Shown here: piece by piece, positions 1 through 42,818 of the stretch | Position numbering within the stretch: the stretch's first letter is position 1 | Layout: every line of letters starts with the position of its first letter | Assembly (NCBI GenBank): GCA_016926395.1 | Contig: JAFGOT010000024.1 | Location: 1 to 42,818, forward strand | DNA: 42,818 bases | DNA from: Candidatus Woesearchaeota archaeon | GTDB taxonomy: Archaea; Nanobdellota; Nanobdellia; Woesearchaeales; SKGA01 | Reading direction: 5' to 3' | Program-made: the position numbers and the translations under genes | The notes under the pieces: generated by a model | The model's database searches: none | Told to the model about the DNA's origin: nothing | What the model saw: only the letters and a program-made list of their open reading frames with translations

Positions 1-1
1 A

Positions 2-496
2 CTACAAGAAAGCACAATTCAAAAACATCTAGAAAATCTTGTTGAACATCATCAATTACAATTAAGAGAAGTTATGAAAACATGGAAGGTTAAGATAATA
101 CTCAAAAACATAAAAACATCAACAGATACAATAAAAAGTATTGATAAAAAAATAAATAATAAACAAATATCTTTAGATGATATCAGCCTAGTATTAGCAA
201 TAATCAAAGGCAAGTATAAAAAGAAAAGCTCAACATACTTTATTCAATGGTATCAAAAAGTTAACTGTCAAAGAAAATGTTATAATAATCAAAACCAAAT
301 ACTTAGTTGTAGAATAAAGTTTCAAAAACTACAAGCAACAATAAATAACTTAGAATTTAATAAAAAAGAATTCTTAGAACTAATAAACAACCAAACAACA
401 ATCTGTGAACTATCCAAAAAAGAAAAAAGCAAATTTGTAAGCTGGCAAGAACACAAAAATAACATTAGCGTATTACATACTCCGAGCTCGCAATAA
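2..496 (+). CDS. C-terminal part of an unknown protein, cut by the window edge
   Basis: The frame is open from base 2 to a TAA at 494-496, so this is probably the 3' end of a longer gene rather than one starting at the ATG at 74. The residues before that ATG include TIQKHLENLVE, which resembles the small helix-turn-helix at the C-terminus of RecQ-like helicases and related proteins (weak similarity by eye). The rest is Lys/Asn/Gln-rich, probably helical, with several cysteines (CQRKC) but no motif I can name. It precedes a recombinase by 25 nt on the same strand. Its function is unknown; the upstream sequence would decide. Confidence 0.5.
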   Translation, partial: LQESTIQKHLENLVEHHQLQLREVMKTWKVKIILKNIKTSTDTIKSIDKKINNKQISLDDISLVLAIIKGKYKKKSSTYFIQWYQKVNCQRKCYNNQNQILSCRIKFQKLQATINNLEFNKKEFLELINNQTTICELSKKEKSKFVSWQEHKNNISVLHTPSSQ

Positions 497-521
497 AAAC
501 AGTCTCAAACATATTCTTTGT

Positions 522-1031
522 ATGGAATACAAACGTGAACCTTTAGAAGAAGATGAAGTAATGCTACTGCGTAAATCATGCCATAACTTCGAAGAAGAAC
601 TCGCCATTAACATACTTCTTGATACGGGAATGAGAGTCTCTGAACTGGCAAATCTCAAAGAAGAAAATATTAGTTGGCAAAGAGGATGCATCACTATTAT
701 CGGTAAAGGAAAGAAACGACGAGTCATACCTTTAAGCAAGCTCGCAAAGTTCTACGTAACTCAGCTTTTTACAAAAGAAACTAAATTTCCGTTAGCGATG
801 AGAACAATACAAAAATATGTGAAAGTAGTTGCAGAAAGAGCAAGGATAAGAAAGCCTGTAAGCCCGCACGTGCTACGACACACCTTCGCTGTAACCTACT
901 TACATAAAGGTGGAAATCTTCGAGCATTACAGGCCATTCTTGGGCACAGTAGCATCACAACAACAGATATTTATCTAAACTACAGCGGAAAAAGAGTTCT
1001 TGATGATTTTGCAAAGGTGTGGGAACAATGA
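522..1031 (+). CDS. tyrosine recombinase (XerC/D-like), catalytic domain only
   Basis: DNA strand-exchange enzyme of the phage-integrase/Xer family. The 169 residues hold the full catalytic set: Arg38 in GMRVSEL, Lys62 in the beta-hairpin GKGKK, His116-x-x-Arg119 in HVLRH, His142 in LGHSS and the nucleophile Tyr151. The N-terminal SAM-like core-binding domain (about 90-100 residues in XerA/XerC/XerD) is missing, so the protein is roughly half the usual length. The distance from Lys62 to the HxxR box is also short (54 residues against 76 in the second recombinase here). The nuclease gene starts inside its stop codon (ATGA). It may be a remnant of an integrated element or a minimal recombinase that needs a partner. 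The catalytic assignment is secure; activity is uncertain. Confidence 0.85.
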   Translation: MEYKREPLEEDEVMLLRKSCHNFEEELAINILLDTGMRVSELANLKEENISWQRGCITIIGKGKKRRVIPLSKLAKFYVTQLFTKETKFPLAMRTIQKYVKVVAERARIRKPVSPHVLRHTFAVTYLHKGGNLRALQAILGHSSITTTDIYLNYSGKRVLDDFAKVWEQ

Positions 1032-1555
1032 TGCGAAAACATCGTGAAGACATGATTAATCTTGACCTTGATTGTTTTTTGTTTCGTAATGATGATTTAG
1101 ATTATGAAGAATATTATTATCTGGAAAATCACGGTTACGAGTATGGAGAGTTTGTACCAATTGGTAAAAATTGTCAAGAAGAATTTCTTATTAAGAAAAA
1201 TACTCGCGAGTCGCTAGGTCATACATTTCTTGTTCATAACATTAAACAAGAATTAGAAAAATGTGGTGTTGAGGTAAAAACATACATTACAGTAAAACCA
1301 GACCTGATTTTTACCACAAAGAAAAACAAAATTTTTGTAGTTGAAGTTGAAACAGGAAAACAATTTCGAAGAAGAAAACAAAGAATAAAAAACAACTTCG
1401 AAAAAGTAAAACAAAAATATTCAAACGTTGTAATTGTTGTAACGACAACTAAAGTAAAAAGACACTACCAAAGACTATTACCAAACAACACAATAATGGT
1501 AAGAACAGATATACAAAAATGGATAGCCTCGCTCAAGAAGAATAAAGAGTTATAA
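1028..1555 (+). CDS. PD-(D/E)XK-like nuclease family protein
   Basis: I chose the ATG at 1028 because it overlaps the recombinase stop as ATGA; a GTG at 1019 is also in frame. The centre has KPDLIF (Asp about residue 92), then a hydrophobic strand and VVEVETGK (Glu106, Glu108, Lys111). This is the arrangement of PD-(D/E)XK nuclease folds, followed by a basic helix and a strand-rich tail ending in a short Trp-containing helix. Nucleases of this look are frequent in archaeal integrated elements and plasmids. Coupling to a recombinase suggests a role in element maintenance, integration or defence (inference). The N-terminal 60 residues are acidic and Tyr-rich and match nothing I recognise. Confidence 0.55.
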   Translation: MMRKHREDMINLDLDCFLFRNDDLDYEEYYYLENHGYEYGEFVPIGKNCQEEFLIKKNTRESLGHTFLVHNIKQELEKCGVEVKTYITVKPDLIFTTKKNKIFVVEVETGKQFRRRKQRIKNNFEKVKQKYSNVVIVVTTTKVKRHYQRLLPNNTIMVRTDIQKWIASLKKNKEL

Positions 1556-1627
1556 TTACGGTACCAACAGCATGGCCGGAAACCGTTTAGAAACAAATAA
1601 TTATGCAAGCTAAGGGGGTGAAAAAGA

Positions 1628-1642
1628 GGGTGCAACGCACCC
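1628..1642. terminator. short hairpin after the integrase/nuclease pair
   Basis: GGGTGC and GCACCC form a perfect 6-bp stem around an AAC loop. It lies between the ends of two convergent units, the nuclease (+) and the SHOCT recombinase (-). It could stop or stabilise either transcript; there is no strong T-tract on the + side. Confidence as a terminator is low. Confidence 0.3.
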
Positions 1643-1663
1643 CAAGATAACACCCAAAAAATA

Positions 1664-2410
1664 CTAAACAGAACTCAAGTTACAAAGCAACAAATATTGC
1701 TCTTCAAAAGCTTCCATACTAATTTCTCCACTAGCAAAGCGAAGTTTCAACACTTGTAGAGGATCCTCTATTTTCTCGAAATGTTTAGTATGACTTTGTT
1801 TTTTGCCAAAAGCTAAGTTAATTTTATTTTGCAAATCTTTATTACTGATATATGCATAGACTTGTGTTGTGTGTATATCAACATGACCTAAAGACCTTTG
1901 CACATAATACAAATCAACACCTTGCTCCAACAAATAGGTAGCATAAGTATGCCTTAATGTGTGAAAACTGTAAGCATACCTTTGTTGTCCAATAGTTGAT
2001 TTGAAAGTTTTAATACTAAGTTTAGCTTTTTCAAGATATTCCTTAAATTTTCTTGATAAAAGATTTGTCACATAAGGATTTTCATATTCATTACAAATAA
2101 AAAATTCACTTTCTTTATTGTAACGAAACCATTTTTCAAGCAAAGGCTTTAGAGCAGTTGGCAACATTACAACTCTATCTTTTGCGCCTTTTCCTTGACG
2201 AACAATTACTTTCTCAGATTCCAAATCAACATCTTGCTTTTTCAAATTGCAAACTTCACTTATTCGAAGCCCGCAAAACAAAGCAACCATACAACCCATA
2301 AAAACAGGCGCATCATCAATGTTCTCAAATAAAGAAATTAATTGTTTCTTATTCAAAACATTAGGAAGTGTTCGTTTGTTAGCGTTTGGTCGAGCAAAAT
2401 TAGTTGCCAT
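1664..2410 (-). CDS. tyrosine recombinase with C-terminal SHOCT-like segment
   Basis: Site-specific recombinase, 248 residues. The catalytic set is complete: Arg49 (GLRISEV), Lys74 (GKGAKDR), His150-x-x-Arg153 (HTLRH), His176 (LGHVD) and Tyr185. As in the recombinase at 522, the N-terminal core-binding domain is missing; only about 20 residues precede the catalytic fold. After the nucleophile a linker leads to residues 216-242 (DPLQVLKLRFASGEISMEAF), which fit the short SHOCT motif, a two-helix module often at protein ends and thought to mediate oligomerisation. The start ATG lies one nucleotide after the stop of the upstream gene, and the Shine-Dalgarno-like AGAGGG sits inside that gene's end, so the two are probably translationally coupled. 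Likely from an integrated element. Confidence 0.87.
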   Translation of the reverse strand: MATNFARPNANKRTLPNVLNKKQLISLFENIDDAPVFMGCMVALFCGLRISEVCNLKKQDVDLESEKVIVRQGKGAKDRVVMLPTALKPLLEKWFRYNKESEFFICNEYENPYVTNLLSRKFKEYLEKAKLSIKTFKSTIGQQRYAYSFHTLRHTYATYLLEQGVDLYYVQRSLGHVDIHTTQVYAYISNKDLQNKINLAFGKKQSHTKHFEKIEDPLQVLKLRFASGEISMEAFEEQYLLLCNLSSV

Positions 2411-2411
2411 T

Positions 2412-2804
2412 TTACATCCCTCTAATTAATGTTAAGCCCATCTGCTTAACACTCAAGCTAATAGTCTCGCTTGTTTCTTGTTTGCGCTTGAAAGCCTCAC
2501 TAATCGCCTTACGTTGTGATAACTTATTCTCTTTGAGTTGATACTTGATATCTTCAGGAACTTTTTCTAAAAGCAACCATCGGTAAACCGTAAAAGGATT
2601 AAAACCGCTATCCATTAAGAAATTGTACAAGTCTCGATCCTCACCAAGCAAAATAAACTGCTTCTTATTGTAATGATAATGACCAAGCTTACTCATTAAT
2701 TTCACTAAATCACGCCCCTCTAACCAACTATACTCGCTATAAAGCCGTTTTTTAAGGCTTGTAAGCCTTCTCAAATAGTCTTTCTGCACATAGTCTTGTT
2801 TCAC
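2412..2804 (-). CDS. unknown helical protein coupled to the SHOCT recombinase
   Basis: The frame extends to 2861, but the best start is the GTG at 2804: GGAGGTGG lies 5 nt upstream, and a minus-strand TATA box at about 2879-2890 puts transcription start near 2855, which excludes the 2861 start. An ATG at 2819 is also possible. The 130-residue product has a likely helix-turn-helix around GFNPFTVYRWLL and a following stretch KVPEDIKYQLKENKLSQRKA that resembles the region after the HTH in ParB-type proteins (weak, by eye). The gap to the recombinase is one base. It could supply the DNA-binding function the recombinase lacks, or act as a recombination directionality or partition factor (inference). 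Confidence 0.55.
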   Translation of the reverse strand: MKQDYVQKDYLRRLTSLKKRLYSEYSWLEGRDLVKLMSKLGHYHYNKKQFILLGEDRDLYNFLMDSGFNPFTVYRWLLLEKVPEDIKYQLKENKLSQRKAISEAFKRKQETSETISLSVKQMGLTLIRGM

Positions 2805-2877
2805 GCATGCCACCTCCATGGCAAAGGCGAAAGCCCAGAATACTGGCGACACAAAAGCCAACGCACAAGATGCAGAA

Positions 2878-2940
2878 TCTATAAATATTTCGTTTTATAG
2901 TCACTTGTAAGTAGTAACTTATAACAACATTTATAAATAA
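2878..2940. promoter_or_regulatory. divergent promoters with shared ACTT/AAGT operator
   Basis: A minus-strand TATA box (about 2879-2890) serves the recombinase operon and a plus-strand TATA box (TTTATAAATA, 2931-2940) lies 20-29 nt before the ATG at 2960. Between them are ACTT (2903-2906), AAGT (2909-2912) and ACTT (2917-2920), forming two overlapping inverted repeats. This is a plausible operator for the HTH protein encoded next to it. Confidence 0.4.
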
Positions 2941-2959
2941 CTCCGTTTTACAAAAAAAC

Positions 2960-3202
2960 ATGGGAATAAGTGATTTGTATAAACGATTAGTTGGTAAAGA
3001 ACAAACCAAACCAGAAGCAAACATAGATTTATTTTTGAGAGGATTAAATGATATTTATTTAAATCAAAAAATACAAACTGAGCCGGTGAAAGAATTTAAA
3101 CCTAATCCTTTAACAGGCCTTGGAATTAATCCTGTAACTGGACAAAGTATTCTTGGTCGAGGAAAAATAACTCCTTATGAAGGTCATAAAAGAAAAAAAT
3201 AG
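2960..3202 (+). CDS. small unknown protein, leaderless start
   Basis: An 80-residue protein: a short helical N-terminus (ISDLYKRLVGKEQ), then a Pro/Gly-rich tail with a repeated N-P-x-TG pattern (NPLTGLGINPVTGQSILG) and a basic end. No signal peptide or membrane segment is visible. A TATA box 20-29 nt upstream of the ATG implies a leaderless message, and a T-rich stretch follows the TAG stop. These support a real gene, but I cannot assign a function. The NPxTG repeats recall tails of small proteins on mobile elements. Confidence 0.55.
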   Translation: MGISDLYKRLVGKEQTKPEANIDLFLRGLNDIYLNQKIQTEPVKEFKPNPLTGLGINPVTGQSILGRGKITPYEGHKRKK

Positions 3203-3295
3203 TTCTATTTTTTTATTTCGAAACATTTAATAAATAAAATTCTGCTTGAAACTCCATATGGTTAATTTCATAGTGACTTATGAGGTGTTTTCTTA

Positions 3296-3736
3296 ATGAG
3301 AAGATACTATCACAACCAAGGAGGGATAGATAGACGAAATAAGCTTGCTTCTTTTTTAGCTATAGTGTCCGGAGCAATGTTAATCGCATCTGGAACAACT
3401 GGTGTGAGTTCTTGGCAAAGAATACATGATGCAACAATTGCAGTCATAAACATTCCTTTAGTTGAACGATTATTCTTTTTAGTTTTTATATTGGCATCAC
3501 TTGGCGGACTAACTGTTATTTGGGGCGCAATATTAATCAGAAAAAATTTTGTAAGAACGGGAAAATTATTGATTTGGTTAGGATCGGGAATTGGTCTTGT
3601 TTCTTTATTGGTTGACTTGTTTACGACTGTATCAAATGATGGTTTATCTCTGGCAATATTATTCTCTTTGGCTCCTCTTGGTGTATTGCTCTCTTTTGTA
3701 GCGCAAATAATTGCCAAGCCAACTAGGTATTATTAA
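3296..3736 (+). CDS. small four-helix membrane protein, unknown
   Basis: A 146-residue protein with four probable membrane helices, at roughly residues 17-36, 58-80, 91-110 and 115-138, after a basic Tyr/Arg N-terminus. GAGGTG sits 9 nt before the ATG and an AT-rich box at about 3229-3239 is a plausible promoter. Its stop abuts the stop of the convergent GNAT gene with no spacer. I recognise no family; the short loops argue against a solute transporter. Confidence 0.65.
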   Translation: MRRYYHNQGGIDRRNKLASFLAIVSGAMLIASGTTGVSSWQRIHDATIAVINIPLVERLFFLVFILASLGGLTVIWGAILIRKNFVRTGKLLIWLGSGIGLVSLLVDLFTTVSNDGLSLAILFSLAPLGVLLSFVAQIIAKPTRYY

Positions 3737-4264
3737 TTAAAAATCTTTTAGGCCGTGACTTTTTTGTGTTATATATTCTTTAACTTCTGTTAATTTAGAA
3801 TTATCTTTTAGACTTTTAACAAAGAAAACATCAGGTGTTTGACCATCATAAAGAGGCGTAGTCATAATTGGTTTGTAGCCAAGTTGGATAAGAAATGAAT
3901 AAACATCTATTTTATTGGCTGGAGCATCAACAACAATCAAATCATAATCTTCTTTATCTTCTAACTCTGCTTGCTTGGTTGCAAAGTATGCACAACCATG
4001 ACCTTGTGCTAAAGGATTGACACGGATGTTTTTTATCTCTTTAGTTCTAGGAAGCGATTTATGTGGTTGCCAAATAACATCTCCAACTAATTTACCTTCA
4101 GAATGTATTGTGATTGCTTTTTTATATTCAATACTCAGTTCAAAACGTGCTTTCTCAACCCAATCATCATAATTTTTGTAACCAAGATTTAAAAAATGAA
4201 GAAATGTTGCAAGTTCATCTAACTGTTTTATGGACTGAATATCTTTAAAGCTAAAATCAATCAT
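3737..4264 (-). CDS. GNAT-family N-acetyltransferase
   Basis: Predicted acyl-CoA-dependent acetyltransferase, 175 residues. The coenzyme A-binding motif A is seen at KNIRVNPLAQGHGCAYFATK, where Q-G-H-G replaces the usual R/Q-x-x-G-x-G/A. It is preceded by a beta strand (ITIHSEGKLVGDVIW) and followed by the late GNAT strand and helix (DLIVVDAPANKIDVYSFLIQLGYKP). The substrate cannot be read from the sequence. It sits alone on the minus strand with an AT-rich promoter-like region 15-30 nt before the ATG. Confidence 0.7.
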   Translation of the reverse strand: MIDFSFKDIQSIKQLDELATFLHFLNLGYKNYDDWVEKARFELSIEYKKAITIHSEGKLVGDVIWQPHKSLPRTKEIKNIRVNPLAQGHGCAYFATKQAELEDKEDYDLIVVDAPANKIDVYSFLIQLGYKPIMTTPLYDGQTPDVFFVKSLKDNSKLTEVKEYITQKSHGLKDF

Positions 4265-4308
4265 AAAAAACCAAAATATGATGTTAATTATAATATTGTC
4301 TTTTTTAT

Positions 4309-4737
4309 TTAAAAATAGTCTTCATTGACCTTAAAGCCTAATTCTAAAAATTTATGGGTGTATGGGAAAAGTTTGTTTTCTTTAACAGCGAAACAACGAG
4401 GGGATAATCTTATTTCTTTTTTTTCTTCATCAACAAAAATAGGAAATTTTTCACACGTCAAAGGTCTTTTAGGATTTTTATGAATCATACATTTAGAATC
4501 GTTTAATTGTGGACAAGAACCAAGATGATTGCTAAAATTTAGAGAAAATTTGTTACCTTCTTGTTGTTTGATAAATTCTCTATCTTCAAGCTCTTTTCGT
4601 TTATCTTGAGTTAGGAGGTTTAATTCTTCTTCGTTTAAAATTAAATAGCCTTTTCTACAACAGTATGCATGACATTCATTAATGCAGTAATTGCTTATTG
4701 AATTTCTTGCTTTTGACGCAATTTGTTGGATGTTCAC
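4309..4737 (-). CDS. YkgJ-type Cys-cluster protein
   Basis: Member of the YkgJ / CxxCxxCC family, proteins thought to bind zinc or an iron-sulfur cluster. Visible ligands are Cys18, Cys22, Cys26 and Cys27 (C-x3-C-x3-CC), Cys75 in GSCPQL, Cys83 and His86 (CMIH) and Cys95 in RPLTCEKFP, which is the family order. Length (142 residues) is typical. The start is GTG at 4737, with a TATA-like TTAAAT about 27-30 nt upstream, consistent with a leaderless message. The biochemical role of the family is not established; a link to metal or redox handling fits the Fe-S genes elsewhere in the window. Confidence 0.82.
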   Translation of the reverse strand: MNIQQIASKARNSISNYCINECHAYCCRKGYLILNEEELNLLTQDKRKELEDREFIKQQEGNKFSLNFSNHLGSCPQLNDSKCMIHKNPKRPLTCEKFPIFVDEEKKEIRLSPRCFAVKENKLFPYTHKFLELGFKVNEDYF

Positions 4738-4810
4738 AAAGTTAGATTGATTACCTCTTATTTAATGTTTTTTAATAAAAATTAAATAGATATTATCTTG
4801 ATTTTATCTT

Positions 4811-5308
4811 GTGAAGAAAATAGTTGTTAATGATAAGATGCAAAAAGGTTACTATTATTATTTAACCGAGCCGATGGGCAAGAATTTTGACCTTGATTTC
4901 AAACCTGAACTGAGTCCAAAAGAGATGTTAGAGCTTGGAGTGTTTGGGGGAAAATATCTAAATGACTGTAAATCTGAATTTCCAAAAGAGTGGTTTAAAA
5001 ACGCCAAAACTTCTTTAGTGAGAAATATTGAATTAAACTTCTTTAAGGTTGATGCTTCAAAACCTTTAATTTATTGGGAAAACAAGGGTTGGATACATCC
5101 GCAAGATCCTAGGGGTTGGTTTCAATGGTACTGTAGGTATTATTTTGGCAGAAGGAGCGATGATGATGCTAGGCAGATAAAACGCTGGAAAGCTATGACT
5201 CGTCATATTGCACAATTAAAAAAGCACTGTCCTAAAGGTGTACTAGATTGTAGAAGAAAGCAAAGACAAGCTCTTCTTCACTGGGCGTATGATAGTAGAT
5301 TAATCTAA
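4811..5308 (+). CDS. conserved protein of unknown function with GWFQWYCRYYFGRR motif
   Basis: A 165-residue soluble protein. It shows densely aromatic and charged motifs: ELSPKEMLELGVFGGKYL, DPRGWFQWYCRYYFGRR, QIKRWKAMTRH and CRRKQRQALLHWAYD. I recall this pattern from a widely distributed uncharacterised family in bacteria, plants and archaea; that is memory, not a search. The motifs look like a conserved active or binding site rather than structural filler. The start is GTG, with TTAAATAGA 20-27 nt upstream, so the message is probably leaderless. Confidence 0.65.
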   Translation: MKKIVVNDKMQKGYYYYLTEPMGKNFDLDFKPELSPKEMLELGVFGGKYLNDCKSEFPKEWFKNAKTSLVRNIELNFFKVDASKPLIYWENKGWIHPQDPRGWFQWYCRYYFGRRSDDDARQIKRWKAMTRHIAQLKKHCPKGVLDCRRKQRQALLHWAYDSRLI

Positions 5309-5371
5309 TTTTAAGGTTTTATCCTATTTTAATAGTAAGTTTTTTATTCTCTTATATGAAGAAATTTCAAT

Positions 5372-6427
5372 ATGGCTGTTAAAAAGGTGTTAAAAGGAAC
5401 CCTTAGAATAAAAACCAAAGATTTGCAGCTATATGAAAAAACTGATTCCAACAAAGATTATTGGAAGAGATCAGACATAAGCTTGCCAGAAGCAAAGCAA
5501 GTTATTCATTTGTTTAAATCTCATAAAAACTTAAAATTATTGGTTGATTCTAAAGATTCTCGTTTTCTAAAGGGACAACTTTACAAAAATAAAATTCAAG
5601 GAGAAAGAATAAAATCACTGCCAAACGGACAAGAGGTTGATAAAGCATATTCTTTATTTTCTCCTCATTTAAATATTCATGACCAAACGTCAAATGAACA
5701 TTGGGATGTTATTTTTATGAATCCAAATGGTTCTTTTTCTTATATTTATACTCTTAATAAAAAACAAAAATCAATAAGGAAAAAATATACTAAAGTAAAA
5801 GAATTTGAAAATTGTTATCCAAAACTAAAAAGAAATGTTTTAGCTGGAATGAAAAATAATGATGAGATGGCAATTTTAATTTATACTTTGTTAAAAACGC
5901 ACATGAGGGTTGGAAATGAAATATACTTTAAACTAAGTGGTCATAAGGGATTAACAACCTTAACTAAAAAAGATATTTCTATTGATGGAAATAAACTCAC
6001 TTTTAATTATTTGGCTAAAGACGGTGTTCCAATAACAATAACGGAAAATTTTCCAGAAACATATGTTAAAAGTATGAAGTCTAAGCTATCTAAACTAAAA
6101 AGCAACGACTTTGTTTTTGCTACAAAATCAGGACATCCAATACATGAAGAAAAAATAAAATTAGCTTTCAAAAAATATTGTGGTGTTGAGTTTTATCCTC
6201 ATATTATAAGGAGTTATTATGCTACAACTGAAACTAAAAAGTTCTTAGAACTCCATAAGAAACCAAGCAAGGACGAAGTACGCAAATTATTCTTATCTAT
6301 TGCAAAAAAACTTGGTCACAAGAAATTCAGTAAAAAGCACGACGCTTGGGAAGAAAATTTTACTGTGACTTTAAATCATTACGTCGATCCAAGTTTAGTT
6401 AAAAAAATAAAAAAAATAACAAATTAA
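5372..6427 (+). CDS. type IB DNA topoisomerase
   Basis: Relaxes DNA supercoils by a transient 3'-phosphotyrosyl nick. The catalytic half is recognisable: Arg179 in THMRVGNEIY, GLTTL (193-197) followed by a strand and Lys216 (LAKDG, the beta-hairpin lysine), His277-x-x-Arg280 (HIIRSYYAT), His316 (LGHKKF) and the probable nucleophile Tyr337 in NHYVDPSL. This matches the RVGNE...GLTTL...Y-[ID]-x-P signature of poxvirus/bacterial-type TopIB. The 351-residue length is close to the compact bacterial and viral enzymes and lacks the eukaryotic extensions. The first 100 residues would form the N-terminal clamp. The stop is 1 nt from the convergent helicase gene. Confidence 0.85.
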   Translation: MAVKKVLKGTLRIKTKDLQLYEKTDSNKDYWKRSDISLPEAKQVIHLFKSHKNLKLLVDSKDSRFLKGQLYKNKIQGERIKSLPNGQEVDKAYSLFSPHLNIHDQTSNEHWDVIFMNPNGSFSYIYTLNKKQKSIRKKYTKVKEFENCYPKLKRNVLAGMKNNDEMAILIYTLLKTHMRVGNEIYFKLSGHKGLTTLTKKDISIDGNKLTFNYLAKDGVPITITENFPETYVKSMKSKLSKLKSNDFVFATKSGHPIHEEKIKLAFKKYCGVEFYPHIIRSYYATTETKKFLELHKKPSKDEVRKLFLSIAKKLGHKKFSKKHDAWEENFTVTLNHYVDPSLVKKIKKITN

Positions 6428-6428
6428 T

Positions 6429-8222
6429 TTATCTAGTTCTCTTCTTACTAAATGATTTTTTACTAGAACTATCTCTTTGTGGTGGTCTGTTTGCTCCTTT
6501 GTTATTTGGTTTTCTGTCTCTTGATTGGGATCTGCCTGATTCTCTATTGGAGTTGTTTTTAGATTTTTCAAATCTTGGACCTCTTGATTCGCTTCTTGGT
6601 GTTCTATCGTTTCTTTGATTTACTCTTCTATCTGGACTGGATCTTTGAGGTCTATCATTTGATTTGGATGGGCGATCGCTCCTTTGCGGCCTATCTCCTC
6701 GAGGTTTAAAACCAGGTTTGTCATCTGATGTTCTTCTTTCTCTATCATTGCTTCTAAAATTAGAACGACCTTCGCTTCGTCTATCGCCTCTTGGTCGATC
6801 ACTTCGAGAACTAAATCCTCGTCTATCTCCACCATCTCTTCTATCTCTACGAAAACCGCCTGAGTTTCCAGAACGAGAAGATCCTCCTCTTGAAGGAGCT
6901 GGCTCAGCAATATCTTTATACCTTATAGTATCAAGATCGTGTTTGAAATTATATTTAAGAAGGGCTGAAACAATTTTCATAGGGGAATGTTCTTCTAATA
7001 ATTCTTTAGCCATCAAATTATATTTTTCTGATTTAGATGAGTCATCGTTAATAATGTTTTGAATTAGTGTTTTTACTTGTTCTTCTTTGTGTGCAATAAC
7101 TTCTTTAGCAGATGGAAGTTTATGTTTTTCTAATTTACAATTGTTAACTTTTTCAAGAAGACTTAACTTTCGAGACTCAGATGGAATAACTAATGTTATA
7201 GAAATTCCTGTTTTGCCTGCACGACCAGTACGTCCGATACGATGAACATATGATTCTGGACTTTGAGGAAGAGAGAAATTTATAACATGAGATAAATCAT
7301 TAACATCAATACCTCTGGCTGCAACATCGGTAGCAACAAGGATGTTTATTTGTTTATTTCTAAATTGTTGAAGAATTTTTTCTCTTTGACTTTGAGTAAT
7401 ATCTCCATGGAGAGAAGCAGCGCTATAATCCATAGAAACAAGTTTTTGAGTAACCATATCAACTGAAGATTTTGTATTACAAAAAATAATTCCATAAAAA
7501 TCAACGTAATAATCAATGATTCGTCGGATACCTTCAATACGGTCTTTAGCACTTATATCGTAATAGATTTGTTGAATAGTATTAGTTGTAATTTGAGATT
7601 TTTCTATTTCAATAATCTCATGTTCTTTCATGTATTCTTTAGCAATTTTAAGAATTGGTGTTGGCATGGTTGCTGAAAAAAGTAACATACTCTTTTCTTT
7701 TGGAGAATTTTCTAAAATTTCTTTAATGTCATCAACAAAACCCATATTAAGCATTTCATCAGCTTCATCAAGAACTGCATATTGGATGTTGTTTAATTTT
7801 AGAACGCCTCTTTTTTGTAAATCAATAACTCTACCCGGAGTACCTACAACAATATCCACTCCTTGTTTGAGTTGCTTGATTTGAGGATCGATAGGACTTC
7901 CACCATAGATTGGTAAAACAAAAACTTTTTTGTCGCCTTTTAATGAAATAATCTCTCCTGCAACTTGCATAGCAAGTTCTCTTGTTGGAGTTAAAATTAT
8001 TGCTTGAACAGTTTTGCTATTCTCTTTAATTCTCTCAAGAATAGGAAGTGCAAAACTAGCTGTTTTTCCAGTTCCAGTCTGTGATTGACCCACAACATCC
8101 TTTTTACCCTCTAAAAGGAGGGGGATGACTCTCGCCTGAATAGTTGTGGGAGTTGTATAACCTTTCTTTTCTAATGCTTTAACAGTATTATCAGATAATC
8201 CTAATTTTTTGAATTCTTCCAT
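6429..8222 (-). CDS. DEAD-box RNA helicase with RGG/Arg-Ser tail
   Basis: ATP-dependent RNA helicase (DeaD/CshA-like) that remodels RNA structure in the cytoplasm. All motifs are present: Q motif (FKKLGLSDN...TTIQ), motif I QTGTGKT (48-54), PTREL (79-83), GG, TPGR, DEAD (152-155), SAT (183-185), IIFCNT, VATDVAARGID and HRIGRTGRAG. After the helicase core and a small C-terminal domain, about residue 437 to 597 is a disordered tail rich in Arg, Ser, Gly and Asp (SRGGSSRSGNSGGFRR...), typical of RNA-binding or phase-separating tails. A minus-strand TATA box (TATATAAA) lies 19-26 nt upstream of the ATG. Such helicases often act in cold adaptation, ribosome assembly or mRNA decay. Confidence 0.95.
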   Translation of the reverse strand: MEEFKKLGLSDNTVKALEKKGYTTPTTIQARVIPLLLEGKKDVVGQSQTGTGKTASFALPILERIKENSKTVQAIILTPTRELAMQVAGEIISLKGDKKVFVLPIYGGSPIDPQIKQLKQGVDIVVGTPGRVIDLQKRGVLKLNNIQYAVLDEADEMLNMGFVDDIKEILENSPKEKSMLLFSATMPTPILKIAKEYMKEHEIIEIEKSQITTNTIQQIYYDISAKDRIEGIRRIIDYYVDFYGIIFCNTKSSVDMVTQKLVSMDYSAASLHGDITQSQREKILQQFRNKQINILVATDVAARGIDVNDLSHVINFSLPQSPESYVHRIGRTGRAGKTGISITLVIPSESRKLSLLEKVNNCKLEKHKLPSAKEVIAHKEEQVKTLIQNIINDDSSKSEKYNLMAKELLEEHSPMKIVSALLKYNFKHDLDTIRYKDIAEPAPSRGGSSRSGNSGGFRRDRRDGGDRRGFSSRSDRPRGDRRSEGRSNFRSNDRERRTSDDKPGFKPRGDRPQRSDRPSKSNDRPQRSSPDRRVNQRNDRTPRSESRGPRFEKSKNNSNRESGRSQSRDRKPNNKGANRPPQRDSSSKKSFSKKRTR

Positions 8223-8378
8223 TGTATGCCTTATAAATAGTTTATATAGTAATTATGATTTTTTATAAATAAGGGATTGACTTGTTTGTTTATAAAGCTA
8301 CGTAATGAACTAATAATCAAGAAAATGCTAAAATTAACAAAATAAATGTTTAAAAATTCATTCTTATTTCTATATTTT

Positions 8379-8738
8379 ATGACTTACGAACCAACATATG
8401 CTCCTGGCCAAATAATGGTTTATTTCAAGGGCAATCCTGAACCTGACTTTGCTAAACAATTTGGAAAACAGATAGGTTATGAGCTATTTCCAAAAAAATA
8501 TTTAGTTGGAGATGTATATATTTTTAAGACGAAAGAAGGAGAAGAACAAAAAGCAATAAATAAATTTCAATCATTTGATGAATTTGTCGATTGGTCTTCA
8601 CTTAGAGATTTAAAATTTGAAGAAAGAGAATTAAGCCTTGAACAAGCAATACAACAATTATTATCTTTAAGAACTTCTTTTGAATTAGATGATGCTGTTT
8701 ATTCTTCAAGAGTGGAAGAGATAAAAAAATTATTTTAG
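8379..8738 (+). CDS. small protein resembling a subtilase propeptide domain
   Basis: I start this at the ATG at 8379 rather than 8346, because TTTAAAAA at 8350-8357 is placed as a TATA box for a leaderless message from 8379 and the earlier ATG would lie upstream of transcription start. The 119-residue product begins with YAPGQIMVYFKGNPEPDFAKQF, which resembles the opening strand of the Fervidolysin/I9-like propeptide fold (YVPGEVIVKFK), followed by alternating strands and helices and a helical C-terminus. It might be a small protease inhibitor or chaperone-like domain (weak). No signal peptide remains with the chosen start. Confidence 0.5.
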   Translation: MTYEPTYAPGQIMVYFKGNPEPDFAKQFGKQIGYELFPKKYLVGDVYIFKTKEGEEQKAINKFQSFDEFVDWSSLRDLKFEERELSLEQAIQQLLSLRTSFELDDAVYSSRVEEIKKLF

Positions 8739-8773
8739 AATAATAAAAATAAAAGTAATAAAAAATTCTTGAT

Positions 8774-9016
8774 TTATTTTTTAGCTTTTTCAGCAACTTT
8801 ACCAATCCAGATAGTCGCAACGACTGCTATGATTGTAACAAGAATTGCATAAACCCAAGGTCCGCCTGATGAAAGAGCACATAATGCGCCTGCTCCTTCT
8901 GATCCACAAGGACCAACGAACAATGCTTTGATAGCTTCGTTCCATGCCAATGCAGCAACTAAACCAAATGCAGCAGTAACTAATGCTGCAAGCTTTTCAA
9001 TAACGTCTTTTTTCAT
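8774..9016 (-). CDS. DUF5654 family membrane protein
   Basis: An 80-residue protein with two membrane helices: about residues 9-31 (LAALVTAAFGLVAALAWNEA) and 53-73 (PWVYAILVTIIAVVATIWIG). The N-terminal FGLVAALAWNEAIKALF is the hallmark of the archaeal DUF5654 family, whose function is unknown. The loop between the helices has two cysteines and many small residues. GGGGGT lies a few bases before the ATG as a ribosome-binding site. It is a single gene. Confidence 0.75.
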   Translation of the reverse strand: MKKDVIEKLAALVTAAFGLVAALAWNEAIKALFVGPCGSEGAGALCALSSGGPWVYAILVTIIAVVATIWIGKVAEKAKK

Positions 9017-9152
9017 TTAAAACCCCCTAATATATCTTTTTTATCTTATTTTATATTTAAAATTATCTACTGAATGTTTATTTTCAAAGCAGGTGTTATT
9101 ATAAATCAAGACGAGATTCTTATTGTTTGAATAATTTGTTTAAGATAATAAA

Positions 9153-9692
9153 ATGGCAATAATAAACATAAAAGGATATGAGTTTGATGCAATAACAATC
9201 AAAGATTCATTTAATAGACGAGCACAAAAATTCAAAAATAATATAATTGAAAAACTACGATCTGTTGGTGTTCCAAGTGATGATGTGATTATAGACCTAG
9301 AACCAGTTGCTATTAAACGACTTCCAGCAAGTGCAACGTGGTATATTGAAGGTTCTCATTCTCACTTTAGTTACAAAGCAGGATCTAAATACGTTGATAA
9401 TTTATATGTTGTTTCTAAAATAATTGAGTTTGAAGTAAAAGCCGTTTTATCGGGTGAAAAAACTATTGATGAATTTATAGCGGATTTCACTGAGTCTCAC
9501 GAAATAGAAGAAGAAAGAAAATGGGCTCGAGAATTACTCGGTTTTGAAGAAGATTCTTTAGACTTTGAGGGAATGCATGCAAAATACAAACAAATGGCAA
9601 AAGATTTGCATCCTGATATGCCAAATGGAGATTTAGAGAAATTCAAAGAATTAAACCGAGCGCATAAAATATTAAAAAGAGAATTAAAATAA
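9153..9692 (+). CDS. J-domain (DnaJ-like) protein with unknown N-terminal domain
   Basis: The C-terminal 40 residues (FEGMHAKYKQMAKDLHPDMP..., with HPD at 153-155, then NRAHKILKREL) form the core of a J domain, the module that stimulates Hsp70 (DnaK) ATPase. The usual N-terminal helix of the J domain is hard to see, so it may be degenerate. The N-terminal 110 residues form an alpha/beta domain (INIKGYEFDAITIKDSFNRRAQKFKN...) that I have seen only as an uncharacterised fusion partner in DPANN archaea. It would act as a specialised co-chaperone. No DnaK or GrpE gene is in the window. Confidence 0.7.
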   Translation: MAIINIKGYEFDAITIKDSFNRRAQKFKNNIIEKLRSVGVPSDDVIIDLEPVAIKRLPASATWYIEGSHSHFSYKAGSKYVDNLYVVSKIIEFEVKAVLSGEKTIDEFIADFTESHEIEEERKWARELLGFEEDSLDFEGMHAKYKQMAKDLHPDMPNGDLEKFKELNRAHKILKRELK

Positions 9693-9697
9693 AAAGT

Positions 9698-9829
9698 TTA
9701 TTTTGTAATTACGGAGAAAGATGTTTCTTCCTCGCACTCAGGACATACTTCTGGTTCTTCTTGAGATCTTAAATTATATCCGCAACTTCTACAATACCAT
9801 TGTGGTTCTTTAGTTCCAAATAATTTCAT
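9698..9829 (-). CDS. 43-residue rubredoxin-like zinc-ribbon protein
   Basis: A very short gene: start ATG at 9829, TAA at 9698-9700. The product opens with MKLFGTKEPQWYCRSCGYNL and contains Cys13-x-x-Cys16 and Cys29-x-x-Cys32 (CPEC), a two-knuckle metal site like rubredoxin or a ribosomal zinc ribbon. AGGTG lies upstream of the ATG with suitable spacing. It follows the YbjQ gene on the same strand after 46 nt and is convergent with the J-domain gene, whose stop is 5 nt away. It may bind zinc or Fe and act in redox or protein-protein contacts. Confidence 0.7.
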   Translation of the reverse strand: MKLFGTKEPQWYCRSCGYNLRSQEEPEVCPECEEETSFSVITK

Positions 9830-9843
9830 TTTCAACACACCTG

Positions 9844-9876
9844 AAAACAGCTAGTCTGGGAAATGGAAGCTGTTTT
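9844..9876 (-). terminator. hairpin between ybjQ and the zinc-ribbon gene
   Basis: AAAACAGCT (9844-9852) pairs with AGCTGTTTT (9868-9876), a perfect 9-bp stem with a 15-nt loop. It begins immediately after the ybjQ-like stop codon on the minus strand. It could attenuate transcription into the zinc-ribbon gene or protect the 3' end of the upstream message. Confidence 0.4.
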
Positions 9877-10196
9877 TACTTTAATTTAACTGCAGTTCCG
9901 TAAGCTAACATTTCACTAGCTCCTTGCATAATCATTGATGTGGTAAATCTTACACCCACAACTGCATCTGCACCTTTTTTTATAGCATCATTAACCATAC
10001 GATTATATGCTTCTTCTCTTGCTTGCATCGTCATTTCAGTGTATGTTTTAACTTCACCACCCACTATGCTTTTGAAGCCTGCACCGATATCTCGTCCAAT
10101 ATTTCTTGCACGAACAGTGCTGCCTTGGACAACGTCAATAATCTCAACTATTTTTTTACCTGGAATTTCCATTGTTGTTGAAACAATAATATTCAT
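9876..10196 (-). CDS. YbjQ/UPF0145 family protein
   Basis: A 106-residue member of the YbjQ (DUF74, putative heavy-metal-binding) family. Diagnostic segments are the N-terminal strand IIVSTTMEIPGKKIVEIIDVVQG, the helix with GFKSIVGGEVKTYTEM, and KKGADAVVGVRFTTS followed by AYGTAVKL. The family forms pentameric rings and its role is uncertain. The ATG overlaps the stop of the upstream membrane protein (ATGA), so the two are co-translated; a membrane partner next to YbjQ proteins is a common arrangement. Confidence 0.85.
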   Translation of the reverse strand: MNIIVSTTMEIPGKKIVEIIDVVQGSTVRARNIGRDIGAGFKSIVGGEVKTYTEMTMQAREEAYNRMVNDAIKKGADAVVGVRFTTSMIMQGASEMLAYGTAVKLK

Positions 10197-10381
10197 TTTT
10201 TCTTAACCTCACTTATTTGTTCAATATCATCTTCTTTTTTGTTAAAAATAATAAATGCGCTAATAATAAATATTGCAATACCATAAATTAGTCCAACAAA
10301 AATCTTAGAACTAACTATTATTAGAAATGTTCCAAGTGCAAGACCTATAATGCCTGTAATGTATCTGCTCGTGGTATTCAT
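10193..10381 (-). CDS. two-helix membrane protein, partner of YbjQ
   Basis: A 62-residue protein with two membrane helices (about 8-25 and 29-48) separated by a tight Gly/Phe turn, and a charged cytosolic tail ending EVKKK. A TATA box at about 10401-10410 lies 20-29 nt before the ATG, so this is the leaderless first gene of a two-gene operon with ybjQ. No family is recognised. It may anchor the YbjQ ring to the membrane (inference). Confidence 0.7.
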   Translation of the reverse strand: MNTTSRYITGIIGLALGTFLIIVSSKIFVGLIYGIAIFIISAFIIFNKKEDDIEQISEVKKK

Positions 10382-10422
10382 ACAGATATATTGGTAGATT
10401 GAGTTTATAAATATTGCTAAGA

Positions 10423-10881
10423 TTATAGTGACTTAACCATGATGTATGAATTAGATTTTTCAAGGTCTTCAACAACTTCAAATCCGTTCTTTTTATAGAA
10501 ATTTACTGCGTAGTTATCCTTGAAAACAAACACTTTAAGATGTTCTATTCCTTGTTTTACTGCATACTTTATTGTATAGTTTAGAATCTGGTATCCGTAG
10601 TCTTTTCGTTGATATAATTTAACAACATGTATATCATTAATTAAGATTGAATTTTTATTATTTGGTTCGACATTAAATGAAACATAACCAACAAACTTAT
10701 CTTCATCAAAAAATAATTTTACAACACCTTCTTTAACAACTTTGAAAAGTTTATCTTTACTAACAGAATCAGACCAACCGCCAAAATTCTTAACAAAGTA
10801 ATCTCTCATGTTGTCGCGAGTTAATGTCTTAATATATTTATCAAAATCTGTGTTTTCAAAAAGTCTAGAAGTAAGTGTCAT
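10423..10881 (-). CDS. GNAT-family N-acetyltransferase
   Basis: A 152-residue acetyltransferase. Motif A is present as INDIHVVKLYQRKDYGYQIL, with the acetyl-CoA pyrophosphate loop Q-R-K-D-Y-G. It is followed by the strand HLKVFVFKDN and the classic AVNFYKKNGFEVVED (motif B). The substrate is unknown; the layout resembles ribosomal-protein or small-molecule acetyltransferases. TTAAATAC at about 10903-10911 lies close to 26 nt before the ATG, implying a leaderless single-gene transcript. Confidence 0.85.
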   Translation of the reverse strand: MTLTSRLFENTDFDKYIKTLTRDNMRDYFVKNFGGWSDSVSKDKLFKVVKEGVVKLFFDEDKFVGYVSFNVEPNNKNSILINDIHVVKLYQRKDYGYQILNYTIKYAVKQGIEHLKVFVFKDNYAVNFYKKNGFEVVEDLEKSNSYIMVKSL

Positions 10882-11000
10882 AACTAAAAGAATGTGGGAA
10901 GAGTATTTAATGGTTTGTTGGATTGAACATCAGGATTTAGAGAAGTTGTGAAGAAGTTTATCTACGAAACATATTTAAGTCTTCAAACATTAACAGTTTT

Positions 11001-11405
11001 ATGAAAAAACTCGTTGTATTTGGATTAATATACAAAAATCAATTTCTTGTAATGAACCGTCCTTCTAATCATGTTAATAAACCGGGTTCGTTAACTTTGC
11101 CTGCAGGCCATGTTGAAGATGGTGAAACATCTAAAGACGCGACTTATCGAGAACTGAAGGAAGAATTTGATATGTCTGGTTTTGAAATTGAACTTTTAAA
11201 AGGTCCTTATCCACATTTGTCTGCAACAAATAAAGAATACGAAGTATATTTTTATTTAATTAAAGATTGGGATGGACAGTTTGTGAATGTTGAAAATCAA
11301 GATGTTTTTTTTATGGATTTGAATGAGGAGAATATTGGTTTGATTGAAATTGAATCAAGTCGAGATATTCTGCGAGAATATATTTCTAAGATAAATTGTA
11401 TTTAA
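11001..11405 (+). CDS. NUDIX hydrolase
   Basis: Hydrolyses a nucleoside-diphosphate-linked substrate. The Nudix box spans residues 36-58: Gly36, Glu42, Arg50-Glu51, Glu54-Glu55, in GHVEDGETSKDATYRELKEE. The glycine expected at 57 is Asp. The flanking strands (KLVVFGLIYKNQFLVMNRP and YEVYFYLIKDWDG) fit the fold, and 134 residues is a typical MutT-like length. ATTTAAG about 26 nt before the ATG implies a leaderless start. Substrate specificity (8-oxo-dGTP, ADP-ribose, others) cannot be read here. Confidence 0.88.
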   Translation: MKKLVVFGLIYKNQFLVMNRPSNHVNKPGSLTLPAGHVEDGETSKDATYRELKEEFDMSGFEIELLKGPYPHLSATNKEYEVYFYLIKDWDGQFVNVENQDVFFMDLNEENIGLIEIESSRDILREYISKINCI

Positions 11406-11420
11406 CATGGCGGGTAGAAG

Positions 11421-11506
11421 AAGTTGCGAAGAAATTCCCCCGAAGGGCGTAACGAAGTGGAGTTCTAGTCGCTGTTATACGAGTGCGAAGCACCTTTCGA
11501 AGAAAG
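11421..11506 (+). ncRNA. cluster of GAA-triloop hairpins, candidate structured RNA or repeat element
   Basis: Between the convergent NUDIX and unknown genes lies a locally GC-richer stretch with successive hairpins that all close on a C-GAA-G loop: CCC/GGG (11439-11447), GTGC/GCAC (11483-11493) and CTTTC/GAAAG (11494-11506); the last two are directly adjacent. CGAAG also recurs at 11427 and 11453. This is unlike the AT-rich surroundings. It may be a dispersed palindromic repeat, a transcription-end element or a small RNA; no homology search was possible. Confidence 0.35.
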
Positions 11507-11536
11507 CGTTAAGAAAACCTAATTTAAAAGCACAAA

Positions 11537-12268
11537 CTATCTTTCGAATGTACTTTCAAGTTGATCTAATATATTTTTTGCAATGTGAAGGGTTATGAAA
11601 TATGGTAGAGGTAATTTTGCACATTTATATTGCATCATTTTTTTAGTTGGACCTGAAAAAATATTTGCGACCTCAAAATCAGAATCACTATTAGAGGGAT
11701 GACTTGCATCATATTCATTTGCAATTCTTTTGATTAGTTCTTCATTTGAAATGTAAGCTGCATTGCAATTCTCTACATTGAATTTTATCGCAGGAGATTC
11801 GAGGTATTTAGCAAAATTCACTCTTTGTGTTTGCATTTTGTGACTTTCATCATTCATTATTTTTACCTCTTCAGGAGAAAGAACTCTGTGAATAACAAAA
11901 AATTGTGCACGTGTCATACTTGTATCATTGTCGAATTTAACAAATGTTCCAGTTGAAAATTTTTCAGCTGCGGGGCCACTTATTATTTCCTGTTGATTTA
12001 AAGTTGTTCTGTTGACTGAATTAGTAGTGACGCCTGATGGTAAATGACAAAATACATAAGTTCCACCTGTTAGCAATTTTTTGAATTTTTTTGTTAGAAT
12101 TGGGATTTTGAAAATGTTTTCATTTTTGATTTCAGTAACTTTGTTTTTAAGTTCAGTCCATACTCTTAGGGTGTGCGCTAAATCCAGAAATGAAATTATG
12201 TCGTAGTTTGTTATGGCACTATCGTAATGACGTTTAAGTCTTGCATATTGAACATTGTAACTTACCAT
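11537..12268 (-). CDS. unknown soluble protein
   Basis: A 243-residue protein without a signal peptide or membrane segment. The N-terminus is helical (HYDSAITNYDIISFLDLAHTLRVW), the middle is strand-rich (GGTYVFCHLPSGVTTNSVNRT), and the C-terminus is helical. I recognise no catalytic motif. A minus-strand TATA box (ATTATATATT, about 12290-12299) lies 22-31 nt upstream of the ATG, so it is an independently transcribed, leaderless gene. The NYDIISFLDLAH phrase seems conserved in scattered hypothetical proteins (memory only). Confidence 0.65.
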   Translation of the reverse strand: MVSYNVQYARLKRHYDSAITNYDIISFLDLAHTLRVWTELKNKVTEIKNENIFKIPILTKKFKKLLTGGTYVFCHLPSGVTTNSVNRTTLNQQEIISGPAAEKFSTGTFVKFDNDTSMTRAQFFVIHRVLSPEEVKIMNDESHKMQTQRVNFAKYLESPAIKFNVENCNAAYISNEELIKRIANEYDASHPSNSDSDFEVANIFSGPTKKMMQYKCAKLPLPYFITLHIAKNILDQLESTFER

Positions 12269-12549
12269 GATAATAAGTAGTGTTCTTGAATATATAATAT
12301 TTTGTGCTTTAGGTTTTTCTTAATGTCGTATAACATGTATTAGGTCGACTTTGTTGATTCTAAAAACTGTTAGATTTTCTTTAGAGGTGGTTAATTCGGA
12401 GACTTTACGTTTTTTGGAGAGGAGAGTCCAGATTTTTTTTTAAAGCAAATTTATTTAACTTTTTATTTAAGATGTTTTTTATATTGTCCTTTGGATCACT
12501 AGTCATTCCTCCCTAACTTTTAAAAAGAAATTAGCTCTTTCACTCATTT
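12269..12549. other. 281-nt intergenic region upstream of uvrB
   Basis: It holds the minus-strand TATA box of the gene before it (about 12290-12299) and the uvrB TATA box (TTTTAAAAA, about 12519-12527). A purine-rich stretch at about 12405-12430 ends in a T9 run, which could be the end of a small transcript. I found no ORF with a credible start. Confidence 0.4.
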
Positions 12550-14490
12550 ATGAGTGATTTTAAGTTAGTTTCACCTTTCAAACCGGCTGGAGACCAGCCT
12601 CAAGCGATAAAGAAACTAGCTGAAGGCTTAAAGAAAGATTTTCCTATTCAAACACTTCTTGGGGTTACTGGTTCGGGTAAAACTTTTACCATGGCGGGTG
12701 TTATAGAGAAATATAATAGACCTACTTTAGTTCTGGCTCATAACAAAACTCTTGCATTTCAGCTTTATACTGAATTAAAAGAATTCTTTCCTGAGAATAA
12801 AGTTGAGTTCTTTATTTCATTTTATGATTATTACCAACCAGAAAGTTATCTTCCAAGTTCAGACACTTACATTGAAAAAGATGCTAAAATAAATCCTAAG
12901 ATTGAACAGATGAGAGTTAAGGCTACAACTTCTCTATTGACGCGAAGCGATACAATTGTTGTTGCTTCTGTTTCTGCAATTTATAGTATTGGTAATCCTG
13001 ATAGTTATTCGAACATGGCTACCGAGATTAACAATAATATGCAGATATCTCGTCGTGATTTAATAATTAAACTTCTTAATATGCAATATGAACGTAATGA
13101 TACTGAACTAGTTCCTGGACGATTTAGGGTTAAAGGTTCTGTTATTGATATTGTTCCAAGTTATCAAGATAATTATATACGAATTATTATGCGAGGGGAT
13201 AGGATAGTTGGAATTCATGAACTATCAAATCCTGACATGCTTAAAGTAGCTGAGTTTGATGATTTAACTTTATTTCCTGCAAAGCATTTTGTGATGGAGC
13301 ATGATGTTATAGAAAATGGTGTTGAAGAAATCAAAGCGGACTTGGAAGAATGGTTTCCTAGATTGGAAGAAAAAAATAAACTGTTTGCTTATCGATTAAA
13401 ACAAAGAGTAAAATATGATACTGAAATGATAAGTGAAATGGGTTATTGTAATGGTATTGAAAATTATTCTAGATATTTCGATGGTCGAAAAGAAGGAGAA
13501 AGACCTTATTGTTTGATTGATTTTTTTCCGAAAGATTTCTTGATGATTATTGATGAAAGTCATCAATCAATTCCTCAACTTAATGCAATGTACAAAGGAG
13601 ATAGAAGTAGAAAAGAGACTCTTGTGGAATACGGGTTTCGTTTGCCTTCTGCACTTGATAATAGGCCTTTGAAGTTTGATGAGTTCAAAGAGTTTATGCA
13701 TCATGTTGTTTGTGTTAGTGCTACTCCTGCTGATTATGAACTTGAGAGAAGTAGTCAAGTTGTTGAACAAATCGTTCGACCAACAGGTCTTATTGATCCT
13801 GTTATTGAAATGCATAAAAGTGAAGGACAAATGGATCATCTCCTTTCTGAGATTCAAACAGCTGTTGGTAGAGGACAACGAGTATTGGTAACGACAATAA
13901 CTAAACGATTGGCTGAAGACTTAACAGAATACTTTGCAAACAAGGGTGTTAAAACACGTTATTTACATTCAGAAATAGATTCTCTTGAAAGAATTGAAAT
14001 TATACGGCAACTTCGTCTTGGAAAATTTGATGTCTTGGTTGGGATTAACTTGCTTAGAGAGGGACTTGATATTCCCGAAGTTGGACTTGTGGCGATACTT
14101 GATGCTGATAAGGAAGGATTTCTAAGAAATGATAAAAGTTTGATTCAAATAATTGGACGAGCAGCAAGAAATGTTGATGCAAAAGTCATATTATATGCTG
14201 ATAGAATAACTGATGCTATAACTAAAACTATAAAAGAAACTAACAGGCGACGAGAGATACAAATTGCATACAATAAGAAATATAACATCACTCCAAAAAC
14301 AATAATCAAAACAGTGAGTGATAAAGAAGTAACAAAACTTCGTGATGAGAAATCTCTTCCATCAACTGAAATTCCTAATCTTATTGTTCAATTAGAAGCA
14401 GATATGAAGTTGGCTAGTGAAGAGCTTGATTTTGAGAAAGCTATTAAGCTTCGTGATAGAATAAAATTTTTACAACAAAAATTAAAATAA
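12550..14490 (+). CDS. uvrB: excinuclease ABC subunit B
   Basis: Damage-verifying helicase-like subunit of nucleotide excision repair; works with UvrA and UvrC. Seen: Walker A GVTGSGKT (38-45), the DNA-threading beta-hairpin with YYQPESYLPSSDTYIEKD (94-111), DESH (about 335), VCVSATPADYE, helicase motifs V and VI (GINLLREGLDIPEV and QIIGRAARN), and the C-terminal UVR motif (ASEELDFEKAIKLRDRIKFL) that binds UvrC. The 646-residue length is standard. The ATG is about 23-31 nt downstream of a TATA box, so the message is leaderless. uvrA and uvrC are not nearby, and archaea mostly acquired this system from bacteria (established knowledge). Confidence 0.97.
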   Translation: MSDFKLVSPFKPAGDQPQAIKKLAEGLKKDFPIQTLLGVTGSGKTFTMAGVIEKYNRPTLVLAHNKTLAFQLYTELKEFFPENKVEFFISFYDYYQPESYLPSSDTYIEKDAKINPKIEQMRVKATTSLLTRSDTIVVASVSAIYSIGNPDSYSNMATEINNNMQISRRDLIIKLLNMQYERNDTELVPGRFRVKGSVIDIVPSYQDNYIRIIMRGDRIVGIHELSNPDMLKVAEFDDLTLFPAKHFVMEHDVIENGVEEIKADLEEWFPRLEEKNKLFAYRLKQRVKYDTEMISEMGYCNGIENYSRYFDGRKEGERPYCLIDFFPKDFLMIIDESHQSIPQLNAMYKGDRSRKETLVEYGFRLPSALDNRPLKFDEFKEFMHHVVCVSATPADYELERSSQVVEQIVRPTGLIDPVIEMHKSEGQMDHLLSEIQTAVGRGQRVLVTTITKRLAEDLTEYFANKGVKTRYLHSEIDSLERIEIIRQLRLGKFDVLVGINLLREGLDIPEVGLVAILDADKEGFLRNDKSLIQIIGRAARNVDAKVILYADRITDAITKTIKETNRRREIQIAYNKKYNITPKTIIKTVSDKEVTKLRDEKSLPSTEIPNLIVQLEADMKLASEELDFEKAIKLRDRIKFLQQKLK

Positions 14491-14494
14491 AAAA

Positions 14495-14527
14495 GAAAGG
14501 GCAAGAAGTGCAGATCCTGCCGCTTTC
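14495..14527 (-). terminator. hairpin plus T-tract terminator for the SPOR operon
   Basis: GAAAG-GGCA (14495-14503) pairs with TGCC-(G)-CTTTC (14518-14527), with one bulged G and a 14-nt loop. On the minus strand the stem is followed at once by TTTTTTATTTT, giving a bacterial-looking intrinsic terminator for the operon ending at 14535. On the plus strand it follows the uvrB stop and may act on both. Confidence 0.6.
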
Positions 14528-14534
14528 CTGGACT

Positions 14535-15380
14535 TTACCAATTAACTTTTAAGATTTTATCATCACTGTATGTTGCTATTGCCACATTGTTTCCTGTATT
14601 CTTTGCGATTAAATCTTTAAGGTTTATAGCTGATTCTTTATTGGTGTAATTTCCTGCTGTGTATTTAATCCACTTTTCACCTTTTACTTCGCTTGGGGTT
14701 GCTCTAATTTCAAGGTTTGGAAATTCCTCTTTTAGATTACTAAGGACTATTGAATCAACGCTAGTACCTTTTGTTGCAGCTAATTGGATTGCAAAGAATT
14801 CATCATTAGAATGGTTATTTTTTGAGTAATTATTTGTTTTTGGCATTGAAGCCATCATAATTGTTTCTGGTTTTGTGTTGTTGTTTGATGTGTTGTCGCT
14901 TGCGAATGCTTTGTATGTTATGTATGTTGCAGCTCCACTGATTAGTAACCAAGTAAATATTTTTTTAATAGGAAATAAACCATCGGATTCAACACCGTTT
15001 TTGTAACCTACAACAAAACCGTATTTTCGATCTTTTTCTCCAATATAATTCTCTGCTTCGTTACCAATTTTTCTAACTTTATCTGCTCCACTTTTATCTT
15101 CGGTTGTTGGTTTAACTTCAAAGAGTGCAAAGAATCTTTTACCAATTCCACTCACATCAACATCTTTATCGTTTCTTCCAGAACCGAAATTTTCGGAGCG
15201 CATGTATTTATTATTTTTTGCTGCACTAACATCCTCGCTATCTGCGCCTCCTTTTAGAAGATATTTCCAAAAATTTCTCCTAACATGGCCTGATGTAACG
15301 TTGTGTGATCCAAAATCTCCGCCTGATGCAATATCATCTAATGCTTTGTTGACAATCTTTGCTACTTGCTTTTTTTTCAT
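14535..15380 (-). CDS. membrane-anchored SPOR-domain protein
   Basis: A 281-residue protein with a cytosolic or N-terminal globular part (1-135, Gly/Asn/Lys-rich), one membrane helix (about 139-158, IFTWLLISGAATYITYKAFA), an Asn/Ser-rich linker, and a C-terminal SPOR-like domain (about 194-276). The latter shows the paired beta-alpha-beta repeats: FFAIQLAATKG...LKEEFPNLEIRA, then WIKYTAGNYTNKESAINLKD...VAIATYSDDKIL. SPOR domains bind denuded peptidoglycan at division sites in bacteria; the form here is closest to Bacteroidetes-type SPOR. That is unexpected in an organism that otherwise looks archaeal. It is downstream of and overlaps (ATGA) an unknown gene, so they form an operon. Confidence 0.65.
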   Translation of the reverse strand: MKKKQVAKIVNKALDDIASGGDFGSHNVTSGHVRRNFWKYLLKGGADSEDVSAAKNNKYMRSENFGSGRNDKDVDVSGIGKRFFALFEVKPTTEDKSGADKVRKIGNEAENYIGEKDRKYGFVVGYKNGVESDGLFPIKKIFTWLLISGAATYITYKAFASDNTSNNNTKPETIMMASMPKTNNYSKNNHSNDEFFAIQLAATKGTSVDSIVLSNLKEEFPNLEIRATPSEVKGEKWIKYTAGNYTNKESAINLKDLIAKNTGNNVAIATYSDDKILKVNW

Positions 15381-15865
15381 TTTTTTGGAAATAAGACTTT
15401 GGATAGTTTTGCAACTTGTTCTGAGAAAAGTCCGGGTACTTCTTTAGCTTCGCCAAGATTTATGCTTGTTTGGTAGTTTAGTTGTTTATTATTATCTGAT
15501 TTGAAAATGTGAATTTCATAATTAGGTGATATTTGATCATCAATTTTGAAAAATTTGTAGTCTCTTGCATTTCCTTGAAAATTGCATGAGCTATTCATTA
15601 TAGAAATACTTAGAAGTGCATTGTAAGTTTCGTTTATTGCATCATACCTTACTTTTCTAGTGATGTTTTTTCCTGCTTCTTCTAGCTCATTAATTGTTAT
15701 TTCAGCAACTTCTTCAGCGAAATCATTAAACATTAAATCTTTTAGTTGTTTAGTTGTCCAGGGATGTTGGTAGCAAAATGTAGTGATTTCATTATCGGTT
15801 TTACTATTTGCTAGCTCTTCTAAACCTTGCATGTGGTTTGTAAGTTCTTTTTTTTGGTTGTTCAT
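15377..15865 (-). CDS. unknown soluble protein, first gene of the SPOR operon
   Basis: A 162-residue protein with no signal or membrane helix. The N-terminal part is helical and acidic (NDFAEEVAEITINELEEAGK); the C-terminal half is strand-rich (YEIHIFKSDNNKQLNYQTSINLGEAKEV). No family is recognised. Its stop overlaps the SPOR-gene start by 4 nt, so translation is coupled. A TATA-like ATATATTC at about 15922-15929 would give a leader of about 30-35 nt. Confidence 0.6.
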   Translation of the reverse strand: MNNQKKELTNHMQGLEELANSKTDNEITTFCYQHPWTTKQLKDLMFNDFAEEVAEITINELEEAGKNITRKVRYDAINETYNALLSISIMNSSCNFQGNARDYKFFKIDDQISPNYEIHIFKSDNNKQLNYQTSINLGEAKEVPGLFSEQVAKLSKVLFPKK

Positions 15866-15943
15866 TTTAATCTCTCTTTAGTTTTTCTTTTCACTCCCTT
15901 GTAAAAAAGGAACAGGCCTTGAATATATAAGTATTTTGATTTT

Positions 15944-16027
15944 TATTGCTTTTTTGAACTTTAAATAAGAATTAATTAGGTTAAATGTTCTTTATATTGC
16001 TTTTTTAAGGTAAATTTACTAGGTTAA
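15944..16027. repeat. imperfect tandem repeat upstream of the SPOR operon
   Basis: TATTGCTTTTTT occurs at 15944 and again at 15995, each followed 20-30 nt later by AGGTTAA (15978 and 16021). The unit spans about 50 nt with a diverged centre. It lies upstream of the TATA-like box of the 15865 gene and may hold regulator sites, or be a degenerate duplication. Confidence 0.35.
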
Positions 16028-16064
16028 TTGTGTTTTTAGACTGTTTTTCTTAATAATCTTTAAT

Positions 16065-16985
16065 TTAGGGGTTTTTTTGGTCGTCTAAAAATTCTTCAAA
16101 GATCGGGCTTGCTGTGATTTGAATCATTCTAAAAATCGCTTGGAGATAAGATAGTGTTGCAGGATTCGTGTTATCCTCGTTGTTGATGAGTTTGTTTTGA
16201 ATTCCACCAAAATGGTATTTCTTACGTTCTTGCATAATTTTGAGAAAATATTTCATGTCTTTTGTAAAATATGCGTTGTACAATGATTGAAAATAATCGT
16301 CTAATCCTTTTATGAATTCATTGACTGTTTTTGTTGTTTGGAAGTTTTCTTTAAAAAATTCCGCAAAGTAATTTATCGAGTGTTGAACGTGTGTTAAGAA
16401 TGTTAGGAGCTCCCAATGAATTAATGGATCTCTGTTGTATCTGTCGTTGTGAATGACTCTTTTACAGAAATACACGTACTTGTCGAATTGTTCTCTTGAT
16501 TTTATTACTTCGTTTAGTGTTTCTTTATCTTTTTTGTTTAAACTTTCTTGGATTGTTGAAATGTCGTTTTTTATTATAAAAAATAACCTTCGAAGGATTG
16601 ATTCATATTTTTCTCCGCTAGGTTCGGCGATGTTTTCAATTACACATTTATCGTTTGTGTGATTTGTTACTAAAAATCCTAGAAGAAGTTTCTCAACTAT
16701 TTTTGTTATTTCTTTAATTGGTAGTTCTTTTCCCGTGATTATTATTTTACTATAGTTGTTTCTGTAAATATGAGTTAGCCAATAATGGATGTATTGAGTG
16801 TCTGTTTTATCAAAGTTTATTGTGCTTGTTTTTTCTGATGTTTTATCTTTTCTAATTATTAGATCTCCATTTGATTCGGTAATTGAGATTGTATCTTCTT
16901 TAGTTAATCCTTTCTTATCTATCCATTTCTTTGGTAGGTAGACTGTGAATCCTCCCAGTCCTTGAGGGATTAATTTTCTTTCCAT
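16065..16985 (-). CDS. AbrB/SpoVT DNA-binding domain fused to PhoU-like domain
   Basis: Transcription regulator of the archaeal PhoU-like class. Residues 1-50 form the swapped-hairpin AbrB/MazE DNA-binding domain (GGFTVYLPKKWIDKKGLTKEDTISI); the remainder is all-helical like PhoU, which in bacteria modulates phosphate uptake. The fusion is characteristic of archaea and is one of the better taxonomic clues here. There are no pst transporter genes nearby, so the target is unknown. A perfect 14-bp palindromic TATA box (17004-17017) is placed for a leaderless start, and a 16-bp palindrome lies just beyond it (17024-17039). Confidence 0.85.
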   Translation of the reverse strand: MERKLIPQGLGGFTVYLPKKWIDKKGLTKEDTISITESNGDLIIRKDKTSEKTSTINFDKTDTQYIHYWLTHIYRNNYSKIIITGKELPIKEITKIVEKLLLGFLVTNHTNDKCVIENIAEPSGEKYESILRRLFFIIKNDISTIQESLNKKDKETLNEVIKSREQFDKYVYFCKRVIHNDRYNRDPLIHWELLTFLTHVQHSINYFAEFFKENFQTTKTVNEFIKGLDDYFQSLYNAYFTKDMKYFLKIMQERKKYHFGGIQNKLINNEDNTNPATLSYLQAIFRMIQITASPIFEEFLDDQKNP

Positions 16986-17003
16986 AACTAGATGTTTTTC
17001 TTT

Positions 17004-17100
17004 ATTTATATATAAATGTTCTCTTATTAATATTAATAATATTAGTTAATTCCATAAGATGTTTCTAATTTACTCCTTAATAGTGAGAAAATTCTCACTA
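17004..17100. promoter_or_regulatory. divergent control region with three palindromes
   Basis: ATTTATATATAAAT (17004-17017) is a palindromic TATA box for the AbrB-PhoU gene. TTATTAATATTAATAA (17024-17039) is a perfect 16-bp palindrome next to it. TAGTGAGAA-AA-TTCTCACTA (17081-17100) is a 9-bp inverted repeat flanked by TTAA on both sides, with a possible half-site TGAGAA near 17121. The last faces the envelope operon that starts at 17175. Homodimeric regulators such as AbrB-type proteins could bind these sites. Confidence 0.5.
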
Positions 17101-17174
17101 ATTAACAAAACAAAGAGAGGATGAGAAATTGTTTGAAAACTTTGGTTTTTTGATAATTTTTCTAAATATAAAAA

Positions 17175-17933
17175 ATGAAAACACAAATGCCTATTAAAAA
17201 AGAACAAGTAGAACAATTAATCGGTGGCGTAGTTGCTGGTTACAATGGATTAGTTAATATGTCTGGTTTAGAACAAGACAAATCTGCAGAAACAGATATT
17301 TTTGTTGGAGTCTCAACTGTTGGTTTAAGAAATCAATCTGAATTAGGAAAAATTGTAAACAATATGTTTTCTTTTGGACTAAAAGATGTATTTCAAGCAA
17401 ACGATTTTTTCAAAAGACAAATTGAAGGAGCTGGAGTCCCAAGTGAAGAACAATTAACTGCATTACTAAACACATACAAAACTGATGTTAATAATACTCG
17501 AGAAAAAGTAAATAATTACTTAAATGCAATCGAACAAAGAGCAGAAATTAAAGTTGAAGCTTTCAAAGATAAAGTAGAACTTCTAAATTTATCATTACAA
17601 ACAAAAAAAGTTCAAACAGTTGCTGATGCATTAGAATCAATTGCAGAGCTAGCTGGTTGGAATGCAGAAGTGAATACTAAATCAGTATATGATGCAGGAA
17701 AAGCAATTGGTGTTCTAGCACAATATAATTCTGATTTTGGATTTAATCAAGCAAATAAAATTGTAGTAGATATTGCAAGTGCATTAAATCAATCTCACGT
17801 AAGAAATGCGATTGGATATAATCCTTTTAGTGGTAAACTAATTCCTGGATTTGTTAAATCTGCACCTGATCAAACCTACAAAGGAAACCTAGATGTTGAA
17901 TTAATTGCAACAGAAATGGTAAGAAAAAGCTAG
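17175..17933 (+). CDS. unknown helical protein, first gene of the envelope operon
   Basis: A 252-residue protein without a signal peptide. It is mostly alpha-helical with Ala/Leu/Lys-rich heptad-like stretches (NNTREKVNNYLNAIEQRAEIKVEAF...), suggesting coiled coils in the middle, and a less structured C-terminal end. No family is recognised. It is followed by a hairpin and a long T-tract, so it may be expressed more strongly than the three genes after it. Promoter: a TATA box is not obvious, but the 20-bp palindrome at 17081 lies upstream. Confidence 0.65.
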   Translation: MKTQMPIKKEQVEQLIGGVVAGYNGLVNMSGLEQDKSAETDIFVGVSTVGLRNQSELGKIVNNMFSFGLKDVFQANDFFKRQIEGAGVPSEEQLTALLNTYKTDVNNTREKVNNYLNAIEQRAEIKVEAFKDKVELLNLSLQTKKVQTVADALESIAELAGWNAEVNTKSVYDAGKAIGVLAQYNSDFGFNQANKIVVDIASALNQSHVRNAIGYNPFSGKLIPGFVKSAPDQTYKGNLDVELIATEMVRKS

Positions 17934-17966
17934 AGCAATCTAGTTTTCTTTTTCTTAATTTTTTTA
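17930..17966 (+). terminator. GCAA-tetraloop hairpin and T-tract inside the operon
   Basis: CTAGA-GCAA-TCTAG (17930-17943) is a 5-bp stem with a stable GNRA-type loop that includes the TAG stop of the first gene. It is followed by a T-rich tract to about 17966, then AGAGGAACG as ribosome-binding site of the next gene. It is likely a partial terminator that sets the ratio between the first and later genes. Confidence 0.5.
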
Positions 17967-17977
17967 GAGGAACGAAA

Positions 17978-19012
17978 ATGAAAAGGGCGAATTTAGTTAA
18001 AACTTTAGGACTTGCAACAGCTTTAGCTTTTGGAGGCTTAGCAAACGCACAAGTAGATACTACAAAAACTAACTATGTTAACAATATAGAAGCAAACGTT
18101 TTATCAACACCAGATATGAGTAGATTTAGAGCTGTTCTTGAAACTAAAGATTTTACAATAAAAGGATTTGAAAAAACAACTTCTGACACCACTATTTATG
18201 GTGGTCATGTAAAAGTTAATATTCCTAAAACTAAAACGTCGCTTTGGTATAGACATGATGAAGGATTAAACGCTTTTACTCTTTCAACAGAAATAAAAAA
18301 ACAATCTATTTTTCCATTTTATTTACAATTTGATGATAAAACAAACGAGTACCTTGGAACAATGTCTTTATTGATGGGAAATATTCCTGTTAATAATAAA
18401 AATAATATTGATTACGGTGCTTGTTGGGTTGTTCCATGTGATGGAAAAAACTTGGTTGGTGGAAAACAACAACTTGCTGGTTACGCTTTGTTAGAAAGAC
18501 CAAATTCCACTACAGGAATAATAAAAGAATATGATCAAACATATCATTTAATTCATGGTTTTGATACTCCTGATTTAGGTGCATTACTTGATGGTAAAGT
18601 GGACTTTGAAACAGGAGATTGGAACGCTACTGCTGTTATTGCAGAAAATCCTGGTTTAATAACAAGCAAGAAAGGACCGCATGAATTTGCAGTATTTTAT
18701 GGGCTTGGTTATTTTGAAGAACATGTTCCTTATTTTTCATCAACAGGAACAAAAAGTAAACGAGGTTCATCTGCAAAAATATCTATTGGTGAATTGGCTG
18801 ATAATCTGATGTTAAACTTAGAAGCAGGTTACAATACTGGGAAAGTTGGATTTAGTGCTGGAGCACATTACAAAGAAGGTGCTAATTTAGCAGTCAAACC
18901 ATATGCTGCTATTGCTTACAAAGGAGAAAATACTTTTTCAGAATTAAAATTCTCAAAAGATGATAACAACAATTCAACGCTTAGTCTTTACTTTGCAATA
19001 GATTTGAAATAA
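17978..19012 (+). CDS. secreted beta-rich protein, beta-barrel-like
   Basis: It begins with a clear Sec signal peptide (MKRANLVKTLGLATALAFGG, then LANA-Q, cleavage after residue 24). The mature 320 residues are built of alternating-polarity strands with aromatic ends and short Asn/Gly/Asp turns: KTSLWYRHDEGLNAFTLSTE, LMLNLEAGYNTG, KVGFSAGAHYKEG, LAVKPYAAIAYKGENTF, and a final strand NSTLSLYFAIDLK. That pattern resembles bacterial outer-membrane beta-barrels, although the last residue is Lys instead of Phe. There are two nearby cysteines (DYGACWVVPCDG) that could pair. It lies in an operon with a lipoprotein. If the host is an archaeon, a barrel would be exceptional; a secreted beta-sandwich is the alternative. 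Confidence 0.6.
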   Translation: MKRANLVKTLGLATALAFGGLANAQVDTTKTNYVNNIEANVLSTPDMSRFRAVLETKDFTIKGFEKTTSDTTIYGGHVKVNIPKTKTSLWYRHDEGLNAFTLSTEIKKQSIFPFYLQFDDKTNEYLGTMSLLMGNIPVNNKNNIDYGACWVVPCDGKNLVGGKQQLAGYALLERPNSTTGIIKEYDQTYHLIHGFDTPDLGALLDGKVDFETGDWNATAVIAENPGLITSKKGPHEFAVFYGLGYFEEHVPYFSSTGTKSKRGSSAKISIGELADNLMLNLEAGYNTGKVGFSAGAHYKEGANLAVKPYAAIAYKGENTFSELKFSKDDNNNSTLSLYFAIDLK

Positions 19013-19024
19013 AGGCGAGTAGAT

Positions 19025-19708
19025 ATGAAATCAAAAAAGGATGCAAAAAAAGATTTATCTTTTTTGGATAAATCAAAACAATTTTATCATAAAGCGCTTA
19101 ATACTAAACAATATCAAAAACGTGTTGAATTTGAGAACTTAAAAGAGCAAGCTTTAGCTAAATTAAGTTATTATAGGAATATTTATCGTATTAATGATAT
19201 TTTTGATTATTACAAAGATCAAGTTGTGGACCATGTTGAAAAATCAGTGACTCAAAATGATTCTGATCAGTTATCTGTTGATAAGTCTGTTATTCATTCT
19301 CGGCAAAAAATACAGCGATTAAGACAAATTGTTACAAATGCTTATCGTGATAATCCAGATGGTTTAAAACGGTACTTTAATTATGATTTGCCTGTTTTTG
19401 CAGGACTTGCTTCTTCTGCTTATTTTCAATTAACTGGAGATATTTCTCCTTGTCTTAGTTTGGTTTATGGTGGTTTAGGTAGTGTTGTTAATGATTCTCC
19501 AGAAAATCTTAAAATTGGAAGATGCCAATTTCATTATTCAACTATAGGAAAACATGCTTTTGGAAAAGCTTCACTTGATGACTTGGCTTTAATGGGTTCA
19601 GAAGTTTTTAATTATGCTGATAAAGAATTATCTTTCAAAGATCGTGCTACTCGTTCTGTTTTTGATATTTTTGTTACAAAATCAACTGTTGATAAAAATG
19701 AAAAATAA
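19025..19708 (+). CDS. unknown protein of the envelope operon
   Basis: A 227-residue protein starting with a basic, Lys-rich N-terminus, then Tyr-rich helices (YHKALNTKQYQKRVEFENLKEQALAKLSYY). The centre has a hydrophobic stretch (YDLPVFAGLASSAYFQLTGD...CLSLVYGGLGSVV) that could be one or two short membrane hairpins. No signal peptide and no family recognised. It starts 12 nt after the secreted beta-rich gene, and its end overlaps the lipoprotein start by 11 nt, so co-expression is likely. Confidence 0.6.
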   Translation: MKSKKDAKKDLSFLDKSKQFYHKALNTKQYQKRVEFENLKEQALAKLSYYRNIYRINDIFDYYKDQVVDHVEKSVTQNDSDQLSVDKSVIHSRQKIQRLRQIVTNAYRDNPDGLKRYFNYDLPVFAGLASSAYFQLTGDISPCLSLVYGGLGSVVNDSPENLKIGRCQFHYSTIGKHAFGKASLDDLALMGSEVFNYADKELSFKDRATRSVFDIFVTKSTVDKNEK

Positions 19709-20093
19709 ATTGATAAAAACATTTGGATTAGCTGCATTGGTTACTCTTGCTTCTTGCCAATCATATTCTCCAAATAATGTGAGAGATATGCCTTTGGATG
19801 ATTCAACGTTTGTTGATTTTCAATATTATTCTAATGGACAATCTTATCTTGTTGTAAAAGAACCGATTAAAGTTAAACGCTATGTGTTTAGAGATGATTT
19901 TCCCAAGAATGTTGCTTTTCAAGGTTTAGAGATATTTGTAAAAGATTCTGTTGGTAATTTTAATCTTATTGAGGATGTTCAATTAAAACATATTTCATTT
20001 AAAGAACGACGTGAATTAGAATCAACAATATATAATTTATGTGAAAAAATAAGTGAATATAATTATGATGTTTTGAAATCTAATTTTAGATGA
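19698..20093 (+). CDS. lipoprotein with LASC lipobox
   Basis: The frame is open from 19614, but the ATG at 19698 gives a textbook lipoprotein signal: MKNKLIKTFGLAALVTLASC with lipobox Leu-Ala-Ser-Cys20. The mature part (111 residues) is strand-rich (FVDFQYYSNGQSYLVVKEPIKVKRYVF) and ends in a charged helix. It overlaps the previous gene by 11 nt. It is probably lipid-anchored on the outer face and works with the secreted beta-rich protein of the same operon (inference). Confidence 0.7.
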   Translation: MKNKLIKTFGLAALVTLASCQSYSPNNVRDMPLDDSTFVDFQYYSNGQSYLVVKEPIKVKRYVFRDDFPKNVAFQGLEIFVKDSVGNFNLIEDVQLKHISFKERRELESTIYNLCEKISEYNYDVLKSNFR

Positions 20094-20534
20094 TTATTTT
20101 TTTAATGGTTGATATTTGCCTGTTGGAACTATTTTAACTGTGTAGTTTGCTTGAAGAGAGTCCGATAGTGCTTTTGTTTTTTCTGTTAAAAAATGCTCTG
20201 GCATTCCAAGATACGAATTCCATAAATCAACAAATTTAACAACATCTTTAGGAACTAATCTTTCACCGTCTTTAGTTGTAAACTCTTTATATTTTTGATA
20301 GTTATAAGCATCAGTTTCACCATTTTTCATATGTTCTTCTATCTCTGATTTTACTTTATCAAAAAGTTTTTTACCGCCAAATGTATATATCATCATATCT
20401 TCGGTATCAACATAATCTTTTCCTCCTTTGGCTGCATAGAGTGCCTGAGGTATTACTCTTGAAACTAATGTTCTTGCATCATGTGGGTCATCCAATCTAT
20501 ATTCGTCGAAGTTTGTTAATGATCTATAATTATC
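20094..20534 (-). pseudogene. in-frame continuation of the kinase gene beyond a TAG codon
   Basis: This open stretch is in the same frame as the kinase gene upstream and is separated from it only by the TAG at 20535-20537. There is no ATG in its first third; the only early start is TTG at 20495. It adds 146 codons (DNYRSLTNFDEYRLDDPHDA..., ending PTGKYQPLKK) that would extend the extracellular tail of the kinase to 635 residues in total. It is either the end of a gene broken by a nonsense mutation, a readthrough product, or a separate TTG-started gene. The stop abuts the lipoprotein stop on the other strand. Confidence 0.5.
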
Positions 20535-22001
20535 CTAATTTTCTTGTAGTCCTTCACTAAACATTGCGCCTCCTCCAAGTGAAGTTGCTGCTTTAATGTA
20601 TGCTATGGAAAGATTAAGAATGTGAAAATTATTTCTTGCATTTAATCTATATTTGTCTGTTCTATTTGCCATGTCCATTGCCATTCCAATAGTGCATGTT
20701 TCTTCAGGAATGAATGGTTCTCTATCAAATTTTATGGTATCTTGTTTTTCAGCTTGATTTCCTAGTTCTATTAATTCCATTACTGGGATTGCTTCAGGGT
20801 ATGTTAGATCTTTAGGTTCATAAGTTCTATTTAGATAAAAACCGAATAATAAACCTGCACCAATAACTGTTGTGAATGCTAATGGTCCAATTGATTTTCT
20901 AGCAACTTTTTTAAGATATTTTGAACCAATTTGGTTTTGTTTAATTTCTTCTAATGCTTCTAGAATTTCTTTTCCATTTTGGTAACGGAAACTTCTTTTT
21001 CCTCTAATTTTATTGATGTTTTTTTCTTCATACTTGTATTGTTCTGGTCTTATCATATCAAAAATTGTATTTCTAATTTTTTTAGGAAGTTTCTTTACTT
21101 TTCTTTTATAATATTTTTTTAGTTCTTTTTCTTCTACTGTGGACATAAACTTTTCATACAAGTTTACTTTTTCAAGTAAATTTTTCCCTTCTTTTGTTAC
21201 TGTATCAAATAATTCTTTGTTCAAATCTTCGCCAGTAAACATATAATATGCGACAGCACCAAAACTATAAACATCATTTACTTTATCCGCTCTAAAATAT
21301 TCTTTGAATGTTTCTGGAGCTCGGTATAAGAAGTCGCCTGTTGCTTGTTTTTTATCCATGCTCCAAGATCCTTTAGAAGCGGTTCCAAAATCATTTAATT
21401 TAGGAATTTTTTTACTTGTATATTTAGAATCTGTGTATCTAAAGTGTTCTGGTTTGCCATCTCCCCAAATTTTATTTTTTGATGTGTGCATTGAGTTTAT
21501 TCCTTTTGCAAATCCTATTAAATCTTCTAAATTTTCATCAAACGTTCTATACTCAAAATTAATATCTTCAATGCTACTTGGTAGAAATTCTTCAACCATT
21601 GCTAATTCGCCATTTTTTAGAACTTCTTTGTAGGCGAAAGCTAATCCTTCAAGGGAGTTTGGGTTTCCATCAAGAAGTTCTTTTTTCATTAATTCTATTT
21701 TATCTTTAGAATCGGCGTCACGAAACATTTTTGTGAATTCTGTTTCGTTAATGATTTTGATAACACGAGGAATTTTAAGTTCACCTATGCTTTCATATAC
21801 AAGAGGTGCTTCTTTCCAAGATGCTGCTCCTAGTTTAGAAACATATTCAAACTTATCGGGGATTAATTCTTTAACATTAATTTCTTTTCTAGACCATAAG
21901 TGTTTTACAACAGGATCGTCTTTGTGTTCTTCAAGAACTGGATTGGATGGTCTTTGTCTAATTTCTTTTTCAGCAAGAATTAGTGTGTCGTCTAAAGTCA
22001 C
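20535..22001 (-). CDS. transmembrane Ser/Thr protein kinase (eukaryotic-like)
   Basis: Signalling kinase: catalytic domain about 50-350, membrane helix about 370-390 (SIGPLAFTTVIGAGLLFGFY), then an external tail. Visible residues: Lys82 in RVIKII (ATP-binding lysine), Asp181 in WGDGKPEHF (catalytic loop; HRD is replaced by GDG but KPE is kept), Asp204 in DFG, APE (228-230) and DVYSFGAVAYYMFTGE. The glycine loop (KLGAASWKEA) is degenerate. GTG start overlaps the stop of the ribbon-helix-helix gene (GTGA). The stop is TAG; the frame stays open for 146 more codons. Its location next to envelope genes suggests it senses or controls the cell surface. Confidence 0.85.
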   Translation of the reverse strand: MTLDDTLILAEKEIRQRPSNPVLEEHKDDPVVKHLWSRKEINVKELIPDKFEYVSKLGAASWKEAPLVYESIGELKIPRVIKIINETEFTKMFRDADSKDKIELMKKELLDGNPNSLEGLAFAYKEVLKNGELAMVEEFLPSSIEDINFEYRTFDENLEDLIGFAKGINSMHTSKNKIWGDGKPEHFRYTDSKYTSKKIPKLNDFGTASKGSWSMDKKQATGDFLYRAPETFKEYFRADKVNDVYSFGAVAYYMFTGEDLNKELFDTVTKEGKNLLEKVNLYEKFMSTVEEKELKKYYKRKVKKLPKKIRNTIFDMIRPEQYKYEEKNINKIRGKRSFRYQNGKEILEALEEIKQNQIGSKYLKKVARKSIGPLAFTTVIGAGLLFGFYLNRTYEPKDLTYPEAIPVMELIELGNQAEKQDTIKFDREPFIPEETCTIGMAMDMANRTDKYRLNARNNFHILNLSIAYIKAATSLGGGAMFSEGLQEN

Positions 22002-22129
22002 TTTTTCATCACCTCGTTTAGTGCGTACTCAAGTGCGTGTGATTTATTTCGAAACTTACCACTACGTATTCCTTCTCTAATTAGGATGATTGTTTTTTCA
22101 TCCACGGTAATACTTAGTCGGTGTTTCAT
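21998..22129 (-). CDS. ribbon-helix-helix regulator, 43 residues
   Basis: A very short gene (start ATG 22129, stop TGA 21998-22000). The sequence MKHRLSITVDEKTIILIREG, then IRSGKFRNKSHALEYALNEV, is a textbook Arc/MetJ/CopG ribbon-helix-helix: a DNA-contacting strand (RLSITVD) and two helices, with the conserved G-x-(F/Y)-x-N-K-S turn. These are dimeric repressors. Its stop overlaps the GTG start of the kinase, so the pair is co-translated. A candidate operator lies between its TATA box and start codon (22143-22164), consistent with autoregulation. Confidence 0.8.
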   Translation of the reverse strand: MKHRLSITVDEKTIILIREGIRSGKFRNKSHALEYALNEVMKK

Positions 22130-22142
22130 TTTGTCACCTATA

Positions 22143-22176
22143 AGTAGTATTATTAAGTATTACTCATATTTAAATG
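22143..22176. promoter_or_regulatory. TATA box and AGTA-type operator of the RHH-kinase operon
   Basis: On the minus strand the TATA box is within 22165-22176 (CATTTAAATATG). Immediately downstream is a 22-bp imperfect palindrome (22143-22164) with AGTAxTA half-sites at each end, placed between TATA box and predicted transcription start. That is a typical repressor position in archaea. The divergent thioredoxin-lipoprotein promoter (TTTATAAA, about 22209-22216) is 35 nt away, beyond a CACT-CAAAA-GTG inverted repeat. Confidence 0.5.
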
Positions 22177-22254
22177 TTTCGTTACTTTATCACTCAAAAG
22201 TGGTAATTTTATAAATTCACAATGTTTAAAAGGCATTTAGAAGGCTTAAAACTG

Positions 22255-22635
22255 ATGAAAAGAACAATTTTACTTAGTTTAATGGTTATTGTGGCTTTAA
22301 CACTCTCTGCTTGTGGTGTTGATAGTGCAGATGGTTCTGCTAACTATTCGCCAGAAGAAAAGGCTTCTATAAGTTCTTTTGCTCAGTGTTTGACTGATGC
22401 AGGGGCTGCAATGTATGGTGCAGAATGGTGTAGTCATTGTAAAGCTCAAAAAGCATTGTTTGGAGATTCTTTTGAAGATGTTTTATATTATGAGTGTACT
22501 GTTGAAGTTGATGCTTGTAATGCTGCAGGAATTGAAGGTTATCCAACATGGGTTGTTGATGGAAAAAAATATCCTGGGGAACAAAGTTTTCAAACACTTG
22601 GAGTTTTAACTGGATGTGAAGTTCCAACCATTTAA
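22255..22635 (+). CDS. lipoprotein with thioredoxin-like domain
   Basis: I use the ATG at 22255, not 22222: the TATA box at about 22209-22216 puts transcription start downstream of the first ATG, and the later start gives a perfect lipoprotein signal (MKRTILLSLMVIVALTLSAC, lipobox LSAC with Cys20). The mature part has a thioredoxin fold with YGAEWCSHCKAQ (Cys59, Cys62) and cis-Pro97 in GYPTW, plus Cys45, Cys81, Cys88 and Cys121. The phrase closely matches the thioredoxin-like domain that partners VKOR enzymes. It would form or shuffle disulfide bonds at the cell surface. No VKOR is in the window. Confidence 0.85.
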   Translation: MKRTILLSLMVIVALTLSACGVDSADGSANYSPEEKASISSFAQCLTDAGAAMYGAEWCSHCKAQKALFGDSFEDVLYYECTVEVDACNAAGIEGYPTWVVDGKKYPGEQSFQTLGVLTGCEVPTI

Positions 22636-22736
22636 TTTTTTTATTTTTTTATGAGAACTTTTTTAAACAAATCAATATTATCTATTTTGGGTTGTTTCTT
22701 TTTCAAGGTTGCGTGTATTTGATTCTATAGTAAACT

Positions 22737-23291
22737 ATGGTTAATTTAAAGAAAACAGTATTGTTGCCTTTAGCAGCATTAACATTAGCTTTTGCTAAAG
22801 CAGATGTAGCTAAAATAGATAGTCTGAAATCTCCTTCTTCTTTGGAGCAGACAGTAGATTTTACAAAACGACATAAATTTATTCGATTCAGTGATAATAA
22901 TTTTGAAGGTGGTTTTGAACTTTCACCATTTCAAGATTTTGGAGTGAATATTAGTTTTCCTATACTTGATATTGGTGAATTAAGTTCCTTGTATTTTGAT
23001 GTATCTCTTAGTACGCCTTTTAATTCTCTAAGGCCATATTTTAGTCACGGTGTTACTGCAAGACTTGAAGATTTTGGAATTCAAGCAGGTCTTAATTATG
23101 TTGCAGATTCTAATGGTGCTCCTTTGCCACCAAATAAACTTAGTTATGATCCTGCACCGTATATTGGAATAAAACGTTTTTTCCCTGAAGAAGATGCTTC
23201 ATTCTTTTTTAGGTGGAATATGTCTAGAAATTCGTACGATCCTGCTTTCACAACTGGAATTTCGTTTGCGATTAATAGAAAACGAAGTTAG
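22737..23291 (+). CDS. second secreted beta-rich protein, beta-barrel-like
   Basis: A 184-residue protein with a signal peptide (MVNLKKTVLLPLAALTLAFA, then KA-D, cleavage near residue 22). The mature part consists of amphipathic strands with aromatic residues and Gly/Asp/Asn turns: GGFELSPFQDFGVNISFPIL, SLYFDVSLSTPFNSLRPYF, GIQAGLNYVAD, SFFFRWNMSRNSYD, and a final strand TTGISFAINRKRS. It looks like a small 8-strand barrel or related beta protein, and mirrors the protein at 17978 in style. No family is recognised. No close Shine-Dalgarno site is seen; TTTTTTAAAC at about 22655 may be its promoter. Confidence 0.6.
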   Translation: MVNLKKTVLLPLAALTLAFAKADVAKIDSLKSPSSLEQTVDFTKRHKFIRFSDNNFEGGFELSPFQDFGVNISFPILDIGELSSLYFDVSLSTPFNSLRPYFSHGVTARLEDFGIQAGLNYVADSNGAPLPPNKLSYDPAPYIGIKRFFPEEDASFFFRWNMSRNSYDPAFTTGISFAINRKRS

Positions 23292-23533
23292 TTTTTCTTT
23301 TATTTTTTTTTAAGTATTTTTAGAATTAGTCTGGGTGTTTTTTCTGGGTTATACTATGTTTATAATATAACATATATTTATATTTTTCGTTTTTATTTGT
23401 CATCACATAGGGGTAAAAAAACAAATCTTTAAATATGATGGTTGGGTAATAGACTATACTGGCTGTTTTAATTGAGGGTTGTTTTCTTGGATCAGCAAAT
23501 TTAACAGTCAAAGTCTGGGAGGTGTATGGGTTA

Positions 23534-25276
23534 ATGAAAGAGGAGTCTCTATCGTTGGGAGAATTTCTAAAAATAACTTGGTATTGGATTCCAAACAAAA
23601 TTCGCTTTTTATTCAATTTATTAATAAGAATAATTAGTGTTACCGGAGGATTTATCTCTGCGTATTTTTTAGGAAAGGCAATTGATAGTCTGGTTGCTGG
23701 AACAAATTTTAATTCTTTTATTTGGTTTGTTTTAATAATTGCAGGGATAGAATTAACAACAGTTTTTACTAGGTTTTACAGTAAATTTTACATACAATAT
23801 ACTGGAGCACAAATGGCTCAACGCTTAAGACGTGAAGGCTTTAAGAAATTGATGAGACTAAATATGTCTTGGCATGAATCTCAACAAACAGGTAAAAAAC
23901 TATCTCAAATAGAAAAAGGAGCGAGTGCAACTTCAGAACTTATGCGAATGTTTTCAAATGAAATAATCCAATTAATAGTAAGTGGAGCAGTGGTTTTATT
24001 TGTGTTCTTTAAAATTAATTTACTTTATTTAATTGTTATTTTAACATTTGCAATAGTTATTTTCTTATCAGAAAGATTTTTTGTGAAAAAAGTTTATGCT
24101 GCATCAAAAAGATATCATATCTACGAAGAAAAAGTTGGTGGTTTACTCTTTGAAGCAGGGAATAATTTATTATCAATAAAAGCTCTTGGCTATGAAGACA
24201 AAATATTAAGACTAATAAAAAATAAAGAAAAAAACTCTCTGCTGAATTGGACTAAAAGGAAAGTAGAGGGGCAGAAAAAATCCGTGACTGTTTTAGTTCT
24301 AACCGTGCTTGGTTACGCTGCTTTTTTTACTTTACTTGGAAGGGATGCAATATCTGGAGCAATAAGTGTTGGTAGTGTGGTTGTTTTTTTAGGATATTAC
24401 ACTAGATTCTCATCGGCGATGACGAATTATGCAAGTGTATCTTTAGGATTTGTGGCGTTAAAAGTGAGATTTGAGCGACTTAATGTTCTAATAAACGAAC
24501 CAGAAGAAAACGAAGATTTGCACGGTAAAAAACATTTATCAAAAAATTGGAAAAAAATTATTTTTGAAAATGTTGATTTTGCATACAAAGACAAAAAAGT
24601 CTTAAAAAAATTCAGTTTACAAATAAATAGAAATGAGAAAATAGGAATTGTGGGTTTGAGTGGGAGCGGAAAATCAACAATAGCTAAACTTCTACTAAAA
24701 TTATATGAGCCTCAATCTGGAAGAGTTTGTTTCGATGATAGGAATGTTAAAGAGATTAATAAAAAATCTTTACGAGAAGGGCTTTCTGTTGTTCTCCAAG
24801 ATCAAGAATTGTTTAGCACGACACTACAAGAAAATATAACTATGGCAGGGGTTGGAAGTGATACTTCTCGTCTTAATCAGGCTATTCATGTTAGTTATTT
24901 AAAGCCTGTTATTGATGAATTGCCTTTTGGGATTAAAACTCAAATCGGAGAAAAAGGTTTTAAACTAAGTGGTGGGCAAAGACAAAGATTGGGAATTGCA
25001 AGAGCCGTATATAGAAATACGCCTGTGATTATTCTAGATGAGGCCACGTCTAGTTTAGATAGTGCAAGTGAGTATCACATACAGAAATCTTTTGACGATT
25101 TGGGAAATACTACCTTGATAGTTATTGCACATAGATTAGCAACTCTAAAAGGAATGGACAGGATAGTATACTTGGAACATGGTGTGATAAAAGAAGAGGG
25201 TTCTTTTAGAAGTTTAATTGCAAAAAAGGGAAAATTCTATGAGCTTTACCAAAAGCAAAGACTCAAAGAAGTTTAA
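23534..25276 (+). CDS. ABC exporter, fused membrane and ATPase domains
   Basis: Half-size exporter (MsbA/LmrA/peptide-exporter type) of 580 residues: six membrane helices in the first 310 residues, then one ATPase domain. ATPase motifs: Walker A GLSGSGKST, Q-loop VVLQDQELF, signature LSGGQRQRLGIARA, Walker B VIILDEATSSLD, and H-loop VIAHRLAT. It would act as a homodimer. I prefer ATG 23534, with GGAGGTG 10 nt upstream; a GTG at 23522 is possible. TTTAAATATG near 23430 suggests a leader of about 75 nt. The substrate (lipid, peptide, drug) is unknown. Confidence 0.93.
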   Translation: MKEESLSLGEFLKITWYWIPNKIRFLFNLLIRIISVTGGFISAYFLGKAIDSLVAGTNFNSFIWFVLIIAGIELTTVFTRFYSKFYIQYTGAQMAQRLRREGFKKLMRLNMSWHESQQTGKKLSQIEKGASATSELMRMFSNEIIQLIVSGAVVLFVFFKINLLYLIVILTFAIVIFLSERFFVKKVYAASKRYHIYEEKVGGLLFEAGNNLLSIKALGYEDKILRLIKNKEKNSLLNWTKRKVEGQKKSVTVLVLTVLGYAAFFTLLGRDAISGAISVGSVVVFLGYYTRFSSAMTNYASVSLGFVALKVRFERLNVLINEPEENEDLHGKKHLSKNWKKIIFENVDFAYKDKKVLKKFSLQINRNEKIGIVGLSGSGKSTIAKLLLKLYEPQSGRVCFDDRNVKEINKKSLREGLSVVLQDQELFSTTLQENITMAGVGSDTSRLNQAIHVSYLKPVIDELPFGIKTQIGEKGFKLSGGQRQRLGIARAVYRNTPVIILDEATSSLDSASEYHIQKSFDDLGNTTLIVIAHRLATLKGMDRIVYLEHGVIKEEGSFRSLIAKKGKFYELYQKQRLKEV

Positions 25277-25287
25277 TTTTATTTTTT

Positions 25288-26526
25288 TTATTTTCCATGA
25301 ACTCCAATGCCTTTGTAAATACAATTAGGGATGTTGTCATGAAACATGTTTCTACCATCAACAAAAACTTTAACTTTTGAGAAATCTATATTCTTAAAAG
25401 CATCATGGTTAGTTGCAAGTAAAATAGTGTCTGTTTTATTTTGTAATTCTTTAAGAGAATCAACATCGCTTTTAATGTAAGGATCAAACGTTATTACTTT
25501 TGCTCCTTTTTTTTCAAGAAATTTTTTAATTACTAAAGAAGGGCTTTCACGAAGATCTCCAACATTGGCTTTATATGATAGGCCAAGAAGACCGACAATT
25601 GTTCCATTAAGTGCTCTTTTATCTTCGTTTAATGCATCTTGGAGTAGATTGACTGTGTGTCCTGGCATGCTTTCATTTATTGTTCTTGCATTCCTTAAAA
25701 ACTTATGATCAAAACCTTTACTCTTAGCTTTTTCAATTAGATAATATGGATCTACAGGAATGCAATGTCCTCCAACCCCGCAACCAGGATAATGTGGCAT
25801 GAATGCAAAGGGTTTAGTTGAAGCTCCTCTAATTACCTCAACAACATCAATATCTAAAACCTCAAAACTTTTTGCAATTTCATTAATGAATGCGATGTTT
25901 ATATCTCTAAAACTGTTTTCTAATATTTTAGTAGCTTCAGCAGCTCTGATGTTTGACATCTTAACAACTTCTCCACTAATAATATTTGTATAAAACTCGT
26001 ATGCTTTTTCTAATCCTTCTGTTGTAAATGCTCCAACGACTCTAGGAATATTTCCAACATTCCACTTTGGATCTCCTGGGTTGATACGTTCAGGACAATG
26101 GGCTAAGAAATAATCTTTTCCAACTATAAATCCTTCTTTATCAAAAATTGGTTTAACAATTTCTTCCATAACTCCGGGATTAATTGTTGATTCAACAACA
26201 ACAAGTGGTTTGTTATTTTTGATATTCTCTTTAACTAAACTAACTGCTGAAATAACAGGTCTTAAATCAGGCATTTTAGTTTCATCAACAGGAGTTGGAA
26301 CACAAATAATTATAACATTGCTAGTTTGTAATGGCGTTGAATCCGTATTTGATGATTCAAAAACATCTTTGAAATTGCCTCCTTCAACAGGGTCAATTCC
26401 TTTAGAAATTTTATCTATTTTTACAGGGTCCTTATCAAACCCGAAAACATCAAATCCTTTTTGTTTACAAAGAACTGCTAATGGAAAACCTACATAACCT
26501 AAACCTACTATACTTATTTTTGTCAT
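25288..26526 (-). CDS. UDP-sugar 6-dehydrogenase (WecC/WbpA-like)
   Basis: NAD-dependent oxidation of a UDP-sugar (UDP-N-acetylmannosamine or UDP-GlcNAc) to the uronate, for surface polysaccharide or protein glycan synthesis. Seen: Rossmann start ISIVGLGYVGFPLA (4-17), FDKDP, CVPTPVDE, STINPGV, the helical linker with KILENSFRDINIAFINE, and the active-site Cys255 in GCGVGGHCIPVDPYYL. The GCGVGGHCIPVDP form favours the WecC/WbpA branch over UDP-glucose dehydrogenase. The C-terminal UDP-binding domain ends with GRNMFHDN. GGTG lies before the ATG, with a TATA box near 26571-26581. No glycosyltransferases are next to it. Confidence 0.93.
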   Translation of the reverse strand: MTKISIVGLGYVGFPLAVLCKQKGFDVFGFDKDPVKIDKISKGIDPVEGGNFKDVFESSNTDSTPLQTSNVIIICVPTPVDETKMPDLRPVISAVSLVKENIKNNKPLVVVESTINPGVMEEIVKPIFDKEGFIVGKDYFLAHCPERINPGDPKWNVGNIPRVVGAFTTEGLEKAYEFYTNIISGEVVKMSNIRAAEATKILENSFRDINIAFINEIAKSFEVLDIDVVEVIRGASTKPFAFMPHYPGCGVGGHCIPVDPYYLIEKAKSKGFDHKFLRNARTINESMPGHTVNLLQDALNEDKRALNGTIVGLLGLSYKANVGDLRESPSLVIKKFLEKKGAKVITFDPYIKSDVDSLKELQNKTDTILLATNHDAFKNIDFSKVKVFVDGRNMFHDNIPNCIYKGIGVHGK

Positions 26527-26660
26527 TTATATTTACACCACATAACTATGTATTTTGTTTTTTGAATTTTGATTTATAAGGTTTATTGATTTTAAATCTG
26601 CTTTTTTAATCTATTTTACTTTCAAATATTTTAAAAAGGCTTATGATTAATTTATTTAAA

Positions 26661-27122
26661 ATGATTGATGTAGGAAAAAAAGCGCCTTCTTTTTCACTTT
26701 CTGATAAAGATGGTAAAAAAATTAGTTTGAAAGATGTGGATGCTAGTTATACTGTTGTTTATTTTTATCCAAAAGATAACGCTCCTGGTTGCACTATTGA
26801 GGCTCACGGGTTTGAGAAATTAAAAACAAAATTCAAAAACGCAAATGCTGTTGTTGTTGGAATTTCGGGTGGGGATGAAAAAAGCAAAACTAAGTTTTGC
26901 GAGAAACAAAACCTTTCCATTCTTCTTTTGTCTGATTCTGATTTTGCAGTTTCAACAAAATACGGTGTTTATGGTGAGAAAAAGTTTATGGGTAAAACAT
27001 ATATGGGAATAAATCGAGTTACATTTTTACTTGATAAGGATAAAAAGGTGATTAAAAGATATGATTCTGTTAAACCATTAACTCACCCTCAAAACGTGTT
27101 GGATGATATAACTAGCTTCTAA
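26661..27122 (+). CDS. peroxiredoxin, PrxQ/BCP type
   Basis: Thiol peroxidase. I start at ATG 26661: the family begins near this Met (MIDVGKKAPSFSL) and ATTTTAAAAA at 26628-26637 is placed for a leaderless message from there; an ATG at 26643 is 18 nt earlier. Peroxidatic Cys44 lies in APGCT, followed by Arg in a late GINRVTFLLD strand. The resolving Cys usually five residues later in PrxQ is replaced (PGCTIEAHGF), so it is probably a 1-Cys type or resolves with Cys at about 79 (KFCEKQN). It sits just upstream of the Fe-S assembly genes, which fits oxidative stress defence. Confidence 0.92.
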   Translation: MIDVGKKAPSFSLSDKDGKKISLKDVDASYTVVYFYPKDNAPGCTIEAHGFEKLKTKFKNANAVVVGISGGDEKSKTKFCEKQNLSILLLSDSDFAVSTKYGVYGEKKFMGKTYMGINRVTFLLDKDKKVIKRYDSVKPLTHPQNVLDDITSF

Positions 27123-27131
27123 CGGTAACCA

Positions 27132-27152
27132 TTAAAGGAAACCTTTAAATAC
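27132..27152 (+). promoter_or_regulatory. palindrome over the TATA box of the wHTH sensor
   Basis: TTAAAGG-AAA-CCTTTAA (27132-27148) is a perfect 7-bp inverted repeat with a 3-nt spacer. Its right arm overlaps the TATA box TTTAAATAC (27144-27152), which lies 24-32 nt before the ATG. A regulator bound here would block TBP, so this is a candidate autoregulatory site. Confidence 0.55.
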
Positions 27153-27175
27153 TACTTTTTCTTTACTCTTTCTAT

Positions 27176-27688
27176 ATGGATCCTGTTCAAAAGCAAATAA
27201 TTACTCTTCTAAAAACTAAAAAAGAAGATATTACAATAAATCAAATAGCTGATGAACTAGGTATTGAACGACACACGGCTTCTCGTCATCTTGAATCATT
27301 AAAAGGTCTTGGAATCTGTACATTTAGATCCATCGGAAAATCGAAAGTCTGGAAATTAGCACCAAGTGCTTTTCTTAGTATAATGAGTGAAGAAAGTCCA
27401 TTACGAGATGAACTTGATATGTTCTTATCTTTAGTTGATAATAAAATAACTGTTCAAACACAAAATCATGATATTATTTGGGCAAATAAAGGAAAAATAA
27501 ACAAAAAATGTTATGAACTTCATGGAAAAAAAGAACATGAGTGTGATTGTTGTCCGGTTGAAAAAACATTTGCAACAGGAAAAACACAAAAATCAACCTG
27601 TCAACATAATGATATTGTAACAAAGCCTATCAAAGACAAAGACGGCAAAACAATTGCTGTAATAAACATACTCAAAAATAAGGACTAA
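27176..27688 (+). CDS. winged-helix regulator with PAS-like Cys-cluster sensor
   Basis: A 170-residue regulator. Residues 1-63 form a winged helix (ITINQIADELGIERHTASRHLESLKGLGICTF, with a wing SIGKSKVWKL). Residues 80-170 look like a PAS-like sensor: strands ITVQTQNHDIIWANK, then Cys112-x3-His116-Gly, Cys123, Cys125, Cys126-Pro, Cys142 and the final strand KTIAVINIL. The CYELHG...CDCCP...TG pattern is typical of PAS domains that bind a metal or Fe-S cluster. It sits 71 nt upstream of sufB, same strand, so I infer it senses Fe-S or redox state and controls suf, an analogue of SufR/IscR. The target is unproven. Confidence 0.75.
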   Translation: MDPVQKQIITLLKTKKEDITINQIADELGIERHTASRHLESLKGLGICTFRSIGKSKVWKLAPSAFLSIMSEESPLRDELDMFLSLVDNKITVQTQNHDIIWANKGKINKKCYELHGKKEHECDCCPVEKTFATGKTQKSTCQHNDIVTKPIKDKDGKTIAVINILKNKD

Positions 27689-27700
27689 CTTTATTTTTGG

Positions 27701-27740
27701 TGTCGACAAAAAGTCGGAATAAATATTTTTTTGTCGCAAA
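27701..27740 (+). promoter_or_regulatory. suf operon promoter with TGTCG repeats
   Basis: TGTCGACAAA (27701-27710) and TGTCGCAAA (27732-27740) are direct repeats 31 bp apart, about three helical turns. The first is also part of CGAC-AAAAA-GTCG (27704-27716). The TATA-like ATAAATAT (27720-27727) lies between them. The ATG of sufB is at 27760. These CG-containing motifs stand out in AT-rich DNA and are good candidate sites for the upstream Cys-cluster regulator. Confidence 0.55.
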
Positions 27741-27759
27741 CTAACATCCTAAAAGAAAA

Positions 27760-29157
27760 ATGAATGAAATAAAAGAATTATCCACTGAACTGTATGAAAA
27801 AAGCGACATCGTTGGAACTAAATTTGAAACTATTAAAGGATTAAATGAAGATGTTGTTAGACAAATTAGTGAATATAAAAAAGAGCCTGAGTGGATGCTT
27901 AATTTAAGATTACAATCATTAAAAATATTTCAAGAACTTGAAATGCCAAAATGGGGTCCTGATATTAGCGACCTTAATCTAAGCAAAATAACTTATTTCA
28001 ATGATCCTGAAAGTGTAAGTTCTAAATCTTGGGATGATGTTCCTGAAAATATAAAACGAACATTTGATGCACTTGGAATTCCTGAAGCAGAGAAAAAAGC
28101 ATTAGCAGGAGTTGGAGCACAATTTGATAGTTCTACAGTATATCATAATTTGGCAAAAGAATTAGAAGAAAAAGGAGTTATATTCAAAGATATGGATGAA
28201 GCTGTCAAAGATCATCCGCAGCTTATTCAAAAATATTTTATGAAACAATGTATATCGCCAAGTTTACATAAATTCGCGGCGTTACATGGAGCTGTTTGGA
28301 GTGGAGGAACTTTTATTTATGTTCCAAAAAATGTGGATGTGGGTCAACCACTGCAAGCTTATTTTAGAATGAATAAAATTGCGTTTGGACAATTTGAACA
28401 TACTTTGATAATTCTAGAAGAAGGAGCAAAATTACATTATATAGAAGGATGTAGTGCTCCAAAATATGATGAGAACTCGCTTCATGCTGGAGGGGTTGAA
28501 ATATTTGTTCACAAAAATGCAAACATGAGATACAGTAGCGTTGAAAACTGGTCAAAAAACACTTACAATCTAAACACTAAACGAGCGCTTGTTTATGAAG
28601 ATGCTAATATGGAGTGGGTTAGTGGGAACATGGGGAGTAAAAAAACAATGCTTTACCCTGCAACAATACTTATTGGAAAAGGAAGCAGTTCAACTCACAT
28701 AGGAGTTGCTTATGCAAGTAAAGATCAAGAACAAGATACTGGTGCTAAAGTATATCATATGGCTTCAAACACTACAAGCATAATCAAAAATAAAAGTATT
28801 TCACGAGAAGGCGGGATTACCAATTATAGGGGGATTGTAAAGGTTGCAAGAAATGCAGAAAACTGTAGTAGTGCTGTTGACTGTGATGCGCTGATGCTTG
28901 ATAATAAAAGTCAAAGTAATACTTTTCCAACAATGGATATTAACAACAAAAACGTTACAATTGCTCATGAAGCAAGAGTGGGAAAAATAAGTGATGATCA
29001 AATATTTTATTTACAATCAAGAGGAATTCCTGAAGAGCAAGCTATGCAAATGATTGTAAATGGTTTTATGGAACCTCTTGTGAAAGAATTACCTCTTGAA
29101 TATGCAAGTGAGATGAATAAATTAATAGAACTTGATATGGAAGGATCTCTTGGTTAA
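27760..29157 (+). CDS. sufB: Fe-S cluster scaffold SufB
   Basis: Scaffold subunit of the SufBC2D complex on which Fe-S clusters form. The 465-residue protein shows the family's N-terminal region (KKEPEWMLNLRLQSLKIF), VWSGGTFIYVPKNVDVGQPLQAYFR, EGCSAPKYD, the repeated strands of the beta-helix core, NCSSAVDCDALMLDNKSQSNTFP (Cys375 is the likely sulfur acceptor) and IAHEARVGKISDDQIFYLQSRG. It is first in sufB-sufD-sufS-sufC. The near-zero spacing to sufD indicates coupling. Likely controlled by the site at 27701-27740. Confidence 0.97.
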   Translation: MNEIKELSTELYEKSDIVGTKFETIKGLNEDVVRQISEYKKEPEWMLNLRLQSLKIFQELEMPKWGPDISDLNLSKITYFNDPESVSSKSWDDVPENIKRTFDALGIPEAEKKALAGVGAQFDSSTVYHNLAKELEEKGVIFKDMDEAVKDHPQLIQKYFMKQCISPSLHKFAALHGAVWSGGTFIYVPKNVDVGQPLQAYFRMNKIAFGQFEHTLIILEEGAKLHYIEGCSAPKYDENSLHAGGVEIFVHKNANMRYSSVENWSKNTYNLNTKRALVYEDANMEWVSGNMGSKKTMLYPATILIGKGSSSTHIGVAYASKDQEQDTGAKVYHMASNTTSIIKNKSISREGGITNYRGIVKVARNAENCSSAVDCDALMLDNKSQSNTFPTMDINNKNVTIAHEARVGKISDDQIFYLQSRGIPEEQAMQMIVNGFMEPLVKELPLEYASEMNKLIELDMEGSLG

Positions 29158-29158
29158 A

Positions 29159-30115
29159 ATGGTTGAAACAAAAGTAAAGAGAGGATTGGGAATTGTAACT
29201 GATTTAGATTTGAAAAGTCCAATTTCCAATGGATTAAATAAAATCTCCATTGAAGGAGCATATCAAGAAATCTCTTTTGATGATAATTTAGCTTGTGTGC
29301 GAGATGCAAGAGCGGGAACAAATAATCATTTTGATGAAATTCATTTTGACAATTGTGAAACCAAAATATTGGAGATAAAAGGAAACACTATTATACGGCA
29401 AGAAATAGAGTCCCCCACACAACTAATTCTTTGCATAGATCAAACTGCTAATATTAATATTGATTTGAGAGGAAAATCAAATTCATTTCTATCTTCTGGA
29501 ATATTTATACATGTTCATAAAGATGTACATGCGAATATTTTAATTAAATCAGAACTAAAGGGAAATCAAAATTATTTAAGATTAATTCAAATACAAGAAG
29601 AGAATTCAAATATTAATTTTGCGTTGCAGTATTATTCTGAAAATCAATCTTTGTTATTTTTCAAAACTGATTTAGTTGGTGAAAATTCTGCTTTGGATAA
29701 AAGAGTATTCATAAAAGGAACTAATTCTGTTCTGGATAGTGACATTAAAATTATTCATAACGCTTCAAGAACCAAATCTAATATGGTTGTTAATGGAACG
29801 CTTGAAAAGTCTAGAATAATAAATGAAAATTCTATTAATATAACTAAAGATGCTGATACTTGTGAAGGTTATGAACATAGTAAATTCATAATTTTAGATT
29901 CTGAATCGGACGCTATTAGTATTCCTAATCTTGAAATATCCAATAACAACGTTAGTTGTTCTCATGGAAGTACAATAAGTAGTGTTGGAGAAGAGGAATT
30001 ATTTTATTTACAATCAAGAGGGCTAAATAAGAAAGACTCTGTTTCCTTAATAACTCAGGGACTTGAGTCATCTGTGGTTGATCATGTTTTAATTGGAAGT
30101 GGAATTGATGAATAA
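29159..30115 (+). CDS. sufD: Fe-S assembly protein SufD
   Basis: SufB-paralogous subunit of SufBC2D. The start is ATG 29159, one nucleotide after the sufB stop, with AAGGAT upstream; an earlier frame start at 29132 would overlap sufB. The beta-helix repeats are visible (IIRQEIESPTQLILCIDQT, KDVHANILIKSEL) and the C-terminal block SCSHGSTISSVGEEELFYLQSRGL matches SufB/SufD. The conserved His is in NNVSCSHGST. The 318-residue form is shorter than E. coli SufD (about 420), as is usual for archaea. It overlaps sufS by 8 nt. Confidence 0.93.
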   Translation: MVETKVKRGLGIVTDLDLKSPISNGLNKISIEGAYQEISFDDNLACVRDARAGTNNHFDEIHFDNCETKILEIKGNTIIRQEIESPTQLILCIDQTANINIDLRGKSNSFLSSGIFIHVHKDVHANILIKSELKGNQNYLRLIQIQEENSNINFALQYYSENQSLLFFKTDLVGENSALDKRVFIKGTNSVLDSDIKIIHNASRTKSNMVVNGTLEKSRIINENSINITKDADTCEGYEHSKFIILDSESDAISIPNLEISNNNVSCSHGSTISSVGEEELFYLQSRGLNKKDSVSLITQGLESSVVDHVLIGSGIDE

Positions 30116-31295
30116 AAAAGATTTTCAAGTTTTTGAAAAAAATGATGTTGTGTATTTGGATAGCGCGGCAACAACTCAAAGACCAAAAGTAGTTGTTGAG
30201 GCATTGGTTGATGCATATGTGAATAGAAATGCCAATGCACATCGTGCAGGATATGAATTATCTATAAAAGCAACTGAAGGGATGGAAGAAGCAAGAGAAA
30301 AATTTGCTAAATTTGTTGGCGCAAGAAAAGAAGAAATAATTTTTGCAAAAAACACTACTGAAATATTAAATAATTTAGCAAGAAGTATTCCTATAAACTT
30401 GGAAGATGATGTTTTAGTAACTGATATGGAGCATCATAGTAATTTTGTTCCTTGGCAACAAGAGGCAAAACAAGTTGGTGCTACGTTTAGATCAGTTCCA
30501 TTAAATCCTAAAACTTATGAATTAGATTTTAATATAGATTTAATCAAATCAAATACTAAAGTTTTTTCATTTACAGGGATGTCAAATGTTAGTGGATACA
30601 TGCCAAACATAAAAGAAATTGTTAGACAAATTAGAGAAAAAAATCCCAATACAATAATTATTTTAGATGCTTGCCAATTAGCACCTCATAAGATAGTTGA
30701 TGTAAAAGAATTAGATGTTGACTTCATGGCTTTTTCCGTACATAAACTCTACGGCCCTTTTGGTGTTGGTGTTATGTATGGTAAATATGAATTATTAGAA
30801 AAACTAGAACCTTTTCTTTATGGAGGAAGTATGATTGGAAAAGTAAGTCTTGAAGTTACGACTTGGGCAGATATTCCTCATAGATTTGAAGCTGGAACAA
30901 TGGACTCAAGTAGTATTATGACTTGCGTAGCTGCAATAGATTATCTAAATAAATTGTCTATTGAAAAAATAGAAGAAAACGAAACAAAACTTTTAGAATT
31001 AGCAAAACAAAAACTAAACGAAATAGAAGGTGTTCATATAATAGGTCATCAAGATGAAAACAATTATGGTCCATTATTGAGTTTTTATGTGGATGGTGTC
31101 GATGCTGATGATATTGCAACCATGCTTGGAAGCAAAGGTATATGTGTAAGGTCTGGAAAACACTGTGCTGAACCATTTCTAAATGCAATTGGTGTCCAAG
31201 GAACAGTTAGATTAAGTTTTGGAATATATAATGATGAATCTGATGTAGAGAAATTTATTAGTGCTTTAAATGCAGCATTGAAATTATTAAGGTGA
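30108..31295 (+). CDS. sufS: cysteine desulfurase SufS
   Basis: PLP-dependent enzyme that takes sulfur from cysteine and passes it to SufE/SufB. The start ATG 30108 lies inside the sufD end (ATGAATAA). Key residues: the N-terminal VVYLDSAATTQRP, His in DMEHHSNFVPW, Asp in LDACQLAPHK, Lys213 in SVHKLYGPFG (Schiff-base lysine) and the catalytic Cys353 in RSGKHCAEP, in the SufS/type-II loop (normally RxGHHCA; here K replaces the first H). Length 395 is standard. It depends on SufE, which is encoded 8.4 kb away (39743). Confidence 0.95.
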   Translation: MNKKDFQVFEKNDVVYLDSAATTQRPKVVVEALVDAYVNRNANAHRAGYELSIKATEGMEEAREKFAKFVGARKEEIIFAKNTTEILNNLARSIPINLEDDVLVTDMEHHSNFVPWQQEAKQVGATFRSVPLNPKTYELDFNIDLIKSNTKVFSFTGMSNVSGYMPNIKEIVRQIREKNPNTIIILDACQLAPHKIVDVKELDVDFMAFSVHKLYGPFGVGVMYGKYELLEKLEPFLYGGSMIGKVSLEVTTWADIPHRFEAGTMDSSSIMTCVAAIDYLNKLSIEKIEENETKLLELAKQKLNEIEGVHIIGHQDENNYGPLLSFYVDGVDADDIATMLGSKGICVRSGKHCAEPFLNAIGVQGTVRLSFGIYNDESDVEKFISALNAALKLLR

Positions 31296-31300
31296 ATAAA

Positions 31301-32035
31301 ATGACATTACTAAGAGTAGAAAACTTAAGTGCATTTATTGAAGATAAAAAAATACTTGATAAAATAAATTTATCTTTAGAAGAAGGTGAAGTTTTAGTTA
31401 TAATGGGTCCAAATGGAAGCGGAAAATCAACCCTTGCACAAAGTTTAATGGGAAGTCCTATTTATGAGCAAGAGGGAAATATTATTTTAGATGGTTTCTC
31501 ACTGAATGAATTAAGTGCTGATGAACGTTCTAAGAAAGGGTTATTTTTGTCATTTCAACATCCGGCTTCAATTGAAGGAGTAACTATAAGTAATTTTTTA
31601 CGCCAAGCAATAAATACTAGACTTGAAACTCCAATAAGATTAAGTGAATACAAAAGAGAATTAAATAAAAATATGGATGTATTAAAATTAGATTCTTCTT
31701 TTTCTCAGAGATATTTGAATGTTGGTCACTCAGGGGGAGAAAAGAAAAAACTTGAAACATTACAATTACTGATGTTAAAACCCAAAGTTGCAATATTAGA
31801 TGAAACTGATTCAGGTTTAGATGTGGATGCTCTAAAAATTGTGACTTCAGGAATAAATACAATAAAAAAAGAACACCCAAAGATGGGTATTATAGTAATA
31901 ACTCATTACAACAAAATCTTAGAATATTTAAAACCCAATAGGGTAATTGTTCTAAAAAAAGGGACTGTGGTTAAAGAAGGAGAATTAGAGCTGATAAAAC
32001 AAATAGAGGAAAATGGTTATGAGCAATTTACTTAG
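31301..32035 (+). CDS. sufC: Fe-S assembly ATPase SufC
   Basis: ABC-type ATPase of SufBC2D. Motifs: Walker A GPNGSGKSTLAQ, Q-loop FLSFQHPASIEGV, signature HSGGEKKKLETLQLL, Walker B VAILDETDSGLD, and H-loop VITHYNKIL. GGEKKK and DETDSGLD are the SufC-specific variants. I start at ATG 31301 because AAGGTGA lies 6 nt upstream across the sufS stop; the GTG at 31292 is within that Shine-Dalgarno region. It is the last gene of the sufBDSC run. Confidence 0.95.
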   Translation: MTLLRVENLSAFIEDKKILDKINLSLEEGEVLVIMGPNGSGKSTLAQSLMGSPIYEQEGNIILDGFSLNELSADERSKKGLFLSFQHPASIEGVTISNFLRQAINTRLETPIRLSEYKRELNKNMDVLKLDSSFSQRYLNVGHSGGEKKKLETLQLLMLKPKVAILDETDSGLDVDALKIVTSGINTIKKEHPKMGIIVITHYNKILEYLKPNRVIVLKKGTVVKEGELELIKQIEENGYEQFT

Positions 32036-32084
32036 TATTAATGTGGATATGGGTTAGAAATAAAAAATATATGAGGTAAATAAA

Positions 32085-32702
32085 ATGTATGAACAAACAA
32101 AATTAAATTATGATTATGCGGACTTAGAACCGTATGTTGATAAAGAAACGATGCATGTGCATTATGACAAACATCATGCAGCTTACACCGCAAAATTAAA
32201 TGCTGCTATAGAAAAATATCCGGCATTATTTGAAAAAACTGCAGAAGAAATTTTGTCAAATGTTTCTTTGATTCCCGAAGATATTAGATCTGCTGTTATA
32301 AATAACGGCGGAGGTTATGTTAACCATAATCTTTTCTTTTCAATAATGGGCAAAGACAAAAAAATGAGCGTTGAGTTTGAAAATGTTTTAACTGATGCTT
32401 TTGGTAGTGTTGAAAAATTCAAAGAAGAATTTGAAAATGCAGCTCTTACGCAATTTGGTAGTGGTTGGGCTTGGCTGGTGATAACAGCGGATAGCGATCA
32501 GGGAACGGGCAAACAATTAGCTATCAGAAAGACTAGTAATCAAGATACTCCTTTATCAAATGGAGAAAAACCAATTTTATGTATTGATGTATGGGAACAC
32601 TCTTACTACTTAAAATACCAAAACAAAAGACCGGATTATGTTAAAGCATTTTGGAATGTTGTAAACTGGGAAGAAGTAGAAAGATTATACAAAGAAGCTT
32701 AG
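32085..32702 (+). CDS. Fe/Mn superoxide dismutase
   Basis: Converts superoxide to oxygen and hydrogen peroxide. Metal ligands are His26 (MHVHYDKHH), His81 (VNHNLFF), Asp168 and His172 (DVWEHSYY). Metal-type markers point to manganese: a glycine tract before the NH (GGGYVNHN) and Gln153 in SNQDTPL, the MnSOD-type second-sphere pair, where FeSODs carry Gln earlier and Ala later. Length 205 is normal. GAGGT is 8-9 nt before the ATG. It is 49 nt after sufC and likely co-regulated. Whether it uses Fe, Mn or both cannot be told from sequence alone. Confidence 0.95.
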   Translation: MYEQTKLNYDYADLEPYVDKETMHVHYDKHHAAYTAKLNAAIEKYPALFEKTAEEILSNVSLIPEDIRSAVINNGGGYVNHNLFFSIMGKDKKMSVEFENVLTDAFGSVEKFKEEFENAALTQFGSGWAWLVITADSDQGTGKQLAIRKTSNQDTPLSNGEKPILCIDVWEHSYYLKYQNKRPDYVKAFWNVVNWEEVERLYKEA

Positions 32703-32777
32703 GTTTCTTTTCTTTTATTTTTTTGTTTAAATATTCTTTCGATGATTATAAATATTTGATTGATTTCAAATTTATTT

Positions 32778-33362
32778 ATGAAACAACAATCTTTTATCGC
32801 AAAGACCCCAAAACACGAGTTAGAGGTGGAAGTTCTTTCTAAACTCGTTTCAAGAGATGTTTTTGATGTTAAAAAAGAACAGTTTAGAAAAATGTGCGAA
32901 GATGGTTGTAGTAATTATGGTAAAAAATACTCTTGTCCTCCGTTTTCTCCTTCTTTTGAAAAATTTCAAAATAGTTTTGAGAACTTTTTAGTTGTAATGT
33001 ATTCTATTAATTTGAATCAGTTGGCCAATTTTGATTATTCTGATTATCAAAAATTACAGATAGGAAATGCGGTTATTAAACCGAGACTTGAAAAATACAT
33101 GCGAAGTTTAGAAAATAAAACCAATACTCAATTTTTTAGTACGGGTGCATGTCGTCTTTGTAAACCTTGTAAAGGTAAACTTGGAGAACCTTGTGCAAAA
33201 CCAAACGATAAACGATATAGTTTAGAAGCTTCTGGTGTTGATTGTAATAAGCTTGCAATGGATGTTTTTGATAGGCCACTTCTTTGGTATAAAAATAAAA
33301 CTGCACCTGAATACACTTCGGTGATTGCAGCTATTCCTGTGAGCGAGACTTTTTCTTTTTGA
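32778..33362 (+). CDS. DUF2284 family metal-binding protein
   Basis: A 194-residue protein with the DUF2284 pattern: CEDGCSNYGKKYSCPPFSPS, then GACRLCKPCKGKLGEPCAKP and ASGVDC, about nine conserved cysteines, probably for Fe-S or zinc. The family is thought to bind metal, but the reaction is unknown. I start at ATG 32778, which lies 24-32 nt after TTATAAATA (32746-32754), giving a leaderless message; a TTG at 32760 would lie upstream of that. Its 3' end overlaps the convergent TrmB gene by 32 nt. Confidence 0.85.
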   Translation: MKQQSFIAKTPKHELEVEVLSKLVSRDVFDVKKEQFRKMCEDGCSNYGKKYSCPPFSPSFEKFQNSFENFLVVMYSINLNQLANFDYSDYQKLQIGNAVIKPRLEKYMRSLENKTNTQFFSTGACRLCKPCKGKLGEPCAKPNDKRYSLEASGVDCNKLAMDVFDRPLLWYKNKTAPEYTSVIAAIPVSETFSF

Positions 33363-34095
33363 ATTCTTTTTCCTTTTCTTTTAATGATTCTAATGTGATT
33401 GGTTTTTGTTTTATGTAAGTATTTTCGAAAAGAATTTTCATAATCTGGATAAATTCTTGATCTCTAATTAGCATTGTTGTGTTTTGTTCAATTAGTGTAA
33501 TCATTACTTCGAAATCGGTTATTGCTAAAGCCACTGTTTTTGATTCAAATTCGCGCATTTCGTTTTGTCCGTGTTCAACAAATTTTTTTAGATTTGGTAT
33601 TGTTTTTTCATTTACGCGATTAAGACTTTTGTAATCAATTCCTTTTTCTTTGTTTTTTTTGATGTTGCTTAATGTTTTTGCCCAAATTGTTGAATGTGGT
33701 TTTATATTGTATATGAATTTTTCTCCACTTTTCATCTGATGTGCTATTTTATCAAAATTGGCTTTACCTTTTGCAATGATGATTGGTTCTTCTTCTTGTT
33801 GTTTGTAAATTTGTTGAAGGTGCTTGACATCTGATTCTAGTTGCTTTAGCTTTTCTTGTTTTTGTTGTATTAATTTATTCAAATGTTCGGGCTCGGTTGG
33901 AGCGAACTTTTTGGTTTTTTCAGGAATAACTTTTACTAACCCTTTAGCTTCAAGCCTGTCTAAAACTTCGTAAATTTTACCATATGAAACGTTGGATTCT
34001 CTACTTACTGTGCTAGCTGTTATTGCTCCATGTTCGACTAACGTTTGATAAATTCGTTGTTCGGCAGGTGTTAATCCTAGTTCTGATAAGTCCAT
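33331..34095 (-). CDS. TrmB-family transcription regulator
   Basis: A 254-residue archaeal regulator: N-terminal winged helix (LGLTPAEQRIYQTLVEHGAITASTVSRESNVSYGKIYEVLDRLEAKGLVKVI), a coiled-coil linker (about 72-103), and a C-terminal alpha/beta domain of the TrmB type, probably ligand-binding. TrmB proteins typically control sugar transport or central metabolism genes. It is divergent from a HAD phosphatase/kinase pair, its likely target. An 18-bp palindrome (34123-34140) overlaps its own TATA region, suggesting autoregulation. The C-terminus is a basic Lys-rich tail. Confidence 0.9.
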   Translation of the reverse strand: MDLSELGLTPAEQRIYQTLVEHGAITASTVSRESNVSYGKIYEVLDRLEAKGLVKVIPEKTKKFAPTEPEHLNKLIQQKQEKLKQLESDVKHLQQIYKQQEEEPIIIAKGKANFDKIAHQMKSGEKFIYNIKPHSTIWAKTLSNIKKNKEKGIDYKSLNRVNEKTIPNLKKFVEHGQNEMREFESKTVALAITDFEVMITLIEQNTTMLIRDQEFIQIMKILFENTYIKQKPITLESLKEKEKEFKKKKSRSQE

Positions 34096-34122
34096 ATTGT
34101 TCTTATTTTAGTATTTGTGGTT

Positions 34123-34183
34123 TAAATACATTTGTATTTACAACCTCTTAGGAGGGGGTGATATTTTATATATTAATTTCACC
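34123..34183. promoter_or_regulatory. TrmB operator and divergent promoters
   Basis: TAAATACA-TT-TGTATTTA (34123-34140) has 8-bp perfect arms and covers the minus-strand TATA region 24-32 nt before the TrmB ATG. On the plus side, the TATA box TTTTATATA (34164-34172) is flanked by an imperfect inverted repeat, GGTGATATT (34157-34165) and AATTTCACC (34175-34183). Both are good candidate sites for TrmB. The HAD gene has a leader of about 40 nt with GGAGGTGA. Confidence 0.55.
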
Positions 34184-34233
34184 TAACAGTAGTAACAAAA
34201 GGCAAACAGATTGCTTTTTGGAGGTGAATTGAA

Positions 34234-34989
34234 ATGAATAAATTAAACATACAAAAAACAAGTTTTTACAACAAAGACACTCGGCCAAAATTTGAAGGAG
34301 CTTATGGAAATCCTATTTCAAAAGAATCTTTAGATACACTGCTTGGTGGAATAAAGACGATTTGTATTAGTGATGTTGATGGAACTTATATTAATACTAA
34401 TGGAGCTGTAAGAGGGGCTCAAGCTATGGCTCTTGCAAAAATTGCAAATACTAGTTATGAAGAAGCATACGCAAATCTAGAAGAACATGGTTTGAAAGGT
34501 GCTGTTGAACAGTATATGTCTTTAAATGATTTTTTTACGGGTCCATACAAAACATTTGATCCTTTTGAAGCTGTCAAGTCTGGTCAAATGAGTGTTTTTG
34601 AAGATGCACTTAGATTTACAAGAAGTGGTGTTCCAACAATTGCTATTTCTAACTCTAGTGAACAAGCAACAAAAAATAAATTGAAAGCGCTTGGAATTGA
34701 CGATGAATTTGTTGGTATTCATGCTGCATTTCTAAAAAATGAAGCTAAACCAAATATTTACTTGGCTGAAAAAGCAATAAAAGAACTAGATGATATGGGT
34801 TGGTATAATACAAATCAACAGATTATTCATGTTGGTGATCAAGAATATGATTTGCAATTTGGACATAACATAAAACAGATTCATCCAAATGCTGTTAGTG
34901 TTTTGATTACTCGTCCTGGTAATAGTTACAAAGGAAATACGAAAGCCGATTATGTAATTTCATCATTTGATGATTTGAATACTCTTTGA
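34234..34989 (+). CDS. HAD-superfamily phosphatase
   Basis: Mg-dependent phosphohydrolase, 251 residues. HAD motifs: I DVDGTYINT (Asp47, Asp49), II SNSSE (Ser in TIAISNSSEQ), III Lys in KNEAKPNIYL, IV VGDQEYDLQFG. The cap region between motifs I and II is helical, as in C1-type HADs (beta-phosphoglucomutase/phosphoglycolate phosphatase class). GGAGGTGA is 6 nt before the ATG. It is followed by an APH-like kinase with overlapping signals. Possible roles are sugar or alcohol phosphate turnover, controlled by the divergent TrmB protein (inference). Confidence 0.88.
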   Translation: MNKLNIQKTSFYNKDTRPKFEGAYGNPISKESLDTLLGGIKTICISDVDGTYINTNGAVRGAQAMALAKIANTSYEEAYANLEEHGLKGAVEQYMSLNDFFTGPYKTFDPFEAVKSGQMSVFEDALRFTRSGVPTIAISNSSEQATKNKLKALGIDDEFVGIHAAFLKNEAKPNIYLAEKAIKELDDMGWYNTNQQIIHVGDQEYDLQFGHNIKQIHPNAVSVLITRPGNSYKGNTKADYVISSFDDLNTL

Positions 34990-34999
34990 GGTGATTGAA

Positions 35000-35971
35000 A
35001 TGACAAAGCAATTACTTCAAGATATGAAAGAACTTTATGGTTTAACTGTTAAAGAGATATTTAGATTTGGAAAAAGTGTTAATGCTACTTACAAATTAAT
35101 AACCAAAGATGGTGAATATTTCTTAAAGGAACTTTATTTCTTTAAGGGGACTAAAAAAGAACACTTCTTTGCCCAAGTGGATATAGTTTTGCACATGAAA
35201 AAGAAAGGACTTAATGTTTTAACTCCTTTGCAAACAAAGACGGGAGGATATGTTGGAGAAATAAATAATCGTTATTACCTGCTTTATCCTTACCACGAAA
35301 TTGATGCTCCTTTGAATAATGATGATAGACTAAACTTTGCAGCAAATACTTTAGCTGATTTTCACGAAGCGATGAAAGACTTCGAAACAAAATATGAAGT
35401 TCAAGAAAAATCCATTGAAAAAGATGTGGATACTATAACTTTGTTAACTGAAGAACCAAAAACATTCCATAGTGAACCTCTTGTTGATTCAGCAAAAAAA
35501 ACCAAACATCCTTTGAAAAAAGAATTCATAAAAGAACTACCTTTCTTAAAAAATGTCGCAATAAGAATAATGCGCCATCTTTGGGGAATGCCCTTTACTG
35601 AAAAATCTTTATTACATTATGATTTTGGACCTCACAACATATTTTACTCAAAGGGAAATTTTTTAGCTGTTTCTGACTTTGATTTTTCTCACTTTGGTTT
35701 TGTTGAAGTGGATGTTGCAAAAGCTGCGAAGTTTTGGTCTGAAAAAGAAGATGGAACTATTGATCTTAGAAAGTTTAGAAGATTTATTTATGTTTATTCC
35801 AAACAGAGAAACATGAAAATAGATTGGGGTGTTTATTATGGCTTAGCATTATTTATTGTGATGAGAAGACTTGTTTATGCTACAAACTATACTTTCACAA
35901 GAAAAGATTTAAAATTTTTATATGACAAGGATATAAAAACACTTCACTTTTTGATGGAAAATAAATTTTAA
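35000..35971 (+). CDS. APH/HSK2-like small-molecule kinase
   Basis: A 323-residue phosphotransferase of the aminoglycoside-phosphotransferase/homoserine-kinase-2 fold. Brenner motif: LLHYDFGPHNIFY (catalytic Asp208, His206, Asn213), then the Mg site SDFDFSHFG (Asp226, Asp228). The N-terminal lobe has VNATYKLITKDGEYFLKELYF, with Lys in the last strand for ATP binding. I use ATG 35000, with GAGGTGA 6 nt upstream overlapping the HAD stop; GTG 34991 is in frame but sits in the ribosome-binding site. Substrate unknown: a sugar, choline-like or amino-alcohol compound would fit a partner phosphatase. Confidence 0.85.
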   Translation: MTKQLLQDMKELYGLTVKEIFRFGKSVNATYKLITKDGEYFLKELYFFKGTKKEHFFAQVDIVLHMKKKGLNVLTPLQTKTGGYVGEINNRYYLLYPYHEIDAPLNNDDRLNFAANTLADFHEAMKDFETKYEVQEKSIEKDVDTITLLTEEPKTFHSEPLVDSAKKTKHPLKKEFIKELPFLKNVAIRIMRHLWGMPFTEKSLLHYDFGPHNIFYSKGNFLAVSDFDFSHFGFVEVDVAKAAKFWSEKEDGTIDLRKFRRFIYVYSKQRNMKIDWGVYYGLALFIVMRRLVYATNYTFTRKDLKFLYDKDIKTLHFLMENKF

Positions 35972-36675
35972 TTTTTTTGTTTTTTTTCTTTTAATTTAGA
36001 AAAACATATTATACTTCCAATGAAAAATATACTTGAACAGCCAATAACATATTGTATTGGAAACACATCCATTAAAGCTCCTGCAATAATTACTATGACT
36101 GTGTTAATGCCTGTGTATATCATGCTTTCAATAGATGTTGTTGTGGCTCGAATTTTGGAAGGAATTAACTTTTGAAAGTAATGTTCAAGAATTGGTCTTT
36201 TAAGACCTCTAAACATTTCTGGAACTACAAATAAACTTGCAGCGATTATGAATCTTCCTTCTTTTATGAACAAGGTTCCTAATAGCAAAATTAATTGCAT
36301 AGATGTCAAAAACATAAGTGCTTTTTTTTCATCTTTTATTTTGGACGCTAATAATGGGATAAATATCATTACTGCTGCTAGGGCCGATATAAAATAACCA
36401 ATGGACTCAACTGGAAAACCTACCGTATCCACCATTAACGGAGTCCAACCATCTTCCGCCATTAAAGCAATCGATGCAAAAATACCCGCTCCAATAACTA
36501 ACATTAAATTTCTTGTTTTTTTAATATGTTTAAATCCTTTTTTTGTTGTTTGCCAATTATTTTTTAATGCTTTTTTTACAGTTGTTTTTGCAGGTTTAAA
36601 TTTCTCTGGGATTCTTGCAAAGATTACTGCTCCTAGAATGTGGCTTGCTCCAATAATGTACCAAAGAAGATCCAT
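35968..36675 (-). pseudogene. MFS transporter, C-terminal part after a frameshift
   Basis: This is the second half of a Major Facilitator Superfamily carrier (six membrane helices, loop PEKFKPAKTTVKK). In the same frame the coding sequence extends upstream of the ATG at 36675 as ...LEQTYFIKYQSILYAGFVIAP... back to the poly-A tract at 36772. Restoring one A (15 instead of 14) joins it to the N-terminal part as a single 401-residue transporter, the usual MFS size. As given, the two halves are out of frame. The 3' end meets the convergent kinase stop with a 4-nt overlap. Confidence 0.75.
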
Positions 36676-36767
36676 AGATAAATTCTTTACAATATAACTT
36701 CCTATTAATGGCGCTATTACAAAACCTGCGTATAAAATGCTTTGATATTTGATGAAATATGTTTGTT

Positions 36768-37172
36768 CTAATTTTTTTTTTTTTTGTTAAATTTTAAATT
36801 GTCCATAACCCATGCTACTTCTGCTCCACTAACAAGAGTTGTTCCAAGACCAAGAATTGACCATAGTACTAATGTAGTTAAAAATGAATTACTTAAAGGT
36901 ATTAGTCCAAATGATATGCCGACAATAATCATTCCTACAACAACTGACCATTTACGACTGTATTCATCAGCAAAAGCACCTGTTGGAATTTCAAGAACAA
37001 ATGTGCTAACACCAAATATTGCAAACATTATGGATATTTGAAGAAATGATAGTCCTGTATCTAAAAAATATATGACTGCATAAGGCATTGCGACGGCAAA
37101 AGCACCTATAACAAAATTGACCAAATAAAACAGGCCTAATTCTTCAAGTTCGTTTTCTTTAAATAATTTCAA
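36768..37172 (-). pseudogene. MFS transporter, N-terminal part before a frameshift
   Basis: First 129 residues of an MFS carrier: helix 1 (FYLVNFVIGAFAVAMPYAVIYFL), helix 2, the motif-A loop GAFADEYSRKW between helices 2 and 3, helix 3 and helix 4, ending AWVMDNLKFNKKKKN and a TAG. The frame breaks inside a run of 14 A (T at 36772-36785 on the plus strand). It could be a real frameshift, phase variation by slipped-strand mispairing, transcriptional slippage that makes some full-length product, or a sequencing error in a homopolymer. Read depth and RNA data would decide. Confidence 0.75.
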
Positions 37173-37210
37173 TGTCTTAATCCTCTGGTTTTAGTTTTAT
37201 AATGCTTTCT

Positions 37211-37239
37211 AAAAAAGAAGCGAAGAGAAACTCTTCGCT
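37211..37239 (-). terminator. intrinsic-type terminator after the ABC-2 permease
   Basis: AGCGAAGAG-AAA-CTCTTCGCT (37219-37239) has a perfect 9-bp stem. On the minus strand it is followed by TCTTTTTT, forming a strong hairpin-plus-T terminator for the ABC-2 operon, 28 nt after the permease stop and 39 nt before the MFS start. Confidence 0.65.
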
Positions 37240-37267
37240 AAAATAAAAATTCCTTGGATGGTTGTGA

Positions 37268-38107
37268 TTAACCATTACGTTTAAGCTGTCCTTTTTTCTT
37301 AGCAATTTTTTCTGCTCTTGAGAAAATAAACATTCCAAGTGGAATGAATATTACACCCATTAAAGCTAGCGGTACTAAGTGGCTAAGTCCAAGACTGCTA
37401 ATGCTTGCTCCTTCAATTAGTGCTTTACGCATTCCTTCAAGAGCATACGTTGCTGGACTTATTTTGGAGATTGCTTGCATCCATCCAGGCAAGATACTTA
37501 TTTCGTAGTAAATACCTGAAACAAGCATCATTAATGCACTGAATATTTGCAATGCTTGAGATCCTCTTTCTGGACTCATAAGTGGTGCAATTGAAGCAAT
37601 CATTCCAAGACCGATGAATGAAAATGCACTCACAATCAAAATAACAAATGCTGCTAAGATATTTGCATTTGAGATATTAATTGCGAAAAGCATAATCACA
37701 AAAGCTAGGACAATTGCTGTTCTTGCAATACCGTAAATCACTGCGAAAGTGGAATTTCCAAGCAAATGCACGATACGTTTTACTGGCGCCATGAAAGTAT
37801 ACTCAATAGTGCCTTCCCAACGTTCATAACCAATTTGATTACCAACTTCGTTGAAGATACTTGATAGGTATACCCACATAACTGAACCAATCAAAAGGAA
37901 TAACAATAAACTGTCAAACTTTTGACCTGTAGGATCCATGCTCGTCGCTAAAAAACCTATTGCTAATGCACTAACAGTGTGGTATATTAGGAAAACAATT
38001 TCCCATTCCCAATATCTTTTAGTTAGGTTTGAGTTTCGAACGATGAATGCACGCAGTTGACGCAGTACATTATATTTCTTGCAAGTCTCATTTTCATGAA
38101 CTCTCAT
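37268..38107 (-). CDS. ABC-2 type exporter permease
   Basis: A 279-residue integral membrane protein with six predicted helices. Features of the ABC-2 permease family are seen: the N-terminal amphipathic segment, EVGNQIGYERWEGTIEYTFMAPVKRIVHLLG (coupling-helix region after helix 2), the Ile/Ala-rich helices, and LMSPERGSQALQIFSALMMLVSGIYYEISILPGWMQAISKISPATYALEGMRKAL (the external 'sigma' helix and last helices). AAGGT is upstream of the ATG. Its ATPase partner is the inverted gene at 38325-39347, separated by 217 nt. With the ATPase OFF, this permease would have no motor. Confidence 0.92.
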   Translation of the reverse strand: MRVHENETCKKYNVLRQLRAFIVRNSNLTKRYWEWEIVFLIYHTVSALAIGFLATSMDPTGQKFDSLLLFLLIGSVMWVYLSSIFNEVGNQIGYERWEGTIEYTFMAPVKRIVHLLGNSTFAVIYGIARTAIVLAFVIMLFAINISNANILAAFVILIVSAFSFIGLGMIASIAPLMSPERGSQALQIFSALMMLVSGIYYEISILPGWMQAISKISPATYALEGMRKALIEGASISSLGLSHLVPLALMGVIFIPLGMFIFSRAEKIAKKKGQLKRNG

Positions 38108-38324
38108 TTTAGTTTACCTTTTGTAGCAATCTAGTTTCTTTCTACCTGTATGATTGCACTATTAGTCAAAACTTGAAATTTTACAAAACAAAATTTGTTG
38201 CGAAGAGTTGTTATTTTCTTTGAAAATAATTTTATTTGCTTTTTGAGATTATGCGAATATTTTTTCGCATTCAAAAAACAAATCTTTTTCTTCAAGGCAA
38301 CTAATTTGTTTGTTTTGTATTTTC
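38108..38324 (-). other. 217-nt spacer with two hairpins between ATPase and permease
   Basis: ABC-2 ATPase and permease genes are normally adjacent, so this spacer is odd. It contains TTATTTTC-TTT-GAAAATAA (38211-38229) and ATGCGAA-TATTTT-TTCGCAT (38251-38270), the latter extended by TTTTGA (38241) and TCAAAA (38271). It may be an RNA processing or stability site. A 65-codon Lys-rich frame across it lacks a credible composition and is not called. Confidence 0.45.
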
Positions 38325-38948
38325 TCACTCAAGATGTTTGCCAGTTAATTTAACAAACACATCTTCCAGAGAGGGGAGGATTTTGACTAAACCGATAAAA
38401 CCAATGTCATTATTATCAAGCGCACCAATTATTTCACTTGCAACGCTATCAATACGTTTAGTTTTGAAAGTTAATCGGTTGTTCTTCTTTTCATCAACTT
38501 CTAGTTTGATTTCATTAACCTTAATCATTTTTTCAAGTAATGATTTTGACTTTTCAGGTTCTGTTGTTTGCAGTTCAAAGAGGTTGTTATCTGAATATTT
38601 TTGTTTTAATTCTTTAACACTACCTTGAGCAATAACAGCTCCGTCATTCATAATAACTAAATCATCGCAAAGTTTTTCAATTTCATCCATATCATGGCTA
38701 GTGATGATTATAGTTATGTCACGTTCTTTCATTACTTTTTTCACAAACCGAAGTACATCAATCTTGGATACTGGATCAAGACCTGTTGTTGGTTCGTCAA
38801 GCAAAATGATTTTTGGTTTGGCTAAAAATCCTCTAGCTATTGCAATCTTTTGTTGTTGACCTCGAGAAAGTTTTTCAACAGGAGAATCTTCAATAAAAGT
38901 ATTTGGAGTTGATGTCGAAGAACAACCATCTAGAGTAAAAGATTTCAT
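38325..38948 (-). pseudogene. ABC-2 exporter ATPase, C-terminal part (after inversion)
   Basis: The true coding part is 38325-38877; the first 24 codons (MKSFTLDGCSSTSTPNTFIE...) are read from the inverted segment and are spurious. It has the signature LSRGQQQKIAIARG, Walker B IILLDEPTTGLDP, the H-loop ITSHDMDEIE and the C-terminal extension typical of ABC-2 drug/polysaccharide ATPases (KELKQKYSDNNLFELQTTEP...). It lacks Walker A, which lies at 39103-39347 on the same strand. The two are separated by a 220-bp segment on the other strand. Confidence 0.88.
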
Positions 38949-39107
38949 TGGCAGAGTTAGCGTGGATGCTTCATTTTTTATGAAATTAACACCACTTGAA
39001 AATCTCGACTATGCTGCAGGTCTTTACGGACTTGACAAAGAGAAAGCAAAAACAGAAGCAGAAAAAATATTAAAAGAACTTGGTTTTCCACAAAGTAAAC
39101 AACCTGT
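38878..39107 (+). other. inverted 220-bp segment of the ABC ATPase gene, bounded by ACAGG/CCTGT
   Basis: Read on the plus strand from 38878, this segment encodes the missing middle of the ATPase, TGESSIKVFGVDVEEQPSRV, then KDFIGRVSVDASFFMKLTPL and ENLDYAAGLYGLDKEKAKTE, ending KELGFPQSKQPV: the helical subdomain between Walker A and the signature. It is bounded by ACAGG (38878-38882) and CCTGT (39103-39107). Flipping the sequence between these repeats restores both junctions in frame (LPDTG-ESSIKV and SKQPV-EKLSRG) and gives one ATPase of 340 residues. Only the 5-bp repeats are shared; no longer inverted repeat is visible. I regard this as an invertible element or a fixed reciprocal inversion. 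Confidence 0.85.
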
Positions 39108-39395
39108 ATCTGGAAGGATTAAAGTTGTCATCATACGAATTAACGTTGATTTACCACAACCATTAGGTCCTAATATTCCAAAAACACTTTTATTTTTTAC
39201 AGTAAATGAAATATTTTTTACTGAATGGAATAACTTAGCTTTCTTTAAACCAAGACGCTGTGCTAATCCGTTTGTGTTTGCGTCAGTGAAATATTTGTTG
39301 ACGTCTTTAACGACCAATGCATACTCTTCATACTTGTCTACATTCATTTTGTTTGTATTACGTGTTGATGTTTTGGACGGCAAGGTCACAAGCAC
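39024..39395 (-). pseudogene. ABC-2 exporter ATPase, N-terminal part (before inversion)
   Basis: True coding runs from ATG 39347 (MNVDKYEEYALVVKDVNKYF; GTG 39395 is another option) to the junction at 39103. It includes the first strands, Walker A FGILGPNGCGKSTLIRMM and TTLILPDTG. The last 25 codons (CLLCGKPSSF...) are read backwards through the inverted segment. Joined to the flipped segment and 38325-38877, it forms a complete ATPase. In the given orientation the protein lacks signature and Walker B and would be dead. Confidence 0.85.
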
Positions 39396-39465
39396 ACGAT
39401 TTGTCGTTGAATTTTACCAACCGATAAAGAACTGCACACAAAATTATTGTTCTTTATTTTTTTAG

Positions 39466-39660
39466 AAATAAATTGTAGAGTAATTTCTACAACTTATATC
39501 ATAATGATTCGTCTAGGTTAAACACCTAAACTTAGAATAAAGCATAGGCGTATCTAGAAACGATATCAAGGCCACTGATTCTTGTTATTTGTTTCATAGT
39601 TTCACCATAAATTTGATTATGTGTATTTAGCTTGATACTTTTTATTTATAAAAATTAGTG
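39466..39660 (-). promoter_or_regulatory. leader region of the ABC-2 operon: TATA box, mini-ORF and hairpins
   Basis: A minus-strand TATA box (TTTATAAATA near 39640-39650) predicts transcription start at about 39620, some 270 nt before the ATPase ATG. The leader holds a 21-codon ORF (39532-39597) preceded by GGTGA, then two hairpins, TAGGT-5-ACCTA (39514-39528) and TTGTAGA-6-TCTACAA (39473-39492), then an A/T-rich tract. This layout resembles an attenuator. It is suggestive only. Confidence 0.4.
39532..39597 (-). CDS. 21-residue putative leader peptide
   Basis: ATG 39597 to TAA 39532, product MKQITRISGLDIVSRYAYAL plus Phe. GGTGA ends 4 nt before the ATG, slightly close. It lies in the predicted leader of the ABC-2 operon, upstream of two hairpins. 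The Tyr-Ala-Tyr-Ala run near the end is a possible stalling sequence. No homologue known to me. Confidence that it is translated is low. Confidence 0.3.
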   Translation of the reverse strand: MKQITRISGLDIVSRYAYALF

Positions 39661-39742
39661 TTCTAGAGAATATAGTTATTACTTGACGGTGACATATATT
39701 TATTATAGTTATCTTTAAAAAAACCCTTTCTTAACAAACTGT

Positions 39743-40159
39743 ATGCTTCCAAAAAAATTACAAGAAATAATTGACGATTTTTCAATATTAGATACTCAAG
39801 AAGAGAAATATGAAGCTTTAATTGAATTTGGCCAAGAGTTAGGTTCTTTTTCTGATGATCTAAAAACAGAGAAAAATATGATTGCGGGCTGTATGTCTGA
39901 AGTCTATATTGATGTTGAGGTTGAAAATAATGTGGTTCATTTGAAAGGATGGGCTAGTTCAGTTCTCGTAAAAGGTTTGATTTCTATTTTAGTGATTGGT
40001 CTTGATGGTTTGAGTGTTGATGAGGTGCTCTCTTTAACGCCAGAATTCATAAAAGAGACGGGAATAACGTCTAGTTTAACAACTTCTAGGGCGAATACTC
40101 CTTTAAATGTTCTAACAACAATTCAAAGCAGAGTAAAACGTCAAATTAAATCTAATTAG
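39743..40159 (+). CDS. sufE: sulfur-transfer protein SufE
   Basis: Accepts persulfide sulfur from SufS and raises its activity. It shows the family pattern: IIDDFSILDTQEEKYEALIEFGQEL, then the acceptor Cys50 in MIAGCMSEVYIDVE, the strand with LKGWASSVLVKGLISILVIG, then GLSVDEVLSLTPEFIKETGITSSLTTSRANT. Length 138 is normal. It is alone, 7.7 kb downstream of sufC, with a T/A-rich upstream (TTTAAAAAAAC about 24-33 nt before the ATG) suggesting its own leaderless promoter. No palindrome like the suf-promoter motif was found near it. Confidence 0.93.
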   Translation: MLPKKLQEIIDDFSILDTQEEKYEALIEFGQELGSFSDDLKTEKNMIAGCMSEVYIDVEVENNVVHLKGWASSVLVKGLISILVIGLDGLSVDEVLSLTPEFIKETGITSSLTTSRANTPLNVLTTIQSRVKRQIKSN

Positions 40160-40329
40160 TTCTTATTTATCTTTAAATTGTTTTTTTGACCTATTTTTTC
40201 TTTAGGCACCAGTTAAAATATTGTTTAAATCAGTCTAAACTGTCTTTAGACTGGTTAGAAATTGCCTTTTATAACTATAAATTGTTTCTAAAATCAGAAT
40301 TAAAAAAATAAAAAATTGAGAAGAAAGAT

Positions 40330-40491
40330 TTACTCTTCTTCTTCAGCAAATTTCTTAATTTCGTCTATATTTGACATAATTAGTTTTGCTTTCATTTTTC
40401 CAAAAGAAAAAGGCCACTTCCCTTCAGGGTCGTTATCATTGATTAATTTAATCATTTTGTTTCCTTTAAATTCGCCGAATTCTACTGCCAT
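40330..40491 (-). CDS. 53-residue conserved archaeal-type small protein
   Basis: Start ATG 40491, stop TAA 40330-40332. The product begins MAVEFGEFKGNKMIKLINDN and continues DPEGKWPFSFGKMKAKLIMS to an acidic end EEEE. I recall similar 50-60 residue proteins (FGEYKG...YPFTFGLKKAKLIL) in DPANN genomes, without known function. AGGTGTGAT lies before the ATG, with a TATA-like TTATATATG near 40545. It is preceded on the same strand by the Lrp regulator but seems to have its own promoter. Confidence 0.65.
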   Translation of the reverse strand: MAVEFGEFKGNKMIKLINDNDPEGKWPFSFGKMKAKLIMSNIDEIKKFAEEEE

Positions 40492-40569
40492 AATAAATCA
40501 CACCTAAATTTTTGTGTATGTAATCAAGGGCCTTTTGTATCATATATAAAGTTTATTGTTAGTCAAAAT

Positions 40570-41007
40570 TCATATGCTTTCCAAAACAACAAGGGTTTGT
40601 GTTTTGTCCACTCCTTCAATATTACGAAGTTTGTTGATGATAAATTCATTTAGTTCTTGAACGCTTTTTGTTCGAACTTTTATTACGATGTCGGTGCCTC
40701 CAGTAACTATATCTACACTTTGTGCACCTATTTTTTTGATCGATTTAGCCACTTCTGATTGAGAAATTTTATTTTTACTTGTTGTGTTATAATTGACTTC
40801 GATAAGTATTATTGCAAGAATTGGTTTGTTAATTTTTTCATAATCTAGTTTTATTGTATATTGTTTGATAATCCCTTCGGATTCCATTCGTTTTATGCGA
40901 TTGTGGACTGTGGTAATTGGGATTGTTGTTTTTTTAGCAATTTGACTGTTGCTTAGTTTAGCGTTGTTTTCTAGCATTTCAAGAATTTTCCAATCTTTGT
41001 CATCCAT
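40570..41007 (-). CDS. Lrp/AsnC-family transcription regulator
   Basis: A 145-residue feast/famine regulator: N-terminal HTH (DDKDWKILEMLENNAKLSNSQIAKKTTIPITTVHNRIKRMESEGIIKQYTI) and the C-terminal RAM ligand-binding domain (KPILAIILIEVN...VDIVTGGTDIVIKVR...NIEGVDKTQTLVVLE). I use ATG 41007: the TATA box (TTTATAAAAT, 41030-41039) is placed for a leaderless start there, not at 41028. It is divergent from the asparagine synthetase, and AsnC-type regulators are known to control asparagine synthesis in bacteria, so asn control by asparagine is a natural guess. Confidence 0.9.
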   Translation of the reverse strand: MDDKDWKILEMLENNAKLSNSQIAKKTTIPITTVHNRIKRMESEGIIKQYTIKLDYEKINKPILAIILIEVNYNTTSKNKISQSEVAKSIKKIGAQSVDIVTGGTDIVIKVRTKSVQELNEFIINKLRNIEGVDKTQTLVVLESI

Positions 41008-41013
41008 AATGGT

Positions 41014-41039
41014 GGAATAATATTCCATATTTTATAAAT
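41014..41039 (-). promoter_or_regulatory. Lrp promoter and palindromic operator
   Basis: The TATA box is at 41030-41039 on the minus strand. Directly downstream is GGAATA-A-TATTCC (41014-41026 on the plus strand), 6-bp arms around one base, between TATA box and start. Lrp dimers bind such sites; binding here would block transcription start, consistent with autorepression. Confidence 0.5.
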
Positions 41040-41134
41040 TTTGTGGTGTTTTTAGATTATTTTTCCAATTTTTATCGGATAAATTTATATTACTCGTTCG
41101 AAAATTGGATTGTTACCTTATGTGGTGATACAAT

Positions 41135-42754
41135 ATGTGCGGAATAATAAGTATATTTGACATTGTCGAAGATGTAGAAACTCTTCGAAAGCGAACCCTA
41201 AAAATGGCTAGAACTATATGTCATAAAGGGCCTGATTGGAGTGGTGTTTATGTCGATGAAGGTTGCGTGATGGCGCATGAACGTTTAGCTATTGTGGATC
41301 CTGAAAGTGGTTCACAACCATTGCATGATATAAAAAATCAACGAGTGCTGGCTGTAAACGGGGAAATATACGATCATAAAGAATTGCGAAAAAAATTAAC
41401 TAAGAAGCATGACTTTCAAACTAAATCTGATTGTGAAGTATTACTGTATTTGTATGATGAATTAGGTGTTTCGTTTTTAGATCATATTGATGGAATATTT
41501 GCATTCTCTCTTTATGATAAAAAAACAGGAGAAGTTTTTGTAGCAAGAGATCATATAGGAATAATACCTCTCTACATTGGATGGGATATTCATGGCCAAA
41601 CATACGTTGCAAGTGAACTAAAAGCACTTGATGGTGTTTGCGAAATAATAAAGGAATTTCCTCCAGGACATTATTATTTATCGAGCGAAAAAGAATTTGT
41701 TAGATGGTATAAACGTGATTGGATGGAAAAAATACCTGAAGAAAAAGTTGACTTAACAAAACTAAAAACTGAAATGGAAGAAGCAGTAAAACGTCAATTA
41801 ATGTCTGATGTTCCTTTTGGATTGTTGATATCTGGAGGTTTAGATTCTTCAGTGATTGCAGCAATTGCACAAAAATATAGTGATGAAAAACTTCATTCAT
41901 TTAGCATTGGTTTAGAAGGATCTCCTGATTTATTTTATGCAAAAAAAGTAGCTGACTATTTAGGAACAAAACATCACTCTATAACCTATACAATAGAAGA
42001 AGGTTTTGATGCTATAAGAGATGTTATTCGCCACATAGAAACGTTTGATGTAACAACAATTAGGGCTTCAACACCAATGTATTTGCTTGCAAGAAAAATA
42101 CGTTCTTATGGTATTAAGATGGTGCTAAGTGGTGAAGGTGCTGATGAGGTATTTGGGGGATATTTGTATTTTCATATGGCTCCTTCAAAAAAAGAGTTTC
42201 ACGAAGAAACTGTTAGGAAATTGTTGGCTTTATCAAAATATGATTGCTTAAGAGCAAACAAATCTTTAGCGGCATGGGGAATAGAAGGAAGAGTTCCTTT
42301 TTTGGACAAATATTTTTTAGACTATGCAATGTCGATTGATCCTGAAGATAAAATGTGTTCAAAAATGAAAAAAGAAAAATGGATTGTTCGAGAAGCACTA
42401 AAAAGTTATTTGCCTGAAGAAATTATTTGGCGACAAAAAGAACAATTCAGTGATGGGGTTGGGTATGGTTGGATAGATTATCTAAAAGATTATGCTGAAA
42501 AAACAGTGAGTGATGAAATGCTAAAAAAAGCAAAATTCAAATTCCCTGTGAAAACACCTCTTTCAAAAGAAGAATATGTTTACAGAACAATATTTGAAGA
42601 AACATTTGCAAGTCCTTCTGCGGTTGAGACTGTTCCTGTTGGTCCGAGTGTTGCCTGTTCAACACCAACAGCAATTGCTTGGTCAAAACAGTTTGAAAAG
42701 GCAGACCCTTCAGGACGAGCAGTTCGAATGGTTCATGAACACGCTGTAAAATAG
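41135..42754 (+). CDS. asnB: asparagine synthetase (glutamine-hydrolysing)
   Basis: Makes asparagine from aspartate, ATP and glutamine. Two domains are seen: the N-terminal Ntn glutaminase with nucleophile Cys2 (MCGIISIFD), HERLAIVD, VNGEIYDH and SDCEVLLYLYDELG; and the C-terminal synthetase with PP-loop SGGLDSS (233-239), SIGLEGSPDL, LSGEGADEVFGGY and GRVPFLDKYFLDYAM. 539 residues is close to AsnB of E. coli (554). GGTGAT lies 4-8 nt before the ATG, with a TATA-like TTTATATTA at about 41082-41090. It is divergent from an Lrp/AsnC regulator, its probable controller. A T-rich tract follows the stop. Confidence 0.96.
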   Translation: MCGIISIFDIVEDVETLRKRTLKMARTICHKGPDWSGVYVDEGCVMAHERLAIVDPESGSQPLHDIKNQRVLAVNGEIYDHKELRKKLTKKHDFQTKSDCEVLLYLYDELGVSFLDHIDGIFAFSLYDKKTGEVFVARDHIGIIPLYIGWDIHGQTYVASELKALDGVCEIIKEFPPGHYYLSSEKEFVRWYKRDWMEKIPEEKVDLTKLKTEMEEAVKRQLMSDVPFGLLISGGLDSSVIAAIAQKYSDEKLHSFSIGLEGSPDLFYAKKVADYLGTKHHSITYTIEEGFDAIRDVIRHIETFDVTTIRASTPMYLLARKIRSYGIKMVLSGEGADEVFGGYLYFHMAPSKKEFHEETVRKLLALSKYDCLRANKSLAAWGIEGRVPFLDKYFLDYAMSIDPEDKMCSKMKKEKWIVREALKSYLPEEIIWRQKEQFSDGVGYGWIDYLKDYAEKTVSDEMLKKAKFKFPVKTPLSKEEYVYRTIFEETFASPSAVETVPVGPSVACSTPTAIAWSKQFEKADPSGRAVRMVHEHAVK

Positions 42755-42790
42755 TTTTTATTTTTTTTATTTTTCTTATTCTATTTGTTG
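42753..42790 (+). terminator. T-rich end of asnB
   Basis: After the asnB TAG comes a T-rich run (TTTTTATTTTTTTTATTTTT) without a stem. This is the usual archaeal style of transcription end. Similar tracts follow several other genes in the window, for example at 3203, 22636, 25277, 32703 and 35970. Confidence 0.5.
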
Positions 42791-42818
42791 TAGCTTTTAA
42801 AACTACATTCATTAAAAT

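What the first reader, a model, noticed from the sequence alone, without database searches (positions are those of the whole stretch)
14535..23291. Envelope region with outer-membrane-style proteins in an otherwise archaeal context
Within 9 kb there are a membrane-anchored SPOR-domain protein, two signal-peptide proteins with barrel-like amphipathic strands (17978 and 22737), two lipoproteins with Cys20 lipoboxes, and a membrane kinase. Individually each could be incidental; together they look like a surface system borrowed from, or shaped like, Gram-negative envelopes, whereas archaeal DPANN cells normally have an S-layer and one membrane.
Basis: partly seen in the sequence, partly recalled or inferred. 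Interest (0 to 1): 0.7.

Follow-up and report, generated by a model that had tools for sequence, protein, structure and literature searches.

The report
Porin-like barrels in Woesearchaeota archaea
A tiny archaeon (Woesearchaeota, DPANN) carries an island of genes for a secreted protein that looks like a bacterial outer-membrane pore, next to its own sensor kinase and DNA-binding regulator; related sets occur in other such archaea, although none of those tested has the machine that bacteria use to insert such pores.

Summary
The key protein, 17978-19012, belongs to a fast-evolving Woesearchaeota family: signal peptide, amphipathic strands, and a C-terminal F/W in 8 of 10 complete members, as in the bacterial beta-signal (the window copy ends in K). 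AlphaFold2 gives 14 consecutive antiparallel strands over residues 128-341, and Foldseek's best PDB matches are porins; barrel closure is not shown.

Relatives sit beside archaeal eL15, aIF2-gamma or PolB genes. In six Woesearchaeales genomes the barrel gene neighbours an AbrB-type regulator and a membrane kinase. All nine loci found with the kinase ectodomain carry that regulator; seven of their regulator promoters hold an exact 18-bp pattern of 9-bp repeats (TRATATNAR), including 17028-17045 here (0 expected). A sister genome with the same flanks lacks the island.

Not supported: borrowing from Gram-negatives. No Omp85 in 193 order genomes or in the eight barrel/sister genomes, no POTRA in 14; no bacterial relative found. 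The SPOR call is sub-threshold, the Trx lipoprotein belongs to the conserved flank, and 22737 is an untested orphan.

Best reading: a kinase-regulated, porin-like surface protein in archaea without known barrel-insertion machinery.

The parts
16065..16985 (-). AbrB-type DNA-binding regulator with a helical C-terminal part (PhoU-like only below threshold)
   Evidence: AbrB/MazE 18.4 bits, below cut-off, but the G147B relative passes (26 against 24.7); 33-39% identical to 8 of the 9 relatives, 23% to G147B
17028..17045 (+). operator-like direct repeat TAATATTAA-TAATATTAG (TRATATNAR x2)
   Evidence: only match in the window, 0 in 100 shuffles; same pattern in the regulator promoters of G230, G184, G182, G217, G042 and G574 and nowhere else in the loci held
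17001..17016 (-). TATA-like element about 24 bp upstream of the regulator start codon
   Evidence: aligned TATA in the regulator promoters of relatives
17175..17933 (+). first gene of the divergent operon, soluble 252-aa protein of unknown role
   Evidence: 44-bp gap to the barrel gene; no family match above threshold
17978..19012 (+). signal-peptide, porin-like beta-barrel candidate (344 aa)
   Evidence: homologs in G147, G063, G370, G407, G509, G527; AF2 meander, residues 128-341; Foldseek porin matches
19025..19708 (+). 227-aa protein in the same operon, unknown role
   Evidence: 12-bp gap to the barrel gene; weak hit to a PHROG of unknown function, E 9e-4
19698..20093 (+). small lipoprotein (lipobox Cys20)
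   Evidence: sequence; a lipoprotein gene of similar size also precedes the second barrel gene of G147
20094..22001 (-). transmembrane Hanks-type kinase with extracytoplasmic domain; in-frame TAG at 20535-20537 splits it
   Evidence: Pkinase 41 bits; GDGKPEH and DFG motifs; ectodomain shared with other genomes
14535..15380 (-). TM protein with weak SPOR-like C-terminus; in the island, membership of the system unproven
   Evidence: SPOR 16 bits, cut-off 21
15377..15865 (-). partner ORF overlapping 14535-15380 by 4 bp, unknown role
   Evidence: DUF5508 only below threshold

Best explanation
The island 14535-22001 holds a Woesearchaeota surface module: a Sec-exported, probably membrane-spanning, porin-like beta-barrel protein, an AbrB-type regulator whose promoter carries 9-bp repeats, and a transmembrane Ser/Thr kinase with a conserved extracytoplasmic sensor domain. 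Shown by computation: the recurrent gene neighbourhood, the conserved repeats in the regulator promoter, kinase active-site motifs, the signal peptide, the beta-meander, and the C-terminal aromatic residue of most of the family. Inferred: the ectodomain senses an external or envelope cue, the kinase alters the regulator by phosphorylation, the regulator binds the repeats and switches itself and the divergent operon, and the barrel then serves as a regulated pore or surface receptor, most likely for nutrient uptake. Not explained: which membrane holds the barrel and how it is inserted, since no Omp85 or POTRA protein was found.
For: Family: homologs at 20-26% identity with E 1e-9 to 1e-19. Fold: AF2 pLDDT 70-90 over much of residues 130-341, 14 strands; Foldseek top matches OmpU, PorB, VDAC, Rhodopseudomonas porin and OmpF with probability about 1. 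C-terminal F/W in 8 of 10 complete members against 6.4% of 250 background ORFs; strand-alternation z 1.5-2.8 for all barrel candidates against mean -0.5, sd 1.1 for 204 controls. Module: regulator and kinase close to the barrel gene in window, G147, G063, G217, G182 and G230; G147 holds a second module with an APH-type kinase; regulator present at all 9 kinase-ectodomain loci. Repeats: exact 18-bp pattern once in the window, 0 expected, and otherwise in the regulator promoters of 6 relatives only. Fast evolution as for surface proteins: barrel 25% identical between syntenic flanks that are mostly 54-63% (G407/G527); G217/G230 share the signal peptide region (68%) but not the mature part, regulator 77%.
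Against: The AF2 model is partial (mean pLDDT 57.7, pTM 0.57, residues 1-130 undefined; TM-scores to the best porins only about 0.3; best Foldseek E 2.6e-3). The model of the relative L023 was poor (pLDDT 43.5). The window copy ends in K, not F/W. The 8-of-10 count includes related sequences. No Omp85 or POTRA. Barrel-family genes in G370, G407, G509 and G527 have no kinase or AbrB regulator within the stretches read. The window kinase has an internal TAG. At three regulator-kinase loci (G184, G042, G574) the neighbouring output gene is not a barrel.
Confidence: 0.62

Rival explanations
1. The family is a secreted, non-membrane beta-protein (S-layer component, adhesin or enzyme-like surface sheet) that only resembles a barrel in strand pattern; kinase and regulator control a surface coat.
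For: Archaea normally have S-layers; part of the model is undefined and closure is not shown; no Omp85 or POTRA.
Against: Fourteen consecutive antiparallel strands of 7-11 residues are unlike Ig-type S-layer folds; Foldseek's best PDB matches are mostly OMP barrels; the C-terminal F/W enrichment has no ready reason in a soluble coat protein.
Confidence: 0.24
2. The barrel acts on a partner cell: the DPANN symbiont secretes it and it enters the outer membrane of a bacterial partner, whose BAM complex could read the terminal aromatic residue, acting as pore or attachment site.
For: Bacterial-type signal peptides and C-terminal aromatic residue without own Omp85; PopA of Bdellovibrio is reported to insert into the prey inner membrane (PMC12228718); small genome of 1.0 Mb.
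Against: No evidence of a Gram-negative host for these genomes; cultivated DPANN have archaeal hosts (abstract of PMC11291902); no delivery system was looked for or seen.
Confidence: 0.1
3. Unrelated secreted proteins happen to lie together; the 'system' is a coincidence.
For: The Trx lipoprotein and 22737 do look incidental.
Against: Barrel, AbrB regulator and kinase recur in six genomes, and the repeats recur with them.
Confidence: 0.03
4. The contig is bacterial or chimeric.
For: Bacterial-looking signal peptides and uvrB; a possible inversion or misassembly near 38950, far from the island.
Against: Collinear with G001 of the same genus (uvrB, Trx lipoprotein, UDP-sugar dehydrogenase, Prx, SufB); relatives lie in named Woesearchaeota/Nanoarchaeum records or beside archaeal genes.
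Confidence: 0.01

Closest known systems
Bacterial 16-stranded general porins (OmpU, PorB, OmpF)
   Same: signal peptide, up-and-down amphipathic strands, C-terminal aromatic residue in most family members; best Foldseek matches
   Different: no detectable sequence similarity, archaeal hosts, no Omp85/BamA or POTRA found, neighbouring AbrB-type regulator and Hanks-type kinase
PopA superfamily of Bdellovibrio (with a possible distal relative in DPANN Altiarchaeales, PMC12228718)
   Same: OMP-type barrel; a possible archaeal relative is mentioned there; PDB entry 9ga1 appears in the match list
   Different: only rank 46, probability 0.54, TM about 0.22; oligomer and lipid chamber not testable here
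Bacterial Hanks-type membrane Ser/Thr kinases with extracytoplasmic sensor
   Same: kinase domain, single TM helix, external domain
   Different: ectodomain had no Pfam match in the relatives scanned and pairs with an AbrB-type regulator
Archaeal AbrB/PhoU-type phosphate regulators (recalled from memory)
   Same: N-terminal AbrB/MazE-like domain and helical C-terminus
   Different: PhoU only sub-threshold in the window copy (E 0.026) and not reported at E 0.1 in the relatives tested

Membership tests
Outer-membrane beta-barrel protein (porin type) | Sec signal peptide | tested here: met
   visible by eye in all members listed; no signal-peptide predictor was run
Outer-membrane beta-barrel protein (porin type) | antiparallel amphipathic strands closing into a barrel | tested here: inconclusive
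   14-strand meander with porin matches; closure not shown, second model poor
Outer-membrane beta-barrel protein (porin type) | C-terminal beta-signal ending in F/W | tested here: inconclusive
   8 of 10 complete family members, but the window copy ends in K
Outer-membrane beta-barrel protein (porin type) | Omp85/BamA assembly machine in the genome | tested here: not met
   PF01103 0 of 8 and 0 of 193 genomes; PF07244 0 of 14; own MAG is 82.5% complete
Outer-membrane beta-barrel protein (porin type) | residence in an outer membrane | not testable with these tools
   needs microscopy or fractionation
PopA superfamily | 16 strands, loop 8, radial oligomer with lipid chamber | not testable with these tools
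   only a weak fold match
Hanks-type Ser/Thr kinase | kinase domain with catalytic D-x-K and D-F-G | tested here: met
   Pkinase above cut-off; motifs
AbrB-type regulator | AbrB/MazE-like N-terminal domain | tested here: inconclusive
   window copy 18.4 bits against 24.7, the G147B relative 26, other relatives 17.6-24.3
PhoU domain protein | PhoU domain | tested here: not met
   15.3 bits against 23.5 in the window, none in the relatives
SPOR domain protein | SPOR domain | tested here: not met
   16 bits against 21

The most novel reading that the evidence does not exclude
Some Woesearchaeota have an outer membrane, or an outer membrane-like surface, populated by a home-grown family of porin-like barrels that carry the bacterial-type C-terminal aromatic residue yet are assembled without Omp85, and whose expression is set by a dedicated membrane kinase and AbrB-type regulator.
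Probability: 0.27. Interest if true: 0.92.

Novelty: new variant of a known kind. Interest (0 to 1): 0.74.

Why it matters
Membrane beta-barrels are taken to belong to diderm bacteria and organelles and to need Omp85 (general knowledge). A porin-like family in DPANN archaea without Omp85 or POTRA bears on whether some DPANN are diderm, how barrels can be inserted, and how these symbionts take up nutrients or contact partners. The module (sensor kinase, AbrB-type regulator, repeats, output gene) is a concrete and testable candidate signalling route; my literature searches found no description of it.

Tried and rejected
Single-sequence scans of the viral and genome collections with the window barrel found nothing; the seven-member alignment was too divergent for that tool. 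No PDB sequence relative, NCBIfam or PHROG match for the barrel or plasmid match. Contamination or chimera rejected. Foldseek against viral proteins gave unspecific matches. Kinase hit in G021 rejected: it falls beside or in a PCNA-like ORF. AF2 on L023 failed. Structure of 22737 not run: no relatives and only two jobs; the second went to the barrel family. Literature searches for DPANN porins, Woesearchaeota outer membranes and kinase/AbrB pairs gave only the PopA remark on Altiarchaeales.

Full report
1. Context. The window is a whole contig (C30, 42818 bp) of a 1.02-Mb, 40-contig genome, 82.5% complete and 0.95% contaminated. It is grouped in the same class as records named Candidatus Woesearchaeota and Nanoarchaeum sp.. 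Flanking genes include TopIB, TrmB, Lrp/AsnC and a Suf cluster. In the same-genus genome G001 the order uvrB, Trx lipoprotein, UDP-sugar dehydrogenase, Prx, HTH, SufB/D/S/C, SOD is kept, but the stretch matching 14535-22001 is absent, with an unrelated 337-aa ORF in its place. The contig is therefore archaeal, the region is a variable island, and the Trx lipoprotein belongs to the flank.

2. The barrel family. The 344-aa protein 17978-19012 has distant homologs in G147 and G063 of the same order and in G370, G407, G509 and G527 of the same class. G370, G509 and G527 correspond to Woesearchaeota RIFOXYA1_FULL_30_10, Nanoarchaeum sp. SW.3.93 and Woesearchaeota SI037S2_bin65. Identity to the window copy is 20-26%. 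In G063 the gene lies near uS15 and aIF2-gamma, in G147 near PolB, in G407 and G527 beside eL15; these neighbours were named by eye from their sequences. Further members by position and form, with weak sequence support, are the second G147 copy, G217, G230 and a G182 copy cut by the contig end. The family is rare: 3 of 288 order genomes (single-sequence search) and 6 of 378 class genomes (profile).

3. Is it a barrel? AF2 with four rows: mean pLDDT 57.7, pTM 0.57; residues 130-341 mostly 70-90, 14 consecutive strands. The best PDB matches are OmpU, PorB, VDAC, Rhodopseudomonas porin and OmpF, probability about 1, but E is only 2.6e-3 and TM about 0.3. A second model, of the relative L023, failed (pLDDT 43.5). 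Eight of ten complete members end exactly in F or W; 6.4% of 250 background ORFs do. A binomial value of 1e-8 is too optimistic, because members are related. All barrel candidates, 22737 included, have raised strand alternation (z 1.5-2.8; controls mean -0.5, sd 1.1). I judge a membrane barrel likely, not proven. The window copy ends in LK and G217 in FKK instead of a terminal aromatic residue.

4. Insertion machinery. Omp85 (PF01103): 0 of 8 genomes, including the barrel-bearing G000, G147, G063, G370 and G407, and 0 of 193 order genomes, while seven diderm control bacteria ring. POTRA (PF07244): 0 of 14, including all barrel-bearing genomes; that search also rang, below the cut-off, in the control Methanocaldococcus, so its specificity is imperfect. 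A classical Gram-negative assembly route is therefore unsupported; a very divergent Omp85 is not excluded.

5. The module. In the window the barrel is the second gene of an operon (17175-20093, +) divergent from the AbrB-type regulator 16065-16985(-); a TM kinase follows at 20094-22001(-). The same three genes lie together in G063, G147 (twice, once with an APH-type kinase), G217, G182 and G230. A profile of the kinase ectodomain alone found nine true loci; all nine have the regulator next to the kinase or, in the window, 3 kb away. The G021 hit falls in a PCNA-like ORF and was dropped. Six of the nine have a barrel gene in the neighbourhood. At the other three the gene divergent from the regulator is different: a sigma-70-like protein (G042), a response-regulator-like ORF beyond a 650-bp gap (G184), and LivK/H/M transport genes (G574). 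This suggests the pair is a reusable switch with a surface or nutrient-related output.

6. Operator-like repeats. The divergent intergenic regions align around a TATA element of the regulator and a run of 9-bp repeats TRATATNAR. The exact pattern TRATATNARTRATATNAR occurs once in the window (17028-17045; 0 in 100 shuffles) and, among all loci held, only in the regulator promoters of G230, G184, G182, G217, G042 and G574; the first G147 regulator has a variant, while G063 and the second G147 regulator share a different element. The pattern was derived from these promoters, so its presence in them is not an independent test; its absence elsewhere and the chance expectation are. Position beside the regulator's own TATA makes autoregulation the direct reading; control of the divergent operon is inferred.

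7. Evolution. Between syntenic G407 and G527 the adjacent neighbours are mostly 54-63% identical but the barrel is 25%; G217 and G230 share the first 42 residues (68%) but not the mature barrel, with regulators at 77%; G217 and G184 have regulators at 81% and kinases at 31-46%. Against this, G370 and G509 barrels are 80% identical among flanks of 65-92%. Overall, output and sensor evolve fast and the regulator slowly, as expected for parts exposed to the outside.

8. Mechanism. Most likely: ectodomain senses, kinase signals to the regulator, regulator switches the barrel operon, barrel serves uptake or contact. The signalling steps and the role of the barrel are inference. Confidence about 0.62 that it is a regulated, membrane-spanning porin-like surface protein; 0.27 for an own outer membrane without Omp85.

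9. Limits. The window kinase carries an internal TAG that may be an error, a mutation or real.

Noticed in passing
L039:10990-12096 (G042): Sigma-70-like protein (Sigma70_r4 43.8 bits, cut-off 24.1) in a Woesearchaeales contig, divergent from the AbrB-type regulator at the place where barrels sit in relatives; sigma factors are not expected in archaea.
   Followed up: partly
window 20535-20537: In-frame TAG inside the kinase ectodomain reading frame; the downstream part is still homologous to relatives.
   Followed up: partly
L011:5271-6248 and L019:2664-3641: In G370 and G509 the barrel gene is divergent from a two-domain Lrp/AsnC-like regulator instead of the AbrB type.
   Followed up: no
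L057:635-7441 (G574): Branched-chain amino-acid ABC transporter-like genes (LivK twice, LivH, LivM, named by eye) divergent from the regulator-kinase pair, interspersed with small ORFs.
   Followed up: no
L013:14043-16837 and L005:10444-12562 (G147): Runs of tandem paralogous proteins of unknown function next to the two barrel modules.
   Followed up: no
window 38325-39465: The two halves of an ABC ATPase seem to lie on opposite strands, and an MFS transporter is split at 35968-37172: possible inversion, misassembly or pseudogenes.
   Followed up: no
window 522-2410: Two tyrosine recombinase-like genes near the contig end.
   Followed up: no
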